Below, one piece after another: positions 1 through 41,418 of a stretch of 41,418 nt of DNA. The notes under the pieces were generated by a model. That model was not told the origin of the DNA. It ran no database searches and saw only the letters and a program-made list of their open reading frames with translations. Each line of letters begins with the position of its first letter. Positions within the stretch are counted from its first letter, which is position 1. The position numbers and the translations under genes were made by a program. The stretch is taken from contig NZ_FUWU01000017.1 of NCBI RefSeq assembly GCF_900167415.1, positions 15,992 to 57,409 on the forward strand, given 5' to 3'. The stretch is from Fibrobacter intestinalis (GTDB lineage: Bacteria > Fibrobacterota > Fibrobacteria > Fibrobacterales > Fibrobacteraceae).

Positions 1-380
1 CTTTGCATCCCTGAAACTTGGAATCTCCGATTCCATAGTTGAAGTATCCCTGAAAGGGACAATTCGTCTAAGGGAACAAGTTCCCAAGACTCATGGGGCT
101 AACCGTTTTGCTTTTAAAAGCAGCAGGACCGCCGCTTCTACTGTGTTTAAGGCAAAATTCAATTTCCATGGGTAGGCAAGCATCGCCGTCTGCGAGAAAA
201 ATTCATTTTCTGAAAAAGAAATTTCCGTTTTGAAGAAGAGTTCAACCTGTAAAGAAACATTCCTCTTTGAAAAGAATGAAAGAAAAACTCCATTTGAAGA
301 TGAGTTCCCCTTGTGAAAAGAAGTTCCCAATTTGAAAAAAATGAAATGCAAGCGTCTAGTGGAGGATTGTATATAATTAT
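1..380 (+). repeat. Composite intergenic repeat module, copy 1
   Basis: Long non-coding stretch that shares ordered blocks with copies at 25366-25650 and, reversed, 19394-19098. Block A (about 1-97) matches 25441-25537 base for base with about eight differences and contains the small hairpins GGAATC-TCC-GATTCC, TCCCT-GAA-AGGGA and GGGAAC-AA-GTTCCC. Block B (about 103-168, from CGTTTTGCTTTT to CAATTTCC) is shared with the reversed copy only. Block C (about 170-197) ends in GTCTGCGAGAAAAATT. Block D (about 196-345) is a degenerate tandem array in which TTC recurs every 19-20 bases before a TTTGAAAAG-like core. Block E (359-378) is GTGGAGGATTGTATATAATT. The window edge may cut the left end. No coding potential is credible here. 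Function unknown; it could be a mobile regulatory element or a promoter carrier. Confidence 0.8.
359..378 (+). promoter_or_regulatory. Module end box with TATAAT, upstream of the antiporter
   Basis: The box GGAGGATTGTATATAATT holds a perfect TATAAT at 372-377. It is repeated almost exactly at 25624-25643, again just in front of a gene. No convincing -35 hexamer lies 16-18 bases upstream, so promoter activity is an inference. The antiporter start codon is 48 bases downstream. Confidence 0.4.
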
Positions 381-424
381 TTTTAAAGGCAGCCCAAACA
401 ACTTTTTTTTGTATTTATTGAGAA

Positions 425-1858
425 ATGATTTTCTTTCTGGCATTGTTGATTATCGCAAGCATTTTTTCAACGAAGATTTCGGATAAAATCGGCGTTCCTG
501 TTCTGCTCGTATTCTTGGCGGTAGGAATTATCGTCGGCAGCGATGTTCTAGGTCTCATCAAATTCAGCGACGCCCAAACCACCAAGCGGATTGCGGACAT
601 TCTGCTGATTTTCATTCTGTTTGACGGCGGTTTTCGAACCTCGCGGGACGATTTGCAGCTTGTCGCCAAGCCGGCGACCATTCTTGCCACATTCGGCGTG
701 CTGATTACGGCAGTCGTGCTGGGCATCGCGATTCATTTTATCATGGACTACGAGTTCATGACTTCGATGATGATCGGTTCCATCATTTCTTCTACGGACG
801 CTGCCGCCGTTCTTCTCATCACGCGCCAAAATCCGTTGAAACGGAAAATCGCCGCGACTCTCAATGTAGAAAGCGCGGCAAACGACCCGATGGCAATTCT
901 CCTCACCCTAACTTTTGTAGGGAGCCTCGCCGGACAAGGATCTACGCCAATCGGATTCATCACTTCTCTCCTTTGGCAATTTACCGGCGGCATTCTTACC
1001 GGGTATCTTGTCAGCAAATTCGCGCGCCTTCTTTTTGATAAGCTCAAGTCAGAAAACCGCGGCTACTATTACGTTCTTATCGTCGGCGTCATTCTGCTGG
1101 CCTATGGTTCTGCGGAAATCATTAAAGCTAACGGAATTATCGCTGTCTTTTTTATGGGCTACTGGCTCGGCAACTCGGATTTTGTTTCCAAACGCGGCGT
1201 CAGCAATTTTTTGGAAGGCGTTTCCACTTTCAGCAATATGACGCTTTTCCTGATGCTCGGGCTTTTGGCGTTCCCCCGCAGCTTTTCCCTGGTCTGGAAA
1301 GAAGGCCTGCTGATCGCCACCCTCATGATTTTTATCGCGCGTCCTATCGCCGTATTTCTTTCGACGATTCCTTTCCGCTTTACCATGAAAGAGCGCCTAT
1401 TCCTATGCTGGGGAGGCATCAAAGGCGCCGTTCCCATCGTGCTCGCCACATATCCCGCCGCCTACGGAATCGATTCCAACGAATCCGTATTCAACATCAT
1501 CTTCTTTGCGGTCATCCTTTCTTGCCTTTTGCAAGGAAGTTCCCTCGGGCATCTAGCCCGCCTATTCAAATTGACCATCCCCAAGCGTCCCCTTTCGCCA
1601 TTTTCCGTCGAGCTGCATTCCGTTCGCCGAGCAGACCTGGACATGTACGAATTTCAGGTTTTTTCCACCTCTTTCTGCCAAGGGAAATGCATTAAGGATT
1701 TGCATCTGGGCAATGAAGTCGTGATTACATCCATCACAAGGAACGCCAAGATTTTACCGCCTAAAGGCGGCGTACAGCTTCAGACGAACGATATTTTGTT
1801 CATCCTGGCTCCCATCGCCAAGTATCACGACCTGCTGAATTATCTCGAAAACGGTTGA
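425..1858 (+). CDS. K+/H+ or Na+/H+ antiporter, NhaP/CPA1 type, with C-terminal TrkA-C domain
   Basis: A 477-residue inner-membrane cation/proton antiporter. Residues 1 to about 385 form about 12-13 hydrophobic segments. The conserved CPA1 stretches ISSTDAAAVL (about residue 120) and ESAANDPMA (about 150) carry the acidic residues expected for ion exchange. Residues about 395-477 look like a TrkA-C (RCK-C) ligand-binding domain. This layout resembles NhaP2/CvrA, but the protein is about 100 residues shorter than the E. coli enzyme and lacks its third CorC/HlyC-like domain. The likely role is cytoplasmic K+/Na+ and pH control. The ATG at 425 is the first sensible start, although no strong Shine-Dalgarno precedes it. 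The gene stands alone, behind repeat copy 1 and before a shared terminator. Family assignment is firm; ion preference is not. Confidence 0.88.
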   Translation: MIFFLALLIIASIFSTKISDKIGVPVLLVFLAVGIIVGSDVLGLIKFSDAQTTKRIADILLIFILFDGGFRTSRDDLQLVAKPATILATFGVLITAVVLGIAIHFIMDYEFMTSMMIGSIISSTDAAAVLLITRQNPLKRKIAATLNVESAANDPMAILLTLTFVGSLAGQGSTPIGFITSLLWQFTGGILTGYLVSKFARLLFDKLKSENRGYYYVLIVGVILLAYGSAEIIKANGIIAVFFMGYWLGNSDFVSKRGVSNFLEGVSTFSNMTLFLMLGLLAFPRSFSLVWKEGLLIATLMIFIARPIAVFLSTIPFRFTMKERLFLCWGGIKGAVPIVLATYPAAYGIDSNESVFNIIFFAVILSCLLQGSSLGHLARLFKLTIPKRPLSPFSVELHSVRRADLDMYEFQVFSTSFCQGKCIKDLHLGNEVVITSITRNAKILPPKGGVQLQTNDILFILAPIAKYHDLLNYLENG

Positions 1859-1897
1859 TAGATTCATCTATTCACTTTTTGCCCACAAACACGAAAT

Positions 1898-1917
1898 GCC
1901 GCCTTAAGCAAGGCGGC
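1898..1917. terminator. Bidirectional hairpin between antiporter and rpmB
   Basis: A perfect 8-bp stem, GCCGCCTT-AAGC-AAGGCGGC, lies between two convergent genes. The T-tracts on either side are weak, so it probably serves both directions. Confidence 0.7.
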
Positions 1918-1942
1918 TTCCGAATTATCTCTCTGAAAAAGA

Positions 1943-2164
1943 TTAAAGGCCGAGATCTTTCACAACGGCATAAATGCCGCGTTTTTCGATCGTGCGCAAA
2001 CCCGCAGCGCTCACACGAAGAGTAACCCAGCGGTCTTCTTCAGGAATGTAAAAACGCTTAGAGAACAGGTTCGGAAGCTGACGAATCAACTTCTTGCGGT
2101 TCGAGTGAGAAACCATGTTGCCAACAAGGGCACCTTTTCCAGAAACTTCGCAAATACGGCTCAT
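1943..2164 (-). CDS. rpmB: 50S ribosomal protein L28
   Basis: A 73-residue basic ribosomal protein of the large subunit. It begins MSRICEVSGKG, continues with the L28 signature GNMVSHSNRKK, and later has WVTLRVSAAGLRTIEKRG. The frame is open further upstream, but the ATG at 2164 is preferred: GGAG lies 8 bases before it, and an earlier start would overlap ispH. It is the last gene of the minus-strand run, 53 bases after ispH, and is followed by the hairpin at 1898-1917. Confidence 0.95.
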   Translation of the reverse strand: MSRICEVSGKGALVGNMVSHSNRKKLIRQLPNLFSKRFYIPEEDRWVTLRVSAAGLRTIEKRGIYAVVKDLGL

Positions 2165-2217
2165 TGTATAACTCCGTGTTTTATTGGGCACAAGATTAGT
2201 TAATTTAAGCGATTTCG

Positions 2218-3150
2218 TCAAGATGCTAATTCATCCGGAAGCGGGAACTTGAGTTTTTCCTGCATGGTCACCCAATTTTCCACCTGAACTTCGGGCCATT
2301 TTGCGCGCACCCAGTGCACAACATCTTGCACCAGATCTTCCGGAGTGCTCGCTCCGCTGGCCAAACCGACGACATCGATTCCTTCAAACCAAGATTCTTC
2401 GATATTGTCCACGCAATCGATGAGATGCGAAGAAATGCCCTTTTCGACGCCAAGCTCCGCCAAGCGATTGGCATTGGACGAGTTGTTCGAACCGACGACC
2501 AGCAGCATCTGGACCTGCCCGCACAGCGAGCGAACCGCCCCTTGCCGATTGCCCGTCGCATAGCAAATGTCCCCGCGCGCAGGTCCCGCTATATCGGGAA
2601 AGCGATTCCGCAACGCTTCGACAATGTGTTGGGATTCCGCCACAGAAAGAGTCGTCTGCGTAATGTAGGCCAATTTGATTTCAGGCGAAAAAGAAAGTTT
2701 TTCCACATCATCCACATTCCGAATCAGCGTCATCGAATTAGCGGGAAGCTGCCCTAAATGCCCTTCCACTTCCGCATGGCCGGTATGGCCTATCAGAATG
2801 ACGTGGCGTCCCGCTTCGTGATGGCGTTTCGCGCTCATGTGCACTCTTTGAACCAGCGGACAGGTAGCATCTAAAACCCGCAGATGACGATTCCGAGCCT
2901 CTTGATACACGCTGTCCGGAACCCCGTGAGCCGAAAAGATGACCGTGGAATTTTCGGGCACCTCCGAAAGGGATTCCACAAAAATGGCTCCAGCATTGCG
3001 AAACCTTTGCACCACAAACTGATTGTGCACAATTTCGTGGCGGACGTAAATCGGCGATCCGAACTTTTCCAAAGCCCTCTCCACAATATGAAGCGCCCGG
3101 TCCACTCCTGCGCAGAAACCGCGAGGACTCGCCAGAATAATTTTTTTCAT
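2218..3150 (-). CDS. ispH: 4-hydroxy-3-methylbut-2-enyl diphosphate reductase
   Basis: The last enzyme of the MEP pathway. It is an iron-sulfur protein reducing HMBPP to IPP and DMAPP in the cytoplasm. The three cluster cysteines are visible: Cys13 in SPRGFCAGV, Cys97 in DATCPLV and Cys196 in DICYATGNRQ. The substrate-binding stretches GHTGHAEVEGH (121-131) and TQTT (about 165) are present, as is the SNNSSN loop (221-226). The length of 310 residues is normal. The start overlaps the waaA stop by four bases (ATGA), indicating translational coupling inside the envelope operon. Confidence 0.96.
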   Translation of the reverse strand: MKKIILASPRGFCAGVDRALHIVERALEKFGSPIYVRHEIVHNQFVVQRFRNAGAIFVESLSEVPENSTVIFSAHGVPDSVYQEARNRHLRVLDATCPLVQRVHMSAKRHHEAGRHVILIGHTGHAEVEGHLGQLPANSMTLIRNVDDVEKLSFSPEIKLAYITQTTLSVAESQHIVEALRNRFPDIAGPARGDICYATGNRQGAVRSLCGQVQMLLVVGSNNSSNANRLAELGVEKGISSHLIDCVDNIEESWFEGIDVVGLASGASTPEDLVQDVVHWVRAKWPEVQVENWVTMQEKLKFPLPDELAS

Positions 3151-4364
3151 GCTTTACCATCCAAGTCAGATTTTTGTTCTACAGATAAAACGGTGGAGCG
3201 CACAAATCCGAGAAACGCCTTATACGAAGAAAGAGCTTTTTCCCGTTCGTGCGATAGGAAACGGCAAACGGCATCTGGATTCGGAACGGTCCTAGACGCA
3301 TAGTCCAAAGGTCTGCGCAACCGTACGACGGCCCCTTCTCGTAAAAGTGCTTCCACCGATGCCTGCTGCCCCCGACAATACGGCCCGACATAAGTGGCGA
3401 CGCCGAGCTTCAACGGCTCCCAAAAATCATGGATTCCCAAACTTCTAGAGTACGATCCTCCGATAACAGCCGCTCTGGAGACCTTAAAAATTTCCGTCAG
3501 CTTGCCGTATTCCGTCACCAAAGAAACCGCACCCTTTTGCACCTCCGGCCATTCGACCGTGGGCATTTTTTTTTGACAGAGCGCGTCCCGAAATGCGGGC
3601 AACTCCTCTTCAAATCGCGGAGCCAAAACGACAGCTTCTTTTTTTTGCAGAGCCAAAAGCAACATTCGGCACAGCGGTTTTATTTCTTCTCGGTGAAAGG
3701 ATACAAACGCAGAATCCACGTCCGCTTGACGAGGCAAACGCATTTCTTCCGGGAACTTGGCCCAGCGAAGCAGTTTCCAGTCCCCGCCGACAATCGCTTT
3801 CGCCGAAAAAGAGTATTCGCTCGCTGCCATAAAACGGGCAAGATCCGCACCGGTTTGCATACTCGCAAAACCGATAGAGCCAAAATCGGAAGCGTCCACG
3901 CAATGAAAGAAACGCCCCGAAATCAAAGCGACTCGAGGCTCTTCAAAAGCTTTGCGCATCGCCGACAAATATCCCGGCCACAATTCATTTTCCGCAAGCA
4001 CGAGCATCATCGGCTGAACCGATTCCATAAAGCGGCGCATGACAGCCGGAGAGTCCAGCGGAGCCAAAGACGTTTCAAAGCCCAACTCCTCCACGGCGGG
4101 TTTTAAAAATTCCAGCACTTCCGTTTTTTGCGTCGTTATCAAAATTCGGGGAATTTCCGGAACGTCCCTTTTCAAAATCTGCGCCAAAGACAATAGCATT
4201 TTGCACTCGCCAAGGCTCGCTCCATGGAGCCAAAAACAAGGACCGGACGAAAAAGGGCCATACATCCGGCTGCGGATTTTATACCTCGATTCCACAGAAG
4301 AAACCCGACTTGCCACCCAGGCAATCGCACCTAAAGTACTTCGCAAGGCATTCAATCCGACCAT
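3147..4364 (-). CDS. waaA: 3-deoxy-D-manno-octulosonic acid (Kdo) transferase
   Basis: A membrane-associated GT30 glycosyltransferase that transfers Kdo from CMP-Kdo to lipid A precursors. The N-terminal motif FWLHGASLGE (residues 44-53) corresponds to the family's WxHxxSxGE with the catalytic Glu. AENELWPGYL corresponds to the ExELWPN motif, and the C-terminal domain has GGSYSRSLGIHDFWEPLKLG. The length of 405 residues is near the usual 420. It lies 12 bases after the methyltransferase-like gene and overlaps ispH by four bases. It shows that the organism makes Kdo-containing LPS or lipooligosaccharide. The number of Kdo residues added cannot be read from the sequence. Confidence 0.92.
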   Translation of the reverse strand: MVGLNALRSTLGAIAWVASRVSSVESRYKIRSRMYGPFSSGPCFWLHGASLGECKMLLSLAQILKRDVPEIPRILITTQKTEVLEFLKPAVEELGFETSLAPLDSPAVMRRFMESVQPMMLVLAENELWPGYLSAMRKAFEEPRVALISGRFFHCVDASDFGSIGFASMQTGADLARFMAASEYSFSAKAIVGGDWKLLRWAKFPEEMRLPRQADVDSAFVSFHREEIKPLCRMLLLALQKKEAVVLAPRFEEELPAFRDALCQKKMPTVEWPEVQKGAVSLVTEYGKLTEIFKVSRAAVIGGSYSRSLGIHDFWEPLKLGVATYVGPYCRGQQASVEALLREGAVVRLRRPLDYASRTVPNPDAVCRFLSHEREKALSSYKAFLGFVRSTVLSVEQKSDLDGKA

Positions 4365-4376
4365 CGCAAATCCTCT

Positions 4377-4961
4377 TTAGAACGGAAAAATATCCATTAC
4401 ATATTTCCGCGCCATCAGCAACAATGTATAAAACACCAGCCATATCCACGTCCACTTATCCGCTATAAAAGCACTTTTTACCGATTTCTTCGAAGCGTTT
4501 AAAACGCCGTCCAGTTCTACATTTTTGTTTCTACAGGGAAAGAACATCGCCGTCCGATTTGCCCAACGCCTGTAAGACTCCCCAAAACGCTTTTCTAAAA
4601 AAGCATTTTCCCGCAACGCCAAAAGAACAACAAACAAAGTAACGACTCCGGCAAAAGCAAAAGCGTTCCACTGCCACCCTAAATGAAACAGAATAAACGC
4701 ATAACAGACGCACAAATTGGAAACATACAGCGGGTGCCTTAAACGGGAATAAATTCCCCACGTCACCAAAGCCGGAGCCTCTACCCGATTTCCTCGCGAA
4801 TGTTCCCCCATGACTCGTCGCGCTTCTATTCGCAGAAGAACGCCAACGGCAGCCAGCCCCACCGCCGACAGCGGAATTTTTCCCGAATGCGGCGGAAACA
4901 GGAAAAGAACCAGCGCAAAAATTCCCAGCACAACGCCGCGAAATCGATACAGACATTTCAT
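4377..4961 (-). CDS. Isoprenylcysteine carboxyl methyltransferase-like membrane protein (ICMT/PEMT family)
   Basis: A polytopic membrane protein of 194 residues with the ICMT/PEMT core: a GIYSRLRHPLYVSN motif, then an E...FLEKRFGESYRRW segment. These bind S-adenosylmethionine and carry the catalytic Glu/Arg in this fold. A C-terminal hydrophobic segment (WLVFYTLLL) ends in a charged tail. The frame is open upstream to 5042, but the ATG at 4961 is chosen. It overlaps the ABC-gene stop as ATGA and has GAAAG about seven bases upstream; 4967 is the alternative. Bacterial homologues act on small molecules or lipids rather than prenylated proteins, so the substrate is unknown. Being between an ABC exporter and waaA suggests an envelope-lipid role (inference). 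Confidence 0.75.
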   Translation of the reverse strand: MKCLYRFRGVVLGIFALVLFLFPPHSGKIPLSAVGLAAVGVLLRIEARRVMGEHSRGNRVEAPALVTWGIYSRLRHPLYVSNLCVCYAFILFHLGWQWNAFAFAGVVTLFVVLLALRENAFLEKRFGESYRRWANRTAMFFPCRNKNVELDGVLNASKKSVKSAFIADKWTWIWLVFYTLLLMARKYVMDIFPF

Positions 4962-6517
4962 TTGCATTCTTTCAAATTCACAAGCGTAAAGCGACAGGCA
5001 AGTTTTTCCGAAAGCGATTCGTGCGAAACCAGAAACGTCCATTTCCCATATTTTTCTGCGGCAAGCAAAAAAGCGAGCAGAAGATTTTCTCTTTCTTTTT
5101 GCGCAACAAAAGCGAACGGTTCATCCAGCAATAAAATCCGAGACGGCGACGCCAACGCCCACAATAAGGCGACCTTTGCTTTTTCACCGCCGGAAAGCCC
5201 CTGTTTTTTCAGCAGATTTTCTCCGCCAATCAAAGAATAGAAATCCGCAAATTCCTTTTCGCCAAGACGTTCAGAAACCGCTTCGCCTATAAATTCCCGC
5301 GGTGGAAGTGCCAAATCCTGCGAAACCGAAAAGACGCCATGGAGCGCATATTTTTGGGGAAGAAAAATCCGCCCCGCACAAGGCTCTTCCAATCCCGAAA
5401 TCAATTTGAAAAACGTCGATTTGCCGCAGCCGTTCGCCCCGCGCAACAAAATCGGAGTTTCCGCATCCCATTGCCCATTCCATTTTTGAAAAACAAAATT
5501 TCCCTTTTCTTCTAGCGCATACGAGAAAGACACGTCCGAAAAAACGAGGGAATCCGCACAATGCACATTCGGGCATTTTTTTCGAGGAGCCGATTCCAAA
5601 TCCAAAAGCGTTTTTTGCGCACTCCGCGCTTGCCGCATTTGAGGCAAAATCCTTGCGCAATCTTTGACCGGCTTGTAACAAAGGAAAAGAGCGGAACAGT
5701 AAAGAACCAAGCTTTCCGCATCCAGATTCCCACGCAAAATCATCCACCCGCAAAATCCCAAAACCAGCACGACCGCCGAAACAGAAACCGCTTCCATGCC
5801 CTGCGAAAGAGCCACTTTTTTGCCGCCCACCAGAATGCCGGATTTTTGAACTTGGCGAATTTTTTGGGAAAGCGAAGCTCCTATTTTTTGGCGGTCTTCC
5901 GGAGAACTCCAGCGCCGAAACAGAATTTTGGCATTTTCCACATCCAAGCGGAGAGTTCCGCGTTTCGCCATTTCCTCTTCCACGGACGGCGCCATGGCAT
6001 GCAATTTTTTTTGAACAAAGGATACGACGGGCAAAACCACCAGCAAAACAAGAAAAGTCAGCCTCGGAGAAATCACAAAAAGCACAGGCAAAAAAACGAT
6101 CAGTTGCAGCACGGCTTGGACAGCCTGCATCAGCATTTCCACGCTGGACCCGATAATTCGGATGGAATCGTAAGCGACCATCAGATTTTCATCCGCATCC
6201 CGGCGATGAAAAAAACGGGGAGAAAGCGTCCGGAGGCGCCTGGCAAACCAAATCGAAAGCACAGCTTCCACATAGCGACTCGCCTTTTCCACAGAAATTC
6301 CCCGCCAATACGAAAACAGCCAGCGCAAAACAACAAGCGACAGGGCGGCAAGAAGCCATTCCCCCATTGGTACATCCACTTTTCCACCGACAATCCGCAT
6401 AAAAAGCCGAACGACAAACAAAAGGGCGGCATCCGCCAGGCTGGCGAGCAAAACAAGGGGAAAAAGCCGAAGAAGAACCTTTTGGGCCGTCTTTTTGAGC
6501 CAATGGGAAAGAATCAT
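4958..6517 (-). CDS. ABC exporter half-transporter (fused permease and ATPase)
   Basis: A 519-residue inner-membrane protein. Residues 1 to about 300 hold six hydrophobic segments of an ABC type-1 exporter permease. Residues about 325-519 hold the nucleotide-binding domain, with Walker A GANGCGKST (about 359-367), signature LSGGEKAKV (about 442) and Walker B ILLLDEP (about 460). A His appears in the switch position (LVSHES). At 519 residues it is shorter than MsbA (582) and resembles CydC/CydD-like half-transporters, which dimerise. It is the first gene of the minus-strand run, and its stop overlaps the next start. Context (waaA, methyltransferase) hints at lipid or glycolipid export, but the substrate is not determined. 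No strong Shine-Dalgarno precedes the ATG. Confidence 0.85.
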   Translation of the reverse strand: MILSHWLKKTAQKVLLRLFPLVLLASLADAALLFVVRLFMRIVGGKVDVPMGEWLLAALSLVVLRWLFSYWRGISVEKASRYVEAVLSIWFARRLRTLSPRFFHRRDADENLMVAYDSIRIIGSSVEMLMQAVQAVLQLIVFLPVLFVISPRLTFLVLLVVLPVVSFVQKKLHAMAPSVEEEMAKRGTLRLDVENAKILFRRWSSPEDRQKIGASLSQKIRQVQKSGILVGGKKVALSQGMEAVSVSAVVLVLGFCGWMILRGNLDAESLVLYCSALFLCYKPVKDCARILPQMRQARSAQKTLLDLESAPRKKCPNVHCADSLVFSDVSFSYALEEKGNFVFQKWNGQWDAETPILLRGANGCGKSTFFKLISGLEEPCAGRIFLPQKYALHGVFSVSQDLALPPREFIGEAVSERLGEKEFADFYSLIGGENLLKKQGLSGGEKAKVALLWALASPSRILLLDEPFAFVAQKERENLLLAFLLAAEKYGKWTFLVSHESLSEKLACRFTLVNLKECK

Positions 6518-6549
6518 GCCGGCAATTTAGAATTTTTGCATTTTACCCC

Positions 6550-6577
6550 TTGACAACTCCAAAAGCTTTCCTATATT
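6550..6577 (+). promoter_or_regulatory. Promoter of tRNA-Glu
   Basis: Consensus -35 TTGACA at 6550-6555 and TATATT at 6572-6577, spaced by 16 bases. The tRNA starts 18 bases further on. This is the clearest sigma-70-type promoter in the window and gives a template for others. Confidence 0.8.
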
Positions 6578-6595
6578 TGGCATCATCTAAACGAT

Positions 6596-6668
6596 GCCCC
6601 TATCGTCTAGAGGCCTAGGACATGGGATTTTCATTCCCAGAACATGGGTTCGAATCCCGTTGGGGGTA
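6596..6668 (+). tRNA. tRNA-Glu (anticodon UUC)
   Basis: A 73-base tRNA. The acceptor arm GCCCCTA pairs with the 3' strand at 6661-6667, including G-U pairs, with discriminator A at 6668. The D arm TCGTCTAGAGGCCTAGGA is the classic Glu/Gln form. The anticodon stem TGGGA/TCCCA encloses the loop TTTTCAT with anticodon TTC, and the T arm contains GGTTCGAATCC. CCA is not encoded. The isoacceptor call rests on the anticodon and D arm. Confidence 0.96.
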
Positions 6669-6672
6669 CTTC

Positions 6673-6710
6673 AATAGAGTCCGTCAAAAGATGGGCTCTA
6701 TTTGATTTTT
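6673..6710 (+). terminator. Terminator after tRNA-Glu
   Basis: Stem AATAGAG (6673-6679) pairs with CTCTATT (6696-6702), with extra C-G pairs inside, and is followed by TGATTTTT. It directly follows the tRNA. Confidence 0.65.
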
Positions 6711-6844
6711 AAAACGTCCCCATCCAACAGCCCGAATCTTCGGTGGCGTTGTTTTTTATACAACACAAAATCTCCTCGTTTATTTCCCGAATTTCCAAAC
6801 AAAAGTATTTCTAACCTAGTCCGATTCAACTTTCGGGGAATATC

Positions 6845-8524
6845 ATGAAAAAAATTTTCGCGTTTACCGCCTCCATCTTCTTCGCCGCGCATTCTCTTAC
6901 CGCACAGGAAATCGCCGATTGGGCGGGTTTCCGAAATGCCGTCGCCACATTTACATTTGACGACAATCTTGCCAACCAGCTTTCCATCGCCGTTCCCATC
7001 TTTGACAAATACGGTTACAAAGCGAGTTTTTACATCGTGAACAATTGGAATCCCAATTATGCAAAGTTTAAAGAACTCGTTTCCCAAGGTCACGAAGTCG
7101 GCAGCCATTCCGACAGCCATGCGCAAACCATGCCCAACAATGAAATCGCCAGTTCCAAAGCAACTATCGAAAGCAAAATCCCCAACCAGCAGTGCAACAC
7201 GATTACCTACCCGAACTGCAATGTTCCGGACGAGACCCTGCTTTCCCAGAATTACATCGGCGGTCGCATTTGCAGCGGACAAATCGATGGCAAAACGCCG
7301 CAAAACTACAACCGCATCAGTTCCATCATCTGCGGCAACACGGGCAATGTGAATTCCGCTCAAGCCTTCCAGCAAAAAATGCAAGAAGCGATAAACAAAA
7401 AAGGCTGGGTGACTTTTCTGATTCACGAAGTCGATGAGGGCAGCGGCTACTCCCCCACGGCATCTTCGGCGATAGACGGGGCTTTGAGTTGGGCAAAGGA
7501 GAACGATTCCAAAATCTGGGTGACGACCTTTCGCAATGCCATCATGTATTCCAAAGAGCGAGACGCTTCAAAAATCACTAAACTCAGCGGTGATGCGCAA
7601 AGCGAAACTTATTCCCTGACTCACAATCTTAGCACGTCCCTTTCCCCTTTCGACTACCCGCTATCCATTCGCCTTCAAAACACCAATAATTGGACGTCGG
7701 TGAAAGCGACCCAAAAAGGAAAAAGCGTCAATGCAAAAATCCAAGACGGCTACATTTATTTTGATGCCGTTCCAAATGGCGGAGACATCGTTCTTTCTAA
7801 CGGTTCCGGCGAAATCGCTCCGCCCTCTTCCAGTTCCATGATTTCCAGTTCTTCGGCCCAGCCCTTTGCGGGAAGCATTCTCATTCCGGGAACCGTCGAA
7901 GCGGAAAATTATGACATCAATGCTTTTTACGATGCCGATGGACAAAACGAATCCACGGGCTACCGGGAAGACGACGCAGGCATCGTTCCAACAGAAAACG
8001 GCTACGCCTTGGGCTATACAAACAGCGGGGACTATTTTGAATACTCGTTGAACGTGAAATCTTTGGGCACATATAACGTAACCATCCGCGGCGCAACCGG
8101 CAATTCCACCGCAGCAAGCGTCACTCTTTCCGTCGGAAGCGAAAAGCTTTCCATCCAAATTCCGACTTTAGGCAACTGGAATTCCTACGCCACCGTGGAC
8201 GCCGGCACCCTCGCACTGACTGCCGGAGAGCAGACCCTGCGTTTAAACATCGACAGCAGCTATGTAAACATCGACTGGATTCGCTTTGAATGCGCTTCCT
8301 GTGAAACGGACGGCATCGTTTCCTCATTTCAATGGAATTTTAACGCAGCCCCAATCCAGTGCCAGATTTTCGATATCCACGGACAATGGATAAAATCGGC
8401 GCACTTGCAAGCGGAAAATGTTGGTGATCTCTGGGAAAAGGTCAAGCCGAGTTTGCGGCCAGGAGCCTACATCATCCGATTGGGGAACGGCAAAACTTCA
8501 CGGCACATCTTGATGCGCAAATAA
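6845..8524 (+). CDS. Secreted polysaccharide deacetylase (CE4, NodB fold) with CBM6 and C-terminal sorting-like domain
   Basis: A 559-residue exported esterase/deacetylase. The signal peptide is MKKIFAFTASIFFAAHSLTA. The NodB domain (about 30-250) has motif 1 TFDD (37-40) and motif 2 HSDSH (88-92), which supply the catalytic Asp and metal-binding His residues. A Ser-rich linker (about 320-335) leads to a CBM6 (about 345-480, AENYD at its start and NIDWIRFE at its end). The last 65 residues read like a type IX secretion C-terminal domain (FDIHGQW, then GAYIIRLGNGK). A GGGGA sequence lies upstream of the ATG. The likely role is deacetylation of acetylated xylan or chitin-like polymers at the surface. 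The exact substrate is not readable. Export by the SprA pathway encoded nearby is an inference. Confidence 0.88.
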   Translation: MKKIFAFTASIFFAAHSLTAQEIADWAGFRNAVATFTFDDNLANQLSIAVPIFDKYGYKASFYIVNNWNPNYAKFKELVSQGHEVGSHSDSHAQTMPNNEIASSKATIESKIPNQQCNTITYPNCNVPDETLLSQNYIGGRICSGQIDGKTPQNYNRISSIICGNTGNVNSAQAFQQKMQEAINKKGWVTFLIHEVDEGSGYSPTASSAIDGALSWAKENDSKIWVTTFRNAIMYSKERDASKITKLSGDAQSETYSLTHNLSTSLSPFDYPLSIRLQNTNNWTSVKATQKGKSVNAKIQDGYIYFDAVPNGGDIVLSNGSGEIAPPSSSSMISSSSAQPFAGSILIPGTVEAENYDINAFYDADGQNESTGYREDDAGIVPTENGYALGYTNSGDYFEYSLNVKSLGTYNVTIRGATGNSTAASVTLSVGSEKLSIQIPTLGNWNSYATVDAGTLALTAGEQTLRLNIDSSYVNIDWIRFECASCETDGIVSSFQWNFNAAPIQCQIFDIHGQWIKSAHLQAENVGDLWEKVKPSLRPGAYIIRLGNGKTSRHILMRK

Positions 8525-8542
8525 AAAATCGCTTTCGATTGG

Positions 8543-8570
8543 AGTCGGCATTTAGGATGCCGACTTTTCC
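8543..8570 (+). terminator. Terminator after the CE4/CBM6 gene
   Basis: A perfect 9-bp stem, AGTCGGCAT-TTAGG-ATGCCGACT, is followed by TTTCCTTTC. It separates the esterase from the convergent transporter gene. Confidence 0.85.
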
Positions 8571-8633
8571 TTTCAGCCTTCATTCCGTCTTGCGCCATTT
8601 TTCTTCACCCAACCAATTTTTTGCAATCACAGA

Positions 8634-9206
8634 TTAAAAAAGAAGCAGTCCCAACAAAGCGGAAACCACAATCATTTTAATCGGACTGATTTTTAAAAAT
8701 TTCGTTCCCACAAAAGTGAAAACAAAAAGACCGACCGAAACGACAAATCCAAAAGCATCTTCCGAGAACGATCCAAAATTTTCCTTGGTCATCAGTAAAA
8801 GAGTCGCCGCAGCCAAAAGACCAACAACCGCCGGGCGCAAACTCGACAGCACCAACTGCACCGACGCATTGTCCTTGTATTTCATCAGGTAGCGGCTAAT
8901 GATGAGCATTAAAACCAGCGTGGGAAAAACCAGGGCAAAAGTCGCCGTGCAGCTTCCCAGAACGCACAGGAACGGGCTCGCGCCCTCATTTTGCAAAGCC
9001 GTGTAGCCCGCATAGGTCGCCGTGTTGATGCCAATCGGACCGGGCGTCATCTGGCTAATCGCGACAATATCCGTAAATTCGCCTGCGGACATCCAATGCC
9101 TAGAAGAAACCACTTCGTGCTGAATCAAGGAAAGCATTCCATAGCCGCCGCCAAAACCGAACAAACCGATTTGAAAAAACGTGACAAACAACCAGAAGAA
9201 CGTCAT
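8634..9206 (-). CDS. Chromate transporter half (CHR family, short chain), second subunit
   Basis: A 190-residue membrane protein made of one CHR domain. It has the family hallmarks FGGGYGMLSLIQHE near residue 20 and SQMTPGPIGINTATYAG at 50-67, followed by SLRPAVVGL. Short-chain CHR proteins work as pairs, and the partner is the gene just upstream. They are named for chromate efflux, but many homologues have no proven substrate. The ATG at 9206 sits behind GGGAG and inside the reading frame of the upstream gene (see there). It is the last gene of the sprA-led minus-strand operon. Confidence 0.88.
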   Translation of the reverse strand: MTFFWLFVTFFQIGLFGFGGGYGMLSLIQHEVVSSRHWMSAGEFTDIVAISQMTPGPIGINTATYAGYTALQNEGASPFLCVLGSCTATFALVFPTLVLMLIISRYLMKYKDNASVQLVLSSLRPAVVGLLAAATLLLMTKENFGSFSEDAFGFVVSVGLFVFTFVGTKFLKISPIKMIVVSALLGLLLF

Positions 9207-9738
9207 TTTTTCTCCCGACTAAAAAGCCGGAAAGCCCCGCCACTAAAATGATGAGAATCGGCGACACGCCCAAAAGCCAGATCAAAAGTGCGCTTGCCAC
9301 CGGAATCCAAATCGTGCGGCGATTCAAATTCGCTTTCTTCGCCAAATTGAAAGTCGGAACCGCTATCAACGCGACCACAGCCGGGCGAATCCCGCGGAAC
9401 ATGGCAGCGACATAAGGATTTTCCTTGAAATGCCGAAAGAACATCGCAATCAAAAGAATAATCAAGAACGAAGGCAGAGCTGTTCCCAATGCGCAGAGGA
9501 TCCCGCCTGCCAAGCCGCGCAAACGATAGCCGACAAATACGCTGATGTTGATGGCAAAAACGCCGGGACAACTTTGCGCCACAGCCAGCAAATCCCAAAA
9601 ATCTTCTTTGGAAATCCATTTTTTCTTATCCACGATTTCCGCTTCGATTAGCGGAATCATCGCATAGCCGCCGCCAAACGTAAAAAGCCCGATTTTAAAA
9701 AACGTGAAAAAACCGTTCAGAATCACATTATTCGTCAT
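9100..9738 (-). CDS. Chromate transporter half (CHR family, short chain), first subunit
   Basis: A one-domain CHR protein with FGGGYAMIPLIEAE, AVAQSCPGVFAINISVFVG and GIRPAVVALI, matching the partner gene's motifs. The ATG at 9738 overlaps the sprA stop (TGATG); a TTG one codon earlier is less likely. The frame runs on to 9100, so it overlaps the next gene by 107 bases. The final 34 or so residues lack family character. One extra A in the A6 run at 9206-9211 would instead end it at the TGA at 9205-9203, giving a clean ATGA junction. The true end may therefore be 9203 through an indel or slippage. Confidence 0.82.
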   Translation of the reverse strand: MTNNVILNGFFTFFKIGLFTFGGGYAMIPLIEAEIVDKKKWISKEDFWDLLAVAQSCPGVFAINISVFVGYRLRGLAGGILCALGTALPSFLIILLIAMFFRHFKENPYVAAMFRGIRPAVVALIAVPTFNLAKKANLNRRTIWIPVASALLIWLLGVSPILIILVAGLSGFLVGRKNDVLLVVCHVFSNRFVRFWRRLWNAFLDSARSGFF

Positions 9739-12700
9739 CAATTAAATCTCAACAGGAGCGCAATTTCAAACGACAGAATCTGTTCCGTATGCGCCGTTTC
9801 GTCGTCCAATTTTTCATGAATTTGCCGGTATTCCACATAGGCACTCATACTTGCCATTTTATTAAACTGGTAACCCGCACTCGGGCGCACATACCATTCG
9901 TGAATCCGGGAAGGCACGCGGCGTTCCGTTTTGGTCAGCTTGGGGAAATACACCGTATAGTCCTTTCCTTCTATCGACCACTTTTTATAAACGCCGTCCG
10001 TCCCGCTTTCCTTCTCCCACGGATCATAATCGGCACTCGGTTCATAAGATTCTCGAACCGTTTTGGTGTATTCATAACCTGCCGTCAAGCGCAAATCGAT
10101 GTCGTTCTTCAATTTGAAATACCATTTCCAGAACTGGAAACCGCGTTTCGTCTTCAGCGGATACGAAATCGTCAAATCGTTGCCCACATTGTAACCGAAG
10201 TCCTTATATAGCGCCGTCGGAATCCAGGGAGTGTAATAATATTTGCTGGTGTCCGAGATGTCTTCTACCGGATTCGGCCAATTCGTCTGCGAAATGACTT
10301 CGGATTTCGGGCGGCGATCCGTAAATTCCAACTTCAAGAAAGTATTGTCTTCAATCCGTATATTCTGCTGCGTAAGAATGCTGACCCGAATAAGCGGGTT
10401 GAAATTCCACGTTGTCGTCCAGCTGTCCTCGGCACTCTGGAAAGGCTTGACAGAACGCGTGTGCGTATAATCGACGCGGTGCGTTGTGCTGACGCTGCGG
10501 AATCCGTTCAAAAAGCCTATCCGCTGCGAGAAATTCGGAACCGTCACGCCTACGCCCCACTTTGGCCAAACAATTGTCGAATCCGTGTACATCGGGTATT
10601 CGCGGGACTGGCTGAAATCCTGTTTCCATTGCATATCCGTCACCACGCCAATACTCCAGAACGGCAACGTAAATCCCGTCGAAAGATTCAAAGTTCGACT
10701 GACGCTGTGCGTAAAATTTCCTTGATAAACGAGAGTGTCCACATGGCCGTTGCGATACTGCGCAAATCGCGTGTAATCGTCGCGATGATCCAGCCCCATA
10801 TCGCCAGAAACGATATTCCAGATGCCGCGATTCCTGTAACCGTTTCCAATTCCCAAACCGTAAAGATAATACTGGAATGGCGTCACGCCCTGTTCTTCGT
10901 ATAGCTGCGCCAGAGTAAAGTTTTCGCCCACCGTCGAAAGGTCCACGGTCCAGCCCGCCTTGAGGTCGCGCCAGCGGAGCTTTTCAAAAAATCCCGCGGC
11001 GGCATTTTTTTCGCCGAACAATTTCAAAAATTCGATTAGCTTGAAAGACGGAGAAAATTCAAAGCGGTTCGTCTGTGAAATCGTCCAGTAATTTTTTTCC
11101 ACCATCGTCGGGTCGTATAAATCGTATTCATCCGGAATCGTTTTCTGCTGCTTGAACGAAGACGAGAAGGCAAAGGACATCGGCAAGAAAGGAATGATCA
11201 GCGGATTAAATGTCGTTTTGAATTGCTGGCTGCGGCTGCGTTCGTTTTTCAGAATGCCGTAAGAACGCCCGTATTCGCGACTTCCCACACTATCCACCTT
11301 GTAATAGACCGTGCTGTCATACAAAATTTTATAGGTATTCGGGTTGTCCATATCGATCAAAGCGGTGTCGCCGTTGGCGTTCACCACGGCCACGGTATCA
11401 TAGGGAATCACCACGATGCTGTCGGGAGAGATGTAAATCTTGCGATCCGTGTGGTCAAAGTCAAAAATATCATCCGAAGCAAAGAGCCCGCCATGATCCG
11501 GCGACCAGAAATTCTCTTTGGCAAAATCCTCCTGGTCTCCGCCGCCATACATATCGCGCGAAATGTTCAGGCTGTAATTTGTCGAAAGGAAGGGGAAGAT
11601 ATTCCAGCGGATATTCGCCTTGTGCGACAAATCCACCGTATAAGTGACATTCTTATCGACCTGCGGTTCCGAGAAGTCCGGATCCCGCTCCTGATTGACA
11701 TAGCGGACATAGCTCAAGTCGAACAAGGTCAAATCGATGGTCTGCGGCCACGGTTCAAAGCTCGCGTCCGAAAAACTTTTTGCCCATTTGGAATCCTTGA
11801 GAAAGCTGAAAGGCTTATAGTTAAAGCGGTTGAAGGTTCCCAGGCTGTATTCGATAATCGTGTGATAGGAATAAGTCGAATCCGCCGAAGTCGTCGATCG
11901 GGATTCCGTTTCGGTGTAGCTGTAACTCCACGCCGGGCGTTCCAAGAAAATCTGCGAAAGAATTTCTTTGACGGGGCTGCTCTGCATTTTATAATCTTTG
12001 CTGTAGCTAAAGCTGAACCGCCGCGTCCGACTAAAAGATTCGTATCCGCGGGATTCCGCATTTTCACGCAATTTTTCTTCTTCATCGGCATTTTCAACAG
12101 TCAATTTTCCATCCCAGGCGTCTTGAATAAAATCGCCCAGATTGTCGCGGGACAATTCCAAATCGTCCGTCGGTTTCAAATAAGGGCGTTCCGTCGTGCT
12201 GCTGTAACCGAAATTCATCGGCATGTGGAAGCCTTCGTCATCGGGCAAAAATTTATTGAGGTTCAGGCTTGCGTCTGCGGCAACATCCAATTGAGAAGCC
12301 GCTTCGGAAAGGGCGGGTTTCGGAGACGTGCCACTGGTGGAAAGCGTTGCAAAATTTCCATCTTGATAACGGGCGGAAGCCGAAACCGAAAGGAAGTCGC
12401 TGAAATTCGCCTGCCCAGACGTGCGGAAAGCGTAGCCCCAATCCGAATCCATGTCCGAAAGCCGCAAGTCGTCAATCCAGAATTCGCCGGAAAGATCCGC
12501 AGGCGAAGCGTCCTCGTCGGCAATAATCACAAAGCGAATCCAATCGACAGAAGTCGTCGAAGGATTTCCGACCAGTTTCAGGACCTCTTCACGTTCGCCG
12601 CCAATCGAATCCACGACGGCATTCAAATACGGCGGTTTCCGTCCTTTTTTCAAATTCGAGAACGCCGAAAGCTTTTCCGAAAAAGCATTGGCAAGCCAGT

Positions 12701-15700
12701 TCCGTTCGTGGCAATCCGCCGCGCGTTCCGCCGAGGAACAAGTGATTTTGACCGGCCTGAAGCTCCATTCGTAATAATCCGTCGAACCGTCCAAAGAACC
12801 TTCGCCAAATTGCAAGGCAAAGCGCACAGGCGTCCGCGTCGCATCCGTTTCGTAATGGATTTCCATTTTCAGCGTTTTATACTTGGTCAAATCTTTTTCG
12901 TTGGATTCAAAAGCCCGAGTCGCTCCGACCGACTGCCCCGGAGACAAGTTCTTGTAAGTAAGGACCAGCGCGGTCTCTTTCAAAGCGGCATTCGATTCCG
13001 AATCGCGTTCCGTTTTGGTGTTCGGGCTTTTGTAATACGTTCCCGAATTTTCCCGGTTATTGATAGTCGAAACGCTCAACTGCGACGAATCCGCACTGGA
13101 CGACGCATCGGAAGAAATGTCCACTTCGCTGCCATCGACTATCGCCGTCTGGGAATTTCCCGTAGAAGACGTCACATACTTGCTGGAAACATCCGAGGAT
13201 TCCCAAGAATTTCCCATCACTCCCAATTTGACGATCTGCACCTTCGCTTCGGCAACGCCGTTGTTGAGTTTTCCCAGCCAAAGACGGGAGAACTGCGCCT
13301 GCGAAAGGATGACCGAATAACTTTCCCCGCTGGAAGTCACCAGCGTATCAAACTGATCGACCGGAATTTTCCAGCGACGCCAGCCGTTTTTTAAAACCTC
13401 GTATTGCGTATCGTCATTAGAGGACAAATCAATGCGATAGCGGACAAAGCTGATATCCGTATCCAGCGAGCCATTCCTATTGATGTCTTCCGTATCATAC
13501 GCTCGTTCGCCATTATTGCCTTCTGTGCCGTTAATCGCCACGGGCGGGTCGCTTTCATCATCCAAATCGTCGTCAAAGTTATCGCGGGCAATGTCCGTAT
13601 TGGTCGCGTCCGAATTGGCACTCGTTTTTAAGGTACTCACACAGCCATTCATGCGGCAATCCCACACGATTCGAACTTCTTCCGAACCGGAAAGCCCGTC
13701 CAAACCTTTGTCGTGCAAAGCGGTCGTCGTCCCCAAATCATTTTCGCCGTCATATTGTCCGTTCGGCGCGTCACCATTAATCGACAAGTCTTCGCTGATA
13801 AGCCCCAAATCCAAATAAAGGCTGCCCACATTTCCTCGAGCGACGACTTCAATATATTTCATATCGCTCAAGTCCTGATAGTAGCTGGAATTCGGACGCA
13901 TCACGCCGCCCCAGCTGTTCCCCGCCAGATTGTCGTTCGGGCGCAACGTAAACTTGAGCACCGTCAAGCGCTGGTTATCCACATCGCTGTTCCCAACCGT
14001 GGGATAGATATGCTTATACAGGACCGTATTGTTGCTATGCCAAATAAATTCACCTTTGTGCTTGTAATCCTGATTTTCAATGTAGGTTCCCGGATCCGTA
14101 TCCACGCCGCCAGGAGGAGACGCAAAATACCAGGAAAGACGCGACAACGGGTAAACCAGTCCCGACTCGCTGCTTTCAAAATCTTCCAGCAAGGCCGTTT
14201 TTCCGCTGCTCGTGTTCGCATCGTGATAGCTGCTGGCAAATTCCGTTTCAAACTTCCAATTGGAAGTCGCCGACGTGTTGATGCCCGGAATCATGTTCAC
14301 CAGATCCGTCATCCACTTCGTCGTGTCTTGCAAGCGCAAATTCATGCCCCAAAGGAAACTGGAATACGGTTCGCTTCCCAAAGTCGGCGTACTGGCCGTC
14401 GTGCTCTGGCTTTTATACAATGCGGTGATGCCAAAGAGCGAGCCTTCACCAAAGCCGTAACGCGTCAGCGGCAACTCCGCTCTGGCTCCCAGCAAAACCT
14501 TGTTGTCGATTTCAAAAAGCGGTTCGCATTCAAATTCCACCGAGATTTCTTTGTTCGGATCCAACGCCGTTTCGCTTAAAAGTTCAATCTGCCCCAATTC
14601 ATAATTCACATCGTAGTCCACGCCGCGAGTCAAAACCGTCGAGCCCGCTTTCAATTTTTCGGAGCCTTCTGAAATATCCATACACGTTCCAGAACTTACC
14701 GAATAGCTGGAACTCGGATCCCGCACGCTGATCACGGAATTGCGTTTTTTCCCGACGCTTTCAAAATAAAAACGGTTCGTGTACTTCGTACCCAGATTGG
14801 AAACCGGCAGCGTATATAGCTTTGCCATCGTCGCCGAAGAGTCGATGTTCCGAAGCGGCTCCAAGCAATTCTCCCGAGCCCGTGCCGAAGAATTCGCTCC
14901 GCTATACCAAGAAAGCGGGCGACAAGGCAACCACATTTCGCCGGTATAAGAGCCCGAAGCGTCCTTCTTGAAAATCGTCGCATCGCCCGTTAAAATCACA
15001 TTCGTCGTCGAATCCACAAGCCCGAGCGTTTTCAAATACGAACTCGAAACTCCCGCCTTATTTTTAAGGCGCAACACGAAACTGGAGGCGCTTTCATCCG
15101 AAATGCCGACGGAATAAACGTTGCGAAGCATCAGCTTGTCGATGTCCGTCAATTCCGAAAGGGTCGCATCCCATTGAATCAACGCCACGCGCGATCCATC
15201 ATTGACCGTCGTCCCCGACCTGCCCGTGCCATCATCCGACCAGCTGGCCGCAATCAGCGTATTCTTGTTTGCTCCAAGAACTTTGACGATACCCGTTTTG
15301 CTGTCATAGGAATAATCGTTAATGGACATCGGCACCAAACGGTCGATGGTCTTTTCTATTCGGGCACCCGTCGGCGTAATATAAACCGCCGTGATATTTT
15401 CCACCACATTGGTCGTCGTATTCGTCGGCGCTCGCCGGTAAAGTTTCAAATTCGTCGCCGCATACGGAGCCGTGCTGCGCCCAGCGAGTCCCGCGCTAAT
15501 ATAATTGCTCCGGGCTTCCTGATTGATAAAGTAGTAGCGGTACGCGATAAACTGCTTGTCTTGAATCTGGAACTCCGTCGTACTGGAGCTGGCGTTAATC
15601 GTGTATTTTTCCTGGCTCCCTCCATCCTGAGACGCAATCGTCGTCAGCCACCAGTCTCCCAGTTTCCATTCCGCTTTAATGCCAAAAAGTCCTTTGTGGT

Positions 15701-16520
15701 TTTCGGAATATCCGGTCAGTTCCGTTCCCGGAAGCGCCAAAGAAGTCGTTCCCGCTTCAATGCGCTGTAAAATGTAGTCTTCAAATTCGCCTTTATAAGA
15801 TTCCTCGTAAACCACCCGGATCTGGTTTTTCGCCCCCAACCCGCTCTCGACGTTATTGACTTCCACGGTAATGTAAGGTCCGATTTTTCCTTTCACCATG
15901 AAGCTCGGGTCGTAATGCAACGTCGGGCTCGGGAAAAGGTTGTCCTTGGTGCTGCCAGGTGCGTCGTCCTTTTCGCCTCGACCGGAAAGCCGAATATCCA
16001 TCGTTCCTTGAAGCATCAGCTTTGGCTTATCAAATCCAAAATCCTTCATCCACGACGGCATATTGATGGGAATGTCGATATCGTAAAGTGTTCCACTCTC
16101 CGGTTTAGAATATCCCCCGCTGCTTTGCCCCGCAAAAGAATTCAGCCACAGACGATTGAAGCCGACGTCGTACATATCCGAGACGTAAGCGGCAATTTCC
16201 GGATAAGTCGAAGACCACATTTCCATCGTGTCCCGACTGAGCGGATTCACATACTTCTTTGTCACCTCCATTTCGCGATTTTCAAAATCGATGTCGTGTT
16301 CGTATTGCTCATTTCGAGGAGGTTTCATCAACTGCGATTTTTGGGCAATCCCGCTCTTGGGCGCCAAATCCGAAAGCGGCGTCGCATTTGGAGGAAGCGG
16401 CATATACTGCACAGCGCTTTTAGCGGAACCCGACGCAGCAGAAGACACAGCGGAATCCGCCGACTCTTCAGCAAACGAAAGAGCAACCAAAAAAGCCAAT
16501 ACGGTCAAAAATTTTTCCAT
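9738..16520 (-). CDS. sprA: SprA/Sov-type outer-membrane translocon protein of type IX secretion
   Basis: A giant exported protein of 2260 residues with signal peptide MEKFLTVLAFLVALSFA. SprA homologues are of similar size and form a very large beta-barrel through which type IX cargo crosses the outer membrane. The diagnostic N-terminal stretch is present: DYILQRIEAGTTSLALPG (about residue 245-262), then HKGLFGIKAEWKLG. SprA-style segments RGVDYDVNYELGQIELLS (about 640) and a LLGARAELPL follow. The C-terminal half alternates Tyr/Trp/Phe-rich beta strands and ends in an outer-membrane-like strand (EIALLLRFN). The stop overlaps the start of the chromate transporter pair, so the three genes are co-translated. 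No other type IX genes are in the window. The assignment rests on motif memory and length. Confidence 0.85.
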   Translation of the reverse strand: MEKFLTVLAFLVALSFAEESADSAVSSAASGSAKSAVQYMPLPPNATPLSDLAPKSGIAQKSQLMKPPRNEQYEHDIDFENREMEVTKKYVNPLSRDTMEMWSSTYPEIAAYVSDMYDVGFNRLWLNSFAGQSSGGYSKPESGTLYDIDIPINMPSWMKDFGFDKPKLMLQGTMDIRLSGRGEKDDAPGSTKDNLFPSPTLHYDPSFMVKGKIGPYITVEVNNVESGLGAKNQIRVVYEESYKGEFEDYILQRIEAGTTSLALPGTELTGYSENHKGLFGIKAEWKLGDWWLTTIASQDGGSQEKYTINASSSTTEFQIQDKQFIAYRYYFINQEARSNYISAGLAGRSTAPYAATNLKLYRRAPTNTTTNVVENITAVYITPTGARIEKTIDRLVPMSINDYSYDSKTGIVKVLGANKNTLIAASWSDDGTGRSGTTVNDGSRVALIQWDATLSELTDIDKLMLRNVYSVGISDESASSFVLRLKNKAGVSSSYLKTLGLVDSTTNVILTGDATIFKKDASGSYTGEMWLPCRPLSWYSGANSSARARENCLEPLRNIDSSATMAKLYTLPVSNLGTKYTNRFYFESVGKKRNSVISVRDPSSSYSVSSGTCMDISEGSEKLKAGSTVLTRGVDYDVNYELGQIELLSETALDPNKEISVEFECEPLFEIDNKVLLGARAELPLTRYGFGEGSLFGITALYKSQSTTASTPTLGSEPYSSFLWGMNLRLQDTTKWMTDLVNMIPGINTSATSNWKFETEFASSYHDANTSSGKTALLEDFESSESGLVYPLSRLSWYFASPPGGVDTDPGTYIENQDYKHKGEFIWHSNNTVLYKHIYPTVGNSDVDNQRLTVLKFTLRPNDNLAGNSWGGVMRPNSSYYQDLSDMKYIEVVARGNVGSLYLDLGLISEDLSINGDAPNGQYDGENDLGTTTALHDKGLDGLSGSEEVRIVWDCRMNGCVSTLKTSANSDATNTDIARDNFDDDLDDESDPPVAINGTEGNNGERAYDTEDINRNGSLDTDISFVRYRIDLSSNDDTQYEVLKNGWRRWKIPVDQFDTLVTSSGESYSVILSQAQFSRLWLGKLNNGVAEAKVQIVKLGVMGNSWESSDVSSKYVTSSTGNSQTAIVDGSEVDISSDASSSADSSQLSVSTINNRENSGTYYKSPNTKTERDSESNAALKETALVLTYKNLSPGQSVGATRAFESNEKDLTKYKTLKMEIHYETDATRTPVRFALQFGEGSLDGSTDYYEWSFRPVKITCSSAERAADCHERNWLANAFSEKLSAFSNLKKGRKPPYLNAVVDSIGGEREEVLKLVGNPSTTSVDWIRFVIIADEDASPADLSGEFWIDDLRLSDMDSDWGYAFRTSGQANFSDFLSVSASARYQDGNFATLSTSGTSPKPALSEAASQLDVAADASLNLNKFLPDDEGFHMPMNFGYSSTTERPYLKPTDDLELSRDNLGDFIQDAWDGKLTVENADEEEKLRENAESRGYESFSRTRRFSFSYSKDYKMQSSPVKEILSQIFLERPAWSYSYTETESRSTTSADSTYSYHTIIEYSLGTFNRFNYKPFSFLKDSKWAKSFSDASFEPWPQTIDLTLFDLSYVRYVNQERDPDFSEPQVDKNVTYTVDLSHKANIRWNIFPFLSTNYSLNISRDMYGGGDQEDFAKENFWSPDHGGLFASDDIFDFDHTDRKIYISPDSIVVIPYDTVAVVNANGDTALIDMDNPNTYKILYDSTVYYKVDSVGSREYGRSYGILKNERSRSQQFKTTFNPLIIPFLPMSFAFSSSFKQQKTIPDEYDLYDPTMVEKNYWTISQTNRFEFSPSFKLIEFLKLFGEKNAAAGFFEKLRWRDLKAGWTVDLSTVGENFTLAQLYEEQGVTPFQYYLYGLGIGNGYRNRGIWNIVSGDMGLDHRDDYTRFAQYRNGHVDTLVYQGNFTHSVSRTLNLSTGFTLPFWSIGVVTDMQWKQDFSQSREYPMYTDSTIVWPKWGVGVTVPNFSQRIGFLNGFRSVSTTHRVDYTHTRSVKPFQSAEDSWTTTWNFNPLIRVSILTQQNIRIEDNTFLKLEFTDRRPKSEVISQTNWPNPVEDISDTSKYYYTPWIPTALYKDFGYNVGNDLTISYPLKTKRGFQFWKWYFKLKNDIDLRLTAGYEYTKTVRESYEPSADYDPWEKESGTDGVYKKWSIEGKDYTVYFPKLTKTERRVPSRIHEWYVRPSAGYQFNKMASMSAYVEYRQIHEKLDDETAHTEQILSFEIALLLRFN

Positions 16521-16811
16521 TCTAGACCAGATTCAGAACATCCTTTGCTATGCAGAATAAACGCACTAAAAATACAGAATCAATACGCCACTGCCCACAA
16601 AAAGTCGATAGAAATTAACAATTTTTTCATTTGAAATCTTTGCCGTCTTGGAAATTTCGGTTCTTTAAGCGCACCAACCGATCCCTGAGTTTTGGTTAGT
16701 ATGCTTCGACGGGCTCAACAACCATGCTTCGACAATCGATCCCTGAGCTTGTCGAAGGGCAAGGGAGAAGTGATTAGCGCTCACGTTTTCCATTCTTTTT
16801 CTCCCCGACAC
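16521..16811. other. Intergenic stretch with palindromic REP-like repeats
   Basis: Non-coding. At 16696-16760 there are several CTTCGAC/GTCGAAG half-palindromes, including CCCTGAGCTTGTCGAAGGG at about 16741-16759. The same motif recurs inverted at 25107-25170. The remainder upstream of sprA must hold its promoter, but no confident -35/-10 pair or strong Shine-Dalgarno was found. Confidence 0.6.
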
Positions 16812-16847
16812 AAAAAAAAACGAGCCTGAAAGTATCCAGACTCGTTT
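16812..16847 (-). terminator. Terminator of the AIPR gene
   Basis: Read on the minus strand, stem AAACGAGTCTG pairs with CAGGCTCGTTT with one mismatch and is followed by a run of about nine T. A strong intrinsic terminator 21 bases after the stop codon. Confidence 0.85.
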
Positions 16848-16867
16848 ATCCTAGAACCGAAGAAATC

Positions 16868-18751
16868 CTACTTCAAGAATATGTCGATATCGCCAAGGCA
16901 TTTTTCCCACGCCTTGTCTTTGGCAACAAGCATTTGCATAATCTTTTCATAGGTGGCAGTCGTTCCAAAGCCTTTCCACAAGCGACGTTCCACGTTTTCA
17001 CCCGAATCTTTGTCGATTGTGGTAATCGTATCGTAATAGTCCTTGTTGTCTTTGAATTCATTGACCAGAATCGATTTCAGATAGTCGCTGTAAATACGAG
17101 AAGCATATTTGAGAAGCGATTCGTTGAAATCCAATTCATTATTGACCAGATATTCGAAATCCTGAATCGGATTGCCGTAAACCAGCCAATGCCGAAGGGC
17201 GATGGCCACAACAACGTCGCGAACAGCGCTGCGGAAGAGGAACTTGTCTTCCAGACGACCATTCCATGTGATTTTGGTCAGCGGGTTTCCGTCATTCGCT
17301 TCAATTGAAACGCCCTTGCCCGGAACGACGTTGCGAATTTTAATCGGCAAGCGGGTCAAAAGTTGCCACGCCTTTGTAAAGGCGATTGTCTTGCGGACAA
17401 AATCCCTTTCCTTATCGGGAGCCACTCGCAGGAATGCACCAAAGCAGTGCTGGTACAGGCCTTCCTTGTCAAAGATGCAATCGCTGGAACGGCTTTCCGA
17501 AATTTTTCCGTCCATCATAAAAAGCGTCTTGGCGAGTTCTGGCCGCATCCGGACTTCCAGTTTGCGGGTCCGCGCTTTTAAACGCACGCCGTCCTTATAG
17601 ACATAAGTAAAACCTTCTTCCTGATAACGCTGCCAAATAAAGAACTGCAAATCGTCCGCAGCGCGCAGATGGTAGCTGAACACCGGATTCTGGCGGTTAT
17701 TCGCCATCGTCACCTGACGCAAGAAAGACTCCGCATCGGGATAAGGGACGACAACTTTCACCAGAACGAATGGATTTACCGGATTCTTGCTGGTTTTGAA
17801 ATAGCTTTCATAAGTGAACAGAGACTGCGCACCGTTGATGATTTTCGGGCGTTCAATCTGCAAAACTTTTTTGCCATCGCGATCTTTTAAACGCAAATCG
17901 TCGCCGGTCAAAGTCATGCCGTTGTGCAAAAACGGGAAATCGCTGGCATCGTTCGCCTTTTCCATTTCCTGGAATGCTTCGATAAGAGCCGCATTGGTGT
18001 GGGTCAATTTACCCAAATAAGTTCGGATGTTACTCGAAACAATCGCCATGTTGTGCTTTGTCTTCAAGCGTTTGCCCAAAGACTGGTGGTAATCAAAAAT
18101 CGTGCGAATCGGGCAGAATCCCACGAAAAGTTCACCGCTCTTGCTGGTCATGTGCAAAGGATCGTCTTGCATCACAATGTCGAGCTTGTCGTCGTTATTG
18201 CGGAAATCCTTGGCCAAATCATCGTGTTCCGCACGAATTTCCAGTTTCGCGCGGATATCGGATTTCCAAATGCTGAGCTTGCGGCGCATATCTTTCAAAG
18301 TGCGCTCCATTTCGGCATCCGTCACATAGCGGCTAGAAAGAGTCCGCAAAACCGTAATTTCCAAGGTTTCCATGTAAGGTCTGCTGGCCGGCTGGTCGTT
18401 GCCATCGTCCGCATCCGCCGCATCCATTTTCAGCACATCCCACGGATCCGCTTCTTCACGGAGCGACATAAAGAACGGATTGTCCGGGTCGCTAGTGCGG
18501 AATACAGCAATCTGCAATTGTTTCAGATCGTAGGAAAGGTTGTGCATCACCTTTTCTAATGGGGTCGTTTCATCGATAAAAATGAAAATTTCGAGAAAAC
18601 CCTGGGAATACTGGAAGCCGTGAAAGCATCCTTCTTCATCCAAATTCAAATGCCTTAAAGCCTTGATGCGATCCGTCGGGTCGTTAGGGTTCAAGCTGAG
18701 CAAACTCGCTACAAAGGAAAGTCTGCGTTCTTGTGCTTTCGTTAAATCCAT
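16868..18751 (-). CDS. AIPR-family (abortive infection phage resistance) protein
   Basis: A 627-residue cytoplasmic protein. The central part (about 235-440) carries AIPR family marks in order: SSNIRTYLGKL, FPFLHNGMTLTG, IERPKIINGAQSLFTY, VLVKVVV and VTMANNRQNPV. AIPR proteins (Pfam PF10592) are known from abortive-infection loci and defence islands; the biochemical activity is unsettled. Residues 1-120 show no family I recognise. The gene stands alone, with no restriction, toxin or integrase partner. It has its own promoter (18942-18914), a long structured leader, AGAGG six bases before the ATG, and a strong terminator. AT-rich flanks and repeat copy 3 upstream suggest an acquired or mobile locus. 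A phage-defence role is inferred from the family only. Confidence 0.82.
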   Translation of the reverse strand: MDLTKAQERRLSFVASLLSLNPNDPTDRIKALRHLNLDEEGCFHGFQYSQGFLEIFIFIDETTPLEKVMHNLSYDLKQLQIAVFRTSDPDNPFFMSLREEADPWDVLKMDAADADDGNDQPASRPYMETLEITVLRTLSSRYVTDAEMERTLKDMRRKLSIWKSDIRAKLEIRAEHDDLAKDFRNNDDKLDIVMQDDPLHMTSKSGELFVGFCPIRTIFDYHQSLGKRLKTKHNMAIVSSNIRTYLGKLTHTNAALIEAFQEMEKANDASDFPFLHNGMTLTGDDLRLKDRDGKKVLQIERPKIINGAQSLFTYESYFKTSKNPVNPFVLVKVVVPYPDAESFLRQVTMANNRQNPVFSYHLRAADDLQFFIWQRYQEEGFTYVYKDGVRLKARTRKLEVRMRPELAKTLFMMDGKISESRSSDCIFDKEGLYQHCFGAFLRVAPDKERDFVRKTIAFTKAWQLLTRLPIKIRNVVPGKGVSIEANDGNPLTKITWNGRLEDKFLFRSAVRDVVVAIALRHWLVYGNPIQDFEYLVNNELDFNESLLKYASRIYSDYLKSILVNEFKDNKDYYDTITTIDKDSGENVERRLWKGFGTTATYEKIMQMLVAKDKAWEKCLGDIDIFLK

Positions 18752-18754
18752 TTT

Positions 18755-18830
18755 ATTCCTCTAAAAACTCCAAAACACTAGAGTTTTTGAAATTCATATA
18801 CATAGTAATTAAATATTACTTTTTTAGAGG
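18755..18830 (-). promoter_or_regulatory. Structured 5' leader of the AIPR gene with competing hairpins around the Shine-Dalgarno
   Basis: In the minus-strand transcript, CCUCUAAAAA (18830-18821) is perfectly complementary to UUUUUAGAGG (18767-18758), which contains the AGAGG Shine-Dalgarno. A second perfect stem, AAAAACUC (18788-18781) with GAGUUUUU (18770-18763), uses the same U run and would leave AGAGG free. A third 6-bp inverted repeat, AGTAAT/ATTACT, lies at 18804-18820. The two main stems are mutually exclusive, as in a translational switch. This is a direct sequence observation; function is an inference. Confidence 0.5.
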
Positions 18831-18913
18831 ACTCCCAACCAAAAAAATCATGTTTCATTATTTTTACATTCAAACGGGGACACGATTTTTCCGATTTTTA
18901 GCCTTTGCGTTAT

Positions 18914-18942
18914 AATATAGGTTTTCTTTTGCTCTTCGCCAA
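18914..18942 (-). promoter_or_regulatory. Predicted promoter of the AIPR gene
   Basis: On the minus strand TTGGCG (18942-18937) and TATATT (18919-18914) are separated by exactly 17 bases. Transcription would start near 18907, giving a leader of about 155 nt that includes both hairpin arms. Confidence 0.6.
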
Positions 18943-19097
18943 ATTTTTCTGAATTCCTACTTGCATTTTGCCATCGCCCGCACCCGATAAGTTCTGACAT
19001 TTTCAAAAATTACTTTTTGCTTACACAAAAAAAAACAACAGACGCATCGATTTTCCAAAGCAAGCCGTTTGACAAAAATTTCCGCAAAAGACACCCA

Positions 19098-19394
19098 CTG
19101 GGAACTATATCCAATCCTCCACCACAATATCACAATTAAAATTTTTTCAAAGGGCGAACATCTTTTTCCCAAGCTGAACCCTTCTTCAAACGGGGCTTTT
19201 TCTTTCTCAAGGGCGAATCCTTTTTCAAAGTGTGAACTTTCTTTCCCAAGCTGAACTCTTCAATGTTTCTTCATACCGTAAATTTTTCTCGCAGACAGCG
19301 AGATGCTCGTTTGCCACACACAAATCTTGGGAAATTGCATTTTAGCTTGAACACAAGGGAAGCGGCAGCCCGCCGCCTTGAAAAGCAAAACGAC
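19098..19394 (-). repeat. Composite intergenic repeat module, copy 3 (reversed)
   Basis: Read on the minus strand, the blocks follow the same order as in copy 1. Block B begins GTCGTTTTGCTTTT and ends GCAATTTCCC (about 19394-19335). Block C is the hairpin GCGAG-CAT-CTCGC plus TGTCTGCGAGAAAAATTT (about 19317-19281). Block D (about 19275-19142) is a tandem array of TTCAGCTTGGGAAAGAAAG-like units with a 19-20-base period. Block E (19122-19104) is GTGGAGGATTGGATATAGT, where the TATAAT of the other copies is degraded. Block A is missing. It points toward the AIPR gene, as copies 1 and 2 point toward theirs. Confidence 0.75.
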
Positions 19395-19465
19395 AGGCCG
19401 CCATTTCTCCAATGAACTCTAATCACTAGAAAGGCGAAACGATTACGAGCAAATCAGGAGGAATT

Positions 19466-20605
19466 TTGCGCATCCGTACCCAAAATTTGTATTTTCAAAA
19501 AATGCCCGCCAGAATACGCATCTATACCGCTTTTTGGAGCATTGCCGTCTGGATTTGCATCGCCTGCTCCCACAACATTCCGGACGCTTCCGAGCAAATT
19601 TCGCAACGGCCTTTGCATCACCTTCCCGACGGGCATTTTCGCAACACGGACACCCTGACAGAACCCATTCGAGACACGATGGAAATCGATTCGCTGGTTC
19701 CGACGCACAGAACCGTTCTGCACCCCTTGCCCATCGTTCGCGGCAAAGAGGAAATCTGGGCGGATTCCTCCGCCGCTTCCGCCACCTGGATCGGGCACAG
19801 CACTTATTACATTCGGCTGCGAAACTTCGGCATTTTATGCGACCCCATCTTTAGCGAAAGAGCGTCCCCAGTGCAGCTTTTCTTTGGACCCAAACGCGGC
19901 TCGCCGCCCGGAAGAAGTCTGGATTCGCTCCCCGGCGTGGACCTGGTTCTGATTTCGCACGACCATTACGACCATCTCGATTACACCAGCATCCGAAACA
20001 TCCACAAAAAATGGCCGCATTGCCTTTACGCCGTTCCTCTCAAAATTGCGGAAATTCTGGAAGGCTGGGGAATTCCCCGGGCGCAAATCATAGAATTGGA
20101 CTGGTGGGAATCCCAAGAGCTTCATGCCAAAGGGAACGCATTACGCCTGACGTGCGTTCCTGCGCACCACACCAGCCGAAGAAGCGCTTTTTCTTCAAGC
20201 AGAAATTCGACTCTTTGGGGCGGCTGGATTGTCGAATTTCGGAGCCGCAAAATCTGGTTTGCTGGAGACATCGCCATGGGCGACGGCTCTTATTACAAGG
20301 AAATCGCCCAAAAATTTGCCCCGATAGACGTTTCTTTTTTACCCATCGGCAGCTACAAGCCCTCTCGTTACACCCGGGTTCACATCAGTCCTAGGCAAGC
20401 CGTCCAGTTGCACCTTCTTGTTCGGTCGCAAAAAAGTTTCGCCATGCACTGGGGCACGTTTAGCATGGTCTATGAACGTATGGACGATCCGCCAAAGGAT
20501 TTAAAAAGAGCCAAAAAAGAAATGGACGTTCCTGATTCCAGCTTCGTCGTGCCGGCTCTCGGTGAAATTCACAAGCTATTCGACTATTCCGATTTGGAAC
20601 GATAG
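19466..20605 (+). CDS. Metallo-beta-lactamase-fold hydrolase, NAPE-PLD/RomA-like
   Basis: A 379-residue MBL-fold enzyme. It has ATWIGHSTYYIRL, the metal motif HDHYDHLD (about 165-172), a PAHHTS loop, the Asp-containing FAGDIAMGD and a late FAMHWGTF with the last metal His. This arrangement matches N-acyl-phosphatidylethanolamine-hydrolysing phospholipase D and the related RomA/UlaG group (Lactamase_B_2). The start is a TTG at 19466, four bases behind AGGAGG; an ATG at 19502 is an alternative. The N-terminus has a hydrophobic segment and a Cys (WICIACSHN), so it may be a lipoprotein or membrane-anchored. Likely acts on envelope phospholipids or a similar phosphodiester; the substrate is unproven. 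Confidence 0.85.
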   Translation: MRIRTQNLYFQKMPARIRIYTAFWSIAVWICIACSHNIPDASEQISQRPLHHLPDGHFRNTDTLTEPIRDTMEIDSLVPTHRTVLHPLPIVRGKEEIWADSSAASATWIGHSTYYIRLRNFGILCDPIFSERASPVQLFFGPKRGSPPGRSLDSLPGVDLVLISHDHYDHLDYTSIRNIHKKWPHCLYAVPLKIAEILEGWGIPRAQIIELDWWESQELHAKGNALRLTCVPAHHTSRRSAFSSSRNSTLWGGWIVEFRSRKIWFAGDIAMGDGSYYKEIAQKFAPIDVSFLPIGSYKPSRYTRVHISPRQAVQLHLLVRSQKSFAMHWGTFSMVYERMDDPPKDLKRAKKEMDVPDSSFVVPALGEIHKLFDYSDLER

Positions 20606-20705
20606 AAAAACATCTTATCCTTTCTTTTTGCGATTTTCCCCCAACAATCTGCACAAAAATGCTATCATTTTACAAAAGCTGTCATTCCAAAAATGGAGCC
20701 GGATT

Positions 20706-21458
20706 ATGAACATTCTTGACGTAATTGCAAAAGCAAAGGCCGAAAAAGCAAAAAAATTGGATCTTTCAGACCTGCACTTGCGCTTACTTCCGCAAGAGCT
20801 GTTTGCCCTGGAAGATCTGGAAGAGCTGGTTCTGGACCAAAATCTTCTTGTGGAACTTCCGGAAAGTATCGGTAGGCTCAAAAATTTGAAAAGCCTTTCC
20901 GTCAGCGAGAACGATCTGATGGAAATTCCCGAGTCCATTGCCGAGCTTTCCCTTTTGGAAAACCTGTATCTCGGCTACAACAGCCTTTCCGAAATTCCTG
21001 AATCTCTCGGGATGCTTAAAAATCTGAAAAAAGTGAATATCGCCAGGAACCAGCTTTTGGAACTCCCGGATTCCATCGGCAACTGGACGCAAGTGGAAAA
21101 ATTCTCCCTGCACGACAATATGCTGTCTAAAATTCCGGATTCCATCGGCAATATGGCAAAGCTGGAAAAGCTCTATCTGGACAATAACGAGTTGCAAGTG
21201 CTTCCCGAAAGCATCGGCAATCTGCAAGAGTTGGAAATTCTGATGGTTTCCGGCAACAAGCTGGCGTCTTTGCCTAAATCCATCGGCGATTTGCAGAAAC
21301 TTGTCGAACTGGTTCTCGACGAAAATTCCCTGGACGCGCTTCCCGAAAATCTGGCAGACTGCAAAGCGCTCAAGTCGCTCTCCGTCGTAAACAACCCGCT
21401 TTCTGGAACGCTGCCTGCGGTTCTTGCCGAAAAAGAAAATCTGCGGATAGACGTTTAA
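20706..21458 (+). CDS. Leucine-rich-repeat protein
   Basis: A 250-residue protein that is almost entirely 23-residue leucine-rich repeats of the form LPESIGNLxxLExLxLxxNxL, about nine in a row. The ATG at 20706 is chosen over earlier in-frame starts: GGAG lies eight bases upstream and the repeats start soon after. The N-terminus (MNILDVIAKAKAEKAKKLDL) is charged and has no signal peptide, so it is likely cytoplasmic. The repeat type resembles the LRR part of Ras-suppressor or Roco-like proteins, but no GTPase domain is attached. It lies 14 bases before the S41 protease gene. A protein-binding role is assumed; the partner is unknown. Confidence 0.88.
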   Translation: MNILDVIAKAKAEKAKKLDLSDLHLRLLPQELFALEDLEELVLDQNLLVELPESIGRLKNLKSLSVSENDLMEIPESIAELSLLENLYLGYNSLSEIPESLGMLKNLKKVNIARNQLLELPDSIGNWTQVEKFSLHDNMLSKIPDSIGNMAKLEKLYLDNNELQVLPESIGNLQELEILMVSGNKLASLPKSIGDLQKLVELVLDENSLDALPENLADCKALKSLSVVNNPLSGTLPAVLAEKENLRIDV

Positions 21459-21472
21459 GCGAAAGCAACCCT

Positions 21473-22831
21473 ATGAAAAAATTCATCCTCTTTTTCAGCT
21501 CCGCCATTTTTTGGATGGCGGGATGTTCTACCGATACCATTTCCATTCCTTCCATAGCCAAAGAGGGAAACGAAGAATTCAAATTCAACTACAACATTCT
21601 CCATTACTATTATTATAAAGCCGAAGAAGAGCTCCGCTCTCCCGAATACTACTTGAACAATCCGGACACGATTCTGGTGAATCCCAAATACGCCGATGTT
21701 GCCGAAGTCGTAGCGATGTATCTAGGAATGTCGGACTTGTTTACATTCTATTATCCGAGCCAATACTTTGATGCCATCCAATCCTCGATTACGGAATCCA
21801 AGACAAACGACAAATCGTTCGGCATGGAAGTGGATTCTTCTCTGCAAGTCAAATACGTTTATAGGGTCGGCCCGGCGGCTACGGCGGGAGTGCATCGGGG
21901 AGATCAAGTCATCGCTCTCGACAGCATTCCTTTAAACGACGACTCTACTAGCGCATTCGACAAATACAACTCCATTCTAGAGCAAAAAACGGAAGACAAC
22001 TTTCTGCTGACCGTTTTGCAAAATGGCGAAGCGCGGGATTTTTCGCTGACTCGCGAAAGCCTGCTGACGCCGACCGTCTATCTGGATTCCATCGACAGCG
22101 TCCCCGTTATTCGGATTACGGAATTTTCAAATATCACAAACGGGTTTGGTGAAGATGGCAGCTATGCGGAATTTCAAGATGTTTTAAACCAGACAGATGG
22201 AGCCAAATCTACCGTATTGGATTTGCGGGGAAATCCCGGAGGCTCCATAAGCCTGTGCACTCAAATGGCCGGCGAACTCCTTTCTAAAGGCGACACGATT
22301 ATCGTCGAAAAGAATTGGAAAAGAGAATCTCCCGAAAAAACATTCTCAACCCTATACACCGTCAATGAAAAAGACGGCATGGCAAAAGACCGCTACGTTG
22401 TACTGATGCTAGATAGCAACAGCGCCAGCTGCGCCGAAATGTTTGCCGCCGCTTTAACAGCCAACATCAAAGCGCCGATCGTCGGCACGAATTCCTTTGG
22501 CAAGGGCATTGGGCAGTATTATATTCAAACTCCCGAAAACGGTTTTGGCGTCATCACCGCCATCCAGATTCTAGACAAGAACGGCGAATCTTTCCATTCC
22601 TATGGTTTTGTTCCGGATTTCGACATTCCCGACAGCGTTTCTGCTTTAGTCAAAGCCGTTGAACTGGCAAAAGCCGCTACATTCAAAAGGCAGGCGGGCT
22701 ACAATCCCGAAGTGCAGACCTACTGGACATCTTCGAAGTATAAGGCCATTCCCCGCACTCCTGAAGAAAGTTTAAAACTCTTGCTTCGAGGGATGGCCCT
22801 CAAAAAACTAGATTACCTAGACGCCCATTAA
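21473..22831 (+). CDS. S41-family (C-terminal processing) protease lipoprotein with PDZ domain
   Basis: A 452-residue periplasmic serine protease. The lipoprotein signal ends in WMAGC. A PDZ domain (about 120-195, VGPAATAGVHRGDQVIALD) precedes the S41 domain, which shows VLDLRGNPGGS (about 245), SNSASCAEM with the nucleophile Ser (about 317), and SFGKGIG with the catalytic Lys (about 343). The Ser-Ala-Ser-Cys-Ala-Glu stretch is slightly unusual but keeps the Ser-Lys dyad. It follows the leucine-rich-repeat gene by 14 bases and is probably co-transcribed. The likely role is processing or turnover of envelope proteins. Confidence 0.92.
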   Translation: MKKFILFFSSAIFWMAGCSTDTISIPSIAKEGNEEFKFNYNILHYYYYKAEEELRSPEYYLNNPDTILVNPKYADVAEVVAMYLGMSDLFTFYYPSQYFDAIQSSITESKTNDKSFGMEVDSSLQVKYVYRVGPAATAGVHRGDQVIALDSIPLNDDSTSAFDKYNSILEQKTEDNFLLTVLQNGEARDFSLTRESLLTPTVYLDSIDSVPVIRITEFSNITNGFGEDGSYAEFQDVLNQTDGAKSTVLDLRGNPGGSISLCTQMAGELLSKGDTIIVEKNWKRESPEKTFSTLYTVNEKDGMAKDRYVVLMLDSNSASCAEMFAAALTANIKAPIVGTNSFGKGIGQYYIQTPENGFGVITAIQILDKNGESFHSYGFVPDFDIPDSVSALVKAVELAKAATFKRQAGYNPEVQTYWTSSKYKAIPRTPEESLKLLLRGMALKKLDYLDAH

Positions 22832-22882
22832 AATCTCCAAAAATTGGCGGCATTTGATAGTCTGGCTATTGTTAAAAGTCAC

Positions 22883-24196
22883 CTAAATCTTTCGCTGCTT
22901 GACTTTTACCGAAGTTCCATCGATTTCCCGCGGAATTTCGGATTCCGTTTTTTGAATATCTTCCCGAATGGCGACGACCTGTTTTTGCAAACGAGCCAAC
23001 CGTTCGCCTTGAAGCTTGGGTGTCGCTATCATCGTTTTGGACTTCGGATTTATCCATTGGCCTTGGGCATTTTTAAATCCGAGATGCAAGTGCGGTCCCG
23101 TACTGCGCCCCGTACTGCCGACACGTCCTATCACTTGTCCGCCGGTCACCTGCTGTCCCACTCCTACACCTCGCGATTGCAAGTGCATATAATAGCTCGT
23201 AGAATTATCGGCGTGCCTAATGGCAATTTTGTTGCCGCTGAGATTGTCAAAGCCCGACACGACCACTTTCCCTTTGGCCACCGCATAGACAGGAGCCCCC
23301 CGCGGACTTCCGTAATCGATTCCGCTGTGCATTTTGCGCTGTCCCGTAATCGGGTGAATCCTAGAACCGAACGGACTCGTAATATGCAAGCGATCTAACG
23401 GGTAGCGCAAGCCGTCGAAAATAAGAGCCTCGCCCGATTCCGTATAGTGGGCGTTATAAGTGCTTTTCGGGTCGGGATCCGCATACAAAAAAGCTTCGTG
23501 ATGCCCGACAACGCGCCCTTCAAATTCCGCATAAAGAACCTTTCCTGAAATCCACACGCTGTCTTGAAAAAAAGATTCTTCGAGCATAATGCGAAATCGG
23601 TCTCCGGGTTGAACGCTTGAAAACGGGATTTTGCACTGCAAGACTCCAGCAACAACCCCCACCATTCGCGCCGGAATGCCGACCGACAACAGGGTCTGGT
23701 GCAACGTTCCGCCAGCAGCAATCGTTCCTTCAAAAACGGATTGTTTAATTTCCAACGGTTTCGCCGCCAATCGGTATTCAAAAGAGCCGCTCTGCAATTT
23801 TTTTAACAGCAAATGCACCGTCGCCAGATTGGGCGCATAGCGAAACGCCTGTACATTTCCCGCAGAATCCTTGGCAACATGGAAAGTTTCTCCGACACGC
23901 AAATTCGAAAGTTCCACGCTGTCTTGAATAGCTAGCACAACAGAGCGCCTGTCCTGGAAATTCACCTGCAAGCGTTCCAAAACCTGATAAAGGCCTTCGC
24001 CAGCACAAACCGAATCGCTGGAAATTTCAAGAGTCTGCGGGCGACTGCTTGCATAAGAAGCCAATTCCTTTTGCGCCGCCGAGAGCTGCCGTTCAGCTTC
24101 CTGAATCTGCGCATCCAGCTTTTCGATTTTTCCCGATTCAAAACAGGCAGAAAAAAGAATCGAAAGTCCCAAACAACACAATAGTCGAATTTGCAT
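22883..24196 (-). CDS. M23-family metallopeptidase lipoprotein (MepM-like)
   Basis: A 437-residue envelope peptidase. The signal peptide ends in LFSAC (lipobox), followed by a coiled-coil stretch (residues about 22-50). The middle part resembles the OapA/LysM-like domains of MepM. The M23 domain (about 270-400) has SPFGSRIHP, HSGIDYGSPRG and GPHLHLGF, supplying the zinc ligands His, Asp and His. A short basic coiled tail follows. Such enzymes cut peptidoglycan cross-links. It converges with the S41 gene. It lies 46 bases downstream of the FKBP gene, behind that gene's terminator, so it needs readthrough or a promoter hidden in the FKBP gene. Confidence 0.9.
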   Translation of the reverse strand: MQIRLLCCLGLSILFSACFESGKIEKLDAQIQEAERQLSAAQKELASYASSRPQTLEISSDSVCAGEGLYQVLERLQVNFQDRRSVVLAIQDSVELSNLRVGETFHVAKDSAGNVQAFRYAPNLATVHLLLKKLQSGSFEYRLAAKPLEIKQSVFEGTIAAGGTLHQTLLSVGIPARMVGVVAGVLQCKIPFSSVQPGDRFRIMLEESFFQDSVWISGKVLYAEFEGRVVGHHEAFLYADPDPKSTYNAHYTESGEALIFDGLRYPLDRLHITSPFGSRIHPITGQRKMHSGIDYGSPRGAPVYAVAKGKVVVSGFDNLSGNKIAIRHADNSTSYYMHLQSRGVGVGQQVTGGQVIGRVGSTGRSTGPHLHLGFKNAQGQWINPKSKTMIATPKLQGERLARLQKQVVAIREDIQKTESEIPREIDGTSVKVKQRKI

Positions 24197-24204
24197 ACCG
24201 CTTT

Positions 24205-24233
24205 ACAAAAAAGCCCGCCCGAAAAAGGGCGGG
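24205..24233 (-). terminator. Terminator of the FKBP gene
   Basis: On the minus strand, CCCGCCC-TTTTTC-GGGCGGG is followed by CTTTTTT. A strong GC stem 10 bases after the FKBP stop codon. Confidence 0.9.
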
Positions 24234-24242
24234 TTTAAAAAT

Positions 24243-24974
24243 TTATTTCTTCGCCGAAGCTGCTGGAGCCTGAATTCCCAACAGTTCCACTTCAAAAACC
24301 AGAAGGCTGTTTGGCGGAATCATCGGTTGGCGTCCGCTCGGTCCATAAGCGAGATTGCTCGGAATCCAGGCCTGTACCTTTCCGCCGACCTTCATCGTCT
24401 TGAGAAGTTCCGTCCATCCCGGAATCACAGCCGTCACCGGAAATTCCGCAGGCTGCCCGCGCTTGATGGAGCTGTCAAATTCGGAACCGTCCAAAAGAGT
24501 GCCCGCATAATGCACCGAGACAATCGACGAATCCGTGGGCGTTTCGCCAGTTCCTTCGGCAATCACCTTATACTGGAGTCCGCTTTCGGTCGTAATCACG
24601 CCTTCAGCCGTTTTGTTCTTGGCCAAGAAAGCGTCCTGTTCCGCGACATTCTTTGCAGCGAGAATGCTGTCCTTTTCCATCTTTTTCTTTTGCAGGTTCT
24701 GCGAAAATTCGTTCAGCACAGCAAAAACCATGGAGTCCGACATCATCCAATGCGCACTGTCCTGATTATAGCGATCCTTAAATCCCTGATAGAAAGCGTT
24801 CAAATCCAAATCAATGGAATCCCTGGAGACAAGCTGGTAATGCGCCTGCGAACCAAAATTCGCTCCGAGCGCATAACTGTAATTGTCTTTTTCCGTCACC
24901 AGAGAAGTTTTGCCCGGTTCATTGCAGCCGAGGAAAAGCAGAGCGGAAAGTCCGAGAATCATCGTTTTTTTCAT
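24243..24974 (-). CDS. FKBP-type peptidyl-prolyl isomerase lipoprotein
   Basis: A 243-residue lipoprotein (LLFLGC lipobox) with the Mip/FkpA layout. A helical N-terminal dimerisation segment (about 30-120) is followed by an FKBP domain (about 128-235). That domain has SGLQYKVIAEGTG, VHYAGTLLDGSEFDSS, VIPGWTELL and PSNLAYGPSG, with the usual active-site aromatic and Asp residues. It acts on prolyl bonds of envelope proteins as a folding helper. GGAC eight bases before the ATG is a weak Shine-Dalgarno. It has its own terminator. Confidence 0.93.
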   Translation of the reverse strand: MKKTMILGLSALLFLGCNEPGKTSLVTEKDNYSYALGANFGSQAHYQLVSRDSIDLDLNAFYQGFKDRYNQDSAHWMMSDSMVFAVLNEFSQNLQKKKMEKDSILAAKNVAEQDAFLAKNKTAEGVITTESGLQYKVIAEGTGETPTDSSIVSVHYAGTLLDGSEFDSSIKRGQPAEFPVTAVIPGWTELLKTMKVGGKVQAWIPSNLAYGPSGRQPMIPPNSLLVFEVELLGIQAPAASAKK

Positions 24975-25106
24975 TACAAAGTCCTTTACAAAAATGATGA
25001 AGAATGTCTATAAAATAAAAATTTTGCAAAAAAAAGAACTCGGACGGCGTTTCTTTCTTCTTTAAAATGGGGACTTATATACAAAACTCCACCCGATTTG
25101 CTTGGT

Positions 25107-25240
25107 TGGTGCCCTTCGATAAACTCAGGGACCGTCGGTTAGTGAGCTTGTCGAACTAGTCGAACCATGGTTAGGGATTAGGGGTTAGCGACTAGTAATC
25201 AGTGATTAGTTGGAAGTTGGAAGTTGGAAGTCGGAACTGA
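25107..25240. repeat. REP-like palindromes and short tandem repeats
   Basis: GCCCTTCGATAAACTCAGGG at 25110-25129 is an inverted relative of the motif at about 16741-16759. GAGCTTGTCGAA and CTAGTCGAACC follow. Then GTTGGAA occurs three times plus one GTCGGAA variant (about 25209-25236), and AACTGAT twice. No gene is credible here. Confidence 0.65.
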
Positions 25241-25365
25241 TAACTGATAACCGAGCTCCCCCTTCTCGCTATGGCGCAAAATCCAATTCCACCCCACAAA
25301 ACCAAAACTTCCAACCACAAAGCGTGGCGGGGGATAGGGTGAAGGGAAAAGGGGCTGCCCATGAG

Positions 25366-25650
25366 TCTTAAGAGTTTTACTCTTTTAGACGAATTGTCCC
25401 TGGAAGGGAGCCTTTGCAAAAGCGTGCAAGGCTCATGGGGCGCTGCATCCCTGAAACTAGGAATCTCCGATTCCGTAGTTGAAGTATCCCTGGAAGGGAC
25501 AATTCGCCTAAGGGAACAAGTTCCCAAGGCTCATGGGTAAGCGAGCACCTCGCAGTCTGCGAGAAGAAATTTCCCTTGAGAAAAATAAATCCATGCTTTG
25601 AAAAAAATTATTTGAGGGAATTTGGAGGAAGATTGTATATAATTCCTTTA
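25366..25650 (+). repeat. Composite intergenic repeat module, copy 2
   Basis: Block A (25441-25537) matches copy 1. To its left, 25362-25412 is an inverted second version of block A, from CCCATGAGTCTTAAGAGT to GACGAATTGTCCCTGGAAGGGA. The region is therefore a large imperfect palindrome of about 180 bases made of smaller hairpins. Block B is absent. Block C (25535-25560) has GCGAG-CAC-CTCGC and AGTCTGCGAGAAG. Block D is short (about 25560-25612). Block E (25624-25643) is GGAGGAAGATTGTATATAATT, again with TATAAT, 71 bases before the XRE gene. Confidence 0.8.
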
Positions 25651-25713
25651 AAATCGGAAAAAATCTGACACTAATTGGTTGCGGGATTTTGCGTTACTTT
25701 TTGATACCATTTA

Positions 25714-26022
25714 ATGTCAATGGAAGATTCTGCAATTATTCGGTTAGCGTTCCGTGAGGTGATAATGCGATGGCGAGCCGAATTACACATAAGCCAATTT
25801 AAAATGGCGGACCTCTGCGCCACATCGCGGACGCACATCAGCCGGTTGGAAAATTGCAAAGAATCCACGACTTTACCGAAAATCAACACCATTCTGAACG
25901 GAATCGGGAAAAGCTGGACCGAATTCGGCGAAGCCATGGACAAAGCCCTGAAAGAACAGGTAGCCGCCAAACAAATAAAGCTCAAAGCGGCAGAAAACAA
26001 ACCCATTTGGTCGGTAAAATAG
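25714..26022 (+). CDS. Small XRE-type helix-turn-helix regulator
   Basis: A 102-residue protein with an XRE/Cro-like helix-turn-helix at about residues 24-75: ISQFKMADLCATSRTHIS, then RLENCKESTTLPKINTIL, the usual pattern of a short domain in which helix 3 contacts DNA. The last 25 residues are charged and Lys-rich. The start may be 25714 or the ATG at 25720; neither has a clear Shine-Dalgarno. It sits right behind repeat copy 2. The target is unknown; the neighbouring peptidase gene or its own promoter are candidates. Confidence 0.8.
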   Translation: MSMEDSAIIRLAFREVIMRWRAELHISQFKMADLCATSRTHISRLENCKESTTLPKINTILNGIGKSWTEFGEAMDKALKEQVAAKQIKLKAAENKPIWSVK

Positions 26023-26096
26023 CCGATTTTTCACAAACACTCCTTTTTTTCGTCTAATTTTGTGTAATTTGAAAGAAAAAGGAGATTCATAACTCT

Positions 26097-26813
26097 ATGA
26101 TGTTCGACCCTCTCTACATGGGCATTCTGCTTGTGACACTTGTTCTGTCCGGCATTGTTTCCGCCGTGGTCAATTCCCGTTTCAAAGCGGGGCAAAAAGT
26201 CCAAATTCAAAGCGGACTTTCCGGCGCAGAAGTCGCTTCCGCCATTCTCGCCGATGCAGGCATCTTTGATGTGCGCATCCAAGAAACCGGCGGATTCCTG
26301 TCCGATTACTATAACCCGATGGACAAGACGCTGAACCTTTCCCACGACGTTTATCACGGACGCAGCGCGAGTTCCGCCGGAGTTGCCGCTCACGAAGTCG
26401 GACACGCCATTCAACACGCCCAGAACTATTTTCCCATGTGGCTGCGCTCGTTCATCGTCCCCGCTGCGAATATCGGTTCCAATTTTGGACCATGGCTAGT
26501 CATCTTGGGAATCATTCTCGCTTCCGCCGGCAAGGCCGCCTTAGGCCAAAACGTCGCTATTGTCGGCGTTCTTTTATTCGGCATCGCCACCCTTTTTACT
26601 TTGGTGACCGTTCCCGTGGAATTTGACGCCTCTTCCCGCGCGAAAAAGTGCCTGGCAAGATTGAACATTCTCGCTCCGGGACGCGAGCAACGGATTGTCG
26701 CTGGAGTTCTGCTCGCCGCCGGACTGACTTACGTCGCCGCAGCCATCTCTTCCATTATGCAACTCCTGTACTGGGCTCTTCGGGCAGGACTTTTAGGACG
26801 GAGAGACGACTAA
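26097..26813 (+). CDS. Membrane zinc metallopeptidase, YugP-like (Zn_peptidase_2)
   Basis: A 238-residue protein with an N-terminal membrane segment (about 5-25), then AAHEVGHAIQH (about 98-108) carrying the HExGH zinc motif with its catalytic Glu, and two or three further hydrophobic segments. NLSHDVYHGRS just before the motif is typical of the family (PF04298). Function in bacteria is poorly known. AGGAG lies 13 bases upstream of the ATG at 26097; 26100 is an alternative start. The stop overlaps the next start as TAATG, so the two are coupled. Confidence 0.9.
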   Translation: MMFDPLYMGILLVTLVLSGIVSAVVNSRFKAGQKVQIQSGLSGAEVASAILADAGIFDVRIQETGGFLSDYYNPMDKTLNLSHDVYHGRSASSAGVAAHEVGHAIQHAQNYFPMWLRSFIVPAANIGSNFGPWLVILGIILASAGKAALGQNVAIVGVLLFGIATLFTLVTVPVEFDASSRAKKCLARLNILAPGREQRIVAGVLLAAGLTYVAAAISSIMQLLYWALRAGLLGRRDD

Positions 26814-27097
26814 TGGGAACCCACTTGGAAATCGAATGTCCGATGTGCCACGGTATTCTGGTCGTCGATAAAGAAACCGGAAAAATCCTGGAACACAAGG
26901 AATTCAAAAAAGAAAAGCAATCGCTGGAAGATTTTTTGGAAAAAGAAAAAACGCGAACAGCGGATTTAGATAAAAAATTTGCCGAAGCCCGGGAACGGGA
27001 AAAAAATCGCCTTTCAGAAATCGAAAAGAAATTTCAGGCGGCAAAAAATAATCCCGATCTGGCAAACAAACCGCCTCCGACAATCCAGTGGGATTAA
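26813..27097 (+). CDS. Small Cys-pair/coiled-coil protein of unknown function
   Basis: A 94-residue protein. The N-terminus, LEIECPMCHGILVVD, has a single CxxC pair (Cys9, Cys12) like half a zinc ribbon. Residues about 28-80 are a highly charged Lys/Glu coiled coil, and the end is Pro-rich (PPPTIQWD). The start is fixed by the TAATG overlap with the peptidase gene. It presumably works with that gene, perhaps as a dimer sharing a metal site between two CxxC pairs (inference). I do not recognise a named family. Confidence 0.8.
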   Translation: MGTHLEIECPMCHGILVVDKETGKILEHKEFKKEKQSLEDFLEKEKTRTADLDKKFAEAREREKNRLSEIEKKFQAAKNNPDLANKPPPTIQWD

Positions 27098-27103
27098 ATT
27101 TCG

Positions 27104-28351
27104 CTAATCCGGCAAATCTTCTGAAGGCGTTTCTTCGGAAGATTTTTTTTCTGCGGTTTCTAAAGGCATGGGAGCCTCGGCGTCTTCCGGCATCTGCGAG
27201 GGCTCGGAAGGATCAAGAGCTGGCGGCTCTTCGTTGGGGGCAAGTATTTCGGAAATTTCCGCATTCTCCACTTGCAACGCCGATTCCTCTTGAGCTTTGG
27301 CCTCTTCTTCAAAAACGGATTCCGCGGCATCCTTTTTTTCATCATCCGCTTGCGGACTTTCATTTTCCGCAGCACTCGAAAATTCCGCTTCCAAAGCGGA
27401 CAAATCCATTTCTCCATTCAACATGGCGGCAATGTCGTTATCGTTCACGGCACGCCCACGAGTTGCCAAAAGCGAAGCGGTTCGCATGACCTGATCGAGA
27501 GTCGCCTTCTGGTTGTTGTGGCGGACCAATTCCCGTTCGCGAAGTTTTTCCAAGATTCCCGACTTGTATTCATGTTCCGGTTCAAAAATCCGGGTTTCAT
27601 TCGCCATCTCTTCGGCAAATTCGCTGTTGTCTTTTTTTCGATAAATCCAAATGGCACCAAAAAGTTCACTTTGACGAAAGACGACTTCATCCGTTTTAAT
27701 CATTTCCATCAAAGCCATAAATGTAACGACCGTGACGATGGGCATTGGTGCACGCCCGAGCAAATCTTCAAAAAGTACGCGCCCTTCCCTGCGCAAAGTA
27801 TTGGAAATATATTGCTGGCGGTCTTCAATCTTCACGTCATCCAGTTCAATGTGATGGACGTTTTCACTGCGATGCGTTTTGAGCATTTTCTGATAGGCGC
27901 GAAAAAGCTGCCAGATATTTGCGTCTGCGAGAGTGTCGTCGGATTCCGTTTTTTCCATGCGCCCACGATAGCAAGTGCCAAAATTTTGGGATTCCATCTG
28001 CTGGAAATTTTTGACATTCTGCTTGTGGAACTGGTATTCCCGCATATTCCGAAACAATTCGTCCCGGGAGAAATCGAATTCTTCAATCTCTTCTTCCGTC
28101 CGCTGGTCTTTGGGCAACAATTCCCGAACTTTCATCGCCATGAGGCGGCTCGCCATCAGCAAAAAATCGCCGGCTTGGGAAAGATCCGCCTGCGAAACGT
28201 CCTTCATCCATTCCAGATACTGGTCCGTGATTTCCGAAATGGAAATGTCCGCGGGCTTGACTTCGCTCTGCTGCACTAAATACAGCAAAAGATCCATCGG
28301 GCCATCAAAAGCGCCGATATGAACTTCGTAGGATTCGGGAATTTCCGGCAT
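27104..28351 (-). CDS. scpA: Segregation and condensation protein A with long acidic tail
   Basis: A kleisin subunit of the SMC-ScpAB condensin, needed for chromosome segregation. The core (1 to about 250) has FDGPMDLLLYLVQQ (14-27), DISEITDQY-like helices and the C-terminal winged-helix part with VVTFMALMEMIKTDEVVFRQ. Usual length is about 250 residues; this protein has 415. The extra part (about 255-415) starts with helices (LEKLRERELVRHNN, TLDQVMRTASLL) and ends in about 100 residues very rich in Glu, Ser, Ala and Pro. It is the last gene of glmM-glmS-scpA, three bases after glmS. Its 3' end contains the terminator for the opposite strand. Confidence 0.92.
   Translation of the reverse strand: MPEIPESYEVHIGAFDGPMDLLLYLVQQSEVKPADISISEITDQYLEWMKDVSQADLSQAGDFLLMASRLMAMKVRELLPKDQRTEEEIEEFDFSRDELFRNMREYQFHKQNVKNFQQMESQNFGTCYRGRMEKTESDDTLADANIWQLFRAYQKMLKTHRSENVHHIELDDVKIEDRQQYISNTLRREGRVLFEDLLGRAPMPIVTVVTFMALMEMIKTDEVVFRQSELFGAIWIYRKKDNSEFAEEMANETRIFEPEHEYKSGILEKLRERELVRHNNQKATLDQVMRTASLLATRGRAVNDNDIAAMLNGEMDLSALEAEFSSAAENESPQADDEKKDAAESVFEEEAKAQEESALQVENAEISEILAPNEEPPALDPSEPSQMPEDAEAPMPLETAEKKSSEETPSEDLPD
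27114..27150 (+). terminator. Terminator of the peptidase operon, inside the scpA coding region
   Basis: A 13-bp stem, AAATCTTCTGAAG-GCGTTT-CTTCGGAAGATTT, with one T-G wobble, is followed by TTTTT. It lies 17 bases after the small gene's stop and encodes the last codons of scpA on the other strand. Confidence 0.85.
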
Positions 28352-28354
28352 GAA

Positions 28355-30187
28355 TTATTCCACCGTCACGCTTTTCGCCAGATTGCGAGGCTGATCCACA
28401 TCGTTTCCCCGAAGAACGGCAATGTGATACGCTAAAAGCTGCAACGGAACGCAAGTGATGAGAGGCATTAAAGACTTTTCCACCTTGGGAACAAAAATCA
28501 CATCGTCAGCAAATTCGGAAATTTCTGAACAGTCCGTGGTCGTTACGACAATAATGCGGCCACCGCGCGCTTTGATTTCCCGGACATTGGAAAGAACCTT
28601 GTCAAAAAGGCTGTCTTTAGGAGCAATCACAACAACGGGCATTTTTTCATCGATAAGGGCGATGGGACCGTGCTTCATTTCTGCCGCAGGATAACCTTCT
28701 GCGTGGATGTAGCTGATTTCCTTGAGCTTTAATGCGCCCTCCATGGCGACTGGGTAATTGTAATGGCGTCCCAGATAAAGGAAATTTTTCGCATCGACAT
28801 ACTTTTTGGCGATTATGCGAATCTGGTCGGAAAGTTTCAGAGTTTCTTCTATCTGCTGCGGGATGCTGGAAATCGCCCGAGCGAATTCGATTCCCTGTTC
28901 CGCAGACACGCGGCGTTCCCGTCCGAGCAAAAGGGCGATCATCGCAAGAACCGCAACCTGCGAAGTAAAAGCCTTCGTACTCGCCACTCCGATTTCGGGA
29001 CCGGCGTGCAAATAAACGCCGCCGTCGCTTTCTCGCGCAATCGTAGAACCGACCGCATTGCATATTCCCAAAACCGTAGCGCCCTTGGTTTTCGCTTCCC
29101 GTAAAGCAGCAAGAGTGTCCGCCGTTTCACCGGATTGAGAAATCACCAAAACAAGAGTTCCCGGTTTGATAATCGGATTCCGATAACGAAATTCCGAAGC
29201 GTATTCCACTTCGACAGGAACGCCCGCCAAATCTTCTATCAGATATTCGCCGACCATTCCTGCATAATAGCTAGTTCCGCAAGCCGTGATGATGATGCGA
29301 TTCAGGTTGCGCAATTCGATTCGGTTTGAATCCAGACCCGCCAATTTCGCAGAACCCTCTGAAAGCAGCAATCGCCCGCGCATCGTGTTGCGAAGGGTTT
29401 CCGGCTGTTCAAAAATTTCTTTCAGCATGTAATGTTCAAAACCGCCCTTGCTCGCCGCATCCGCATCAAAGCTCACTTCTTCAACGCAGCGGTTTACCGC
29501 CCGGCTAGAAACGGTTACAATCTTGTATCCATTGCGATCCGCTATCACCACATCATTGTCGTCCAGATACACGACCTTTTGCGTATAGTCCACTATCGCC
29601 GACACATCGCTTGCCAAAAAGAATTCGTCCTGTTCGCCCAAGCCCAAAACCAGAGGGCTGCCTCGCCGAGCACCGATTAGCACATCGGGTTCATCGGCAC
29701 AAAGAATAGCCAAACCGAAAGTTCCTTCCAATTTATTCAAAGCCGCCAGAACCGCCGATTTGAAATCGCCCTTATACAATTTTGCAATCAAATGGGCGAC
29801 GACTTCCGTATCGGTTTCCGACTGGAACCGGATTCCTTCCGATTGCAGGGTCGCTTTTATCTGGGAATAGTTTTCGATGATGCCGTTATGCACCACCATA
29901 ATTTTTCCATCATAGCTAACCTGCGGATGTGCATTGTTTTCTGAAGGGGCGCCGTGCGTCGCCCAACGGGTATGGGCAATTCCGATTGTCGCCGGCATGG
30001 GCTTCTGGGAAAGTTTACAAGCCAGATTCGCGATTTTTCCCGTTGCCTTTTCCATTTCCAAGGTGTGATTTTCATGCGCAACAGCTATTCCCGAAGAATC
30101 GTAGCCCCGATATTCCAAGCGTTTGAGTCCATTCAACAAAACGCTTGTCGCATCCCGCAGCCCAATGTATCCAACGATTCCGCACAT
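28355..30187 (-). CDS. glmS: Glutamine-fructose-6-phosphate aminotransferase (isomerizing)
   Basis: The first enzyme of UDP-GlcNAc synthesis: fructose-6-P plus glutamine gives glucosamine-6-P. It begins MCGIVGYIG with the catalytic Cys2. The glutaminase domain (1 to about 225) shows RLEYRGYDSSG and HTRWATHG. SIS domain 1 has ITACGTSYYAG (about 302) and SQSGETADT. SIS domain 2 has LGRHYNYPVAMEGALKLKE and AEGYPAAEMKHGP. The end DQPRNLAKSVTVE is the usual one. The length of 610 is normal. AGGAAAAGGAT precedes the ATG. No glmS ribozyme fits in the 29-base gap upstream. Confidence 0.97.
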   Translation of the reverse strand: MCGIVGYIGLRDATSVLLNGLKRLEYRGYDSSGIAVAHENHTLEMEKATGKIANLACKLSQKPMPATIGIAHTRWATHGAPSENNAHPQVSYDGKIMVVHNGIIENYSQIKATLQSEGIRFQSETDTEVVAHLIAKLYKGDFKSAVLAALNKLEGTFGLAILCADEPDVLIGARRGSPLVLGLGEQDEFFLASDVSAIVDYTQKVVYLDDNDVVIADRNGYKIVTVSSRAVNRCVEEVSFDADAASKGGFEHYMLKEIFEQPETLRNTMRGRLLLSEGSAKLAGLDSNRIELRNLNRIIITACGTSYYAGMVGEYLIEDLAGVPVEVEYASEFRYRNPIIKPGTLVLVISQSGETADTLAALREAKTKGATVLGICNAVGSTIARESDGGVYLHAGPEIGVASTKAFTSQVAVLAMIALLLGRERRVSAEQGIEFARAISSIPQQIEETLKLSDQIRIIAKKYVDAKNFLYLGRHYNYPVAMEGALKLKEISYIHAEGYPAAEMKHGPIALIDEKMPVVVIAPKDSLFDKVLSNVREIKARGGRIIVVTTTDCSEISEFADDVIFVPKVEKSLMPLITCVPLQLLAYHIAVLRGNDVDQPRNLAKSVTVE

Positions 30188-30216
30188 ATCCTTTTCCTTA
30201 TCGCTTTTATTTCACA

Positions 30217-31563
30217 TTACCCTTGTATTTTCGCTTCCACTCTGGCGCAAAGTTCTTCGGCCTGATTTTCCGTCGGCGCTTCAGCAATCACCCGAATCAC
30301 CGGTTCCGTATTGGATGCGCGCACATGGACAAAACTTTTGTCCTTGCCGAGCCAAAGACCGTCGCGCGTATCGGCAGACCAGCCCGCAAAATCTTTCTGC
30401 ACTTCTTCAAAAATGGTTTTGACCGGTTTGCCGCCCAGCGGGAATTTCTTTTTGGGCATTGCATAGCTGGGATGTTCCGCTTTGAATTTTTCGGGGCCGC
30501 CGTGATTTTCAGCCATCCAAGAAAGCACCAGCGCCGCCGCAACAAGAGAGTCCCTGCCATAGTGCAAAGCGGGCAAAATCACGCCGCCGTTTCCTTCGCC
30601 GCCGACCACGCAATTGTTTTGCATCATCTGGATGCTGACATTCACCTCGCCGACTTTCGCCCGAGAGAATCCGACTCCGAATTTTTCGGCAACATCGGCA
30701 CACATCCGGGAAGTCGAAAGGTTTACACAAACATCTCCTTTCTTTTTTGCAAGAACCGCTTCGGTCGCAATGGCAAGCGTATATTCTTCGCCAATCGCTT
30801 CTCCGTTTCCATCGACAAGCGCACAGCGGTCAGCGTCCGGATCCACGGCAAAGCCCACCGCACAATGATTTTCTCGAACCGCTTTCCCCAAGTCCTTCAG
30901 ATTCGCAGGAATCGGTTCGGGCCCACGCGGAAAAGTGCCATCCGGTTCACAGTGAACCCGCACGACTTCGCAGCCAAGGGCCTCCAAAAGCCGCGGAACG
31001 ATATACGATCCGGCTCCGTTCACCGCATCGACAGCCACCTTGAAATGCTTCCGCCGAATCGCCTCGACATCCACAAAGGGAATCGCCAGCGTTTCATCAA
31101 TGTGAAAAGCGTCCGCGTCTTTTAAAACATTCGCCACACCCATCTGCCGATAATCCGGATAAATAAACTTGCCCGAATCCGCAATCGCGAAAAGATCCTT
31201 GACCTGTTCCGGCGAAAGGAAAATGCCGCGTTCGTCCAAAAACTTCAGCGCGTTCCATTCCAGCGGATTGTGGCTCGCCGTGATAATGATTCCGGCATCC
31301 GCATAAAGGCGGGTTACAAAAAGTTCCACACTGGGAGTCGTCGCAAGCCCCACATCAATCACATCGGCTCCGGCAAGGCGGCAAAGCCCCGAAACATACG
31401 AAATAATGGCATCTCCCGTCGGGCGGCTGTCCCGGCCAATCACGACTTTGCGCGCACCGGTCACTTCCAAAAAAGCTTTTACATGATTCGTTAAAACCGT
31501 AGGCGTCAGCGTATCGCCGACAACGCCTCGAATCCCAGAAACAGAACGCATTAAAACGGACAT
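30217..31563 (-). CDS. glmM: Phosphoglucosamine mutase / phosphohexomutase family
   Basis: A 448-residue alpha-D-phosphohexomutase. It has the phospho-Ser loop TASHNPLEWNALK (Ser at about 97), the metal-binding loop DPDADRCALVD (about 240), the sugar loop GEGNGGVI and the phosphate-binding SNTEPVIRVIAEA near the end. Family members use glucosamine, mannose or glucose phosphates. Adjacency to glmS makes glucosamine-6-P to glucosamine-1-P the likely reaction (inference from context). The ATG at 31563 is chosen because AGAGGA lies six bases upstream and the family sequence starts there; an upstream in-frame start has no support. Confidence 0.88.
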   Translation of the reverse strand: MSVLMRSVSGIRGVVGDTLTPTVLTNHVKAFLEVTGARKVVIGRDSRPTGDAIISYVSGLCRLAGADVIDVGLATTPSVELFVTRLYADAGIIITASHNPLEWNALKFLDERGIFLSPEQVKDLFAIADSGKFIYPDYRQMGVANVLKDADAFHIDETLAIPFVDVEAIRRKHFKVAVDAVNGAGSYIVPRLLEALGCEVVRVHCEPDGTFPRGPEPIPANLKDLGKAVRENHCAVGFAVDPDADRCALVDGNGEAIGEEYTLAIATEAVLAKKKGDVCVNLSTSRMCADVAEKFGVGFSRAKVGEVNVSIQMMQNNCVVGGEGNGGVILPALHYGRDSLVAAALVLSWMAENHGGPEKFKAEHPSYAMPKKKFPLGGKPVKTIFEEVQKDFAGWSADTRDGLWLGKDKSFVHVRASNTEPVIRVIAEAPTENQAEELCARVEAKIQG

Positions 31564-31573
31564 AGAATTCCTC

Positions 31574-31599
31574 TTTGTAATTCGGATTAAAATTACAAA
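31574..31599 (-). promoter_or_regulatory. Inverted repeat just upstream of the glmM ribosome-binding site
   Basis: A perfect 9-bp AT-rich inverted repeat, TTTGTAATT/AATTACAAA, with an 8-base loop. It ends one base before the AGAGG of glmM. It could be an operator or a leader hairpin; there is no T-run to make it a convincing terminator for the gene upstream. Confidence 0.4.
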
Positions 31600-31638
31600 T
31601 TTTGGCTTTCGACTCCCGAATGCCTTGCCCAAAAGAGC

Positions 31639-32237
31639 CTATTCCAAGGAATCCTCTGGAACCGGCGACGGCACAGACAGCACCGAATCCCGATAGGCTG
31701 CGTTTGCGCAAAAGATATTTACGCCTGAAGAATAATAATAGTCTCTACAATACCCGTCATCCAATTCAATTGACGTTAGCGTAAAACACGAATCCTCAAC
31801 CTGAACGTCCAGCAGAACAGAATCCATTTCCCAATGAAATTTTTTTGCATCCACAAATTCATCAAGACGTGTCCAATGCGAATCTTCCCAAACAACTTTC
31901 GTTCTTTCTTTTTGCGGACTTAGTAAAAAATTATAAGCCTCCCTGTCAACTCTTTTCCCTCCCTTGGGCATAAATATGCTGTAAGTTCCCTTGGCAATTC
32001 CAATCGTATCCGCCAACGAGTCAAGCCAAATTGAAACATAGGAAGAATCTTCTCTCGACACTAGTATCCTTTGGGCGTGTTTTTTGTTTCGGTAGATGTC
32101 CAAATTATAATACGTTCCAAAAGAAATATTTGTAGCATGATTTCCCTTAGCATTAAGAGCTTCACACGACCATCCAAAAAAAATCACCCCAAAAAAAGAA
32201 CAGACACCAAACTAAGGGCAAATAGCAATTTTTTCAT
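31639..32237 (-). pseudogene. Duplicated lipoprotein gene, leader frameshifted
   Basis: A tandem copy of the lipoprotein gene at 32332-32922. The body (residues from SFGTYYNLD to the end SVPSPVPEDSLE) is open and clearly paralogous: both copies share DSSYVS.WLD, LADTIGIA.G.YSI, LLDVQV.DSCFTLTS and the CANAA.RDSVLSV end. An ATG at 32237 with AGAGG opens a lipoprotein-like leader, MKKLLFALSLVSVLFLG, which hits TGA at 32186-32184. The body continues in another frame, reached only from a GTG overlapping that stop. Relative to the paralogue there is about a five-base loss and a one-base gain around two T-runs (T7 and T8 on the coding strand). It is probably inactivated, or possibly switched by T-run length. 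Confidence 0.75.
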
Positions 32238-32304
32238 CCTATGCCTCTAGCCATGTCAATCTTTTAGAGAGCACTAGCTCAATCCACTTCACCGCATTGT
32301 AAAT
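32238..32304 (-). repeat. Duplicated remnant of the 3' end of the upstream large gene
   Basis: These 67 bases match 32923-32989, the last codons of the large CBM3-like/DUF6973-like gene, at about 62 positions. They mark one end of the tandem duplication. They also supply the ribosome-binding site for the copied lipoprotein gene. Confidence 0.85.
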
Positions 32305-32331
32305 TGCATGGACAGGCGAACCCAACTTTTT

Positions 32332-32922
32332 CTATTCCAAAGAATCTTTTGGCACAGAAACCGAAAGCACCGAATCGCGGCAAGCAGCGTTTGCACAAAA
32401 AACGCTTTCGCCTGAATAATAATACTTACGACAATACCAGTCATCCAAAAACAGAGATGTCAATGTAAAGCACGAATCTGCAACTTGGACGTCAAGCAAA
32501 ATAGTATCACTTTCATAAATCGTGTCACTTTCAATAAAATCTTCAAGACGAACAACATGATCGTTTTCCCATGCCAATTTGGTCCTTCCCGTTTTTTGGG
32601 ACAGGGTGAAGCTATAAGCGGTGTTGTCTATTCTCTTACTATCCTTTGGGGGTTTATGGATGCTGTAACTCCCTTCCGCAATTCCAATTGTATCTGCCAG
32701 AAGATCCAACCAAAAGGAAACATAGGAGGAATCCTCGTTCAACGTCAATATTCTTTTGGCATACCCGCCCATGTACAAAGAAGGATAGGAATAATATGTT
32801 CCAAACGGGATTTCATGTTTATAATTACCTGTGACTCCAACATCTTCACAGCCTTCAAATAAAAAATCATCACACCCCCAAAGAACAGATAGCAAACTAA
32901 AGGCAAATAGCAATTTTTTCAT
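32332..32922 (-). CDS. Fibrobacter-type hypothetical lipoprotein
   Basis: A 196-residue lipoprotein. The signal MKKLLFAFSLLSVLWGC has a lipobox-like LWGC, and several other Cys residues follow, including pairs near the C-terminus (WYCRKYYY, VFCANAACRDS). Composition is rich in Asp, Tyr and Ser, with predicted beta structure. No known family is recognised. It starts one base after the stop of the large upstream gene, whose last codons (GAG GCA) provide the Shine-Dalgarno, so it is tightly coupled. Its tandem copy lies downstream. Confidence 0.85.
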   Translation of the reverse strand: MKKLLFAFSLLSVLWGCDDFLFEGCEDVGVTGNYKHEIPFGTYYSYPSLYMGGYAKRILTLNEDSSYVSFWLDLLADTIGIAEGSYSIHKPPKDSKRIDNTAYSFTLSQKTGRTKLAWENDHVVRLEDFIESDTIYESDTILLDVQVADSCFTLTSLFLDDWYCRKYYYSGESVFCANAACRDSVLSVSVPKDSLE

Positions 32923-32923
32923 C

Positions 32924-35425
32924 CTATGCCTCTAGCCATACCAATATTTTAGAAAGCACCAGCTCAATCCACTTCACCGCATTGTAAATGGTGTTGACCT
33001 TTCCGTTGATGATGTTTGTAATTCTACTTTGTATGTCACTGGGGGTATCATACCAATTCCAGGAATTGGCATTATGACTATCCTCATCGTCCAAGCGAAT
33101 TTCGGAATGCACGATATTTGCGGTCGAAAAATTGGCAAAAACTCCATATTCCTTCGAGAACGGATAATCCAATGTCGAATTTAAATCCGCAGGGACAAAG
33201 CAGAATTCCAGCGACACATTCTTGGTCACCACGTTGGGGCCAAGTTCTCCAGAATAGGAATTGCCATTGTCGTCATCTTCTGCATCATGATGCCTCCTAA
33301 AAGCGTATGTGCCTTCCGGGCAATCCTTGTCCATTCTTAAGACGACATAATCGTATGGAACCCGGGGAATAGACTCGTCACCCAAATCCAGAGTACAGAA
33401 ACTAAACGTCACTCCGCCATTGCCCACCGATATGCCCAGCGGATTCGGGTCGCCGCTAATAATCTTGTTCCCATTATTGGAATCCTCCAGGTCGAGATAA
33501 ATTCGCAGACTATCTTTGCAACTACTTCCTTCTCCTTTTAGAACAGCGATTTTTGAAGCACTGATTTGAGGTTCTTCAAAAGCAGAGCAATCTCTTGTTT
33601 CCCCTGGCAAACAAAAACGCTTGCCTACGCTATCCCTAAAATACACCAAGTTTAGTAGCCAAGGTCTTCTTTCCAGCTGATTTGTATCATTAAAGGCCAA
33701 GGCCTCGTCCGCCAAATCCGAATACATTTGCTTTGTCTTCTCACGAGAAGGGCCAACCACTTCGTGATTGACACAAATGCCAAACCAATTCCATTCGCAG
33801 GCAACTCTCAATTTAGGACTATACCGATATCTTCCAATTGTATTGTTATGAAAGTCCATGGATCTTGCAAACCCCGCCTTGGAATTTTCCTCGTGTGCAT
33901 CGGTAAAATCCTTAGACCATCCCAAGCATTCCGAAATGTCGTCAAACTGAGTCCCTGTCTCCCTGCACAGTAAAGCGTTCCAGACAGAATGCCTAAACGC
34001 GTCGGCACGAGTATCCCCTTCGTTTCCGCGGCACTTCAAAGCAGCATAAGATTTCGACCACTCTTTTGCCCGGTTGTAGGCTCGGACGGAACCGGGTCCT
34101 TTCATGGGATTTTCCAGCAACAGCCACAATTCTCCGCTAGTTAAAGTCAAACTACCTACATCATATTCCGAATACATACTTTTGAGGGGAACTCTTTTCA
34201 AATACTTAACAGTTCTGCTATTAAAATAATCCACCATCCTCAAACGCACAACCTGCGCATACACCTCCCTAACATCGCGATAATTGCTCGCCAAAAACAA
34301 CGTATCTAGACCGGGAAACTTCGCGAGAATTTCAAAGAAAGCGATCGCGGTCGAATCAAAATTGGGAATCCCCACAAACCATTCCTCCGCCAGCGAATCC
34401 ATCTCGTTCCAAGTGACTTCTGGAATCGAGAATCCATCAAGCAGGGAATCCGTTGACCGAACCATTTGTTCCAAGGAATATCCGTTCTCGTCCGCAAGAA
34501 CCTTCCGAATATCACCCACGCCATGAATCTTCGGATTTCCGGAGACCAACTTTCCATCGACATAAACCGCAATCTTTTCATTGAAAGCATATTCCGACGA
34601 AATATCGGCAAGAGAATAGTCGTTGGAGAGGTCTAATTCGCTCCAGTCTGCATAATGAATTCCAAAAGCAAAGCCCGCCTCGTTCGGGTAGATGGCTCCG
34701 GGATCTAGATTCACATTTTCCACATCGAAATGCAGAGCCCACACGTCATCCCCCAGATTTTCAAGAGAGTGCGTGGCGTTCGGAAGATTCCAGACCTCAA
34801 CGACCGGCGTCTGATTATGATCGGCCGTTATTTCCACATCAAAGCGGAAGCCGGTCACCGGGACATTGCCCTCATTTTTGGCATAAAGACGGTATCTGCC
34901 ATAATTGGATGTACCTTCAGACAACGAATAGACTGCGACCCTATTGGGATTTAAGGACAGATCCTGTTCGGTCGGGAAATCTCCTGCTAGAATCACTCCC
35001 GACGAGGAGATGACGACAATATTCTCATTCAGAGAGGCAGTTCTTTCCGAACCCGAAAAATCATCTCCGGTTTTCCAGGAGCTCCAATCCGCGTAATGCA
35101 GGCCGATCTGCAAATAGCCGGCAGCCGGAAATTCCTCTAAACTATCGATATGAATATCCTTAAATTCGACTTTTGCTCGATACTGGTTTGCGGAAAGTTT
35201 CTCGATTGAGATCTCGCCACCATTCAAGAAATACGGTTCCACCACAACATTCTTCGAATCGGCAGCGGAGAAGTAATAATAGACGGAAAAGTCCGCAATC
35301 GGACTTCCATTATTTTTTATGCGGATATTCGGAATCGACAGGTTCGACGATCCGCTTTCGAATGAGGTTACATCCACAGAAGCGTAAGCGCAGACTGCCA
35401 TTGCTAAAATAAAAACTTTCAACAT
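32924..35425 (-). CDS. Large exported protein: two CBM3-like modules and a DUF6973-like domain
   Basis: An 833-residue secreted protein with signal peptide MLKVFILAMAVCAYA. Two homologous beta modules follow (about 18-155 and 165-305). Both have N-terminal IRIKNNGSPIADFSVYYYF-like or RLYAKNEGNVPVTGF text and GLHYADWS/GIHYADWS. The second continues NDYSLADISSEYAFNEK then VDGKLVSGNP, close to cellulose-binding CBM3. Residues about 470-540 have TRADAFRHSVWNALLC, TDAHEENSKAGFA and MDFHNNTIGRYRY, resembling DUF6973, a His/Asp/Asn-rich domain of unknown activity. The region about 620-790 is beta-rich, and a final amphipathic helix ends LVWLEA. It follows the PDZ gene by eight bases. A role in binding cellulose or cell-wall material is inferred. 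Confidence 0.75.
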   Translation of the reverse strand: MLKVFILAMAVCAYASVDVTSFESGSSNLSIPNIRIKNNGSPIADFSVYYYFSAADSKNVVVEPYFLNGGEISIEKLSANQYRAKVEFKDIHIDSLEEFPAAGYLQIGLHYADWSSWKTGDDFSGSERTASLNENIVVISSSGVILAGDFPTEQDLSLNPNRVAVYSLSEGTSNYGRYRLYAKNEGNVPVTGFRFDVEITADHNQTPVVEVWNLPNATHSLENLGDDVWALHFDVENVNLDPGAIYPNEAGFAFGIHYADWSELDLSNDYSLADISSEYAFNEKIAVYVDGKLVSGNPKIHGVGDIRKVLADENGYSLEQMVRSTDSLLDGFSIPEVTWNEMDSLAEEWFVGIPNFDSTAIAFFEILAKFPGLDTLFLASNYRDVREVYAQVVRLRMVDYFNSRTVKYLKRVPLKSMYSEYDVGSLTLTSGELWLLLENPMKGPGSVRAYNRAKEWSKSYAALKCRGNEGDTRADAFRHSVWNALLCRETGTQFDDISECLGWSKDFTDAHEENSKAGFARSMDFHNNTIGRYRYSPKLRVACEWNWFGICVNHEVVGPSREKTKQMYSDLADEALAFNDTNQLERRPWLLNLVYFRDSVGKRFCLPGETRDCSAFEEPQISASKIAVLKGEGSSCKDSLRIYLDLEDSNNGNKIISGDPNPLGISVGNGGVTFSFCTLDLGDESIPRVPYDYVVLRMDKDCPEGTYAFRRHHDAEDDDNGNSYSGELGPNVVTKNVSLEFCFVPADLNSTLDYPFSKEYGVFANFSTANIVHSEIRLDDEDSHNANSWNWYDTPSDIQSRITNIINGKVNTIYNAVKWIELVLSKILVWLEA

Positions 35426-35433
35426 AGATTTCC

Positions 35434-36033
35434 CTATTTCCCAAAGTTCTTCGAATTCATTCTGCCATTCAAATCCGAAAAGAATACCCTTCCGCTGAAT
35501 TTCTTTTCAACTCGAATGAAATTTTCTCGAATGTCAAGCACCCGAAAACCTCCCTTTTTTACATTTACCCCATTTTCATTGGAGATTTCCGATTTTGAAG
35601 AGTCTTCAATAAAGATTAGCTTATAGTTTTCATTTTCCATTACGTAAGCGAACACCTGTTTTTTTCCTTCCAATTTATAAGCCGAATCGCCGAGCACCGG
35701 AACATCCCGCGTTGTAAGAATCGTTCGACGTAGAGTTGTCTGAAGAGTATCCCCGTCTCTCACATAAATCAATTCTATAGGTTTGTTATCCGCACCGCGA
35801 AACAACGGCAGGATATTTTCTAAACTCTTTTGCTGCAAAAACTCGCCATCAACGGAAATTATCCGGTCTCCTACATTCAAATCGGCATTTGCCGCCGGAG
35901 TGCCGGGCACAATATTTTTGACAACAATTCCATTTCGATTTTCTAGCAATACAAGTCCAATCCCACCAAAGGAATCTGCGGCTATTGCCGCAACAACTCC
36001 TACCGAACAAGCAAATAGCGTTCCAAATTTCAC
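35434..36033 (-). CDS. Exported PDZ-domain protein
   Basis: A 199-residue protein with an N-terminal signal sequence (FGTLFACSVGVVAAIAA) and one PDZ domain (about 22-105: GIGLVLLE, VVKNIVPGTPAANADLNVGDRIISVDG). No protease domain is attached. The C-terminal 90 residues are not recognised. Translation starts at a GTG (36033) with GAGAGG eight bases upstream. It is the first gene of a minus-strand operon with the large CBM3-like/DUF6973-like protein and the lipoproteins. It may bind exported protein C-termini (inference). Confidence 0.82.
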   Translation of the reverse strand: MKFGTLFACSVGVVAAIAADSFGGIGLVLLENRNGIVVKNIVPGTPAANADLNVGDRIISVDGEFLQQKSLENILPLFRGADNKPIELIYVRDGDTLQTTLRRTILTTRDVPVLGDSAYKLEGKKQVFAYVMENENYKLIFIEDSSKSEISNENGVNVKKGGFRVLDIRENFIRVEKKFSGRVFFSDLNGRMNSKNFGK

Positions 36034-36063
36034 GATTTTCCTCTCTTACAAAAAAGTTATCCA

Positions 36064-36092
36064 AAAGTAGTCTTTTTTTACCCAGTTGTCAA
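36064..36092 (-). promoter_or_regulatory. Promoter of the PDZ/CBM3-like operon
   Basis: On the minus strand TTGACA (36092-36087) and TACTTT (36069-36064) are spaced by 17 bases. The GTG start is 30 bases further on. Confidence 0.65.
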
Positions 36093-36350
36093 GCGAGTTT
36101 TATCAAAAAAAAATTGAATTGTCGTTTATTTTTTTTCTGTTCGCATACTTTATAAATATTCTACATCCACACTTTTTTCGGCAATCAAATCATAATAGAT
36201 ATCCACGCCAGCCAGTCCCCATAAACCGAAACAACACATAAAGTTACGAACAAGCTTCACAAAGCACCCAAATAAAAGTGTTGAAAAAAAACTTCTTTGC
36301 TTATCCAGTCAAATTTATCCTTCCTATTTCATTTTAAAGTTTTCCAGCAA
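36093..36350. other. AT-rich intergenic stretch
   Basis: No gene is seen. The sequence is strongly AT-rich with A- and T-runs. The text GAAAAAAAACTTCTTTGCTT near 36282-36302 recurs as GAAAAAAAACTTCTTTAATC near 41051-41072, in front of another gene. It may be a shared promoter-region element. Confidence 0.4.
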
Positions 36351-36364
36351 AAAATCAAATTTTC

Positions 36365-36651
36365 CTAGGCCCCATTAGCAAATTCAAAACGCAAAAGATC
36401 CTCAATGCGGACATTTTCAACGGGCAGATGGCCTTTCCAACCCTGACCACGCCGATTCTCCTAAGCGGAATCGCGCCAAGAAACACCGAGACTTCCTCGA
36501 TCGCCTGCACAACGGACACGTCGAGGAATAGAAGGCCAGGTCGCCAAAATCCCACCAACAAAATTAGACGGCCAGAAACGTTTGTTAAATTGTCGGGCGG
36601 AACAAATGAAATTTGTACGAAATCCTGTTTGTCTTGTTTCCGTTTTTTGCA
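36365..36651 (-). pseudogene. Possible decayed coding remnant
   Basis: GC content rises sharply compared with both sides, as in former coding DNA. In one minus-strand frame the text runs ...GSLGVSWRDSA, TAG, ENRRGQGWKGHLPVENVRI, then ...EFANGA and a stop. Another frame is open over part of the same stretch. No intact gene or known family is recognised. Confidence 0.25.
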
Positions 36652-37015
36652 TCATTTCGGCACCACCCGGCATTCATCCCGTTCAATCGCATGATTTTTG
36701 TGTACGTTGCAGTAACAGCTTTTTTGCAGTAGAACAAGGATAGCGACAAGCAAAAGGATCGATACGCCGACCATCACGTCACCTGTAATCGCGATAAATA
36801 TCTTACCCCATCCGTCTTCTTCATTTTCATAAAATTTTTCTACAAACGGCACCCAAGTCACCTTTGTATTCTGATGAACCTCGACGCTCTTGGCATAGAT
36901 AGCACCATAGAACCGCTAGCCCGATTGTCCAATGACAACTTCCGCATTGGGCACAACAATTGTTCCCACGAAATAGCTTTGAATGAACTCGCAGTTGGTT
37001 CCATAGCAGAAACAA
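36652..37015 (-). pseudogene. Truncated copy B of the choice-of-anchor-like exported protein, with in-frame TAG
   Basis: Bases about 36840-37010 are close to 37723-37890. Translation reads YGTNCEFIQSYFVGTIVV, PNAEVVIGQSG, TAG, RFYGAIYAKSVEV, KVTWVPFVEK. The TAG stands where copy A has AAG (Lys), a single-base change. After that it differs from copy A: an acidic stretch, a hydrophobic segment (VGVSILLLVAILVLL) and a Cys-rich tail ending RVVPK. The 5' half is missing; it begins right after the lipoprotein gene's stop. It is clearly a broken paralogue. Confidence 0.75.
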
Positions 37016-37022
37016 GCAAGTA

Positions 37023-37640
37023 TTACTCATAACAAAATTTTGTGAGGTCATATTTTATGTATGCAAAACAAAATCCATTGACACACTCCCCTCGAATTGA
37101 TTTTGCGGGATGATTATACTCAGGGCACCATGGTCGAAAAGGATTTTCATCAAAAGAAAACCAGTCTGTTGTATCCTCCTCTGCAATAATATTCAAGTAA
37201 CCACCCCACCAACTCGTCGGGTTCGTTTCCAGTATTAGCGTTTCTTCGCCAATAAAAATCTTCAATTTCAATTTTTCTGAATTCATAGAAATATCATCAA
37301 TCGGTCCTCTCAAAAAGCAACTAGAAACAGTCCATATTCGTTTATCTTCCTCAAGCAAACAGCCATTCAGCAATTTGTCTCCCATCAGGCCAATATAATA
37401 TTCGTTGTTTATGTCTAGTTTTTGTCTGCAATAAGTTTTTTTTTGCATTCCGGCACAAAATTGTCTATCATCAACAAAGAAATTGACGCTATCCATTTCT
37501 TTTAACGATATCACACTTATATCCAAGAATTCGTTTGAATCATAACAAACAGAGTAGTCAGGCTCATCAATAAAAGGGAGCTTACACCCAACAAAAAGGC
37601 AAATAGAAATTAGGCTACTACAAAAAAGAAATTGCTTCAT
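37023..37640 (-). CDS. Hypothetical lipoprotein
   Basis: A 205-residue predicted lipoprotein with signal MKQFLFCSSLISICLFVGC (lipobox FVGC). The rest is rich in Asp, Glu, Tyr and Cys, with about nine Cys in the mature part. No family is recognised. It starts two bases after the stop of copy A and ends where truncated copy B begins, so it lies between two halves of a broken tandem duplication. It appears intact. Confidence 0.75.
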   Translation of the reverse strand: MKQFLFCSSLISICLFVGCKLPFIDEPDYSVCYDSNEFLDISVISLKEMDSVNFFVDDRQFCAGMQKKTYCRQKLDINNEYYIGLMGDKLLNGCLLEEDKRIWTVSSCFLRGPIDDISMNSEKLKLKIFIGEETLILETNPTSWWGGYLNIIAEEDTTDWFSFDENPFRPWCPEYNHPAKSIRGECVNGFCFAYIKYDLTKFCYE

Positions 37641-37642
37641 GA

Positions 37643-38239
37643 TTAAAGCTTTCCCAAATCAGCGACATAAAGACTTTTTCCAATTTCGGTATTTCTCATC
37701 ACAATAGTTGTACCCATCGATTCCTCTACAAACGGCACCCAAGTCACCTTTGTATTCTGATAAACCACGATGCTCTTGGCATAGATGGCACCATAGAACC
37801 GCTTGCCCGATTGTCCAATGACTACTTCCGCATTGGGCGCAACGATTGTCCCTGCAAAATTACTTTGGATAAATACATGATTGGTCCCGTAGTAAAAAAT
37901 CGATATGTGCCGAGCCGCTTCGACCATATCATCCGCGACAATTGTCCCATTCCACTAAAAGTCATTCCCCACATGGAATGCAATACTGCCATTCGTCGGC
38001 GCATTCAATTTCGCATCTCTCTGAAAAACGAGGGATCCGGCCAAGCGATGGCCCGTTGAATTAAAACTCAATTCGGAATTGGAGTTGAAAACATATTCTA
38101 CATGATTCGATGTATTTTCAATCCTAAAGCGAAGAACGGTTTGATTACTCTGGGAAAACTGCTCATCCAAAGTGCGAACCGTGATAGCACTCGATAAACT
38201 CGCTAGAATCAGGAAAACCGCTAAACAAACCCTATGCAC
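37643..38239 (-). pseudogene. Copy A of the choice-of-anchor-like exported protein, interrupted by one TAG
   Basis: From a GTG at 38239 (TAGGAGTAGGAC just upstream) the frame reads a signal peptide (LAVFLILASLSSA) and HVGNDF, meets TAG at 37957-37955, and continues in the same frame WNGTIVADDMVEAARHISI, TIVAPNAEVVIGQSGKRFYG, VTWVPFVEE to 37643. The second half resembles beta-helical surface domains in which an IVAPNAxV, FYGAIYAKSI, KVTWVPF pattern recurs (choice-of-anchor/fibro-slime-like). TAG is used as an ordinary stop elsewhere here, for example in the AIPR and M23 genes. This is therefore most likely a nonsense mutation, though the promoter and both halves look intact. Confidence 0.8.
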
Positions 38240-38277
38240 GTCCTACTCCTAGGATAAAATAATTTCTCTCAAACTCA

Positions 38278-38306
38278 AATATAAAATAACCAAAATAAAC
38301 TTCCAA
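38278..38306 (-). promoter_or_regulatory. Promoter of the copy A / lipoprotein genes
   Basis: On the minus strand TTGGAA (38306-38301) and TATATT (38283-38278) are spaced by 17 bases, about 40 bases before the GTG start. Confidence 0.55.
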
Positions 38307-38385
38307 AAAATCGTTTGTAAAAAACTTTACTATAAAAACAGACAAATCCACATCGATTCTAAATTTCAACAAATCAAACAAATTA

Positions 38386-38615
38386 AAGACATGTGTTTGC
38401 AACGGCATTTTCCGTTATGCACAATCACCCTGGCGGAAACGACCCCGATCACCGCGGACATCAGCGCAACTCGGCGGATTTTCAATGCGGCTCGAATTTT
38501 TGGATTGCGCCTTTTTGATCGGCTTGTTCTTGGCGGGAGTGAGCACAATTGGAAATTCCGGAACAAGAGTTTCGATTACGCATTCCTCCAGAAATACGAT
38601 TTTTCAATTTTCTAA
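38386..38615 (+). pseudogene. Frameshifted 3' remnant of radC (JAB/MPN-domain DNA repair family protein)
   Basis: One frame (from 38393) reads VFATAFSVMHNHPGGNDP, containing the RadC metal motif HNHPxGx. The frame shifted by one then reads ITADISATRRIFNAARIFG, LRLFDRLVLGGSEHNWKF, and FDYAFLQKYDFSIF with a stop at 38615. These match the usual RadC C-terminus. Removing one C from the CCCC at 38443-38446 joins the two frames as GNDPITADISATRRI. The N-terminal two thirds are missing, because a stop lies just upstream. It lies 10 bases before the ABC-F gene. Confidence 0.85.
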
Positions 38616-38624
38616 CTTTGCCGC

Positions 38625-40385
38625 ATGGCAATTCTATCCGTCAAAGATCTCACACTGCGATTCAGCGACCCACCGCTCCTTGACCGCATCTCGTTCGACA
38701 TCAATGAGGGCGAATGTGTTTGTCTGGTCGGGCGCAACGGCGAAGGGAAAAGTACCCTGCTCAAAATCCTCGCCGAAGAAATGGATGCCAATTCCGGAGA
38801 AATCATCCGTAAAAACGGTTTGCGCACGGCTCGGCTGATTCAAGAAATTCCCGCGCATATCGAAGGGACTGTCCGCGACATCGTCATCGGCAAAACGGCA
38901 GAGCGTCATTCCGTTGGCGAAGATATTCTTGGGAAAACCGGCATTGATCCCGAAGCGCTTTACGACTCCCTTTCTGGCGGGCAAAAACGGCGTGTGCTTT
39001 TCGCCAGAGCCCTCGCGCAAGAACCCGATTTGCTTTTGCTTGACGAGCCGACAAACCATTTGGACATTCCCAGCGTTCAATGGTTAGAAAACATTCTCGC
39101 CCGTTTGCCATGTTCCATCCTTTTCATCAGCCACGACAGGGCTTTTGTCCGCAGGATCGCCACCAGAATTTTGGAACTGGACAGGGGTCGCATCCGCTCC
39201 TGGAGTTTTCCCTACGATGAATTTGTACGCCATCGGAATGAAGCCTTTGCCGAAGAGGAAAAGGCAAACAGACTCTTTGACAAGCGACTTGCCGAAGAAG
39301 AAATCTGGATTCGGAAAGGCATTCAGGCGAGGCGAACACGAAACGAAGGTCGCGTGCGCGCTTTGATAAAAATGCGCAAAGAACGCGCCGAGCGCAGAAA
39401 TCGAACCGGCAATGTCAAAATGCAAATAACCGAAGCCGAACGTTCCGGAAGGTTCGTCATTCAAGCCGAAGGCATTTCTTACGCCTACGAAAATCAGTCT
39501 CTATTTCAAAATTTCTCCACCGAAATTTCCCGCGGCGACCGCATCGGCATCGTCGGGGCAAACGGCTGCGGAAAAACGACACTGCTCAAAATTCTTCTCG
39601 GAGAACTAACGCCGCAAACGGGTTCCGTCCGACTGGGCACCAATCTGCAAATCGCCTACTTCGACCAGATGCGAACCAGGCTTCGTGAAGACAAATCGCT
39701 CGTTGAAAATATCGGCGACGGCCAAGAATACGTCGTCATCAACGGCCAGAAACGCCACGTTTTAAGCTACCTGCAAGATTTCCTGTTCACTGCATCGCGC
39801 GCCCGCGGGCCCATTTCGGCACTCTCCGGCGGAGAACGCAACCGATTGCTTTTAGCGTGCCTATTTTCGCACCCGTCCAACGTTCTTATTCTCGACGAAC
39901 CCACCAACGATTTGGACATGGAGACCCTCGATTTGCTTACCGATTTGCTCGCCGAATACAACGGCACAGTCATCACCGTTAGCCACGACCGCGATTTTTT
40001 GGACAACGTCACCACCGAAATTCTAGGCTTTGAAGAAAATGGCTACATCCACGAAAGCGTGGGGGGCTATTCCGATTACGCCGCCAACAAAAAACTTCGG
40101 GAAAAAGAAAACGAGGCCGTTGTCAAAAAAGATTCAACGCCGACCGAAAAACGAATGCGAGAAAAGAAAAAACGCAGCTACAAGGAAGAGCGCGAATATC
40201 AGGAACTTCCCGAAAAAATTGAAGTGCTGGAAAAAGAAATCACGGCATTGCAAACAGCCCTCGGCACGGAGGAAGTTTACACCAATGCGAACCGACTCGT
40301 CGAAATCCAAAGCGACCTGGCAGAAAAGGAAAAACAGCTCGAAGCCGCCTACGAACGCTTCGAAATCCTAGATGGCATCGGTTAA
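38625..40385 (+). CDS. uup: ABC-F family ATPase, Uup-like
   Basis: A 586-residue soluble protein with two nucleotide-binding domains and no membrane segment. Walker A GRNGEGKST (36-44) and SGGQKRRVLFARAL with LLLLDEPTNHLD form domain 1. GANGCGKTT (about 310) and SGGERNRLLLACL with LILDEPTNDLDMET form domain 2. Between them, EIWIRKGIQARRTRNEGRVRALIKMR is the Uup-specific linker, and the last 70 residues are a charged coiled coil. ABC-F proteins act at the ribosome, and Uup has also been linked to branched DNA and transposon excision. The ATG at 38625 lacks a strong Shine-Dalgarno. The gene stands behind the radC remnant. Confidence 0.92.
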   Translation: MAILSVKDLTLRFSDPPLLDRISFDINEGECVCLVGRNGEGKSTLLKILAEEMDANSGEIIRKNGLRTARLIQEIPAHIEGTVRDIVIGKTAERHSVGEDILGKTGIDPEALYDSLSGGQKRRVLFARALAQEPDLLLLDEPTNHLDIPSVQWLENILARLPCSILFISHDRAFVRRIATRILELDRGRIRSWSFPYDEFVRHRNEAFAEEEKANRLFDKRLAEEEIWIRKGIQARRTRNEGRVRALIKMRKERAERRNRTGNVKMQITEAERSGRFVIQAEGISYAYENQSLFQNFSTEISRGDRIGIVGANGCGKTTLLKILLGELTPQTGSVRLGTNLQIAYFDQMRTRLREDKSLVENIGDGQEYVVINGQKRHVLSYLQDFLFTASRARGPISALSGGERNRLLLACLFSHPSNVLILDEPTNDLDMETLDLLTDLLAEYNGTVITVSHDRDFLDNVTTEILGFEENGYIHESVGGYSDYAANKKLREKENEAVVKKDSTPTEKRMREKKKRSYKEEREYQELPEKIEVLEKEITALQTALGTEEVYTNANRLVEIQSDLAEKEKQLEAAYERFEILDGIG

Positions 40386-40690
40386 ATGAGAGTTGAGAAC
40401 TGAGTTCTAAGTTCTGAACAAGGTTACGACATTCGCATTGAATTACGCTCATCGCAGGCGACAGAGAGACAGCAAATCACACTCGCGAAAAAAAATTTTT
40501 CGCTTGCGCTGAAGGAGACATCAATCCACGCCCCGCTCGGTGAAACGATTGCCGTTCTGTTACGCACTCGATACTTTGACCCCGACTCTGTAAAAATTTC
40601 TTCTTGATAAGCGTTTTTTTTCATAAAAGCCTTGACAATGTTTGTTTTTTTTACATTCGCAAACAATACAACCAAAAAAGGAATCAACTT
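40386..40690. other. Intergenic stretch, no gene seen
   Basis: Starts with short nested repeats and dyads (GAACTGAGTTC and AGAACT/AGTTCT, 40396-40415) that lack a T-run. The part about 40440-40580 is less AT-rich but has no credible ORF. TTGACA at 40632-40637 is in place for the next gene, but the best -10 (TACATT, 40652-40657) is only 14 bases away, so the promoter is uncertain. Confidence 0.4.
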
Positions 40691-41041
40691 ATGTTCTGCA
40701 AACATTGCGGTGGTCAAATCTCGGAAAACACAAAATTTTGCAGCAAATGCGGAGCTTCTGTGGCAGAAGAGCTCCCAAATTTTCAGCAAAATCCAGTAAA
40801 TCCCCCGAATTTATCAAATTCGAGAAATACAGCCAACACTTCCATAGTCAAATGGATTGTTATTGGTATCATTTCCATATTTGTTCTTGGTTTTATTTTT
40901 GATGTGGTTATATTGGGCATGGTCGCTTCGGATACGGACAAAATGATGAAAGAAGCCGACCAACTATACGATAAGGCCACGAAAGATTACGACAAGGCCA
41001 TGAGGGATATAGATAGGCAAATCAATTCCATTCGGTTTTGA
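40691..41041 (+). CDS. Zinc-ribbon membrane protein
   Basis: A 116-residue protein. The N-terminal zinc ribbon, FCKHCGG and FCSKCGA, supplies Cys3, Cys6, Cys17 and Cys20. An Asn/Pro-rich linker follows, then a single membrane segment (about 54-80, IVKWIVIGIISIFVLGF) and a charged helical tail with DKATKDYDKAMRDIDRQ. The ATG at 40691 is chosen over an earlier in-frame start because AAGGAA lies eight bases upstream and the zinc ribbon begins at once. Such proteins are common, and the function is not known. Confidence 0.85.
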   Translation: MFCKHCGGQISENTKFCSKCGASVAEELPNFQQNPVNPPNLSNSRNTANTSIVKWIVIGIISIFVLGFIFDVVILGMVASDTDKMMKEADQLYDKATKDYDKAMRDIDRQINSIRF

Positions 41042-41117
41042 AACAATTTGCGAAAAAAAACTTCTTTAATCTATTTCCATCGTCCATTTTCACCAAAATA
41101 AGCTTTAGGAGTAAAAA

Positions 41118-41339
41118 ATGAGAATACTAAACTTTACGAGCGCAGGGCTTGTAGCAATCCTTGCCGTCATGACCGCCTGTGGCACAGATTTTGAAATCGA
41201 CACTTTCAAAGATACGCGCGACGGCCAGGAATACAAGACCATTCAACTAGGCGGCCATATTTGGATGGCCGAGAACATGCGTTATAATATTGGAAGGAAT
41301 ATATGTAGTCGTCCCTTAAATCCCGCCCAGCCCGCATAA
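41118..41339 (+). CDS. Truncated FISUMP (Fibrobacter major paralogous domain) lipoprotein
   Basis: A 73-residue reading frame. The lipoprotein signal ends AVMTAC. The start of the FISUMP domain (TIGR02145) is plain: TRDGQEYKTIQLGGHIWMAE then NMRYN. A normal domain runs another 120-170 residues with a YGRLYTW-like motif. Here the frame ends at 41339 after SRPLNPAQPA, and no FISUMP text appears in the other frames up to the edge. A terminator follows at once, so this looks like a deletion-truncated gene rather than one cut by the window edge. AGGAG lies eight bases before the ATG. Confidence 0.8.
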   Translation: MRILNFTSAGLVAILAVMTACGTDFEIDTFKDTRDGQEYKTIQLGGHIWMAENMRYNIGRNICSRPLNPAQPA

Positions 41340-41377
41340 CTATTGGGGAAAATTGATTTCTACCCTGTGAAAATATT

Positions 41378-41418
41378 GCAAGGATTTCTAAAATATGATT
41401 GAAAACCTTGCATTTTTT
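41378..41418 (+). terminator. Terminator after the truncated FISUMP gene
   Basis: An 11-bp stem with one mismatch, GCAAGGATTTC / GAAAACCTTGC, is followed by ATTTTTT at the window edge. Confidence 0.75.

Follow-up and report, generated by a model that had tools for sequence, protein, structure and literature searches.

The window, to which all coordinates refer, is a 41,418-nt stretch of the Fibrobacter intestinalis genome. The element under study occupies 25358-25537, starts with CCCATGAG at 25358 and ends with CTCATGGG at 25537. A divergent gene pair flanks it. On the minus strand is a relative of FKBP-type peptidyl-prolyl isomerases (24243-24974) that scores under the equivalog cut-off; on the plus strand, a short antitoxin-like reading frame with a helix-turn-helix spans 25714-26022, also scoring under cut-off. 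The element consists of two related inverted repeat units, L (25358-25439, minus strand) and R (25446-25537, plus strand). The initial annotation had placed a large palindrome of small hairpins at 25362-25541; the palindrome is present, but these coordinates are a few bases off.

R is 92 nt long, starts with GCATCCC and is predicted to fold as a four-way junction (P1-P4) without unpaired junction bases (−33.6 kcal/mol). The 5' side of P1, CCCTGA (25449-25454), pairs with 25531-25533 and 25535-25537. It is followed by P2 (AACTA-GGAATC-TCC-GATTCC-G-TAGTT; 25455-25480), P3 (GAA-gta-TCCCT-GGA-AGGGA-caa-TTC; 25481-25505), which forms the center of the inverted dimer, and P4 (GCCT-AA-GGGAAC-AA-GTTCCC-A-AGGC; 25506-25530), the arm with the strongest covariation. 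L is a divergent relative of R in the opposite orientation, closed by CCCATGAG/CTCATGGG in this copy, and has three arms of its own. On the plus strand, these are a CTT-hairpin-TTAG motif (TCTT-AAGAGT-TTT-ACTCTT-TTAGA; 25366-25389), a small central hairpin (TCCCT-GGA-AGGGA; 25397-25409) and, based on sequence and fold, a GCCTTTGC-AAAAGC-GTGCAAGGC-like hairpin (25409-25432). P2, the reverse complement of P4 (itself the CTT-hairpin-TTAG motif) and the L hairpin share one plan, that is, CTT, a short stem-loop and TTAG; P2 is a variant with TAG preceded by A or G, and all three hairpins have further foot pairs outside. A unit is built of two inverted halves. Each of them forms an imperfect hairpin, with a paired foot (NCT/AGN), an unpaired notch that is asymmetric (one T versus two or three on the CTT strand) and a 6-bp tip of variable sequence.

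Several details read from the sequence at the outset hold. The inner hairpins differ between the halves (AAGAGT-TTT-ACTCTT at 25370-25384 and GGGAAC-AA-GTTCCC at 25512-25525), TCCCT-GGA-AGGGA occurs at 25397-25409 and 25487-25499, and GGAATC-TCC-GATTCC lies at 25460-25474. The proposed kinship of the arms is confirmed by 80% complementarity over 30 nt and by blastn, in which the L half of a single query matches R halves of other copies on the opposite strand. The suggestion that loops vary between copies while stems are kept is only partly correct for the two R units in the window. The second unit (6-97, plus strand), which has a T-A outer pair in P4, carries a GAA loop between TCCCT and AGGGA in P3 where the unit at 25446-25537 has GGA; in contrast, the loop of GGAATC-TCC-GATTCC is the same in both units, which differ there in the bases just outside the stem, and this loop varies in other copies.

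When both strands of 25352-25545 were folded as single-stranded DNA, z-scores were −6.2 (plus) and −7.5 (minus), and none of 200 shuffles was as stable; folding strength is comparable on the two strands.

Other repeated features are found nearby. A promoter-like TTGAGG..TATAAT stretch, identified by eye, lies at 25611-25642 on the plus strand, after the right end as in many copies. Promoter-like GGAGGATTGTATATAATT stretches are present at 25622-25646 and 360-378 and, on the minus strand, at about 19098-19120 and 25071-25098; they follow the right ends of many copies and are also found at places without copies. Another shared intergenic repeat (GGTTGGTGCCCTTCGATAAACTCAGGGACCGTCGGTTAGTGAGC) lies beside the element at 25098-25185 and is also present in the genus relative G001 (L047:1608-1700). 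Two direct repeats of 179 nt, 84% identical and 886 nt apart, are located at 36834-37012 and 37720-37898.

Copies in the genome and in relatives

As the initial annotation had advised, genomic copies were collected and aligned with structure. A covariance model search gave 55 full R units, and a search by flanks alone gave 89 hairpin sites. With a single query, blastn matched the own genome at least 72 times, with 40 of the 111 candidates scored. These copy counts are lower bounds because many contigs end inside or beside the elements. As expected of an inverted dimer, full units score against the covariance model on both strands, mostly with about 49-62 bits on the opposite one. Many other copies carry about 95 to 350 nt of variable sequence between L and R, and the copy in the window represents a short form. 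Tandem arrays of up to three R units, truncated copies and half units are also present, in mixed intergenic places; gene orientation around copies was judged from reading frames that include spurious ones inside the repeats, and nothing beyond "mixed" is concluded from it. The E-values of the nhmmer profile for L are partly circular, as the profile may include L copies; blastn and arm complementarity are independent of it.

It is highly improbable that the element consists of chance palindromes or of unrelated repeats that merely lie side by side, the latter being one condition under which the original claim would have failed. In favor of this reading, several other repeats crowd the intergenic DNA here. 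However, L and R are related, and in clusters holding an L half together with an R unit or half-R the two lie in opposite orientation. Moreover, none of the controls described below (Markov simulations, reversed pattern, same-letter shuffles and redealt arms) reproduces the counts.

Full R units were found in the own genome only (25 genomes searched with the covariance model and 41 with blastn). Two of the 25 genomes had a covariance model match at E ≤ 0.001, namely, the own genome and G001 with one weak match, and blastn gave matches in 2 of the 41. G001 has its own version, AACTT-GGAACT-TT-AGTTCC-TTAGTT, at 14 sites; this version is absent from the 40 further genomes searched, among them the own genome. 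Hairpins flanked by GTCGC..ATGAC in the G001 sample (L183-L202) also have different stems within constant flanks. Searches for exact patterns in the genome_contigs and viral_contigs sets gave no matches; these sets may omit the own or very near records, and the result therefore carries little weight. We considered a target-site duplication (GCTTTGC on both sides), but the flanks of R units are too mixed to claim one.

Pairing across copies

To leave the stem letters free, we searched the whole genome by flanks alone (CCATGAG N CTT .. TTAG N CGAATTG). This pattern has 89 sites, compared with none for the reversed pattern. The 6-bp stem is perfect at 83 sites, contains only G-T wobbles at three and has one mismatch at three; the perfect stems comprise five sequences (GGAAGC, 38; GGGAAC, 24; AAGAGT, 19; AGGAGC, 1; AGGAAC, 1). 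The outer N-N pair is C-G at 43 sites, T-A at 40, A-T at one, T-G at one and C-A at four, and is Watson-Crick in 84 of 89, with three kinds of pair. Among the 21 distinct types, 15 have a perfect stem, compared with a mean of 6.5 and a maximum of 13 after redealing the 3' arms in 2,000 trials; the outer pair fits in 17, which three of the 2,000 trials reach. A second flank-defined set (GACACTT..TTAGTGGAGTTA) has 41 sites with GTCAAT (22) or GGTAAC (19) stems, often as neighbors about 52 nt apart. Using no prior pattern, CTT/TTA was the commonest flank pair of perfect hairpins in 400 kb of the own genome (15 of 1,170), where the mirror pair TAA/AAG likewise occurs 15 times; CTT/TTA was found in 0 of 1,140 hairpins in G003, in 5 of 1,518 in G001 and in none of five first-order Markov simulations, in each of which the commonest flank pair had 4 cases.

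Covariation across the R units is real. On the covariance model alignment of the 55 units (50 distinct), 97.6% of cells pair. In a shuffle-based covariation test, 48 cells were changed on both sides, compared with 18.7 (sd 2.9) in shuffles, none of 500 of which reached this number, and with at most three in slid controls; the covariation score was 0.100 versus 0.065. This alignment was fitted to the structure, and the double-changed cells are not independent events, since the copies share ancestry and few events lie behind them. The number of pairs with double changes (4 of 34) was not above shuffles, as 80 of 500 reached it, and all 500 reached the number of further pair types (19). A sequence-only alignment gave a weaker signal, with 13 double-changed cells versus 5.4 and one slid control at 17, above the true register; it misaligned the P4 tips, and the covariance-model-fitted alignment was used afterwards. 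Two units on L032 with unrelated 5' ends were kept among the 55 and lower the result slightly. The initial annotation had taken such covariation to suggest selection for structure. While the covariation stands, selection does not follow directly from it because template switching has been published as a source of multibase compensatory changes (PMC8794818, in the part available) and because the copies share ancestry; selection for structure is not proven.

We also considered that the unit works as RNA, either as a structured transcript or as structure at the ends of neighboring transcripts, and regard this as quite unlikely. The fold is stable, as noted above for the 92 nt, and R with its flanks has a z-score of −4.25 when folded as RNA. 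One-sided departures from pairing on the plus strand include 29 G-U cells versus 13 A-C cells; four of the 29 come from the two L032 rows, in their unrelated 5' end, and copies share ancestry. As a test of strand, this excess is suggestive but not decisive. By contrast, folding is comparable for the two strands, the intergenic settings of the copies are mixed, with copies in tandem and truncated ones among them, and the right ends of many copies are upstream of the promoter-like stretch and, thus, outside that transcript. The element has no Rfam match at the gathering score, and the sole match in the window is a tRNA elsewhere; at E ≤ 1, there are only two weak, implausible matches, downstream of the unit. 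An ordinary RNA family was dropped for want of Rfam support, and an RNA function of the unit is possible but unsupported. The element also carries a warning: covariation among repeats, even when strong, does not in itself prove that they encode a functional RNA.

In many copies, R forms the tip of a GTCATTGCGA..AAGCAATC palindrome. The GATTGC arm lies directly upstream of 27 of the 55 R units, CGCAATGACG lies just downstream of 14, and 10 have both. The palindrome is present in 8 of 25 genomes (G000-G005, G008 and G013), with 63 sites in the own genome, and has constant feet and many unrelated paired tips across genus and family. We set aside 26 distinct interiors of less than 11 nt. Of the 55 distinct longer ones among the matches listed, 32 contain an inner stem of at least 4 bp that lies no more than 2 nt from the ends, compared with 2.6 on average and at most 8 in same-letter shuffles. 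The 32 paired interiors comprise 17 different stem sequences; the remaining 23 of the 55 listed lack such a stem by this measure, and several pair further inside. Because the interiors vary widely yet often pair, we conclude that repeats in this lineage, beyond the element reported here, commonly combine a constant foot with a tip that varies but pairs.

Proposed mobility and possible origin of the paired tips

We lean slightly toward the reading that the element is a REPIN-like, non-autonomous repeat. The copy number, the inverted-dimer layout, the pairing despite changed stems and the constant flanks are direct observations, and from them we infer mobility, an enzyme and a single-stranded DNA substrate. 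Two inverted halves around the small central hairpin would form one unit, which would fold into the four-way junction when single-stranded. An unlinked single-stranded DNA transposase or a related enzyme would recognize the notch and the foot and copy the unit into intergenic sites. The tip would be required only to be paired, so that its sequence could drift while its complementarity stays. An unlinked enzyme acting on single-stranded DNA is favored because the parts of the element resemble REP elements and because CGTC repeats have no known transposase, according to the available text of PMC3733652.

In 25 genomes, no protein exceeded the NCBIfam cut-off for RAYT, and the Y1 transposase loci have no R unit nearby. 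Linked IS200 transposases were rejected as the mobilizer, given that their flanking hairpins differ and that no R unit is nearby. The one RAYT-like domain in the own genome that approaches this cut-off (73.5 bits versus 80; G000:C60) is a Y1 domain in frame within an MmeI-type restriction-modification gene (L211:1-2205; G000:C60 around 47991-48272). In this gene, the Pfam order is MmeI_TRD (168-369), Y1_Tnp (517-591) and MmeI_C (656-726), which places Y1 between the target recognition and C-terminal domains, and in-frame AAGCGGC..GCCGCTT palindromes flank the Y1 domain on both sides.

The chief rival is that the arms are complementary for mutational reasons: in a folded palindrome, during replication or hairpin repair, one arm would template the other, and no function would be needed. 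We consider this possible, although rather doubtful as the explanation. The changes sit at the tip and affect several pairs at once, with the near flanks almost unchanged. For example, GGGAAC and AAGAGT copies differ in four of six stem pairs, with 15 identical nucleotides downstream and three mismatches over the 15 nt upstream. Likewise, three of six pairs differ between the GTCAAT and GGTAAC tips, with one difference in 15 nt on each side. The same pattern is seen for the unrelated GTCATTGCGA..AAGCAATC foot in eight genomes. SbcD, part of a hairpin nuclease, is present. Creation of multibase compensatory changes by this mechanism is published in the work cited above, and L and R have the P3 loop in opposite orientation (TCC versus GGA next to AGGGACAATTC), which we count in favor of template switching, as spacer inversion is reported for it in the accessible part of PMC8604942. 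However, the loops of all 21 distinct P4-type hairpins begin with T, arguing against spacer inversion there. Moreover, the repeats retain their unpaired notch and GTA/CAA internal loop, which copying alone would not protect. Among the 89 sites, one-sided intermediates also exist, at five in the outer pair and at six in the stem. REPIN-like mobility and template switching may both be at work.

More tentatively still, we speculate about tip renewal, in which the foot stays constant and the whole tip is replaced, with both arms written in one event by fold-back templated synthesis after hairpin opening. On this idea, which we rate as improbable, the genus would hold one foot with many unrelated, always-paired tips, up to a complete cloverleaf unit. 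In any case, one genome here provides a natural data set in which the same foot and flanks carry different paired tips, suited to weighing selection against template switching as the source of compensatory changes.

Comparison with known repeats

No report of this family was found in the open-access literature searched by title and abstract (REPIN/RAYT, Fibrobacter repeats, CGTC REPs and template switching); the part of PMC6006769 available has no mention of Fibrobacter.

The element shares with REP/REPIN and BIME sequences (the RAYT-associated GTAG superfamily) high-copy, dispersed imperfect palindromes, inverted dimers, clusters and half units, as well as a conserved unpaired notch and a variation of stems and loops that preserves complementarity. 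Consistently, in the text available of each source, compensatory changes are described as common in REPINs (PMC3116915), and TnpA-REP needs the conserved bulge of E. coli REPs to be unpaired while stems and loops vary (PMC8266576). Unlike GTAG REP/REPIN sequences, it has no 5' GTAG/GTGG at the hairpin foot (in the listed sites, the foot reads NCTT, or CTAA on the opposite strand) and no RAYT gene flanked by the same repeat; instead, it has a CTT..TTAG foot and a 92-nt unit folding as a four-way junction. Compared with the CGTC REPs (Di Nocera et al. 2013), the GTCATTGCGA..AAGCAATC palindrome around R has a CGTC-like tag, an AT-started stem and no linked transposase found, whereas R itself lacks the tag and the tips are long paired hairpins or whole R units rather than 4- to 5-nt loops. 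Fibrobacterota is absent from the phylum list for CGTC REPs, and a text search for Fibrobacter gave no hits, in the portion of PMC3733652 available. Similar to IS200/IS605 ends and their MITE-like derivatives, which have subterminal imperfect hairpins recognized as single-stranded DNA, the element consists of imperfect hairpins; in contrast, the IS200-type genes of this genome are flanked by other hairpins (AACCACCCGT..ACGGGTGGTT).

Altogether, the element adds a REP-like family from the Fibrobacter lineage, to which a FISUMP domain also points, without the usual tag or a linked transposase. Because alternative complementary stem residues in REPs are already published (PMC3733652, in the part available), the kind is known; what appears to be new, as a variant of it, are the four-way unit, the CTT/TTAG foot and paired tips that are exchangeable.
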